Shown: piece after piece, positions 1-43,724 of the stretch | Layout: every line of letters begins with the position of its first letter | Position numbering within the stretch: position 1 is the stretch's first letter | DNA from: a virus | Length of the DNA: 43,724 nt | IMG/VR virus record: IMGVR_UViG_3300028802_000003 | Span: 1 to 43,724 of that record | Reading direction: 5' to 3' (one strand) | Program-made: the position numbers and the translations under genes | Notes under the pieces: model-generated | Database searches by the model: none | Seen by the model: only the letters and a program-made list of their open reading frames with translations | What the model was told of the DNA's origin: nothing

Positions 1-127
1 AGGCGCTCCCCTACCGGCCCTCGACCACGCAGGGTGGGCCGATGATTAAGCGCCAGAAGCTCCCCTTCGGGATGGGCGAAGTCGCCACCGGGGCCAACGT
101 CCCGGGCTCCGCCGCGGCGAACGATCC
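1..127. repeat. Terminal direct repeat, left copy (contig closure)
   Basis: The first 127 bases are identical to the last 127 bases of the window (43598-43724). The repeat lies inside one long open reading frame that is in frame across the join (40003 to 608 after closure). A length of exactly 127 equals a common assembler k-mer size, so this is more likely a circular-assembly overlap than a biological terminal repeat. It implies a circular, or circularly permuted and terminally redundant, genome of 43,597 bp. Confidence 0.95.
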
Positions 128-608
128 GGTCTACTCGCTGCTGATGAAGTACGGGATGCCGGTCCAGCGCGGGCCGCGCGCGCCGCTGCCTGGCGCGGAG
201 TACCCGGACATGAAGGTGCTGCGGGACATGATCTCGAAGGCCCGGAAGGGCGAGGCGCTGCCGGCCGAGGACGAGATGCTCCGCGAGTGGGAGGAGAACC
301 TGGGCAACGCGCGGCAGTCGATCCTGGGCCCGCTCGCGCACCGGCTCCACCTGCAGGGCAACGACATCGAGAAGATCGAGGCGCAGCCTGGTGGCGGCGA
401 GATCATCCGCAAGATGATCCGCGACCTCGACGGACGTGCGGCCCGACTGGCAACGGGGCAGATCATGGCGAAGTACCGGGCCGGGATCCCGAAGCCCTTC
501 CGCAAGGAAACGATGAAGGAGCTCACGGGTCCGATGGCGCTCCACAAGTCCTATCTCGAGGCGAAGGCCGCGCGCGAGGCGGCGCAGGCGAAGGCGATGG
601 AACCCTGA
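1..608 (+). CDS. C-terminal part of the 1,400-aa virion/ejection-type protein
   Basis: This is the 3' end of the gene that starts at GTG 40003 and runs off the right end. After closing the contig over the 127-base overlap, the frame from 40003 continues through here to the TGA at 606-608. The ATG at 42 is internal and not the true start. This part is charged and helical, with Met-Ile-Lys-rich segments and an Ala/Lys-rich tail, and has no recognisable domain. See the entry at 40003 for the protein as a whole. Confidence 0.85.
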   Translation, partial: ALPYRPSTTQGGPMIKRQKLPFGMGEVATGANVPGSAAANDPVYSLLMKYGMPVQRGPRAPLPGAEYPDMKVLRDMISKARKGEALPAEDEMLREWEENLGNARQSILGPLAHRLHLQGNDIEKIEAQPGGGEIIRKMIRDLDGRAARLATGQIMAKYRAGIPKPFRKETMKELTGPMALHKSYLEAKAAREAAQAKAMEP

Positions 609-648
609 CGGGGGTACAATTCCGGGCGCGGGGGAACAGGATGACAAA

Positions 649-1005
649 ATGCCAATCCAGACTTCGGAAGTCGGTTCCCTGCCGCTGGCGGTCGGGCAAT
701 ACAACATCTCCATCAATGCCGCGGTCCTGCTGACAGCCCCGACCCCAAACCAGCTTCGCCCGGTCAGCGCCGGCGCCAACTACAAGGCGATGGGCGGGCT
801 GATGACGTGCCTGCTCTCGGTCGAGACGCAGAACGCGCGCTTCACGATGGACGGCACGACCCCCACCGCCGTCAACGGCGTCCTGCTCCCGGCACCTGGC
901 TTCATCGCCATTCGCGGTCTGAGCCAGATCGCGAACTTCCGCATCATCGGCGTGGCCGCCGGCGGGATCATCAACTACACCTTCACGGTTGACGACATCA
1001 ACTGA
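649..1005 (+). CDS. Small virion-type protein, 118 aa
   Basis: A 118-residue protein rich in Thr, Ala, Gly and Ile, with alternating hydrophobic and polar segments as in an all-beta fold and no signal peptide or membrane segment. It sits between the giant virion protein and the beta-helix tailspike. Its stop overlaps the next start (TGATG at 1003-1007), so the two are translationally coupled. I do not recognise a named family; context suggests a head-decoration, fibre-adaptor or small tail protein. Confidence 0.7.
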   Translation: MPIQTSEVGSLPLAVGQYNISINAAVLLTAPTPNQLRPVSAGANYKAMGGLMTCLLSVETQNARFTMDGTTPTAVNGVLLPAPGFIAIRGLSQIANFRIIGVAAGGIINYTFTVDDIN

Positions 1006-2603
1006 TGGGCGTCAGGGCGGGATCGTTCAACTACTGGGGTCGGCGCGGCTCGGCGTTCGTCAACCCGCCGCCGCCATCCGAAGGGCCCCAGTTCTACGCC
1101 TCGCCGGCCGGTGGGGGTACGGGACTTTCTGTCGGGAGTCCGTGTCTCATCTCGCAGGCCTGGGCCCTCATGGCTCCCGTGTTCGATCAGGACCCCTTCC
1201 TGAATCTCGCCAACGGGACCTACACCGGGGCGAACTCGATGATCGCCCCGAGCGTCAGCGGTACGAGCGCTTCCTACATCACCGTCCGGGCGACCAACGA
1301 GGGCCAGGTACTCATCGACGGCCAGAGCGCGCGCATCCCGGTCAACCTGAATCAGGTCGATTACATCAACATCATCGGCGTCAACTGCAAGGCCTCGAGC
1401 GCCGATGTCGTCGCGCTCACCGGCTGCATTAGCTGCCTCATCCAGCGCGTCTGCGCGTGGGATGCTGCGGACCAGAACCGCTACATCTTCGTCAACAACT
1501 ACGGCCGCGCGAACGTCTTTGAGGATTGCGCCGGGTGGGGCATCGCGCGCAAGGTCTACATCTCCTACGCCAACGCGGGCCCGACCACCTTCCGGCGCGT
1601 GTGGCATCGGTGGAACAAGTCCACGCAGCTCGGCCCGAAGCCCGGCGCGTCCCTCGCGTACCACTCTTACGACGTAACGATGGAAAACTGCATCGGGACT
1701 TGGGATCAGACGCCGCAGCCCGACCCCTACACCTTGCAGAACAACGGGGTCGCCGTCGTGCAGGGCAACCCGCCGGGAAGCGGTTGCGATGTCGGCCCGA
1801 TCCCGCTGCCCTACGGCGTGGTGCAGGGCGACCAAAGCTGCCTCGTCAATTCCAAGTTCGTTCAAAACACCTACGGCGTTTTCTCTTCGGACAGCAACGC
1901 CGATACGACTGGCATCGTGTGGAATCCGGCCACGAATTACCCGGCCGCCCCGCGCTCGCAGGCTGTCTCGACCATCGGAGGCAACGCTTACTACAGCCTA
2001 CAAACGCCGAACATCAACCACCAGCCCGACCTCACCATCGGCGTCTGGTGGAACCTGATTGGCCCGCTGAGTTACTGCAACAGTCGGATGCTCGGCTGCA
2101 TCGCGTACCAGAAAACCGGGCAGAGCAACATCCAGCCCGCGCGGCTGTTCTTCAACTCGCTCAATGACGGCGTGACCTACCAAGACTGCGTGGGCATCTA
2201 CTCCAACGACGTGAACTTCGGCCCGACGACGCCGTTCTCGGGCACGACGCGGCAGCCGTTCCTTCTCTCGAACGGAACGATCAACTCGGGCCTCGTTGCT
2301 ACCAGGCTGACCAGCTTCCGTGGGCAGGCGTCCAATGGTAGCGTGGGCACGGCCTACACAAAGACCAACCTCATCCTGACCGGAACAACCCCCGCCGCTC
2401 TTTACACCGGGCCGAGCGAGTCGCTCTACAACACGGCGCAGGGCGCGCAGATCCGCTATCGGTACGTCAACGGCGTCCTGACTTCGGACGCGCTGTGGCC
2501 GTGGCCGATGTCGGCGCGCATCGCGGCGGCGACGGCCGCCTCGGGCTACGCCGTCGAGGACGTTGACGCGACGATTCAGGCTTTCTTCGGAACCTACATC
2601 TAG
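1005..2603 (+). CDS. Right-handed beta-helix tailspike-like protein, 532 aa
   Basis: The short N-terminal part (about residues 1-25, containing YWGRRG and a Pro-rich linker) probably attaches to the virion. It is followed by a long run of short hydrophobic beta-strands punctuated by Asn, Gly and Cys (about 95-400), the pattern of right-handed parallel beta-helix proteins. The C-terminus ends with a Trp-Pro-Trp-Pro-Met stretch and a final helix, which I recall from other metagenomic beta-helix spikes. The likely role is receptor binding and/or depolymerisation of a surface glycan. No catalytic residues can be assigned. It is coupled upstream by TGATG and followed by a strong ribosome site for the next gene. 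Confidence 0.7.
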   Translation: MGVRAGSFNYWGRRGSAFVNPPPPSEGPQFYASPAGGGTGLSVGSPCLISQAWALMAPVFDQDPFLNLANGTYTGANSMIAPSVSGTSASYITVRATNEGQVLIDGQSARIPVNLNQVDYINIIGVNCKASSADVVALTGCISCLIQRVCAWDAADQNRYIFVNNYGRANVFEDCAGWGIARKVYISYANAGPTTFRRVWHRWNKSTQLGPKPGASLAYHSYDVTMENCIGTWDQTPQPDPYTLQNNGVAVVQGNPPGSGCDVGPIPLPYGVVQGDQSCLVNSKFVQNTYGVFSSDSNADTTGIVWNPATNYPAAPRSQAVSTIGGNAYYSLQTPNINHQPDLTIGVWWNLIGPLSYCNSRMLGCIAYQKTGQSNIQPARLFFNSLNDGVTYQDCVGIYSNDVNFGPTTPFSGTTRQPFLLSNGTINSGLVATRLTSFRGQASNGSVGTAYTKTNLILTGTTPAALYTGPSESLYNTAQGAQIRYRYVNGVLTSDALWPWPMSARIAAATAASGYAVEDVDATIQAFFGTYI

Positions 2604-2612
2604 GAGGATCCA

Positions 2613-3524
2613 ATGGGCGCAGGCGATTTTGTCTATTCTCCCGGCCCGGGCGGCGGCACAACGAACCCGGTCAACCTGCCTCCAACATCGAGTCCGGCTA
2701 CGCCGAGCACGGGCATCAATTTCACGAGCCAGCTTTTCGCCAACCGCGCAATCCCCATCTGGAAGGACCCGGCCGCGCAGATTTGGCCGGTGCAGGAGGC
2801 GCTGTGGGTCGGGCCACTCGTGCATTTGCAACCGACTGACGGCGCGCTCGTTCCGAGAAACGCTTTCGGCCAGTCCGTCGTCGCGGAGGATACCTCCGTC
2901 GCCAGCACGACAAACTGGGCAAGCACCAACCGCTACACGCGAGCCATCAAGACGATTTTTACGAGCGTCGCGGCGATCAACCGCGGCGCGGGCTACCGCT
3001 GGAACACTTCGACCCCCGCCTATCAATTCGTGAGGGGCAACGCCGCCGGAGTCGGTGGCCTCTTCATGTTTATGAAGTTCGGCATGGAGACGTACGCCGC
3101 TGGCAACCGTCTCTTCTGCGGTCTACAGAACGCGACCCTCACCAATTTCTACACCGGAGATCCCTCGGCCGCCACGGGCGACTACATCGGTTTGGGCATG
3201 GACGCGGCCGATAGCGCGGTGACTCTCTACACGCGCGACGGCACGACGACCACCAAGACGACGATCCCCGGAATGCCCGCCCCGGCAAGCTCCGGCGCGT
3301 TCTACGTCGATTTCTACGTCTACATCCCGCCCAACGGGTCGGCGTTCTTCTATCGGGTGGACGACGCGACCAACGGGACGACCATCGTGGATACCTCCAT
3401 CTCGACCACGATCCCAAGAACCACGATTCCGATGGCCCCGAATGTCGTGATGGGGAGCGGGACCGTGGCGGCTGGCTGTGCAGTCGCCATGACGAAGGTC
3501 TATACTGTCGGGCAGTTCAACTAA
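2613..3524 (+). CDS. Tail fibre or minor virion protein, 303 aa
   Basis: It is preceded by a near-perfect AGGAGG ribosome site just after the tailspike stop, marking ATG 2613 as the start. After a Pro/Thr/Gly-rich N-terminus the sequence reads as a beta-sandwich with many Thr, Tyr, Phe and Gly, and the second half resembles concanavalin A-like or jelly-roll folds. No catalytic motif or transmembrane segment is seen. Position after a tailspike and before a DUF6496-type protein supports a host-recognition or fibre-accessory role. Confidence 0.6.
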   Translation: MGAGDFVYSPGPGGGTTNPVNLPPTSSPATPSTGINFTSQLFANRAIPIWKDPAAQIWPVQEALWVGPLVHLQPTDGALVPRNAFGQSVVAEDTSVASTTNWASTNRYTRAIKTIFTSVAAINRGAGYRWNTSTPAYQFVRGNAAGVGGLFMFMKFGMETYAAGNRLFCGLQNATLTNFYTGDPSAATGDYIGLGMDAADSAVTLYTRDGTTTTKTTIPGMPAPASSGAFYVDFYVYIPPNGSAFFYRVDDATNGTTIVDTSISTTIPRTTIPMAPNVVMGSGTVAAGCAVAMTKVYTVGQFN

Positions 3525-4075
3525 TGCCCAAGCAGATCGACTTCTCGCACCGCCTGAGTCGGACGCTAGGCTACGACGGCCAGAAGGCCGAGGCCCGCAA
3601 GGAAGAGAAGCTCGAGCCCAAACCGAAGTACGAGAGCAAAATCCCCATCAAGGACGAGCTCGAGATGATCGGCCGCAAGCCCATCGCGAAGATCAAGGAG
3701 CCCTCCTTCGTGGACCGGGCTATCGCTCGAGCGAAGAAGATGGTCGGCTCCGACAAGCCCTCGCCCCCGCCGGAGAACAAGCGCCGCAAGCAGATCGAGG
3801 CGCAGGAGAAGGCGGCCGAGTCGCCCGACCTGGGCAACGACGGCACGGGCCTGGGCGACATCGGGGACCCGAACGCCGTCCATGTGGACAACCGGCCGAA
3901 CAACCCGCTCGCTCGGCCCGCGGTCCTCGGCACGGACGGCGGCAAGATGGAAAAGACGATGCACGAGTTCAAGCGCGGCTCCCTTCATTCGGGGTCGAAG
4001 AAGGGTCCGAAGGTCACGAATCGGAAGCAGGCCATCGCGATTGGCATGAGCCAAGCTCGAAAAGCCGGAGAGTAA
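3524..4075 (+). CDS. DUF6496-type phage protein, 183 aa
   Basis: The start overlaps the previous stop (TAATG at 3522-3526). The first 120 residues are Lys/Glu/Pro-rich and probably disordered. The last about 40 residues carry the pattern of the DUF6496 family as I recall it: HEFKRGSLHSGS, then a Lys/Gly stretch, then NRKQAIAIGMSQARKAG. That family is frequent in phage structural regions but its function is unknown. Downstream, a small hairpin (arms 4084-4089 and 4098-4103) sits before the next gene; it has no T-run, so termination is doubtful. Confidence 0.65.
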   Translation: MPKQIDFSHRLSRTLGYDGQKAEARKEEKLEPKPKYESKIPIKDELEMIGRKPIAKIKEPSFVDRAIARAKKMVGSDKPSPPPENKRRKQIEAQEKAAESPDLGNDGTGLGDIGDPNAVHVDNRPNNPLARPAVLGTDGGKMEKTMHEFKRGSLHSGSKKGPKVTNRKQAIAIGMSQARKAGE

Positions 4076-4123
4076 ACCCGCTGCCCGGCCCTGCGGTGCC
4101 GGGAGCAAGATGGGGAGGGCGTC

Positions 4124-4606
4124 ATGCCACGGATCCAGCAAGTTTTCGTCAACTACCTGAAGCGGTCCTTCAACTTCGATGAGAACGAGGGCGAGAAGCT
4201 GTGGACCCGGCGCTTCGCCGCTGCCGGCTGGTCGGCCGCCGCGACGACGGTGGACATCGACATCACCACGTTCAACGGCGGCCTCGAGATCCTCGGCGCC
4301 TACGCCTGGCTCGCGCAGAACTTCACGGGCGGCGCCGTCGCCACGGCCACGCTCTCGGTCGGCACGACCGGCACCCCGACCGCCTACATCAACGCGCAGA
4401 ACCTCTTCGCCGGCGCCCCGACGCAGCGGCCCGGCGTGACGCTCGTTCCCGGCACCTTCCTGAATGCGCCGGCCAACGCCTCCGGCACCGTGCGGTTCCG
4501 CCTCATCGTGACGGGCGCGAACACGAGCGCCCTGACCACCGGAGTCGTGGACGTGTTCCTGATCCTCCGCGCCGTGAAACTCAAGCTCACGACGCCCACC
4601 GGGTAA
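4124..4606 (+). CDS. Small virion-type protein, 160 aa
   Basis: ATG 4124 is preceded by GGGAGGG about six bases upstream. A short helical N-terminus (about 1-35) is followed by beta-rich Ala/Thr/Gly sequence with no Cys and no membrane segment, typical of phage decoration or fibre-base proteins. It is the first of four consecutive small proteins (4124-5968) that share this composition and near-zero spacing, and they probably belong to one virion substructure. Family not recognised. Confidence 0.65.
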   Translation: MPRIQQVFVNYLKRSFNFDENEGEKLWTRRFAAAGWSAAATTVDIDITTFNGGLEILGAYAWLAQNFTGGAVATATLSVGTTGTPTAYINAQNLFAGAPTQRPGVTLVPGTFLNAPANASGTVRFRLIVTGANTSALTTGVVDVFLILRAVKLKLTTPTG

Positions 4607-4610
4607 GCCG

Positions 4611-5015
4611 ATGGCTACCGTACAAGCGGGAGACTTCTACCCGGGGTCCTACCAGGTCCTCACGAAGATCGCTGCCGTCAGCCTCGTGACGGCGGCGATC
4701 TACCCGGGCTTCACGGCCACGGCCGGGCGGCCCGATGTCGTCTTTTGGGTCATCTTCGACAACTTCTCCGCCTTCGCCCCGGGCCAGGCGCTCCCGGGCA
4801 CCGTCGCCTGGAACATGGGCTCGGACGCCGCGCGCACCAACATGGTCGCCAGTACCACCTTCGCCGGCGTCGTCCCCTACGTCTTTCCGGTGTGGACGCC
4901 CGCGCTCGACCGCTCGCCCTACCTCGTGGCCGGCTTCTCGCTGGCGTTCCAGATCAACACGGGCCTCGCCAACGCCGGCACCGCCGACGTGACGATCCTC
5001 GGGCGGTCGTTGTAA
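4611..5015 (+). CDS. Small virion-type protein, 134 aa
   Basis: Beta-rich protein with many aromatic and Ala/Thr residues and no recognisable motif. It starts five bases after the preceding stop, and its own stop overlaps the next start (TAATG at 5013-5017). General composition is like its neighbours at 4124 and 5015, suggesting co-assembly, but I cannot demonstrate homology by eye. Confidence 0.6.
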   Translation: MATVQAGDFYPGSYQVLTKIAAVSLVTAAIYPGFTATAGRPDVVFWVIFDNFSAFAPGQALPGTVAWNMGSDAARTNMVASTTFAGVVPYVFPVWTPALDRSPYLVAGFSLAFQINTGLANAGTADVTILGRSL

Positions 5016-5362
5016 TGGCGCAGATGCCGTCCCCCGTCGATGAGTGGGTCCCGCTGGTCCCGCATCAGTTCATCGACGCCGCGGTCTCCACCGCCCTCGC
5101 GATCCCGACTATCGCCGCGCAGGGCGGGATCCCCAAGACGGCGAAGTACGTCGCGGTGCTCACCTGCCAGGGCGTCCAGGCCTTCATCCGGCTCGACGGG
5201 CAAGCCGTAACGGCCGCGCTTTCGGGCGGCAAGCTGATGCTCGTTGGCGACTCGCTGACGGTGTTCGGCGTGGTCGCCATGAGATCCGTTCGGATCATCC
5301 GCAGTACGGTCGGGGGCACGGTCGCCGTGGAGTATTACTACTACGCGCCGATCTTGAACTAG
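5015..5362 (+). CDS. Small virion-type protein, 115 aa
   Basis: The start ATG overlaps the upstream TAA by one base, fixing the reading frame. The protein is hydrophobic and beta-rich (Val, Ala, Ile, Tyr) and ends in a Tyr-rich strand (EYYYYAP). No signal peptide is seen. Translational coupling on both sides places it in the small-virion-protein set at 4124-5968. Function unknown. Confidence 0.6.
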   Translation: MAQMPSPVDEWVPLVPHQFIDAAVSTALAIPTIAAQGGIPKTAKYVAVLTCQGVQAFIRLDGQAVTAALSGGKLMLVGDSLTVFGVVAMRSVRIIRSTVGGTVAVEYYYYAPILN

Positions 5363-5365
5363 GCC

Positions 5366-5968
5366 ATGCCGAGCCCCCCGTTCTACCCCACGCAGCCGAT
5401 GGGCTTCGGCGGGATCCAGCGGTACTCCCGCCCGACCGCCGGCGGCGCCGCGCAGGCCTCCCAAGTGATCTCCGGCCCCGGCGGCGGCGTGATCGGCAAC
5501 ACCGTGGCCGAGACGAATTGCTACCGGCACATCGCCCTGGGTTCCCTGGCGATTGCCTTCATGGTGCTTCGCTTCAAGGTGCAGGGTCGGTATAGCTGCA
5601 CGGGAACGCCGTTGCTGACCTTTCGGATGCGGACGGGCTCGGCTACCCCCCTCGCGCAGGACCTCGCGGCTTCCGTCGTGATCCTCTGCCGCAATGGCGC
5701 GAACCAAGAGCCTATCGACGTAGAGCTCAACTCCCTTTTTGACACCGCCCAATGGCTGACCGAGGGGGGCCACGCCACGATCCAGGGCGTTACGCCCAAC
5801 GTGAACGGGACGGCCTTCTGCGCGAACCAGTTCAACACGGGTCTGACCGTCCTGAACTTCAACATCGTGCAGATCACGGCCCAATGGAGCGCGGCTGACC
5901 CGCTCAACAGTCTGAGCGCCCTGGCCGCCTCGCTCGAGATCCTCTACCCCGTCGCCGCCCTGCAGTAG
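5366..5968 (+). CDS. Virion-type protein, 200 aa
   Basis: The last gene of the rightward virion module. The N-terminus is Pro/Gly-rich; the rest is beta-rich with scattered Cys and Asn and reads like a jelly-roll or fibre-tip domain. It ends three bases before a promoter (5971-5999), so the structural operon probably stops here, although I see no clear hairpin terminator. Family not recognised. Confidence 0.6.
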   Translation: MPSPPFYPTQPMGFGGIQRYSRPTAGGAAQASQVISGPGGGVIGNTVAETNCYRHIALGSLAIAFMVLRFKVQGRYSCTGTPLLTFRMRTGSATPLAQDLAASVVILCRNGANQEPIDVELNSLFDTAQWLTEGGHATIQGVTPNVNGTAFCANQFNTGLTVLNFNIVQITAQWSAADPLNSLSALAASLEILYPVAALQ

Positions 5969-5970
5969 AC

Positions 5971-5999
5971 TTGACTCGCGCCCGTAAGGCGCATATCCT
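5971..5999 (+). promoter_or_regulatory. Sigma70-type promoter for the recombination operon
   Basis: TTGACT (5971-5976) and TATCCT (5994-5999) are separated by exactly 17 bases, matching 5/6 and 4/6 of the consensus hexamers. Transcription would begin near 6006, just 3-5 bases before ATG 6010, giving a leaderless or nearly leaderless message for the regulator. The TTG of the -35 box is in frame with that gene and could be mistaken for its start codon. Confidence 0.6.
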
Positions 6000-6009
6000 T
6001 ATCCCGCCC

Positions 6010-6213
6010 ATGCCGCGAGTAGCCCTGCATCCCGACGACAAGCGAAGCCTCCGGTTCCCCGTCTGTCTCTCCGCCTCCGAGGCGGAGCTCCTCGACAGCG
6101 CGGCGGCCCTGACGCTTGACAGCCGCGCGGAGTTCATCCGAGTGGCTGCGAAGGAAAAGGCGAGGCGCGTCTTGGGCAGAAAGGCGGGGGCTCATGGAGG
6201 AACGCGAAAGTAG
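6010..6213 (+). CDS. Ribbon-helix-helix DNA-binding protein, 67 aa
   Basis: A short beta-strand (SLRFPVCLS) is followed by two helices (ASEAELLDSAAALT, then SRAEFIRVAAKEKARRVL). This is the usual ribbon-helix-helix layout of CopG/DUF1778-like repressors, which bind DNA as dimers. I start it at ATG 6010 rather than the in-frame TTG at 5971, because that TTG forms the -35 box of the promoter. As first gene of the exonuclease-RecT operon it is a candidate autoregulator of early genes. Confidence 0.65.
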   Translation: MPRVALHPDDKRSLRFPVCLSASEAELLDSAAALTLDSRAEFIRVAAKEKARRVLGRKAGAHGGTRK

Positions 6214-6219
6214 GGCGTC

Positions 6220-6456
6220 GTGAGGCTGCGGCTGGTTCTCGAAACGAATTCCATCATCAGGGGTCGGGCATGGTTTGTCCCAGGCGTGAACGCAAGATGC
6301 CTGGACTGTGACCTTCGATTCTCAATCACAAACGGAAAATGTCCCTGGTGTGGCAGCAGCGCGATGGCGCTGATCGCCAGGGGGAAGGAGTGGCCGTGGC
6401 AGAAATCATCGCGCGGGAGACTGGACTCGGCGGAACCGACATCGCCGCAATCTTAG
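6220..6456 (+). CDS. Small zinc-ribbon protein, 78 aa
   Basis: GTG start at 6220, shortly after the regulator. Two Cys pairs (CLDC about residues 27-30, and CPWC about 41-44) are spaced like a one-zinc ribbon. The C-terminal 20 residues overlap the start of the exonuclease gene in another frame and look unconstrained. No family can be named. Many small phage zinc-ribbon proteins bind nucleic acid or host proteins, but nothing here shows which. Confidence 0.55.
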   Translation: MRLRLVLETNSIIRGRAWFVPGVNARCLDCDLRFSITNGKCPWCGSSAMALIARGKEWPWQKSSRGRLDSAEPTSPQS

Positions 6457-7316
6457 GCCTCTCCCACTACCGGAAGCCGTGGGACGTGTACGCCGAGAAG
6501 CGCGGCCTCGCGGAGCCCTTCACGCCGACGCCGCGCATGAGGATCGGCCTCGCGCAGCAGCCCACCGTCGTGAGGCTGTTCACCGAGGAGACGGGTGTTC
6601 CCGTGGACTGGTTCGACCAGACCATCCGGCACCCGAAGATCCCCTACGTCATCGGGACGCCGGATGGTTTCGTGTGCCCGGGTGGCCCGGAGCCCCACGA
6701 GGAAACCTACGTTGACGACCCGACGCTGCCCGGCTTCGAGGCAAAGACGGCCGGCCTCGACCAGGCCTGGCGATGGGGCGAGGAGGCTGACGACGTTCCC
6801 GAGGAGTACCTGATTCAATGCCAATGGTACATGCTCGTGACCGGCCGGCCGACGTGGTGGATCGCCGCCCTCATCGGCGGGGATCGCTTCATCGCCAAGC
6901 TGCTCACGGCCGACGAGGATCTGCAGGCCGAGCTCCTCGACGCCGGAACGAAGTTCTGGAAAAAGCATATCGAGCTCGGCATTCAGCCCGACCTCGACAT
7001 CGGCCGCAGCGCGAAGAACTACCTCAAGAAGATGTACCCCCATGCCACGAAGGAAGTCCGGGACGCCACGCCCTCGGAGCTCGAGGCCATGCGCGAGATG
7101 GCCCGGGTCCAGCAGGAGATCAAGTTCCTGGCCGACCGCAAAGAGTTGCTGAAGATGCAGCTCGAGGACGCCATCGGGACGAAGTACGGGATCTCCGGCG
7201 AGGGGCTCAAGGCGATCTGGTACGACACGAAGGAATCGACCTATCAGGTGACGCGCCAGGCGGGGCGCACTTTCAAACTCACGGACAAACGGAGGAGCGA
7301 TGGCGAAAGCGACTGA
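6396..7316 (+). CDS. YqaJ-type viral recombinase 5'-3' exonuclease, 306 aa
   Basis: The motif GGTDIAAILGLSHYRKPWDVY (first 20 residues or so of the true protein) is the signature N-terminus of YqaJ/lambda-exonuclease-like nucleases. It is followed by GTPDG about 90 residues in and a downstream E-x-K (FEAKT), which supply the metal-binding D...ExK core. I choose GTG 6396 because AAGGAG lies five bases upstream; a longer frame from 6339 has no ribosome site. It overlaps recT by 17 bases. Such exonucleases resect double-strand ends so the partner annealase can load. Confidence 0.9.
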   Translation: MAEIIARETGLGGTDIAAILGLSHYRKPWDVYAEKRGLAEPFTPTPRMRIGLAQQPTVVRLFTEETGVPVDWFDQTIRHPKIPYVIGTPDGFVCPGGPEPHEETYVDDPTLPGFEAKTAGLDQAWRWGEEADDVPEEYLIQCQWYMLVTGRPTWWIAALIGGDRFIAKLLTADEDLQAELLDAGTKFWKKHIELGIQPDLDIGRSAKNYLKKMYPHATKEVRDATPSELEAMREMARVQQEIKFLADRKELLKMQLEDAIGTKYGISGEGLKAIWYDTKESTYQVTRQAGRTFKLTDKRRSDGESD

Positions 7317-8196
7317 AGCCCTGGCACTCACCCCGAAGGAGCGGCTCGCACAGTTCTCGAAGATGTGGGAGGAGGCCGGGCCCATCGTGGCGAAGCTGGT
7401 CCCCCGGCACGTCGATCCCGCGCACGTCTTTGCGGTCGCCATGACCGCGCGGCAGCGGGACCCGCGGCTGCAGGAATGCACGGACATCTCCGTGCTCCGC
7501 GCCGCCATCCTCTCGGCGCAGTTCGGCCTCGACTGCTCCGGCATCGGCGGCAAGGCCTACATGATCCCGTACTACAACAAGGATCTCCGCCAGAACGAGG
7601 CCCACTTCCAGTTCGGCTATCGCGGGCTGCTCGAGCTCGCCATGCGGACGGGCAAGATCGCCGGTCTGTACGCCCGGGAAGTCTACGAGGGCGAGCCCTT
7701 CCGCTATGAGGACGGCCTGCAGCAGATCCTCAACCATGTCCCGAGCGGGGCGCCGAATCAGGAAGTCATCGCCGCTTGGGCCGTCGCGGTCCACATCAAC
7801 GGCTACCGGCAGCCGGAAGTTCTCTTCCGCCACCAGATCGAAGCCCGCCGCGCGGTGTCACGCGCCGCGGACGGCCCGGCCTGGACAAACTGGTATCCCG
7901 AGATGGCGAAGAAAACCGTCCTGCGCCTGCTCTGCAAGAAGCTGCCGGACTCCGTGGAGCTCTCTCGCGCGCTCGACCTCGAGGACCGCGCCGACATCGG
8001 CCTGCCTCCGCCGCAGGAGCTTGAGCTCGAGGCGCTCGAGACGCCGGCGGAGCCGCCGCCCACGCGCACCGAGAAGCTGAAGCGGGAGATCAAGAGCCGC
8101 AAGGAACGAGGAGAGGAAGCCAGCGAGCCCGAGGCGCCGCCCGCCGGCGACGAGCCCGCCGCGTCCGACCCGAGGGAGCCGGGCGAGGAGGGCTAG
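7300..8196 (+). CDS. recT: RecT-family single-strand annealing protein, 298 aa
   Basis: The RecT core runs about residues 10-230 and includes RDPRLQECTDISVLRAAILSA, an early Gly-Leu-Asp-Cys stretch, a KAYMIPYYNK strand and QFGYRGLLELAMR. The C-terminal 60 residues are Glu/Pro/Arg-rich and probably disordered, as usual in this family. ATG 7300 has GGAGG just upstream. With the YqaJ exonuclease it forms a two-component recombination pair for repair, concatemer formation and exchange with other phages. Confidence 0.92.
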   Translation: MAKATEALALTPKERLAQFSKMWEEAGPIVAKLVPRHVDPAHVFAVAMTARQRDPRLQECTDISVLRAAILSAQFGLDCSGIGGKAYMIPYYNKDLRQNEAHFQFGYRGLLELAMRTGKIAGLYAREVYEGEPFRYEDGLQQILNHVPSGAPNQEVIAAWAVAVHINGYRQPEVLFRHQIEARRAVSRAADGPAWTNWYPEMAKKTVLRLLCKKLPDSVELSRALDLEDRADIGLPPPQELELEALETPAEPPPTRTEKLKREIKSRKERGEEASEPEAPPAGDEPAASDPREPGEEG

Positions 8197-8387
8197 GGTG
8201 AAGTCGAAGTACCGGCAGGCGTGGGGGGTGGCGTTGCTGTTGGCGTGGCTCGTGCTGTCGGCGTGGCTGTGCTCCGTCGCGGATCGGTGATCGTCACCCG
8301 CTGGTGGGCATCCACCACGCAGGCATAGATCAGCGCGGCGTAGCAGAGCACGGCCACGGACAGGGCGAGCAGGGCGGAGCGGCGCAC
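8193..8387 (-). CDS. Small lipoprotein-like or membrane protein, 64 aa
   Basis: The GTG start at 8387 directly follows the TAG of the upstream two-helix membrane protein. The N-terminus is a signal-like hydrophobic stretch ending in IYAC, a loose lipobox; the rest is Thr/Pro/Ala-rich. A short Pro-rich lipoprotein next to a holin-like protein resembles an outer-membrane spanin subunit, but without a paired inner-membrane spanin this is only a suggestion. Confidence 0.4.
   Translation of the reverse strand: MRRSALLALSVAVLCYAALIYACVVDAHQRVTITDPRRSTATPTARATPTATPPPTPAGTSTSP
8198..8290 (+). CDS. Small single-pass membrane peptide, 30 aa
   Basis: GTG 8198 follows the recT stop by one base and has GAGGAGGG five bases upstream. 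The peptide has a Lys/Arg N-terminus and then one hydrophobic segment of about 18 residues rich in Leu, Val, Ala and Trp. It could be a small regulator or lysis-timing peptide. It lies antisense to the lipoprotein-like gene on the - strand (8193-8387), so either frame may be spurious. Confidence 0.4.
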   Translation: MKSKYRQAWGVALLLAWLVLSAWLCSVADR

Positions 8388-8549
8388 CTACTTGATGACG
8401 CCGACCATGCGGGGAACCGCCTCGAGCAGGAACGCGAGCAGGCCGGCGACGAAGGCCAGCCGACCGAGCTCCGCCACCTTCGGGTTGGCCGACAGGGCGT
8501 AGCAGAGACAGCCGACCAGGGCAACGAGCAGCGACAGGTAGACGATCAT
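8388..8549 (-). CDS. Two-helix small membrane protein, holin candidate, 53 aa
   Basis: ATG 8549 has GGAAGGAGG upstream at good spacing. The sequence contains two hydrophobic helices (about 2-20 and 28-47) joined by a short polar NPKVAELGR turn. This arrangement is frequent in small phage membrane proteins of the lysis cassette, often annotated as putative holins. The role is inferred from topology and its place downstream of fibre and secreted-protein genes. No endolysin is identifiable nearby. Confidence 0.55.
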   Translation of the reverse strand: MIVYLSLLVALVGCLCYALSANPKVAELGRLAFVAGLLAFLLEAVPRMVGVIK

Positions 8550-8575
8550 GCGCCCTCCTTCCGCTGATGATACGC

Positions 8576-9367
8576 CTACGGGCAGGGAACGTCCGTGAAG
8601 TTGACCGGCGGCGGCCCCGCGGCGTTGCACTTCGGCGGGACGTAGCTGGTCCCGTGCTCCGCCTTCAGGGAGAACACCGCCTCCTGGCCGCGCGTGACGA
8701 GGCCCTGCTGCGTCTGCACCGGGTCGCCCGGGCAGAAGGTCGAAGGCCCGCAGCCGGCGGAGAAGCCCTCCTTCACGAATTGGTAGATCCAGTCCGTGTA
8801 GATCGAGGGCGCGGGCGTGGGCGTCCGGGTCCGGGTCGTGACGGGGCCCGGCGTCCCGGTGCGGGTCGGCGTCGTCACGGCCTCGCAATCGTAGGCCGCG
8901 AAGAAGGCGGCGCGCGGCGGATCGGGCACCTGCGCGAGCGTCTTGTACGGGGTCAACACCTGCAGGCCCGGCGGCGGGACCCCAGGCCCGTTGTAGTGAA
9001 ACAGGTGCCGGTGCAGCGCCGCGTCCGGGTCGGTGTAGTAGTAGTTCCAGGCCGTCAGCGCCTCGCTCGGATGGTCCGGCTTCTTGTAGACGTTCTGGAA
9101 GCCCACGCAGGGGTGGGCGGGGTCCGGGCATTGCCCGATGATCGTCACCCAGGCGCCCGTGTCGTCCGCGACGAGCAGGTGATGGGAGCCGCAGCACGAC
9201 GGGCAGGTGGCCGGGTAGTGCGACGGGTCCGCGAATTGCCAAGCGTTGTCGCACACCCGCTGATACCACCCGGGCTCGTAGCAGGGCGGCCGAGGCGTGG
9301 GCGCGGGCGTGGGGGTCTGCGCGCGCGCCGCCACCGCCAACAGGAAGAGAAGCAAAAAGTTTTTCAT
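8576..9367 (-). CDS. Secreted protein with C-terminal SLH-like repeat, 263 aa
   Basis: A signal peptide (MKNFLLLFLLAVAARAQ) is followed by a Thr/Pro linker, a Cys/His-rich middle region (about 30-170), a second Thr/Pro linker (about 170-190), and a C-terminal domain. That domain contains W-I-Y-Q-F-V-K-E-G-F, then GCGPSTFCPGDPV, then VTRGQEAVFSLKAEHGTSYVPP and a closing FTDVPCP. This matches the SLH-like repeat I know from secreted proteins of several GC-rich phyla. ATG 9367 is preferred over GTG 9376. It may modify or anchor to the host surface, for example in superinfection exclusion, or may be a capture from a host. Confidence 0.6.
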   Translation of the reverse strand: MKNFLLLFLLAVAARAQTPTPAPTPRPPCYEPGWYQRVCDNAWQFADPSHYPATCPSCCGSHHLLVADDTGAWVTIIGQCPDPAHPCVGFQNVYKKPDHPSEALTAWNYYYTDPDAALHRHLFHYNGPGVPPPGLQVLTPYKTLAQVPDPPRAAFFAAYDCEAVTTPTRTGTPGPVTTRTRTPTPAPSIYTDWIYQFVKEGFSAGCGPSTFCPGDPVQTQQGLVTRGQEAVFSLKAEHGTSYVPPKCNAAGPPPVNFTDVPCP

Positions 9368-9372
9368 CGCCC

Positions 9373-9774
9373 TCACCAGTAGAAACCGTAGGCCGTGACG
9401 GTGATCGGCGTGGGGAACGCGAGCGGCCCGGCCAGCGACACCACCGACACCATGAAGGGAATTCCGTTCGGGTAGATCGGGGCGCCCTGCGGGGCGTAGA
9501 TCACGCCGGGCCCAGGCTCGCGCGTCGTGAGATCGAGCGCGAACGCCCAGTCAGCCGGCGCCGGCGCGGAGCCGAGCGACATGGCGACCGGGAAGCGCGG
9601 GCCTCCCGCCGAGTAGGTGACGTAGGAGATGAAGGTGTGCCCAGTCCCCGCGCGCAGATCAATCTCGTTGGTGGCGAAGATCGTCAGCAGCGGCGCCGTG
9701 GGTGTGAGGATGCAGTCGCCCAGGAACGCGCTCGAGCGGCCGAGAATGTCGTCGGAGTTGGTCAGCGGCAGCAT
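9373..9774 (-). CDS. Fibre-domain protein, duplicate of the upstream gene's C-terminal domain, 133 aa
   Basis: The start ATG overlaps the TGA of the upstream LamG-type gene (TGATG). It parallels the last about 130 residues of that protein: ATNEIDLRAGTGHTFISY versus TTNTVDFRAGSHKTFIAY, a shared NGIPF/DGIPF strand, and aromatic ends (AYGFYW versus AFGWWT). It is therefore a stand-alone tandem copy of the same domain, probably a virion tip or receptor-binding module. Confidence 0.6.
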   Translation of the reverse strand: MLPLTNSDDILGRSSAFLGDCILTPTAPLLTIFATNEIDLRAGTGHTFISYVTYSAGGPRFPVAMSLGSAPAPADWAFALDLTTREPGPGVIYAPQGAPIYPNGIPFMVSVVSLAGPLAFPTPITVTAYGFYW

Positions 9775-11018
9775 CAGGTCCACCACCCGAAGGCCTGCAC
9801 CTGGAACGGCGGCAGCGGGCCCACGCTCCCGACCCCCGGCGCGACATAGAACGGGATCCCGTCCGCGTAGGTGACAGCCGTTTGCGGGACGTAGAAGCAG
9901 AAGCCCGTCGAGGGGATCGCCGCCGGCAGGGGCGTGGCGCCCATCCAGTCGGAGTAGGGCTGCGGGATCGGGTCCAAGCTGGCGAAGGCGGAGCTCCCGA
10001 AGCGGATCACCCCGCCGCTGTAGTCCGCGCCGTCCTGCCCGAGCAGCACGATGTACGCGATGAACGTCTTGTGGCTGCCCGCGCGAAAGTCCACGGTGTT
10101 CGTCGTGAAGAGCACCTTCGGCCCCAGGTCCAGCCGGACGCCGGGCACGTTGCAGAATTGATCGTGCCGCATGTTGAGAAAGTCGTTCGCGTTGGCGATG
10201 GCCGGCCGCGGAGTTGGCGGCGCCGGGGGAGGCTCCGCGAAAATCACCTGGCTGCCCGGGCCAAGCTGGTACGCATTGTCGAGCATCAGCGACTCGCGCT
10301 GGTACGCCAGGCCGATCTCGTAGGCGGAGAGCGCGCGCCCGTTCCACACCGCGCAGTCCCGGTACATGCAGCCGTTCGAGGCTCCGAGCGCCTCGGAGCG
10401 GCCCACGTTCCAATTCCGGCCGGCGCCAGGATCGGGCGTCCCGACCGCGGCGGAGCTCGCCACCTGCACCCCGTCAACGTAGAGCCGGATGAGCGCGCCG
10501 TCGTAGGTCGCGGCGTAGTGCCGCCACACTTCCATCGTCGTAACAAAGCCGTTCGCCGTCGCCGCGCTCTTCGTGACGCCGGCCACCGTGAAGCTGCACG
10601 TCGCCGCGCCCAGGTTGGTGACGAAGAGCCGCAGGTTGATGTCGCCCGCCGCGGCCTTCACCACCACGTCGAAAGGCGGAGCCGCGCCGCCCCCGTTGAA
10701 GGACGGCCTCGCCCATCCCATCGCGGTGAATGAGCCCGTCACCGGGACGAGCGTGGTGTTCTCGAGGCGGATGCGGTCGGCCTGCACCGGGTCCCCCAGG
10801 AGCGCCGCCGCGGGCCCCGCCGCGTCGCTGCGAAACGTCACCGAAGAGTTGAGCGTGACCCGGAAACGGCTCGGCCCGTAGTCCACATAGACCGTCGAAT
10901 TCACGCCGTCCTCGCGCAGCGGGCAGTACCAATGCAGGTTCGCGAGGAAGATCGGATCGACTTCGCCCCCGCCCAGGTTGGCGACCGAGAGGCCCGGCCG
11001 CAGCGGGCGGTAGGGCAT
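9774..11018 (-). CDS. LamG/concanavalin A-like fibre protein, 414 aa
   Basis: ATG 11018 overlaps the upstream TAA. Residues about 60-255 read as a LamG (concanavalin A-like lectin) domain: FTAMGWARPSF, then MEVWRHYAATYDGALIRLYVDGVQVASS, then GRNWNVGRS and MYRDCAVWNGRALSAYEIG. A Pro-rich linker (about 270-285) leads to a beta-rich C-terminal domain that is duplicated as the next gene. LamG domains bind carbohydrates, so a host-glycan-binding fibre is likely. It is unusual that fibre genes lie on the strand opposite the main virion module. Confidence 0.75.
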   Translation of the reverse strand: MPYRPLRPGLSVANLGGGEVDPIFLANLHWYCPLREDGVNSTVYVDYGPSRFRVTLNSSVTFRSDAAGPAAALLGDPVQADRIRLENTTLVPVTGSFTAMGWARPSFNGGGAAPPFDVVVKAAAGDINLRLFVTNLGAATCSFTVAGVTKSAATANGFVTTMEVWRHYAATYDGALIRLYVDGVQVASSAAVGTPDPGAGRNWNVGRSEALGASNGCMYRDCAVWNGRALSAYEIGLAYQRESLMLDNAYQLGPGSQVIFAEPPPAPPTPRPAIANANDFLNMRHDQFCNVPGVRLDLGPKVLFTTNTVDFRAGSHKTFIAYIVLLGQDGADYSGGVIRFGSSAFASLDPIPQPYSDWMGATPLPAAIPSTGFCFYVPQTAVTYADGIPFYVAPGVGSVGPLPPFQVQAFGWWT

Positions 11019-11455
11019 TAGACGCTCTGGTAGTTGTAGGGGGAGATCGAAACCTTGTTGCCCGTCGCGCCCATCGCCGCGCCCGAGTTGTTGAGCACGG
11101 TGATCTTGAACGGGCACGGCGGCAGGGAAATCCCCTGCAGCGCCAGGACGAGCGGCGAGGCGGAGCGCATCACCCAGGACCCGCGGTAGGCGGAGGCCGG
11201 CCGAGTTGCGGCGCCGCCGTCCGTGTAGTTGGTCCCGTCCGTCGCGGGGATCAGGTACAGGTCCACGGTGTTGCCGGCGGTCGGGTTGGGGGAGAAGCCG
11301 GAATTGAGAACGAAGTCCCCGAAGAGAAAGAGATTCGCGCGGTTGTCGAAGGCGGGGGAGAGCACCGCGCCGGCGGCGTTGGCTAGGGCGTTGAGCTCCG
11401 TGGTGAGGAGATCGGTGAACGTCCCCGGGGTTGCCCACTTGATTGTGGAAGCCAC
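11018..11455 (-). CDS. Conserved phage virion protein, 145 aa
   Basis: The sequence (IKWATPGTFTDLLTTELNALANAAG, then NLFLFGDFVLN, VDLYLIPATDGTNYTDG, and a final ISPYNYQSV) matches a small beta-rich virion protein family I have seen repeatedly beside phage fibre genes. There is no named function. It is coupled by overlapping stop and start to the LamG-type fibre downstream and is probably a connector or chaperone-like component of the same fibre. Confidence 0.65.
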   Translation of the reverse strand: MASTIKWATPGTFTDLLTTELNALANAAGAVLSPAFDNRANLFLFGDFVLNSGFSPNPTAGNTVDLYLIPATDGTNYTDGGAATRPASAYRGSWVMRSASPLVLALQGISLPPCPFKITVLNNSGAAMGATGNKVSISPYNYQSV

Positions 11456-11464
11456 GCCGGCATT

Positions 11465-11731
11465 CTACTCCCGGCCCCCGAGCATCCGTTCCGCCTTCTT
11501 TCGCCGACCGACCTTGGTATCGGTCACGCGCGGGTGAAACGCGCCCCACTCGCGCATCCGGCAGATATCGGAGCAGAACTTCGCCCACGGGCGGAGCCGG
11601 ACGAATGGCGTTTGATCCCAGGAGCACAGCGCCACGCCGTACTTGGACTTGACCTTCAGCAGCTCGCGGTACTTCGCCCGGGCCCAGGCAGGGACTTCGA
11701 GATCATCAAGTTCACGCATCCGGGCGGGCAT
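11465..11731 (-). CDS. Small protein with possible zinc site, 88 aa
   Basis: It starts inside the end of the upstream gene (20-base overlap). It is rich in Arg/Lys, with three Cys (about residues 36, 53 and 57) including the CSDIC pair followed by RMREW, a pattern seen in small treble-clef or FCS-type zinc fingers. The rest is basic, consistent with nucleic-acid binding. Family not recognised. Confidence 0.5.
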   Translation of the reverse strand: MPARMRELDDLEVPAWARAKYRELLKVKSKYGVALCSWDQTPFVRLRPWAKFCSDICRMREWGAFHPRVTDTKVGRRKKAERMLGGRE

Positions 11732-11963
11732 CGCGATCCTTTCGAAACTCGTGGTTGATGAACGGCTCGCCTTTCCACCAGCACTCCGAGGAGCAGAAGA
11801 GGCCGTCCGAGAACACCATCGCCTTCCAGGCCGGGTCGATCTCGGCCCCGCAGCCGGCGCAGCGCATCGGGCGGCGCTGCCGCTCGCCCCACCGATCCAC
11901 CGCCGCCAGTACCAGAATGAGCACCAGGATCGCCACCACCAGCCACAGCACGAGCGTTGTCAT
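11712..11963 (-). CDS. Membrane-anchored zinc-finger protein, 83 aa
   Basis: ATG 11963 has GGAGG five bases upstream, so I start it there rather than at the longer frame from 11996. One N-terminal transmembrane helix (about 2-22) is followed by basic residues and a CAGC...CSSEC four-Cys site (about residues 34-60), giving a cytoplasmic zinc finger tethered to the membrane. No family can be named. A host-takeover or lysis-associated role is possible but not shown. Confidence 0.5.
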   Translation of the reverse strand: MTTLVLWLVVAILVLILVLAAVDRWGERQRRPMRCAGCGAEIDPAWKAMVFSDGLFCSSECWWKGEPFINHEFRKDRDARPDA

Positions 11964-12019
11964 AGCGCCTCCGTTTGGCTCTACGAGCCGTTGCAACGCA
12001 TTCTAGCAGGGGTGTAGAG

Positions 12020-12092
12020 TGGTGGAGCCGCCGGGGATTGAACCCGGTGAAAAAGGGTCTAGCGTCCTATTGCAGGCAACCAGCCCGGCCCC
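12020..12092 (-). tRNA. tRNA-like element with T arm, acceptor stem and encoded CCA; no safe anticodon
   Basis: On the - strand a 7-bp acceptor (GGGGCCG with CGGCTCC, one G-U), a perfect T arm (CCGGG, loop TTCAATC, CCCGG), discriminator A and CCA are present. The D arm would be only GGC-TGGTT-GCC, directly after the acceptor. The anticodon arm is poor: the best 7-base loop is CGCTAGA, which reads CUA but lacks U33. Its 5' half (12059-12092) overlaps the end of a small coding region. It could be a degenerate tRNA, an amber-suppressor-like tRNA, or the tRNA 3' half of a former attachment site. Confidence 0.45.
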
Positions 12093-12268
12093 TCGGTCCT
12101 CGAGAGTGCGAGTACCAGCAGCAGAAGCAGCACGAACAGGGCCAGATGGGCCAGGGCGGGGAGCCTCGGGGTACCATCGGGCGCCGGGGGAACCGGCTTG
12201 CGCCTCTCCGCGTCTCCGGCATGGGCCGCGGAGGCCTTCTTCGGCCGGTTCCCCCGGTTCGCGCTCAT
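12059..12268 (-). CDS. Small membrane protein, 69 aa
   Basis: ATG 12268 overlaps the upstream stop (ATGA). It has a basic, Pro-rich N-terminal half and a single hydrophobic segment (LAHLALFVLLLLLVLALS, about residues 38-56). Its last codons overlap the 5' half of the tRNA-like element. Function unknown. Confidence 0.5.
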   Translation of the reverse strand: MSANRGNRPKKASAAHAGDAERRKPVPPAPDGTPRLPALAHLALFVLLLLLVLALSRTEGPGWLPAIGR

Positions 12269-12531
12269 TCGTCCTCGGTCCCGACCAGCGCCTTGGCCGC
12301 ATCCACGATTGCCCGCGCCGCGCCTTTGAGCGCCGTGGCGGCGCCCTCAGTCGTGCCGATGTGGGGATTGAGCTGCCGCGCGGCCTCATCAAACTCGAGT
12401 CCGGCCCGCATCAGGGCCGCCGCGACTTTCACGCGCGCGGTGCGCTTGTCGTGCTTCGCGCAGGTCACGACCGGCAGTCCGGTGTCGGAGTCTTCGACGC
12501 ACAGGCAATCGGGGTTGGTAATGTTCGCCAT
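12265..12531 (-). CDS. Small helical protein, 88 aa
   Basis: First gene behind the - strand promoter at 12553-12581, with GGAGGG upstream of ATG 12531. Three Cys lie near the N-terminus (residues about 9, 11 and 24); the rest is helical and Ala-rich with an acidic tail. No match recognised. Its position directly after an operator-like palindrome suggests it could be an early or regulatory protein. Confidence 0.5.
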   Translation of the reverse strand: MANITNPDCLCVEDSDTGLPVVTCAKHDKRTARVKVAAALMRAGLEFDEAARQLNPHIGTTEGAATALKGAARAIVDAAKALVGTEDE

Positions 12532-12550
12532 ACGGGACCCTCCGTTTTCT

Positions 12551-12581
12551 GCATACTACGGTATGCGCTTGCCTCTGTCAA
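12551..12581 (-). promoter_or_regulatory. Sigma70 promoter with overlapping palindromic operator
   Basis: On the - strand, TTGACA (12581-12576) and TAGTAT (12558-12553) are 17 bases apart, with 6/6 and 4/6 consensus matches. A perfect inverted repeat (GCATAC, 4-base spacer, GTATGC at 12551-12566) covers the -10 box, so a dimeric repressor bound there should block the promoter. The ribbon-helix-helix protein at 6010 is a candidate ligand. It drives the leftward set 12531-8193, and part of it lies inside the end of the upstream 39-aa gene. Confidence 0.65.
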
Positions 12582-12675
12582 TTTTCCCCGGGCGCCCAGA
12601 GAAGTATCCGATCAGACCCGTCACGATCAGCCCGAAGAGCGCCAACAGCCACCAGGCCGCCGTCTGGGCGCTCAC
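12556..12675 (-). CDS. Small single-pass membrane peptide, 39 aa
   Basis: GTG 12675 overlaps the TGA of the PC4-like gene. It encodes one transmembrane helix (AAWWLLALFGLIVTGLIGYF) followed by a short basic tail. Its last codons contain the -35 region and part of the -10/operator of the next promoter. Too short for family assignment. Confidence 0.5.
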   Translation of the reverse strand: MSAQTAAWWLLALFGLIVTGLIGYFSGRPGKIDRGKRIP

Positions 12676-12926
12676 AGGCCGAGCTCCTGGGCCTGGGGGA
12701 TCATCTTCGCCAGGGCGATTGTGTCTTCCGCGTCAAGCCGGACGCCGCGCCGGGTCCAACCGACGTACCCTCCCTCCTCGGCCGACTTGTCTATGTACTC
12801 CCGGACATCCAACCGGAGCGGGGAGCCAGGCCGCCCCGACTTAGGCCGCAGCAACCGGACCCGCAAAAGACTCGAGGGGAGCTCGCCGAAATCGTGGACC
12901 ACCTGGTCCTCTGGTGAATTGCCCAT
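12672..12926 (-). CDS. PC4-like (transcriptional coactivator p15) ssDNA-binding protein, 84 aa
   Basis: The C-terminal 50 residues (LRLDVREYI, then EEGGYVGWTRRGVRLDAEDTIALAKMI) match the PC4 fold pattern: a strand with D-x-R-x-Y/F, a second strand with 'P/W-T-R-x-G-V-x-L', then an amphipathic helix. PC4 proteins bind single-stranded or melted DNA as dimers and appear in some phages as SSB-like or transcription-modulating proteins. It follows two strong hairpins and is coupled to the small membrane peptide downstream. Confidence 0.65.
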   Translation of the reverse strand: MGNSPEDQVVHDFGELPSSLLRVRLLRPKSGRPGSPLRLDVREYIDKSAEEGGYVGWTRRGVRLDAEDTIALAKMIPQAQELGL

Positions 12927-12942
12927 CTGATTCTCCGTCTCT

Positions 12943-12993
12943 CCTGCGAAAGTGCAGGCCACGGGGGATCCGGCGGCGCGCCGGATCCCCCGT
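12943..12993 (-). terminator. Tandem strong hairpins between the Cys-rich gene and the PC4-like gene
   Basis: A perfect 15-bp stem with a 3-base loop spans 12961-12993 (arms 12961-12975 and 12979-12993, core GGGGGATCCGGCG). It is followed on the - strand by a second hairpin (CCTGC arms, 12943-12958, 6-base loop). Neither has a T-run. They may act as a partial terminator, a 3' stabiliser of the upstream message, or an RNA processing site that uncouples the two gene sets. Confidence 0.5.
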
Positions 12994-13003
12994 CCGTCTG
13001 TCC

Positions 13004-13663
13004 TTACGCGATCCGCTTCGCCCTGGAGCCGTGCGCCCGGAATCCAATGACATAGTCCCGGTCCCGCCGGGCGCAAAGCGGGGACCCGTTGCCACAATTG
13101 GCGCAATTGGTTTCCTTCCGCAATTGGGCGGGACAGATCGCCACTAACCGACCCGCCGGCGTTCGGCCGCCCCTGGGCGCTGAGCTCGGCAGCGTGACGC
13201 ATACCGGGCCGGCGCCCGTCGCCGCCAGCGCATCCGCGTCGGCCAGATCATCCGCGGAGAGATTGATCACCAGATTTCCGCTCGCGTTCGCGCCCGCGAT
13301 CGCCAGAAAATCCGACTTGTGAGTGTAGGTCCACGCGGGACCCAGATGAGCCGTCGCCCCGACCAGCGCCGCCAGCGCCGGTTTGTCTATCCGTTCGCCC
13401 CGACCGGGCAGATCCCCGGCCTGGTTGTGGCGAAACATGGTCCCCGCCGGCAGCGCCCGGACCCGGTCCAGAAAGACGGGTAGCGGCGTTCCCCGCGTCC
13501 CCGTCGCGACCTGGAGCCAATGGAGCTTGATCGGCCCAGTCTCGGCATAGCAGGCCCCATCGCGCAACGGGCAGGTCGGGGGACAACTGTCCCCCGACGT
13601 TGTGGAAACCGCGATAGGCCCGGTTTTTAGGTTGGCGCTCTTTTCGGTCAGATGGTATTTCAT
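13004..13663 (-). CDS. Conserved Cys-rich phage protein (DUF7227-like), 219 aa
   Basis: The N-terminus KSANLKTGPIAVSTTSGDSCPPTCPLRDGACYAE, the HNQAGDLPG stretch (about 94-102), the YTHKSD strand and the C-terminal CPAQLRKETNCANCGNGSPLCARRDRD with IGFRAHG belong to a family I recall from phages and plasmids, probably DUF7227. It has about nine Cys, grouped as if to bind metal or an iron-sulphur cluster. No activity is established. It overlaps both neighbours by ATGA-type coupling or close spacing. Confidence 0.65.
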   Translation of the reverse strand: MKYHLTEKSANLKTGPIAVSTTSGDSCPPTCPLRDGACYAETGPIKLHWLQVATGTRGTPLPVFLDRVRALPAGTMFRHNQAGDLPGRGERIDKPALAALVGATAHLGPAWTYTHKSDFLAIAGANASGNLVINLSADDLADADALAATGAGPVCVTLPSSAPRGGRTPAGRLVAICPAQLRKETNCANCGNGSPLCARRDRDYVIGFRAHGSRAKRIA

Positions 13664-14046
13664 CCGACCTCCGGCGTCGGCGGCGTCGGCGGCGTCGGGC
13701 AGAATTCGTTAGAGCAATGCCCGGAATTCTGGGCCGGATCTTCGCCACAGAAGGAACATTGCGGCCCAAGCCCGGTCCCGGCGTCAATCGCGTGCGCGTG
13801 TTCCTCCCATGGTGACCCGCATTCGCTGCAGGTTTCATCATCGGTTTCCTTGGGTCGCCCGGCGCTTTCCTTCTCCCGGGCGACCTCATCGGCCCAACTC
13901 GCGAGACATCGGGGCGAGCAGAATTCCATCGGCCCAACCGACGCCGTCCCCTCTAGCGGCATCAACGCGGTCCAGACTTCCGCCGGGACATCCAAGGTCC
14001 CGACGATTTCCTTGGCGCATCCGTCGCAATCGACTCTGGCGATCAT
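13660..14046 (-). CDS. Protein with three Cys-rich zinc-binding sites, 128 aa
   Basis: GAGGAGG precedes ATG 14046. Cys clusters occur as CDGC (about residues 7-10) with CSPRC (about 45-49), CSEC (about 73-76), and CSFC with CSNEFC (about 97-115). It ends in a Thr/Pro repeat. It reads as a string of small zinc fingers, possibly binding nucleic acid. Start and stop overlap the neighbouring genes (ATGA), so all are expressed together. Family not recognised. Confidence 0.55.
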   Translation of the reverse strand: MIARVDCDGCAKEIVGTLDVPAEVWTALMPLEGTASVGPMEFCSPRCLASWADEVAREKESAGRPKETDDETCSECGSPWEEHAHAIDAGTGLGPQCSFCGEDPAQNSGHCSNEFCPTPPTPPTPEVG

Positions 14047-14258
14047 CGCTTCTCCTCCTCTGGCGAATAGCCAAGCCGGGGACCCGCCCACAAAATCGAC
14101 TCCTCCGGGACGCTGACCCCATGGCGGCGATCATCGCGCGGCCCATAGTTGACGTGTCGGAGCCGGACGTATCCGGGCGCATTCTCGTCTGGACCCATGA
14201 CGTAGAACAGTTCCCCGCTCGCGAGCATCACCACGCGCCGCTTGCGCGCGCCGCTCAT
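14043..14258 (-). CDS. Small beta-rich protein, 71 aa
   Basis: A compact basic protein with beta-strand character (RRVVMLASGELFYVM, then YVRLRHVNYGPRDD), no Cys and no membrane segment. ATG 14258 overlaps the upstream stop and its own TGA overlaps the next ATG. The pattern resembles small SH3-like domains, but this is only an impression. Function unknown. Confidence 0.5.
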   Translation of the reverse strand: MSGARKRRVVMLASGELFYVMGPDENAPGYVRLRHVNYGPRDDRRHGVSVPEESILWAGPRLGYSPEEEKR

Positions 14259-14473
14259 CGCGTCCCCCGATCATCCGCCGGATTCGCCCGGAGCCATGAC
14301 GGCGTCGGGACACAGTAAAAAGCGCCGTGCGGCGCATCCGCTACATGGTGGAAATGCGACCCGCACCGCTCGCACCGCGAAACCGATGGCGGCAGATAGA
14401 CCCAAACATGACGGCGCGAGGGACCGACCGGGAGGTCCCCCGCGCGATTGAACCGCAATCCCCGGGCGCTCAC
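14255..14473 (-). CDS. Small zinc-finger protein, 72 aa
   Basis: GTG 14473 overlaps the radC stop (GTGA). A CERC pair, two His (HFHH) and a later Cys (about residues 35-56) form a plausible zinc site, followed by a basic tail. It is one of several zinc-binding small proteins in this operon. No named family. Confidence 0.5.
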   Translation of the reverse strand: MSARGLRFNRAGDLPVGPSRRHVWVYLPPSVSRCERCGSHFHHVADAPHGAFYCVPTPSWLRANPADDRGTR

Positions 14474-14934
14474 AGCAACCCCATTTCGCGCATGGACGCG
14501 CAGGTCGGATCGCCCACAATGATGTGATCCAACAGACGGACCCCAACCGACTCGCATCCCGACGCCAACCGACGCGTGAACTCCCGATCCTCCCGGGACG
14601 GCGTCGGATCCCCCGACGGATGGTTGTGCGAGAGGATCAGGCCGCAAGCGCCCTGCAGCAACGCGTCCCGAAGCAACTCGCGCGGCTCCACCATCGCCCG
14701 ATCCAACGTCCCTTTGTAGCAGACCCGAACCGACAACAGACGATTCCGGGCGTTCAAGTAAACCCCGACCGTGTACTCCGAATCCGGTTCTAGTGTCGCG
14801 AAGAATGCCCGAAGCATCTCTTTGACCAGCGCCGGTTCGTTCAATAGGTCCGTCGGTTTCGGAGCATCCGACACCAGCGAAACCCGCGCGACCCTGATCT
14901 GATACCGTGACCTGATCCCCGCATCGGTTTCCAT
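14470..14934 (-). CDS. radC: RadC/JAB (JAMM) domain protein, 154 aa
   Basis: The HNHPSGDPTPSRED motif (residues about 103-116) is the diagnostic JAMM metal site (H-x-H-x10-D) of RadC-like proteins, preceded by LLQGACGLIL. This is the MPN domain alone; the helix-hairpin-helix part of chromosomal RadC is missing, as in many phage and plasmid versions. The family's molecular role is unsettled (proposed metalloprotease or DNA-repair link). It is the first gene of the leftward operon facing the origin-like region. Confidence 0.88.
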   Translation of the reverse strand: METDAGIRSRYQIRVARVSLVSDAPKPTDLLNEPALVKEMLRAFFATLEPDSEYTVGVYLNARNRLLSVRVCYKGTLDRAMVEPRELLRDALLQGACGLILSHNHPSGDPTPSREDREFTRRLASGCESVGVRLLDHIIVGDPTCASMREMGLL

Positions 14935-15174
14935 GATCCCCGCCTTTCCGTCGGCCCGTTTCGACCGACTCCCCGAATAGTCTCAAAAACTCCCGTTGTA
15001 ACGCAAGTACATTCCGCACGCGGATCCGCTAGCTTCCCCGACCCGAAACCGGGCCTGGCCACCATGGAGGAGGAGAGGCGCAGTCGCTGGGCCGACTCCG
15101 TCCCCCGGGCGACCTGCGCGACCCGGGCGACCCGGCGGCCGGCGACCCGGCGCGAGCTCGCGACCCCATGCGCC

Positions 15175-15220
15175 GGGATCCAAGGTCGGAGCGCCGGCGG
15201 GATCCAGGTCGGAGCGCCCG
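15175..15220. repeat. Tandem direct repeat, two copies of about 23 bp
   Basis: GGGATCCAAGGTCGGAGCGC at 15175 is followed immediately by a second copy at 15199 that lacks one A. Part of the origin-like region. Confidence 0.75.
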
Positions 15221-15253
15221 ACCCCTACATGTTGTGGATCGCCGCCATTCCCC

Positions 15254-15279
15254 GGATCGGCCCACAGGATCGGCCCACA
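15254..15279. repeat. Perfect 13-bp tandem repeat beside an AT-rich stretch
   Basis: GGATCGGCCCACA occurs twice head to tail (15254-15266 and 15267-15279). About ten bases further on lies the most AT-rich segment of the region (about 15290-15315). Tandem iterons next to an AT-rich unwinding element are a classical origin layout. Confidence 0.7.
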
Positions 15280-15509
15280 GGAGTGCAACGTCCGATAATA
15301 GATAAAGTGTAAATACGCCCGACTTACGCCCTGGTGCAGCTCGAGAGGTCGCGCGCCGCGGGACCCAGGAGGGGGTGTGGTGTCGGCCGCCCGAGCGCGA
15401 GCGAGATCGCCCGCGGGTTCTCACTTACACCGGCCTCCATTTTCAGTCTCCCGATTTCTTTCAACGTTTCGCTCCTGGGGTTCGACTGGATTTAGGCGCG
15501 AGTTTTCGA

Positions 15510-15668
15510 CCTGTTCTCACCTGTTCTTGGAACGGGTCGTCCTGTTCTCGGAACGGTCCCACGACCTGTTCTTGGGGTACTACGTACCCCTGAGAACAGC
15601 AGAACAGGTCGTTGGGACCCTGAGGGCGAACGGGTGGGGGTATGGATTGGGGTGGGAACAGGAACAGG
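15510..15668. repeat. CCTGTTCT box array in both orientations
   Basis: Direct copies of CCTGTTCT lie at 15510, 15520, 15541 and 15565. The inverted form AGAACAGG is at 15601, with near copies at 15593 (AGAACAGC), 15655 and 15661 (GGAACAGG). The spacing is irregular but the boxes are symmetric about 15582, as expected for initiator or repressor sites. Confidence 0.7.
15555..15619. other. Large palindrome/cruciform inside the box array
   Basis: The outer arms GGTCCCA (15555-15561) and TGGGACC (15613-15619) are complementary. So are CGACCTGTTCT (15562-15572) and AGAACAGGTCG (15601-15611), with one unpaired T. At the centre GGGGTAC-TAC-GTACCCC (15574-15590) forms a second perfect inverted repeat. 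As RNA it would be a strong hairpin; as DNA, a cruciform or double-strand binding site. Confidence 0.7.
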
Positions 15669-15737
15669 TCGGGGAGGGAGGAAAGGGCTGGACTATCGTT
15701 TACAACGCAAGTAGGCTCTTTGGAGGGGGTGAGAGGG

Positions 15738-15839
15738 ATGAGGAATGCGGACTGGTGGGCGAGGGGGTTTATTGCGGCGGGGTTGGTATTGACGTGGTGG
15801 AACATCTGGCAGGAGAGGCGGAACAGGGGGGGTGTCTGA
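15738..15839 (+). CDS. Small single-pass membrane peptide, 33 aa
   Basis: ATG 15738 follows a GA-rich ribosome site. The peptide has one Trp-flanked helix (about residues 6-24) and a basic tail. Its stop overlaps the next start (TGATG), so it is translationally coupled to the larger membrane protein. First gene of the rightward operon from the control region. Confidence 0.5.
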   Translation: MRNADWWARGFIAAGLVLTWWNIWQERRNRGGV

Positions 15840-16222
15840 TGGACCAGGCAGCGGAGCGGGTGGCGGCGTTGTTGGAGCGGATGGCGGGGGCACTTGGAGT
15901 GACGGTCGAGCATTTGTGGCCGATCCTGGTGGCGAGGACGCGGGTGGCCTGGTGGGGGGAGTTGTTCGCGTTGCTGGTGGCGGCGGTGTTGATGGGGTGG
16001 GCGGCGAAGGCGACGTTGGCGTGGTTCAAGGCGGATGGGGCTCGGGAGCGGGGGATGTGGGACGACCGGATGGGACAGGGGATGGGGTTGGGGGTCGTGC
16101 TGGCGGGGTTTGCGCTGTCGGTGATTCTGCTGTTGGGGCATCTGGCGGATGTGGGGACGGCGATTTACCCGGAGGCGGCGACGGTGGAGCGGTTGCTCTA
16201 CGCCGTGAAGTGCGGCAAGTGA
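15839..16222 (+). CDS. Membrane protein, 127 aa
   Basis: An amphipathic N-terminal helix (about residues 1-35) is followed by a hydrophobic helix (about 40-65), a polar, charged segment (about 70-85), and a second hydrophobic helix (about 86-105). This topology (helix, membrane, loop, membrane) is common in small phage inner-membrane proteins encoded beside early genes. No family name or activity can be given. Confidence 0.55.
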   Translation: MDQAAERVAALLERMAGALGVTVEHLWPILVARTRVAWWGELFALLVAAVLMGWAAKATLAWFKADGARERGMWDDRMGQGMGLGVVLAGFALSVILLLGHLADVGTAIYPEAATVERLLYAVKCGK

Positions 16223-16575
16223 GCGAGCGCAAGGATGGTGGCCCGGCTTGCGTGCGTTCTGCGGTCGAGGAGGAGGAGTTGCCATACGTCTACGCCGCTG
16301 AACTGGCGGGCGAAGGGACGCAGCACGTTATCAAGTCGAAGGATCACATCCGGGTCGTGAAGGCGCTGGAAGCCACGCTCGCGGAAGCGGAGCAGGCGTT
16401 CGACGGGCAGATGATCCGCGCCAACGTCCTGTCGCGCGACAACGACGCCCTGCGCGCAGAGAACGAGGCGATGAAGGCCGTCCTGTCCGAAGCCGGGATC
16501 ACGGTCGAGAAGGTGGACGGCGGCTACCGCTGGAAGCGGACCCCCGCGCCCGTCGAGCGGAAGGGGGAGGAGTGA
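16219..16575 (+). CDS. Coiled-coil protein, 118 aa
   Basis: GTG 16219 overlaps the upstream TGA. After a charged start, residues about 40-95 have a heptad-like pattern of Leu, Ala and Glu (VVKALEATLAEAEQAF and onward), predicting a coiled coil, and the C-terminus is basic. The stop overlaps the methyltransferase start (16572). Function unknown. Confidence 0.55.
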   Translation: MSERKDGGPACVRSAVEEEELPYVYAAELAGEGTQHVIKSKDHIRVVKALEATLAEAEQAFDGQMIRANVLSRDNDALRAENEAMKAVLSEAGITVEKVDGGYRWKRTPAPVERKGEE

Positions 16576-18152
16576 AATATGGCAGCACGTTCTCGGGGAT
16601 CGGGGGACTCGACGCCGGGCTCCACCGAGCCGGACACCAGGCCGTCTTCCTCTGCGAGCGCGACCCCTGGCGGCGGGAGATCCTCGCCCTCCGGTTCCCC
16701 GGGGTCCCCATCTTTGACGACGTTCGTGAAGTCACAGAAGGCGCACTCCGCCGACGACTGCGAGAGGTGGGAGCAGGGCGACGTGGCGCCGACGTTCTCA
16801 CCGAGGGACGGGTCGGCGCCCTCGACGGTGATCGCGATAGAGGCGGTCGGCCGGAAGATGAGCGGCGGGCCGGAGGTGGGCCTGGGGGTCCGGGAGGGGG
16901 GTCCGATGTTCACGCTGGACCGGGAGAGCCATCACGCCGTGGCGGTGTTCGCGCAGAACCAGCGCGACGAGCTCCGGGACCTGGGGGATCTGGCGCCGGC
17001 GTTGAATGGGCCGGGGACCCACCAGCAGGCGATGGTCTACACCTCAAAGTCCCTGCCGACAGACTCGCGGATCGCGGAGGAGATCGCGCCGACGCTGCAG
17101 GCGGCGCAGTCGGAGAGCCGGGGCGGGACGGCGGGACCCTTGATCTTCTCGTCGGAGGATTCCCCTGCCAGGATGTCTCCGTCGCCGGCAAGCGGGCCGG
17201 GTTCAAGGGGGCGCGGTCGAGCCTCTTCCACGAGTTCGCCCGAATCGCAGGAGAGCTTGTTCGCCCCGGAGGATACGTTCTGGTCGAGAACGTCCCGGGT
17301 CTTTTCAGTTCCCATGGGGGACGGGACTTCGGTACCGTCCTCGGGGCGCTGGCCGACCTCGGGTTTCACGATCTCGCCTGGCGAGTTCTCGACGCCCAAT
17401 TCTTCGGAGTACCCCAACGTCGGCGGCGGGTGTTCATCCTTGCGCGACGTGCTCGAGGCCGACGTTGCGCCGAAATACTTCTTGAGCCAGAGAGCCGCGG
17501 CGGGGATCCTCCGACGCGCGCAGAAGCGCGGGAAGGCGTTGCCGGAACACTTGGAAGCCGCACTCCGGGCGGTGGGATGCGAACCACCGACCTCGACGGA
17601 CACGGAGCCTACGTCGTGAAGCCGGAGGCTCCCGAGGTCGCGCGCTCGCTCAACTCGCAGCGAGATGGCTACAACGACGGCAGCGACCAGACCTACGTCG
17701 TCCCCGCCCTCACGTCGAAGATGGCGAAAGGAACCGGCGGGCCGGCGGGGGATGAGTGCCAGAACCTCGTCCGCACCTTCAACGTCACGCCCGAGGGCGG
17801 CCAGGGCGCGGACCTGCGGGCGACCGAGACGGACACCTCGCTCTGCCTCTCGTCGTTGAACGGACAGGCGCATGACCGGGTGACGCTGGCCGTCGAGGAT
17901 CCCCGGGCCTTCAACTCCTACCAGCGGACAGAGGGTGAGGTGACGACGCCGATCCGGGCCGGGTCGCAGGAGGGCGTCGGGGTCCGCTTGAGCGCCGGCG
18001 TCCGGCGGCTGACGCCCACCGAGTGCGAGCGCCTCCAGGGACTCCCCGACGGCTGGACCCTGCCGGGCGCGGACTCCAAGCGCTACGCGGGCCTCGGGGA
18101 CGCCGTGACGGCAAACGTCGCCGAGTGGATCGGCCGGAGGCTCGAGCGATGA
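16572..18152 (+). CDS. dcm: C5-cytosine DNA methyltransferase with an atypical insert, 526 aa
   Basis: Motif I (FSGIGGLDAG, residues 7-16), motif IV with catalytic Cys199 (GGFPCQDVSVAGKRAGF), motif VI (ENV, 239-241), motif VIII (QRRRRVF from 282), a target-recognition-type region, motif IX (RRLTPTECERLQGLPDGW) and motif X (YAGLGDAVTANVAEWIG) occur in order, so the enzyme should be active. It transfers a methyl group from S-adenosylmethionine to cytosine, probably to evade host restriction. Oddly, residues about 57-190 lose all family likeness and become Gly/Arg-rich, while another frame reads sensibly there (see 16579). Confidence 0.88.
   Translation: MKYGSTFSGIGGLDAGLHRAGHQAVFLCERDPWRREILALRFPGVPIFDDVREVTEGALRRRLREVGAGRRGADVLTEGRVGALDGDRDRGGRPEDERRAGGGPGGPGGGSDVHAGPGEPSRRGGVRAEPARRAPGPGGSGAGVEWAGDPPAGDGLHLKVPADRLADRGGDRADAAGGAVGEPGRDGGTLDLLVGGFPCQDVSVAGKRAGFKGARSSLFHEFARIAGELVRPGGYVLVENVPGLFSSHGGRDFGTVLGALADLGFHDLAWRVLDAQFFGVPQRRRRVFILARRARGRRCAEILLEPESRGGDPPTRAEAREGVAGTLGSRTPGGGMRTTDLDGHGAYVVKPEAPEVARSLNSQRDGYNDGSDQTYVVPALTSKMAKGTGGPAGDECQNLVRTFNVTPEGGQGADLRATETDTSLCLSSLNGQAHDRVTLAVEDPRAFNSYQRTEGEVTTPIRAGSQEGVGVRLSAGVRRLTPTECERLQGLPDGWTLPGADSKRYAGLGDAVTANVAEWIGRRLER
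16579..17619 (+). CDS. Second long frame inside dcm, possible overlapping gene, up to 346 aa
   Basis: This +1 frame stays open for 1,041 bases. Its first 50 codons look like a shadow of motif I. From about 16735 to 17140 it reads like natural protein (SADDCERWEQGDVAPTF, then GVREGGPMFTLDRESHHAVA, then FAQNQRDELRDLGDLAPALN), resembling inserts of phage methyltransferases. Over motifs IV-VIII it gives SSEDSPARMSPSPAS and then KYFLSQRAAAGILRRAQKRG. I recall these as a phage protein family usually found as a separate gene next to dcm. The true start is unknown. It may be overprinting, a frameshift product, or partly a GC-driven shadow. Confidence 0.4.
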   Translation: MAARSRGSGDSTPGSTEPDTRPSSSASATPGGGRSSPSGSPGSPSLTTFVKSQKAHSADDCERWEQGDVAPTFSPRDGSAPSTVIAIEAVGRKMSGGPEVGLGVREGGPMFTLDRESHHAVAVFAQNQRDELRDLGDLAPALNGPGTHQQAMVYTSKSLPTDSRIAEEIAPTLQAAQSESRGGTAGPLIFSSEDSPARMSPSPASGPGSRGRGRASSTSSPESQESLFAPEDTFWSRTSRVFSVPMGDGTSVPSSGRWPTSGFTISPGEFSTPNSSEYPNVGGGCSSLRDVLEADVAPKYFLSQRAAAGILRRAQKRGKALPEHLEAALRAVGCEPPTSTDTEPTS

Positions 18153-18183
18153 GGGCGCTCGAGCGCAAGGGGAAGGAGAAGAA

Positions 18184-18399
18184 GTGACCGTGACCATCGA
18201 AGAGCTCGAGAAGATCCTCGACGTGCTGCTCGCGTTGCGGACGGACCCGCGGTATCCCGGCACGGAGGGGGCGGGCTGCTGGTGCGACCTGGGGATTGAC
18301 CATCCGCTCGCCAAGCGGCACTCTGGCGCCTGCACCGGCGCGCAGGAGCTCGTCCGGTCGATTCGGGGGCGGTTGGGGATCGTGTTCATTCCGACATAG
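18184..18399 (+). CDS. Small hypothetical protein, 71 aa
   Basis: GTG 18184 has GGAAGGAG five bases upstream; a 12-codon frame (18149-18187) only bridges from dcm. The protein is helical with two Cys in CWC and one later Cys, and a His pair near the middle, so a metal site is possible. It ends just before tRNA-Trp. Family not recognised. Confidence 0.5.
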   Translation: MTVTIEELEKILDVLLALRTDPRYPGTEGAGCWCDLGIDHPLAKRHSGACTGAQELVRSIRGRLGIVFIPT

Positions 18400-18400
18400 G

Positions 18401-18471
18401 GGGGGGCGCGTGTGGACGCTGGCTGGACTCCAAACCCGGCTGACTCGGTTCGACTCCGTGGCCCCCCGCCA
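18401..18471 (+). tRNA. tRNA-Trp (anticodon CCA)
   Basis: A perfect 7-bp acceptor (GGGGGGC with GCCCCCC), anticodon loop CTCCAAA (18428-18434, anticodon CCA at 18430-18432), T arm with loop TTCGACT, discriminator G and encoded CCA (18469-18471). The G discriminator fits bacterial tRNA-Trp. The D arm is reduced to a 3-bp stem with a 6-base loop (GCG-TGTGGA-CGC) placed directly after the acceptor. The anticodon stem has an A-C mismatch next to the loop and the T stem one T-T mismatch. Confidence 0.75.
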
Positions 18472-18483
18472 GTTTTCGCTTGA

Positions 18484-18499
18484 CGTTCCACGTGAAACA
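18484..18499 (+). promoter_or_regulatory. parS-like palindrome within a promoter-like segment
   Basis: The 16 bases around GTTCCACGTGAAAC (18485-18498) match the bacterial ParB-binding parS consensus (TGTTTCACGTGAAACA) at 14 positions. The site lies between the two tRNA genes. It also falls between a TTGACG box (18480-18485) and a weak TACCGT box (18504-18509) that would start transcription at tRNA-fMet. It may be a parS bound by host ParB or an operator of that promoter. No parA or parB gene is visible here. Confidence 0.5.
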
Positions 18500-18516
18500 G
18501 ACATACCGTTATCCAT

Positions 18517-18588
18517 CGCAGGGCCGTGTAGACGGCGTTGGGGCTCATAACTCCGACAGAGACGGTGCGAATCCGTTCCCTGCAACCA
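18517..18588 (+). tRNA. Initiator tRNA-fMet (anticodon CAU)
   Basis: The anticodon loop is CTCATAA (18544-18550) on a GC-rich stem, the T arm is GACGG-TGCGAAT-CCGTT, the discriminator is A, and CCA is encoded. The acceptor is CGCAGGG paired with CCCTGCA, leaving a C1-A72 mismatch, the hallmark of bacterial initiator tRNA. The D arm is again minimal (CCG-TGTAGA-CGG) and almost identical in loop sequence to that of tRNA-Trp. Confidence 0.75.
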
Positions 18589-18609
18589 AAAAAAGAAAGG
18601 GGTCGAACC

Positions 18610-18960
18610 ATGAAGCAGGAAGCAGCCGAGGCGAAGGCCAAAGAGTTCCTCGACACGTTTCTCCTGAAGGACGACGCGCGCTACGTCCAGAAAACGCAGG
18701 AGCTCGCGCTGATTTTCGTGTCGATCTGCCCGGAGGCGCCCGGAGCGGACAACACGCTGCCGACGCCGCCGGCCAAGCCGGGTCACGATCTGCCGGGCGG
18801 GCCCGTGACGCCGGACAACAGCCTGCCGGGTGGGCCGACCACGCCGGACCAGGGGTTGCCGGACGCGCCGGACACGCCGGACAACGAACTGCCGGACGCG
18901 CCGGATCGGCCGGGCTACACGGTGAAAAAGACGGAGACGACGATCCACAAGAAGAAGTAG
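18610..18960 (+). CDS. Protein with 11-residue Leu-Pro repeats, 116 aa
   Basis: ATG 18610 follows AAAGGGG. Residues 1-45 are helical and charged. From about 50 to 104 there are five consecutive 11-residue repeats of the form L-P-x-x-P-x-x-P-x-x-x (LPTPPAKPGHD, LPGGPVTPDNS, LPGGPTTPDQG, LPDAPDTPDNE, LPDAPDRPGYT), followed by a Lys-rich tail. The repeat region should be an extended rod. It sits between the tRNAs and the Y-RNA-like array. Function unknown. Confidence 0.55.
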   Translation: MKQEAAEAKAKEFLDTFLLKDDARYVQKTQELALIFVSICPEAPGADNTLPTPPAKPGHDLPGGPVTPDNSLPGGPTTPDQGLPDAPDTPDNELPDAPDRPGYTVKKTETTIHKKK

Positions 18961-18970
18961 GGCTGACAGT

Positions 18971-19032
18971 CCGGGGCGCAGGGTCGGGGATACTTCTTGG
19001 GGAAGCAAACCCTCGGCCCGTTCCATCCCCGG
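18971..19032 (+). ncRNA. Y-RNA-like element 1 (62 nt, short hairpin insert)
   Basis: The outer helix CCGGGG/CCCCGG (18971-18976 with 19027-19032) encloses the conserved CGCAGGG-side loop, an inner helix CGGGG/CCTCG (18985-18989 with 19011-19015), and the shared sequence ATACTTC after the inner 5' strand. The insert is about 13 nt and folds with the flank into CTTC/GAAG. The inner helix differs from the other copies by a C-G to G-C swap that keeps pairing, supporting a real structure. A CTTTGCAAAG palindrome lies just downstream. Confidence 0.6.
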
Positions 19033-19052
19033 TTTTGATCTTTGCAAAGTTC

Positions 19053-19159
19053 GAGGGGCGATAGGCCGGGCTACTTCTGGCCGCGGTAATGCGCTGTAAG
19101 GGTTGAAATCCCAGGTATAGAGCCCGAAAGGGACCGCCTGGCCGACCTAAGATCCCCTC
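19053..19159 (+). ncRNA. Y-RNA-like element 2 (107 nt)
   Basis: The outer helix is GAGGGG/CCCCTC (19053-19058 with 19154-19159) and the inner helix CCGGG/CCTGG (19066-19070 with 19137-19141). CTACTTC follows the inner 5' strand. The insert of about 60 nt contains a T-arm-like hairpin (GGG-TTGAAAT-CCC) and a GAAA tetraloop hairpin (CCC-GAAA-GGG), but I cannot complete a tRNA from it. The outer helix sequence differs from its neighbours on both strands while still pairing. Confidence 0.6.
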
Positions 19160-19167
19160 ATAAATTC

Positions 19168-19298
19168 GCGGGGCGTAGATCCGGGTTACTTCTCATTTCA
19201 AGAGCGTTGTTGCAGGTTCGAGTCCTGTCGGAGGCCTTCGGGCTTTCGTGGCGCAATTGGTAGCGCACGTCCGTCTCCTGGGTCGCCTTCATCCCCGC
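19168..19298 (+). ncRNA. YrlA-type Y RNA with permuted tRNA-like module (131 nt)
   Basis: The outer helix is GCGGGG/CCCCGC and the inner helix CCGGG/CCTGG (19181-19185 with 19277-19281), with TTACTTC after the inner strand. The insert holds, in order: an anticodon-arm-like ATTTCAAGAGCG; a T arm (GCAGG-TTCGAGT-CCTGT, 19212-19228); an acceptor-like stem capped by a UUCG loop (CGGAGGCC, TTCG, GGCTTTCG, 19229-19248); and a D arm (GCGC-AATTGGTA-GCGC, 19251-19266). This 3'-half-before-5'-half order with a closed acceptor is how bacterial YrlA RNAs mimic tRNA. Ro60 is encoded 370 bases downstream. Confidence 0.72.
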
Positions 19299-19310
19299 AT
19301 AGCCGACATC

Positions 19311-19377
19311 CCGAGGCGTAGGGCCGGGCTACTTCGCCTGTTAAGCGGAATCCGTACCTGGCTCGCTTTATCCTCGG
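19311..19377 (+). ncRNA. Y-RNA-like element 4 (67 nt)
   Basis: The outer helix is CCGAGG/CCTCGG (19311-19316 with 19372-19377), a double change relative to the other copies that preserves pairing. The inner helix is CCGGG/CCTGG (19324-19328 with 19357-19361). CTACTTC flows into a hairpin TTCGC-CTGTTAA-GCGGA that looks like a tRNA-Asn anticodon arm. There is no T arm. This is the last element, 28 bases upstream of the zinc-ribbon gene. Confidence 0.6.
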
Positions 19378-19405
19378 ATTTTCCCTCTGAAACGGAGGAC
19401 TCGCG

Positions 19406-26001: not shown

Positions 26002-28097
26002 GCCAGATGGACGGCACCGCGATCTCGGTCCCCGACGCGACCGACACCGGCATCCCCTCCCAGGCGATCAAGGCCGAGTACGGTCGCTCCGCCACGCTCT
26101 CCAACCCGGGCGTGATGGTCTACGACAACCGCTCCCTAGCCTCGATGTTCCAGACGGTGCTAGAGGACGCGCAGCGGTATCGGCTGCCCTTCGAGCAGGA
26201 GTGGCTGAAGGCCTACAACCAGTACCACGGGGCCACGCAGGACGCCGGCAAGGCGCCGTGGCAGTCCCTAGTCCACGTCCCCATGTCCAAGCGCGACGTG
26301 GACACCATCGCGTCCCGGCTCGTCTCCATCGTGTTCTCGGAGCAGGATTGGTTCGGCATCGAGCCGGAGGGGCGCTACCAGGACAAGCTGGCCGACATCG
26401 CGAAGAAGGTCATTCAATGGCAGCTTCACCGCGGCAAGTTCCGCGAGCCGGTGGAGACGTCATTCAAGGACGCGCTCATCTGCGGCAACGGGCCCATCAA
26501 GATCACCTACGACCGGGCGATCAAACCGTGGATGAGCTCGCAGTTCATCGCCGCTCCGTCGGGCGAGAACTTCGGAATCCCCCAGGCGCGGCAGGGCCAC
26601 TTCGAGATGCGGCGCGCGCTGAAGATGATCTCGCGGCTCCGGTTCGAGCCCATCGTCCCGACCGACTTCTGGCTCGACCCGAGCGGGCAGAATCGCTTCG
26701 TCATTCACCGGGTCAAGCGGCACGTCTCCGATCTCTGGAAGCTGGCGGCCGACCAGATCGACCCGCTGACGCAGGAGGTTCTCGTCAAGGCCGTCTACGA
26801 CCGCGCGGAAGTGGACAAGGTGCGGCCGGGCGCCCGCGACCGTCTGCTCGACAACTACGCCGCGCAGATCCGCCGCGAGCGGCCCCAGGCCTACGGCGAC
26901 ATGACGGTGGACCTGTTCGAGTTTTGGGGCGACTTCCCGGACCCGGCCAACGGGGCGACGATTTTCCGCAACTGCGTCATCACCTTCTGCGACAAGCAAT
27001 GGTGCCTGCGCCGGCCGGAGGAGAACCCCTTCTTCCACCAGGAGCCGCCGTTCCTGCTCGCGCGGCCGATGCTCAACCCGCACCAGGTCTACGGCTACGG
27101 CTTCCTCATGCAGACGGCGAAGATCCAGGACGAGATGGACCGGACCCTGCAGGTGATGATCGACAAGATGCACCTTTCGGTGCCGATGGTCGAGGCCGAC
27201 ATCTCCGCCGCGCGCAACCCCGAGGAGTTCGGCGGCGACCACCTGAAAGTCTCGCCCGCCCGCATCATCACGAAGAAGTCCGGGGATCGCAAAATCTTCA
27301 CGCCCGTCGAGGGATTCACGCCGCCGACCGAGTGGGAAGTCCAGGTCTACCGCCTCCTGCAGGAGGCCTTCGGCATGGACACGAGCGTGAACGAATACTC
27401 CGCCGCCGGCACGGAGAGCTCCAACCGCAAGACGAAGGCCGAGGTCGAGATCAAAGTCTCCGCCTCGCAGAATGCCTTCAACGCCGTGGGTCAATACATG
27501 GAGGAGCACTTCCTCTCGCCGATGGTCAAGATGATCTACGACCTGTCGATCCAGTTCGAGCAGAACTTCACGAGCCCGCGGCTGATGCGGATGTTCGGCG
27601 ACGACCAGGAAGCGCAGCAGATCCTCATGGCGCTGTCGGCGATGCCGCTCGCGGAGCGGTGGGAGAACATGAACCTGGACGCGCAGTTCCGCGTCGATGG
27701 CGTCACGCTGCAGGTGACTCGTCAGCAGCGGCTCGACCGGCTGATGAACTTCCTCAAGATCATGGGCGGGGATCCGCAGATGGTGACGCTCATCGACAAG
27801 CGCGAGCTCCTGCGGGATCTGCTCATCCTCTTCGACCTTCCGAAAACGATGGTGCTGCAGCAGTCCGACGCGATGCTGCAGGCGGCGGAGCAGGCCGTGA
27901 TCGCCCAGTTCGCGATGGCGATGGGCGGCGGCCAGCAACCCCCAGGCGCTCCGCCGGGGGGACCGCCCGGTGGACAACCGCCGGGCGCCCCGCCGGGCCC
28001 GCCGCCGCCGAACCCAAACAATAGCCGCGTGTCCGCAGCCGCGCAGGCGAAGAAAGGGGCCGAGGACTCGCAAGCGCGCGCGCCTCACCCGGCATGA
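25998..28097 (+). CDS. Portal protein (podovirus type), 699 aa
   Basis: Large protein with the features of podovirus portals: an N-terminal LPFEQEWLKAYNQYHG segment, DTIASRLVSIVFS, a tryptophan-rich FWLDPSG stretch, many beta-strands in the middle (about 220-400), and a helical C-terminal region. It ends with a Pro/Gly repeat tail (GGQQPPGAPPGGPPGGQPPG) that is probably disordered. It forms the 12-fold ring through which DNA is packaged. It starts at the ATGA overlap. Confidence 0.85.
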   Translation: MSQMDGTAISVPDATDTGIPSQAIKAEYGRSATLSNPGVMVYDNRSLASMFQTVLEDAQRYRLPFEQEWLKAYNQYHGATQDAGKAPWQSLVHVPMSKRDVDTIASRLVSIVFSEQDWFGIEPEGRYQDKLADIAKKVIQWQLHRGKFREPVETSFKDALICGNGPIKITYDRAIKPWMSSQFIAAPSGENFGIPQARQGHFEMRRALKMISRLRFEPIVPTDFWLDPSGQNRFVIHRVKRHVSDLWKLAADQIDPLTQEVLVKAVYDRAEVDKVRPGARDRLLDNYAAQIRRERPQAYGDMTVDLFEFWGDFPDPANGATIFRNCVITFCDKQWCLRRPEENPFFHQEPPFLLARPMLNPHQVYGYGFLMQTAKIQDEMDRTLQVMIDKMHLSVPMVEADISAARNPEEFGGDHLKVSPARIITKKSGDRKIFTPVEGFTPPTEWEVQVYRLLQEAFGMDTSVNEYSAAGTESSNRKTKAEVEIKVSASQNAFNAVGQYMEEHFLSPMVKMIYDLSIQFEQNFTSPRLMRMFGDDQEAQQILMALSAMPLAERWENMNLDAQFRVDGVTLQVTRQQRLDRLMNFLKIMGGDPQMVTLIDKRELLRDLLILFDLPKTMVLQQSDAMLQAAEQAVIAQFAMAMGGGQQPPGAPPGGPPGGQPPGAPPGPPPPNPNNSRVSAAAQAKKGAEDSQARAPHPA

Positions 28098-28741
28098 CAC
28101 CAGAAAGATCCGCCGAGCTCGCGAAGCAGATGGGCCTCGATAAGACGCCGGCGCTCCGCTACGAGCGGGCCCCGGACGAGAACGCGCCGCTCGAGCGCGT
28201 GGTCAACTTCAAGAAGGCGCTGCAATGCGTGGACGTGCTCCGCACCGCGGCCTTCGAGCGGTTCATCCCGGACTGCTGCGTGATCGACATGGAGATCGGT
28301 ACGGCGGTCTACTGCGAGGGCATGAACGATGCGGTACTCATCCGTACCGACGTGCCGCCGCCGCTCGACCCGTCCAACCCCACGAACTTGAAGATCACGA
28401 AGGCGACCGGGATCCCGCACCGGCTGGACGACCAGGCCTTTTTCATCTGGTTGGGCAAGGAACTCGAGCTCCGGTGGACGGCCTGGGGCGCTCGCCGAAT
28501 GGGCCCCCCGCTTGTCTTTTGGGGCCGCGGCGACCCCAACACCCGGGACGCCAAACCCTTCATCGGCCTGCTGATGAAGTTCGCCCGGAACGTCTCGGAC
28601 GTGCCGGCCGACTGGGGCGCGATCATCCCTCCCGGCATGTCGATCAAGGAAGCGAATCGGCGGCTCACTCTCGCGGCTGTTGACAATGGGAGTAGGATTG
28701 CCGAGACTGATACGCGAAAACCACACGGAGGAAGCACATGA
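28094..28741 (+). CDS. Hypothetical protein downstream of portal, 215 aa
   Basis: ATG 28094 overlaps the portal stop. Mixed alpha/beta with Trp-rich strands (FFIWLGKELELRWTAWGARR). There is no Cys array or protease signature. Place between portal and scaffold suggests head assembly, but it does not look like a known prohead protease. Confidence 0.6.
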   Translation: MTPERSAELAKQMGLDKTPALRYERAPDENAPLERVVNFKKALQCVDVLRTAAFERFIPDCCVIDMEIGTAVYCEGMNDAVLIRTDVPPPLDPSNPTNLKITKATGIPHRLDDQAFFIWLGKELELRWTAWGARRMGPPLVFWGRGDPNTRDAKPFIGLLMKFARNVSDVPADWGAIIPPGMSIKEANRRLTLAAVDNGSRIAETDTRKPHGGST

Positions 28742-28986
28742 GTCTCGTGAAATCCCACAGCGATTCAAACGCCTCCGATCCGAACGCGAGCACCGACCCC
28801 ATGAGTGGCTCGGTCGGCATGTCGGGTTTCACGAAGATGCCGTACCCCACGGCCAAGCCCGCGCAGAGCAACGCCGACGTGGGCATCACGCTCGGCGACT
28901 CCATCGGCTCGCTCGGCAACGACGGTACGAACATGTCGGCCTACGAAGAGCAGAAGGCCGACATCAGCGCCGAGAAGGGCAAGTAA
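28738..28986 (+). CDS. Small Ser/Asn-rich protein, 82 aa
   Basis: GGAGG lies a few bases upstream of ATG 28738, which overlaps the previous stop. Low-complexity, Ser/Asn/Asp-rich and probably disordered, with no motif. Likely a small head-assembly accessory. Confidence 0.5.
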   Translation: MSLVKSHSDSNASDPNASTDPMSGSVGMSGFTKMPYPTAKPAQSNADVGITLGDSIGSLGNDGTNMSAYEEQKADISAEKGK

Positions 28987-29277
28987 TTGCCGGCACCGAC
29001 TCGGCCGCCTTTGGGCGGCACACCAGGAGGCAAGAGCCAGGCCTCCAAGCACGACCCGGGCGACTCCTCGCCGGGCAACGACTCCGGCGTGAAGGGTGAC
29101 GGTTGGGCGACCTACGGCTTCCTCGAGGAGACGCCCGCTGACCCGATGGCGAATCAAGTCTGCGCCGACGTGCTCGGCTACGACAAGCGCGTGGAGTGCG
29201 ACCCGAAGAAGCGATTCCCCCAGGTCAAGGAAGAGCAGCGCGGCGACATCGAGCCGCTCAAGTCGGAGTGGGTCTGA
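28987..29277 (+). CDS. Small acidic/Pro-Gly-rich protein, 96 aa
   Basis: The TTG at 28987 follows the previous stop immediately, and no ATG or GTG near the start is better placed. The frame is open and coupled to the next gene by TGATG. A short hairpin (GCCGCC-TTTG-GGCGGC, 29004-29019) lies just inside the start, so the true start may be later. Two Cys in the C-terminal half. Function unknown. Confidence 0.4.
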   Translation: MPAPTRPPLGGTPGGKSQASKHDPGDSSPGNDSGVKGDGWATYGFLEETPADPMANQVCADVLGYDKRVECDPKKRFPQVKEEQRGDIEPLKSEWV

Positions 29278-29510
29278 TGGACGCCCGGCTCCCCGCCGAT
29301 GTCCCGGAGTGGCTAGAGAAATCCCTAGCTGACCTAGACCAGCGCGCCTCCGACAAGATCCGCAAGAACGACGACCCCTCCTTCGCCGCCGGGTACTTCT
29401 CCTGCCTGGCCGACCTCAAAGACATCTTCGACACCGAATCGAAACTCGAGGAGGCGGAGCGTAAAAAGCGTTTCCGCATGATCGTGCATGGCGAATCCCA
29501 GTCAGCCTAA
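29277..29510 (+). CDS. Small hypothetical protein, 77 aa
   Basis: Start overlaps the previous stop (TGATG) and its end overlaps the scaffold start by 23 bases. Helical and charged. CTAG occurs repeatedly in its leucine codons, unlike most of the genome. Confidence 0.5.
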   Translation: MDARLPADVPEWLEKSLADLDQRASDKIRKNDDPSFAAGYFSCLADLKDIFDTESKLEEAERKKRFRMIVHGESQSA

Positions 29511-30309
29511 GCCGCCGACCGAGGCGGAGCTCCGGCAGGCTCTAGAGGAAGAGAAGGCGAAAACCGCCAAGCTAGAGGCCGAGGGCCGCGGCTACCTAGA
29601 GGCCGCGCGCTCCGAGTGGGATCGCGCCGAGAAGGCGCAGGCCGCCCTCCGGGCCACGGTCGCCAACGCCGCCCCGCACCCGAAGGCCCCGGACGCTTTC
29701 GAGAAGCTCTCCGCCGAGGGCCTCGCGCTCTCGCCCGAGGAGCAGCAGCGGCTGCTAGATCAGGGCACTCGCTCCCGCGCCCGCGAGGAGTTCGGCCGCG
29801 GCGCCCAGGTCCTAGAGGAGCGCCGGCTCGCCGACGAATACAAGCGGGACACGCGCCTGGCGCTGTCCTTCTTCCGCGCGCAGCACCCGGCCCTAGCCCA
29901 GGACGAAGAGGGCTTCGCCGCCGCCGTGACGAAGGCGCAGATCCGCGCCACCCGGCAGAACCTGAATCTCGATCCGGTCGGGATGCTCAACTTCGCCCAC
30001 GCCATCTACCAGGAGGGCAAGGGCACCGCGGACACCATCCCGTTCACCGAGGGCGCCGGAGCCCCGGGAGGCCCCGCCGTGAACCCCAACCGTCCCGCCG
30101 AACCGACTCCGCCCTCGCTGTGGGAAAAGCTCTACGGCGCGAAGGACGTGGTGGACGAGTCCAACACCGACTGGTCCCTCGACGGGATGACGGAGAAGTA
30201 CCTCGACCAGAAGAACCTCGAGCTCGTCAAAGAGGGGTTCACGTCTCGCATCGGTCAGATCATGGGGCAGATCGAAGAAGCAAAAGCTCGGCGTTCCGCC
30301 GCGGCATAG
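29488..30309 (+). CDS. Scaffolding-like protein, 273 aa
   Basis: Directly upstream of the major capsid protein. Long charged Ala/Glu/Arg helices (about 10-150) are typical of phage scaffolding proteins, followed by a Pro/Gly-rich linker and a C-terminal helical segment that could bind capsid. It probably templates prohead assembly. Many leucines are encoded by CTA within CTAG. Confidence 0.65.
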   Translation: MANPSQPKPPTEAELRQALEEEKAKTAKLEAEGRGYLEAARSEWDRAEKAQAALRATVANAAPHPKAPDAFEKLSAEGLALSPEEQQRLLDQGTRSRAREEFGRGAQVLEERRLADEYKRDTRLALSFFRAQHPALAQDEEGFAAAVTKAQIRATRQNLNLDPVGMLNFAHAIYQEGKGTADTIPFTEGAGAPGGPAVNPNRPAEPTPPSLWEKLYGAKDVVDESNTDWSLDGMTEKYLDQKNLELVKEGFTSRIGQIMGQIEEAKARRSAAA

Positions 30310-30318
30310 GGAGGCTAC

Positions 30319-31263
30319 ATGGCACAGGTTTGGTCCGTTCCCGCCCTCGGTGGCTTCTCGGCGACCGCATCCATCGACGCGGAGCTCCGACAGAGGGCAA
30401 CCCACACGACCTACTTCCACCAGATGACGCTCGGAGCAGCGTCCTACGGGAAGCATCGGTCGGACAAGCTGCTCTTCGACAAGATCGGCCGCCTCTCGAC
30501 TCCGCTCAACGTGGCGGGAATCGGTGAGACGGACCCGGTGCCGGAGACGACGTTCCCGCTCGTCCAGGGCACGATCCAGACGACCGAGTACGCCAACTCC
30601 GTCGCGTGGACCGAGAAGCTCGAGACGTACTCGCAGTTCCCCATCGGGCAGATGGTGGCGCTCGCGCTGCGTCAGGACCAGATCGAGGGACTGGACAAGG
30701 TGGCCTTCGCCGGCTACGCCCTCGGCCGCGTGGTCTACACCCCGCTGACGGCCTCGACCGGAACCTTCTCCACGACCGGCACCGCGGGCGCCGTGGCGGG
30801 ATCCGCCATGACGATCTCGCACGTCAAGGACATCAGCGACTTCATGCGCGTCAACAGCATCCCCGCCATGAGCGAGGGCTGCTACTTCTGCATCGCGCAC
30901 GTCGATCACGTCCGCGGGATCAAGGACTCGTCCGAGTTCGTGGAGGTTTCCAAGTACCACCAGCCGGACAAGCTCTTCTACTCGGAGATCGGCAAGTATG
31001 CCGCGGTCCGCTTCGTGGAAGAGAACAACGCTCTGGCGAGCCCGGCCGGCACCAACACCGCCGGCTTCGCGCAGGCGATCTACTTCGGCGCGGACAACGT
31101 GCTCGAGGCCGTCGCGCAGGCCCCGCATCTGCGGTACGGCATTCCCCAGGATTTCGGACGCGACCGCCGCGAGGGGTCCTTCTACATCGGCGGCTTCGTC
31201 CTGGCGTGGCGCTTCGACACGGACGGAGGCGAGGAGCACCAGGTCCGCGCCGACAGTCAGTAA
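30319..31263 (+). CDS. Major capsid protein (N4 gp56-like/HK97 fold), 314 aa
   Basis: Preceded by GGGAGG. The central helix region (EYANSVAWTEKLETYSQFPIG, then LALRQDQIEGLDKVAFAGYALG) has the pattern of N4 gp56-type major capsid proteins: a sheet followed by the 'spine' helix. The rest is rich in beta-strands. Length and position after a scaffold-like gene fit a major capsid protein. Fold assignment is from pattern only. Confidence 0.78.
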   Translation: MAQVWSVPALGGFSATASIDAELRQRATHTTYFHQMTLGAASYGKHRSDKLLFDKIGRLSTPLNVAGIGETDPVPETTFPLVQGTIQTTEYANSVAWTEKLETYSQFPIGQMVALALRQDQIEGLDKVAFAGYALGRVVYTPLTASTGTFSTTGTAGAVAGSAMTISHVKDISDFMRVNSIPAMSEGCYFCIAHVDHVRGIKDSSEFVEVSKYHQPDKLFYSEIGKYAAVRFVEENNALASPAGTNTAGFAQAIYFGADNVLEAVAQAPHLRYGIPQDFGRDRREGSFYIGGFVLAWRFDTDGGEEHQVRADSQ

Positions 31264-31290
31264 CCGGCAACCGGAAAAGGGAGAACGAAG

Positions 31291-31779
31291 ATGGGCTACA
31301 CGGACATCGGAATCACCGGCGGTTGCCACCGCGTCAACATGCAGGCGGCCTTCGCGACGTTCTCGCTCGCCGGCGCCACGCAGAGCAAGCAGGTCAAGCC
31401 GGCCACCGCGATCCAGGTCGCGCTCCTGCAGGCGCAGAAGCTCACCGACCACTACGCTCCCAACGAGACGTGGGCGCCGATGGGACTCGCGTGTGTCGTC
31501 TCCACGACCATCACGATCACGATTCCCGCGCTCACCCTGCAGAAGAACGGCGTTGCCGCCGCCACGGGCGGAGTCGCGACGTTCCCCTCGCTGCTCGCCG
31601 CGAGCGTCAACGAGGTTTTCATCCCCTTCACGTCCTACACCTTCGCCGCGGCCGACGCCATCGGCGATACCTGGTCCGTGCTGGTCACGACCACGGCGAC
31701 CGCTGGCGTCCTCAACGAGCTCTGGCTCGTCTACGGCTACAAGACGGTCGGCGGAGTCGGAGTGGGGGTCACGCTGTAA
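31291..31779 (+). CDS. Virion structural protein, 162 aa
   Basis: Beta-rich (Thr, Val, Ala, Gly), no motif, directly after the capsid gene and with GGGAGAACG upstream. A capsid-decoration or stabilising role is plausible. Its stop overlaps the next start (TAATG). Confidence 0.6.
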   Translation: MGYTDIGITGGCHRVNMQAAFATFSLAGATQSKQVKPATAIQVALLQAQKLTDHYAPNETWAPMGLACVVSTTITITIPALTLQKNGVAAATGGVATFPSLLAASVNEVFIPFTSYTFAAADAIGDTWSVLVTTTATAGVLNELWLVYGYKTVGGVGVGVTL

Positions 31780-32468
31780 TGCTCCCCCAGTTCGAGAACG
31801 CCGCGAGGGGCGCCCTGCAGTCGCGGGGCGCCTCCAACATCCGGGTGTCGGGGACTTCCATCAAGGAAGTCGTCCAGACCCTCTTCGCCGAGGAAATGGC
31901 GAAGCTGAAGAAGGTTCGCCTCACCTGGAACCCGGGCCAGGCCCCGGAGCCCCCGGACCCGAGCATGAAGATCGGCCTGCTCTGCAAGTGGAAGCCCTAC
32001 ACGGGCCCCATCGGCATCGGCCGGTACTTCGTCCAGAACATGATGGTCCTTTACTCCAACGGCGAGCCCGTCGAGGACATGAGCACGATCTCGACCGAGA
32101 AGCGCGTCGAGCGGATCGTGGACGGGAAGGGCAACTTCCTGCGCGAGCACACCTTCAAGAGCGACCGCGAGTACGTCGATGAGGCGCTGCGGTTTTACAT
32201 GCAGATCGCCATTCGGCTCGACCCGAACCTGTGCCGGTACTGCGTCCAGTTCTCGACCGACAACCGGGACGAATACATCCTGCACATGCGGCAGAAGCAC
32301 AAGCCGGAGTTCTACAAGATGCTCCACGCTGACGATCCCGAAGTGATCCCGGACCCGGCGCCCGAAGAGCCGGAGCCGGAGCCGCCGACCGAGCCGCCGC
32401 CGACCGAGCCGGGCCCCGAGCCCGTCCAGCCCGAGTCCAGAAAAGCGCGAGCCGCGCGGGCGTCGTAA
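31779..32468 (+). CDS. Virion-module protein with C2H2-like zinc motif, 229 aa
   Basis: The central part is beta-rich. Residues about 149-172 contain CRYCVQFSTDNRDEYILHMRQKH, a C-x2-C ... H-x4-H zinc-finger pattern, followed by a Pro/Glu-rich disordered tail. It is unusual for the head-tail interval, and it may be a head-completion protein or carry DNA. Start coupled to the previous gene. Confidence 0.55.
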   Translation: MLPQFENAARGALQSRGASNIRVSGTSIKEVVQTLFAEEMAKLKKVRLTWNPGQAPEPPDPSMKIGLLCKWKPYTGPIGIGRYFVQNMMVLYSNGEPVEDMSTISTEKRVERIVDGKGNFLREHTFKSDREYVDEALRFYMQIAIRLDPNLCRYCVQFSTDNRDEYILHMRQKHKPEFYKMLHADDPEVIPDPAPEEPEPEPPTEPPPTEPGPEPVQPESRKARAARAS

Positions 32469-32477
32469 GGAGCCCTC

Positions 32478-33470
32478 GTGGCGAGGGACTGGACCGAGCT
32501 CGTCGCGGTCATCGAGGGCCACTACCCGACAGCGGTAGGGTCGCCTTCGGGCCAGGACAACGTACTCCGCTCCTCGCTGACGAAGTTCGCGAACAGCCTC
32601 TTCAAGGGCATCGAGCGGATGCGCCGCTGGTCGCTCGCCTACAACGTGGCGCCGCCGACCGTGACGAGCGCCGGCGTCCAGATTTACCCCTTCCCCTCGA
32701 GCGTGGTCGTCATCTCGCGGATCTACTGGTTGCTCTCGACCGGGCAGCCCGTCACGCTCGGGCTCTACGACGCGCAGGAGCTCCGCCGGACTTTCGGCGA
32801 GGGCCCGAACGCTCAGTCCTCCGCCCCGCGGTACTACGCGATCAACGGGACGAACATCGAGCTCTTCCCGAAGCCGGACAACGGCGCGGCCGGCAATGGC
32901 GCGGGGACCAACTACTCGCTCATCATCGAGGGCTACGGGGCCCTGACGCCCATCGTGGAGACGACCGGAGTTACCACGGGCGCGAGCACGACGCTGACGG
33001 TGCCGAGTTCGGCCTACCTGACCGCGCGCGGCCTGGCTCCGGCCGGGACGAACATCTCGGTCCGCGGTGCCGGCAACCTCGGCCCGATCTCGGTCCCCGA
33101 CACGCTCATCACCAACTGGACCGCCTTCCCGACCCCCACGACGGTCACGCTCGCGAGTCCGGCGATCACGGCGGTTCCGCTGCCCGGCGCACAGGTCTAC
33201 TTCAACTCGCTCAACTGGCTGATCCAGGACTTCGACAAGGTGGTGCTCTTCGGGGTGCTGCGGGAAGTCGCGGCGTACCTGAAGGAGAACTACTCGGTGT
33301 GGGAGAGCCGCTACCTGGCGGAGCTCGAGGAGATGGCGCAGTTCGACTTCGACCGGAAGAGCAACCTCGAGAAGATGGCAACGGCCGTCACCGGCCAGCG
33401 GCAGGGCCAACTCCGCACTCTCGACTACCCCGCCGGGATCGAAGTCCGCGGCGGCGCCGTCCTGGGATGA
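32478..33470 (+). CDS. Tail tubular protein A/adaptor-like protein, 330 aa
   Basis: GTG 32478 with AAGGAG upstream. The layout (helical N-terminus, beta-rich middle, C-terminal helical YLKENYSVWESRYLAELEEMAQFDFDRKSN) and its place two genes after the capsid fit the T7 gp11-type gatekeeper/adaptor. It should form the ring joining portal to tail nozzle. Confidence 0.65.
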   Translation: MARDWTELVAVIEGHYPTAVGSPSGQDNVLRSSLTKFANSLFKGIERMRRWSLAYNVAPPTVTSAGVQIYPFPSSVVVISRIYWLLSTGQPVTLGLYDAQELRRTFGEGPNAQSSAPRYYAINGTNIELFPKPDNGAAGNGAGTNYSLIIEGYGALTPIVETTGVTTGASTTLTVPSSAYLTARGLAPAGTNISVRGAGNLGPISVPDTLITNWTAFPTPTTVTLASPAITAVPLPGAQVYFNSLNWLIQDFDKVVLFGVLREVAAYLKENYSVWESRYLAELEEMAQFDFDRKSNLEKMATAVTGQRQGQLRTLDYPAGIEVRGGAVLG

Positions 33471-33471
33471 C

Positions 33472-35517
33472 ATGGCCCAGGACGATCCCTCAAACGACAT
33501 TCGCATCACGCCCGGGGGGATGGTTTCTGCCATCCCCGCGCACCTAATCGGCCTTCGCGGCTCGACGCCGTACCGGGACAACGCGGCCCTCGTCAACGGA
33601 TTCGCCAACCTCGTTTCCTTGAACGGGCAGACGGCCGTACCGTTCGCCAACACGCCGAGCGACTCGTTCACCTTCGGGTCCGGGTCGCTGCTGCTCGGCG
33701 GCCCAAGCCCGGGATCGTTCGACTGCGTGGACGTGGCCCGACAGAACCTCCTCTCGCAAATCATGTCGGCCAACGACGAGACTTCGCTCGTCAAGTCGAT
33801 CCCGGTGTTCAACAGCGAGGGGATCCTTCAGGCCACGGCCGCGATGGTCTACGGCGCGTACCAGGAACCCTTCGTGAAGTCGGGAACCGGCGTCACCGTT
33901 ACGGCAGGCTCCAACGTGTTCGCTGGCAACGGCGGGACGACATGGAACGTGGACCTACTCCTGGGCGGATACGGCATTCCCGCCGCGAACCTCTCCCTCA
34001 ATCTGATCTTGCCGGGTGACGTGATCGGCGTGAACAACGCCGCCGGCACCGCGCGCACCTGGTTCCGCATCCTCGCCGTTCCGGCCGCCGCCGCGATGAC
34101 GGTGTTCCCGACGCCCACCGCGGGCAACCCCGCCATCGGCGCGAACCGCGATTACATCATCCTGCGAACGGGGTACGGAGGCTACAGTCGCGGCGTTGCG
34201 ATCCAGCGCCCGGACCTCTTCTTCTACTTCTACTATGCCGGCACGGCCTACAACTTCGGAGCGGCGAACGGCTCAAACGGGCACGGGGTCTTGCAGGCCT
34301 TCAAGTTTTCGGCCGCGAACACTCACCAGATGGCGCCGGAGACGGTGGACGCCCTCGGCGTCACAACCGGCTTCCCGCCGATTGCCGACGACGTGGCCTA
34401 CTACAAGGGCTTCCTGCTCTACGGCGCCGACACGGCGGTTTCGTGGAGCCGCGGCGGATTCCCGTTCGGCCTCGGGTTCACGACGACGGACTTCCCGGCG
34501 TCCAACATCACGGTGGTCGATCCGACCTCGCGCTTCGTTTCCTTCGAGTACCTGGGCGACCAACTCATCGCGATCTTCGAGGAGTCCATCTGGCTGATCT
34601 CCGCCACCGGGAGCATCCCGGAGTTCGCGTTCTACCGGCTGCCGGAGATTCTGAGTGTCCAGCAGCCCTCGGCGTTGGAGCCGTGCGGCATCGCGAATTC
34701 CTACGTCCGTGGTCGGCCGTCCACCACCGGCCGCGGCGCGGTGTTCTACCAGTCCAACCGCGGGATCGAGCAGCTTTCCGGCGGCCTCTCGCAGGAGGCC
34801 TCGGCGCCCATCCAGAACATCATCGCGCGCAGTTTCGAGATTCCAAATTTCTCGCAGAGTTTCCTTTCCTGGTCCGACGACTTCGATCTGCTTTGGGTGC
34901 GGCCCGCCTGGGGCGAGACGGGCAAGAGTCTCGTCTACTGCCCCGGCTCGCAGGATTGGAGCATCATCGACATCAAGCCGCCGCAGGGCCGCAGCGTCGT
35001 GGCGATCACCGCGGGCGTTCCCAACTCCACCCGCCAGGGTGATCTTCAACGCCGCTGGCATGTCGGCTACTACGAAACGCTCTTCGACGCCGGCGTGGTC
35101 GGCACCAACGGCGGCAACGCGCGGACGGTCAACAACACCCCGGACGGGTTCGGCTTTCTCTTCCAGCCGGGATTGCAGACCTGGCTCTGGCGCACTCCGA
35201 TCATCCCGGCGGGCCTGCGCTACCCCGACTTCTCGCTCGCGGGATTCCTGATCGACGCCTACACGACGCAGGCCGCGGTGCAAATCAACTGGGTGCTCTA
35301 CGGCGGCATCTCGCCCTACAACATGTTCCAGCGGGACGCCGGCGGGATCCTGCTCTCGAGCTCCGGCGCGCAGTTCGGAACGGCGTGGCTCAACTCGAGG
35401 GCGCGGCTCGGCAAGAAGGTTGACGACCCCTTCCTGATGCTCGAGCTCTCGGGCGCGTTTTGGGTGCAGCTTGCCGGGATCATCCTCTTCAACGCGAATA
35501 CGCAGGTGAAGCGGTAA
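33472..35517 (+). CDS. Tail nozzle-like protein (tubular protein B type), 681 aa
   Basis: Follows the adaptor with no gap. Long, Gly/Thr/Tyr-rich, almost all predicted beta with WDS/VWS-type repeats in the middle, like the propeller-rich T7 gp12-type nozzle or P22 gp10. Length is similar to those proteins. Assigned by order and composition. Confidence 0.65.
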   Translation: MAQDDPSNDIRITPGGMVSAIPAHLIGLRGSTPYRDNAALVNGFANLVSLNGQTAVPFANTPSDSFTFGSGSLLLGGPSPGSFDCVDVARQNLLSQIMSANDETSLVKSIPVFNSEGILQATAAMVYGAYQEPFVKSGTGVTVTAGSNVFAGNGGTTWNVDLLLGGYGIPAANLSLNLILPGDVIGVNNAAGTARTWFRILAVPAAAAMTVFPTPTAGNPAIGANRDYIILRTGYGGYSRGVAIQRPDLFFYFYYAGTAYNFGAANGSNGHGVLQAFKFSAANTHQMAPETVDALGVTTGFPPIADDVAYYKGFLLYGADTAVSWSRGGFPFGLGFTTTDFPASNITVVDPTSRFVSFEYLGDQLIAIFEESIWLISATGSIPEFAFYRLPEILSVQQPSALEPCGIANSYVRGRPSTTGRGAVFYQSNRGIEQLSGGLSQEASAPIQNIIARSFEIPNFSQSFLSWSDDFDLLWVRPAWGETGKSLVYCPGSQDWSIIDIKPPQGRSVVAITAGVPNSTRQGDLQRRWHVGYYETLFDAGVVGTNGGNARTVNNTPDGFGFLFQPGLQTWLWRTPIIPAGLRYPDFSLAGFLIDAYTTQAAVQINWVLYGGISPYNMFQRDAGGILLSSSGAQFGTAWLNSRARLGKKVDDPFLMLELSGAFWVQLAGIILFNANTQVKR

Positions 35518-43724: not shown

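What the first reader, a model, noticed from the sequence alone, without database searches (positions are those of the whole stretch)
19168..19298. Circularly permuted tRNA with a UUCG-closed acceptor stem inside one Y-RNA-like element
A T arm (19212-19228) is followed by an 8-bp acceptor-like stem closed by a UUCG loop (19229-19248) and then a canonical D arm (19251-19266). The 3' half precedes the 5' half and the two acceptor strands are complementary, so this is not two unrelated tRNA fragments. An ATTTCAA anticodon-loop-like segment (Glu-type TTC) lies just upstream. It fits YrlA mimicry of tRNA elbow recognition by tRNA-modifying enzymes. It could also yield a real tRNA if the shell were removed.
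Basis: partly seen in the sequence, partly recalled or inferred. Interest (0 to 1): 0.85.

Follow-up and report, generated by a model that had tools for sequence, protein, structure and literature searches.

The report
Phage Y RNA carrying permuted tRNA
A phage encodes a small RNA whose head is a complete transfer RNA rearranged end to end, including its anticodon arm, capped so that it cannot carry an amino acid and mounted on the kind of stem that Ro60 proteins bind; about 150 relatives found here show the same design with varied anticodons.

Summary
In a virus contig, 19168-19298 folds as a Y RNA stem carrying an anticodon-arm-like hairpin (loop AUUUCAA), T arm, 8-bp acceptor closed by UUCG, and D arm. 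A Ro60 gene begins 367 bases downstream. The element is one of four tandem Y-RNA-like elements.

The order T arm, capped acceptor, D arm is already known: Rfam YrlA matches 19205-19269 (E=6.4e-5). Rfam's YrlA model has no anticodon hairpin. Homologues show that one is often present: 89 of 123 phage-set heads have a 7-nt-loop hairpin where an anticodon arm belongs (shuffles 30.6±3.9), with U33 in 84/89, A or G at 37 in 84/89, A38 in 78/89, and a covarying stem. Bacterial heads agree (63 of 112; shuffles 25.7±4.1). A covariance model built without this window finds 19178-19276 at E=1.5e-17. Put back in normal order, the head is called tRNA-Glu(UUC).

Best reading: a Ro60-tethered tRNA mimic, not a tRNA gene, since the cap leaves no CCA end. 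Decoying anticodon-reading enzymes is possible but untested. New variant of a known kind. The founding YrlA papers could not be read here, so earlier description of the anticodon arm is unchecked.

The parts
19168..19298 (+). E3: whole Y RNA, outer stems plus permuted tRNA head
   Evidence: Fold; Rfam YrlA E=6.4e-5; R1 E=1.5e-17
19168..19185 (+). E3 5' strand of the Ro-type stem: P1 19168-19173, P2 19178-19185 (pair with 19293-19298 and 19277-19284)
   Evidence: Pair probabilities 0.98-1.0; repeated in E2 and E4; Ro60 binding itself inferred
19187..19192 (+). UACUUC motif; its UUC is also the 5' side of the anticodon stem
   Evidence: Shared by E1-E4 and by homologues
19190..19206 (+). Anticodon-arm position: 19190-19194 / loop 19195-19201 AUUUCAA (anticodon UUC 19197-19199) / 19202-19206; 3 contiguous pairs plus one U-G
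   Evidence: Pair probability 0.52-0.56; homologue statistics and covariation; R1
19212..19228 (+). T arm, loop TTCGAGT
19229..19248 (+). Acceptor-like stem, 8 bp, closed by UUCG 19237-19240
   Evidence: covarying in homologues
19251..19266 (+). D arm GCGC-AATTGGTA-GCGC
19277..19298 (+). E3 3' strand of the Ro-type stem: 19277-19284 and 19293-19298
18971..19032 (+). E1: Y-RNA-like element with a short head (possible CUUGGGG loop, ambiguous; the fold prefers a different hairpin)
19053..19159 (+). E2: Y-RNA-like element with a non-tRNA head; stems 19053-19058/19154-19159 and 19064-19071/19136-19143, read from the sequence; the minimum-energy fold keeps only the outer one
19311..19377 (+). E4: Y-RNA-like element whose head is only an anticodon-type hairpin, 19333-19337 / CUGUUAA 19338-19344 / 19345-19349 (Asn GUU)
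   Evidence: Pair probabilities 0.73-0.89; R1 9.3 bits, E=0.75; hairpin-only heads enriched
19665..21164 (+). Ro60 (Rsr) homologue, TROVE plus vWA domains, start codon chosen by eye (GTG)
   Evidence: Pfam TROVE E=2.7e-16, vWA_Ro60 E=5e-7; phrog_850 E=2.1e-37; DxSxS residues kept

Best explanation
E3 is a phage-encoded Y RNA of YrlA type. Its outer stem most likely binds the Ro60 homologue encoded just downstream. Its head is a complete circularly permuted tRNA, opened between the D arm and the anticodon arm (about position 26/27), where the Ro-type stem is inserted, and sealed at the acceptor by a UUCG tetraloop. Shown here: the architecture, its homology, the anticodon arm as a family feature, and linkage to Ro60. 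Inferred: the head offers a tRNA-like surface to enzymes that bind or modify tRNA (TruB and DusA for known YrlA) and tethers a partner such as PNPase to Ro60, without being aminoacylated or decoding.
For: Rfam YrlA match. R1 built without the window, 73.5 bits, E=1.5e-17 over the full model including the anticodon arm. Anticodon hairpin in 89/123 phage-set heads against 30.6+-3.9 shuffled and 63/112 bacterial heads against 25.7+-4.1. Pairs 30-40 and 31-39 form in 44 and 43 of 50 heads, shuffle maxima 36 and 31. ARAGORN/235 de-permuted heads, 128-145 with the anticodon region shuffled, and E3 as tRNA-Glu(ttc). 85 of 104 loci carry a Ro60 frame, all 103 heads there on its strand. Tether role and DusA/TruB modification of known YrlA: PMC8394870.
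Against: E3's own anticodon hairpin is weak (3 contiguous pairs, probability about 0.55) and a CGU/ACG closure as in Rfam's model competes (about 0.12). E3 is below Rfam's YrlA cut-off (31.4 of 69 bits). No expression, binding or modification data; no close relative of this phage was found.
Confidence: 0.8

Rival explanations
1. Anticodon decoy: the Y RNAs display anticodon arms, often a different one in each element, to absorb or mislead host anticodon nucleases or other anticodon-reading enzymes. This sharpens the best explanation and does not exclude it.
For: Anticodons differ in all 11 loci with two or more anticodon-bearing heads. Among heads with 80-99% similar bodies U33 is identical in 100% and A38 in 94%, but the triplet in 12%. 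Hairpin-only heads such as E4 are enriched, 17 against 4.1+-2.0. Competitive inhibition of an anticodon nuclease was suggested for YrlA (PMC7790460).
Against: No nuclease link was found or sought in these genomes. The same design occurs in bacterial chromosomes. Salmonella YrlA is not cleaved by the RecA-dependent nuclease (PMC7790460). Variable triplets could also mean that the triplet does not matter.
Confidence: 0.3
2. Reduced YrlA: E3 has no true anticodon arm; AUUUCAA is a chance loop and the head closes by CGU/ACG as in the Rfam model.
For: Rfam aligns E3 that way. E3 can form 4 such pairs. The hairpin is only 3 contiguous pairs.
Against: R1 aligns E3 through the anticodon arm. Loop letters and spacing match the family consensus. 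The hairpin is the likelier of the two in the fold, about 0.55 against 0.12.
Confidence: 0.15
3. A functional circularly permuted tRNA gene, matured by excision of the Ro stem, ligation, and opening of the acceptor loop.
For: The order is a true circular permutation, and the rearranged sequence is called tRNA-Glu(ttc). A minority of relatives keep N-CCA at the expected offset inside the cap: 14 of 121 longer caps, against 4 at each neighbouring offset.
Against: E3's cap is UUCG on an 8-bp helix with no CCA. Most caps in the family are 3-4 nt, often UUCG or GNRA. The Ro-type stem is conserved. Known permuted tRNA genes are from algae and an archaeon and need splicing motifs (PMC3978253).
Confidence: 0.04
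4. Chance or debris: neighbouring tRNA fragments, or a random fold.
For: The fold is not unusually stable for its composition.
Against. A scan with the Ro motif scrambled gave 80 loci, 69 of them new; of 32 heads there that passed the cloverleaf filters, 21 in fact had TACTTC overlapping the control motif.
Confidence: 0.01

Closest known systems
YrlA, bacterial Y RNA (Rfam RF02553; Salmonella YrlA structure 6CU1)
   Same: Ro-type stem, then T arm, capped acceptor and D arm in permuted order; encoded beside a Ro60/Rsr gene.
   Different: Rfam's consensus closes the head with a 4-bp stem and has no anticodon hairpin. E3 and most homologues found here carry a 7-nt-loop hairpin at the anticodon-arm position. 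E3 scores below the family cut-off.
Circularly permuted tRNA genes of algae and archaea (Soma 2014, PMC3978253)
   Same: 3' half precedes the 5' half and the acceptor strands pair across a joining sequence.
   Different: Those are matured into charged tRNAs through splicing and end processing. E3 has a tetraloop cap without CCA and a Ro-type stem at the junction.
tmRNA (tRNA-like domain)
   Same: Non-translating RNA that mimics part of a tRNA and carries tRNA modifications (PMC8394870).
   Different: tmRNA is charged with alanine (established knowledge); E3 has no free acceptor end and no tag reading frame was sought or expected.
Phage-encoded tRNAs that evade anticodon nucleases
   Same: Phage RNA displaying an anticodon loop.
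   Different: Those are functional tRNAs (PMC11455837); E3 could not be aminoacylated without cleavage and CCA addition.

Membership tests
YrlA (bacterial tRNA-mimic Y RNA) | T arm, capped acceptor and D arm in permuted order | tested here: met
   Rfam alignment over model 24-84; fold; R1
YrlA (bacterial tRNA-mimic Y RNA) | Long basal stem formed by the 5' and 3' ends | tested here: met
   Two stems with pair probabilities 0.98-1.0
YrlA (bacterial tRNA-mimic Y RNA) | Gene near a Ro60/Rsr gene | tested here: met
   Ro60 at 19665-21164
YrlA (bacterial tRNA-mimic Y RNA) | Score at or above Rfam's gathering cut-off (69 bits) | tested here: not met
   31.4 bits. This is a curation cut-off and not a biological feature; phage homologues scanned also fall below it. 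So: works like YrlA and is homologous to it; a divergent variant, not a member by Rfam's cut-off.
YrlA (bacterial tRNA-mimic Y RNA) | Binding of Ro60 by the stem | not testable with these tools
   Needs a binding assay
YrlA (bacterial tRNA-mimic Y RNA) | Modification by DusA and TruB | not testable with these tools
   Needs RNA analysis
Circularly permuted tRNA gene | 3' half before 5' half with complementary acceptor strands | tested here: met
Circularly permuted tRNA gene | Complete cloverleaf including an anticodon arm | tested here: met
   De-permuted E3 called tRNA-Glu(ttc) by ARAGORN, with ACCA appended by the script; E3's anticodon stem itself is weak
Circularly permuted tRNA gene | Joining sequence that allows a free, CCA-bearing acceptor end | tested here: inconclusive
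   4-nt UUCG cap, no CCA; joining sequences of 1 nt are reported in an archaeon (PMC3978253), and CCA can be added later, so processing is unlikely but not excluded
Circularly permuted tRNA gene | Splicing (bulge-helix-bulge) motif at the junction | not tested
   The junction is occupied by the Ro-type stem; no dedicated motif search was run

The most novel reading that the evidence does not exclude
A widespread class of phage and bacterial Y RNAs carries complete permuted tRNAs whose anticodon triplets vary on a conserved scaffold. Tandem copies display different anticodons, some reduced to the anticodon hairpin alone as in E4, and act with Ro60 as decoys or sensors for enzymes that read anticodons.
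Probability: 0.3. Interest if true: 0.9.

Novelty: new variant of a known kind. Interest (0 to 1): 0.7.

Why it matters
Bacterial Y RNAs are described as mimicking the D arm, T arm and acceptor of tRNA. If many also carry an anticodon arm, then enzymes that read the anticodon loop (modification enzymes, nucleases) become candidate partners, which is directly testable. It also bears on how YrlA arose, since a whole permuted tRNA looks closer to a starting point than the reduced form. Annotation is affected: Rfam misses these RNAs and labels some of them as tRNAs.

Tried and rejected
Ro60 protein search in IMG/VR: no close relative; the Ro60 alignment was too diverse to scan with. DNA search of phage records with the array: no match. 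ARAGORN and Rfam at gathering score on the window: nothing. Of the nine loci found with the strict Ro-motif pattern, several look like chance matches. Functional tRNA reading: judged very unlikely for E3 (tetraloop cap, no CCA). Correlation of anticodon with D arm or variable-loop length: only suggestive, not pursued. E2 as a 16S rRNA mimic: 13 of 14 nt match, E=0.22, with stronger matches among controls, so not claimed. A resemblance of the L150/L218 heads to RNase P RNA was seen by eye and not supported by BLAST. The founding papers (Chen 2014, Wang 2018, Sim and Wolin 2018, Sim 2020) are not held; what they say about anticodon arms is unknown to me.

Full report
What is there. The window is a 43,724-base virus record with terminase, portal and head genes. 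A Ro60 homologue lies at 19665-21164: Pfam TROVE E=2.7e-16 and vWA_Ro60 E=5e-7, phrog_850 E=2.1e-37. Directly upstream, on the same strand, four tandem elements (E1 18971-19032, E2 19053-19159, E3 19168-19298, E4 19311-19377) share a stem with a GCGnAG...UACUUC-type motif, with variant spellings in E1 and E2. No sigma-70-type promoter upstream of the array and no intrinsic-terminator pattern was found by a simple consensus scan, so transcription is undetermined.

Checking the finding. E3's minimum-energy fold contains two outer stems, a 3-bp hairpin with a 7-nt loop (AUUUCAA), a T arm, an 8-bp acceptor closed by UUCG, and a D arm. The fold energy is ordinary for the composition (z=-1.21), so energy alone proves nothing. 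Homology does: Rfam YrlA (RF02553) matches 19205-19269, model positions 24-84, E=6.4e-5 and 31.4 bits, under the curated cut-off of 69. ARAGORN sees no tRNA in the window.

The known part. T arm, capped acceptor and D arm on a Ro60-binding stem is the YrlA design, described as a tRNA-like domain modified by DusA and TruB, with Rsr tethered to PNPase (PMC8394870). Y RNAs near Ro60 have been proposed in phages before (PMC12282133), and Ro60 with a tRNA-like partner has been noted for jumbo phages (PMC7824862). The Rfam consensus closes the head with a 4-bp stem and has no anticodon hairpin.

Homologues. Ro60 occurs in 39 phage records at under 30% identity. YrlA-like hits below the cut-off lie near it in several, with the UACUUC motif in some and variants in others. 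After requiring a T stem, a D stem and a complementary acceptor, 123 unique heads remained in the phage set, the window included, and 112 in the bacterial set. Of 104 phage-set loci, 85 carry a Ro60 reading frame in the stretch held, and all 103 heads there are on its strand. A control scan with the motif scrambled found 80 loci, 69 of them new; of the 32 heads there that passed the filters, 21 in fact contained TACTTC overlapping the control motif.

The anticodon arm. Between UACUUC and the T arm, a hairpin with a 7-nt loop sits at tRNA spacing in 89 of 123 phage-set heads (shuffles 30.6±3.9; four or more pairs 61 against 13.7±3.4). Loops of 3-6 and 8 nt are not enriched; rises at 9 nt, and at 11 nt for three pairs only, are compatible with the same helix with inner pairs open, which is my reading. 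Loop letters are those of an anticodon loop: U33 84/89, A or G at 37 84/89, A38 78/89. Bacterial heads agree: 63 of 112 against 25.7±4.1, four or more pairs 48 against 10.5±2.6. Because the search pattern fixes UUC at 27-29, only 30-40 and 31-39 can show covariation. In 50 dereplicated heads chosen by spacing and not by pairing, these form standard pairs in 44 and 43, against shuffle maxima of 36 and 31 in 2,000, and slid controls fail. Alignment A2 (36 heads, from which I had dropped most heads lacking the arm, so its anticodon-helix figure leans upward) gives 95.5% of cells paired against 69.2% shuffled.

Back to E3. Model R1, built from A2 without the window, matches 19178-19276 over its full length at 73.5 bits, E=1.5e-17. 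The only other match is E4 at E=0.75, aligned through the anticodon hairpin with the other arms skipped. Rearranged into tRNA order, with ACCA appended by the script, E3 is called tRNA-Glu(ttc). Over all heads, 196 of 235 are called, against 128-145 with the anticodon region shuffled and 25 in natural order. The weak point is E3's own hairpin: 3 contiguous pairs at probability about 0.55, with a competing CGU/ACG closure at about 0.12.

Two layouts. Of 83 heads without the hairpin, 55 can pair the 3' anticodon strand with bases after the D arm, which is the Rfam layout; so can 60 of 151 heads with the hairpin, so the two are not exclusive. Short heads like E4, in which only an anticodon-type hairpin remains, are enriched (four or more pairs 17 against 4.1±2.0); other loop sizes rise somewhat there too, so this is weaker evidence than for full heads.

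Anticodons. In all 11 loci with at least two anticodon-bearing heads the anticodons differ. Among head pairs with 80-99% similar bodies, U33 is identical in 100% and A38 in 94%, but the triplet in only 12%. Heads were required to have U33 for this comparison, and conserved tRNA letters inflate body similarity, so it compares rates and does not prove diversifying selection. Positions 36-37 are coupled (U-A 49, G-G 21, C-A 8 in the phage set), and position 36 differs from that of 589 tRNAs in the same phage stretches (p=3.5e-6), a test that ignores relatedness.

Function. E3 is unlikely to be a tRNA: the acceptor is sealed by UUCG with no CCA. The best-supported reading is a Ro60-bound tRNA mimic that presents a tRNA surface and tethers a partner. 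Whether the anticodon is bait for anticodon-reading enzymes is open. Variable triplets, different anticodons within one array and hairpin-only copies favour it; the lack of any nuclease link and the presence of the same design in bacterial chromosomes argue for caution. Competitive inhibition of an anticodon nuclease has been suggested for YrlA (PMC7790460).

Novelty. New variant of a known kind: a YrlA-like RNA with an anticodon arm. None of 14 homologous loci scanned at gathering score is recognised as YrlA, and two heads are overlapped by tRNA calls. I could not read the founding YrlA papers, so the novelty claim rests on the Rfam model and on the papers held.

Noticed in passing
L215 (- strand, about 2390-2575) and L237 (+ strand, from about 6848): Two Chryseobacterium-type Y-RNA-like heads begin with a near-exact copy of 23S rRNA 1910-1939 (97% over 30 nt, E=2e-8; 84% over 32 nt, E=1.2e-5), the helix 69 region: a possible rRNA-mimic Y RNA. 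Organism of L237 was not checked.
   Followed up: partly
window 19072-19135 (E2 head): The E2 head holds GCCGCGGTAAT, as in the 16S rRNA 530 loop (13 of 14 nt, E=0.22, not significant), and a 12-mer GGGTTGAAATCC that also occurs in the L215 head. E2's function is unexplained.
   Followed up: partly
Acceptor caps of heads such as L054, L146, L174, L178, L203: Some heads with longer caps keep N-CCA right after the 7 acceptor bases (14 of 121, against 4 at each neighbouring offset): a possible relic of, or route to, a processable permuted tRNA.
   Followed up: partly
L043 2305-2372 and L058 5679-5746: Rfam at gathering score calls a tRNA overlapping these Y RNA heads, while no head in the 14 loci scanned is called YrlA: a likely annotation error in public phage genomes.
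   Followed up: partly
L019 2473-3012, L021 4214-4862 (reverse-strand coordinates), and other loci: Arrays of several Ro-motif elements with different heads in one virus contig are common: 104 of 161 loci or strands scanned had two or more, by a lenient filter.
   Followed up: partly
Loop positions 36-37 of anticodon-bearing heads: Nearly all loops are U36-A37 or G36-G37, and A36 and C36 are rarer than in tRNAs of the same phage stretches. These are the contexts of t6A37 and m1G37 modification (own knowledge); cause unexplained.
   Followed up: partly
window 16572-18152: C-5 cytosine DNA methyltransferase gene (Pfam E=4.7e-49) just upstream of the array.
   Followed up: no
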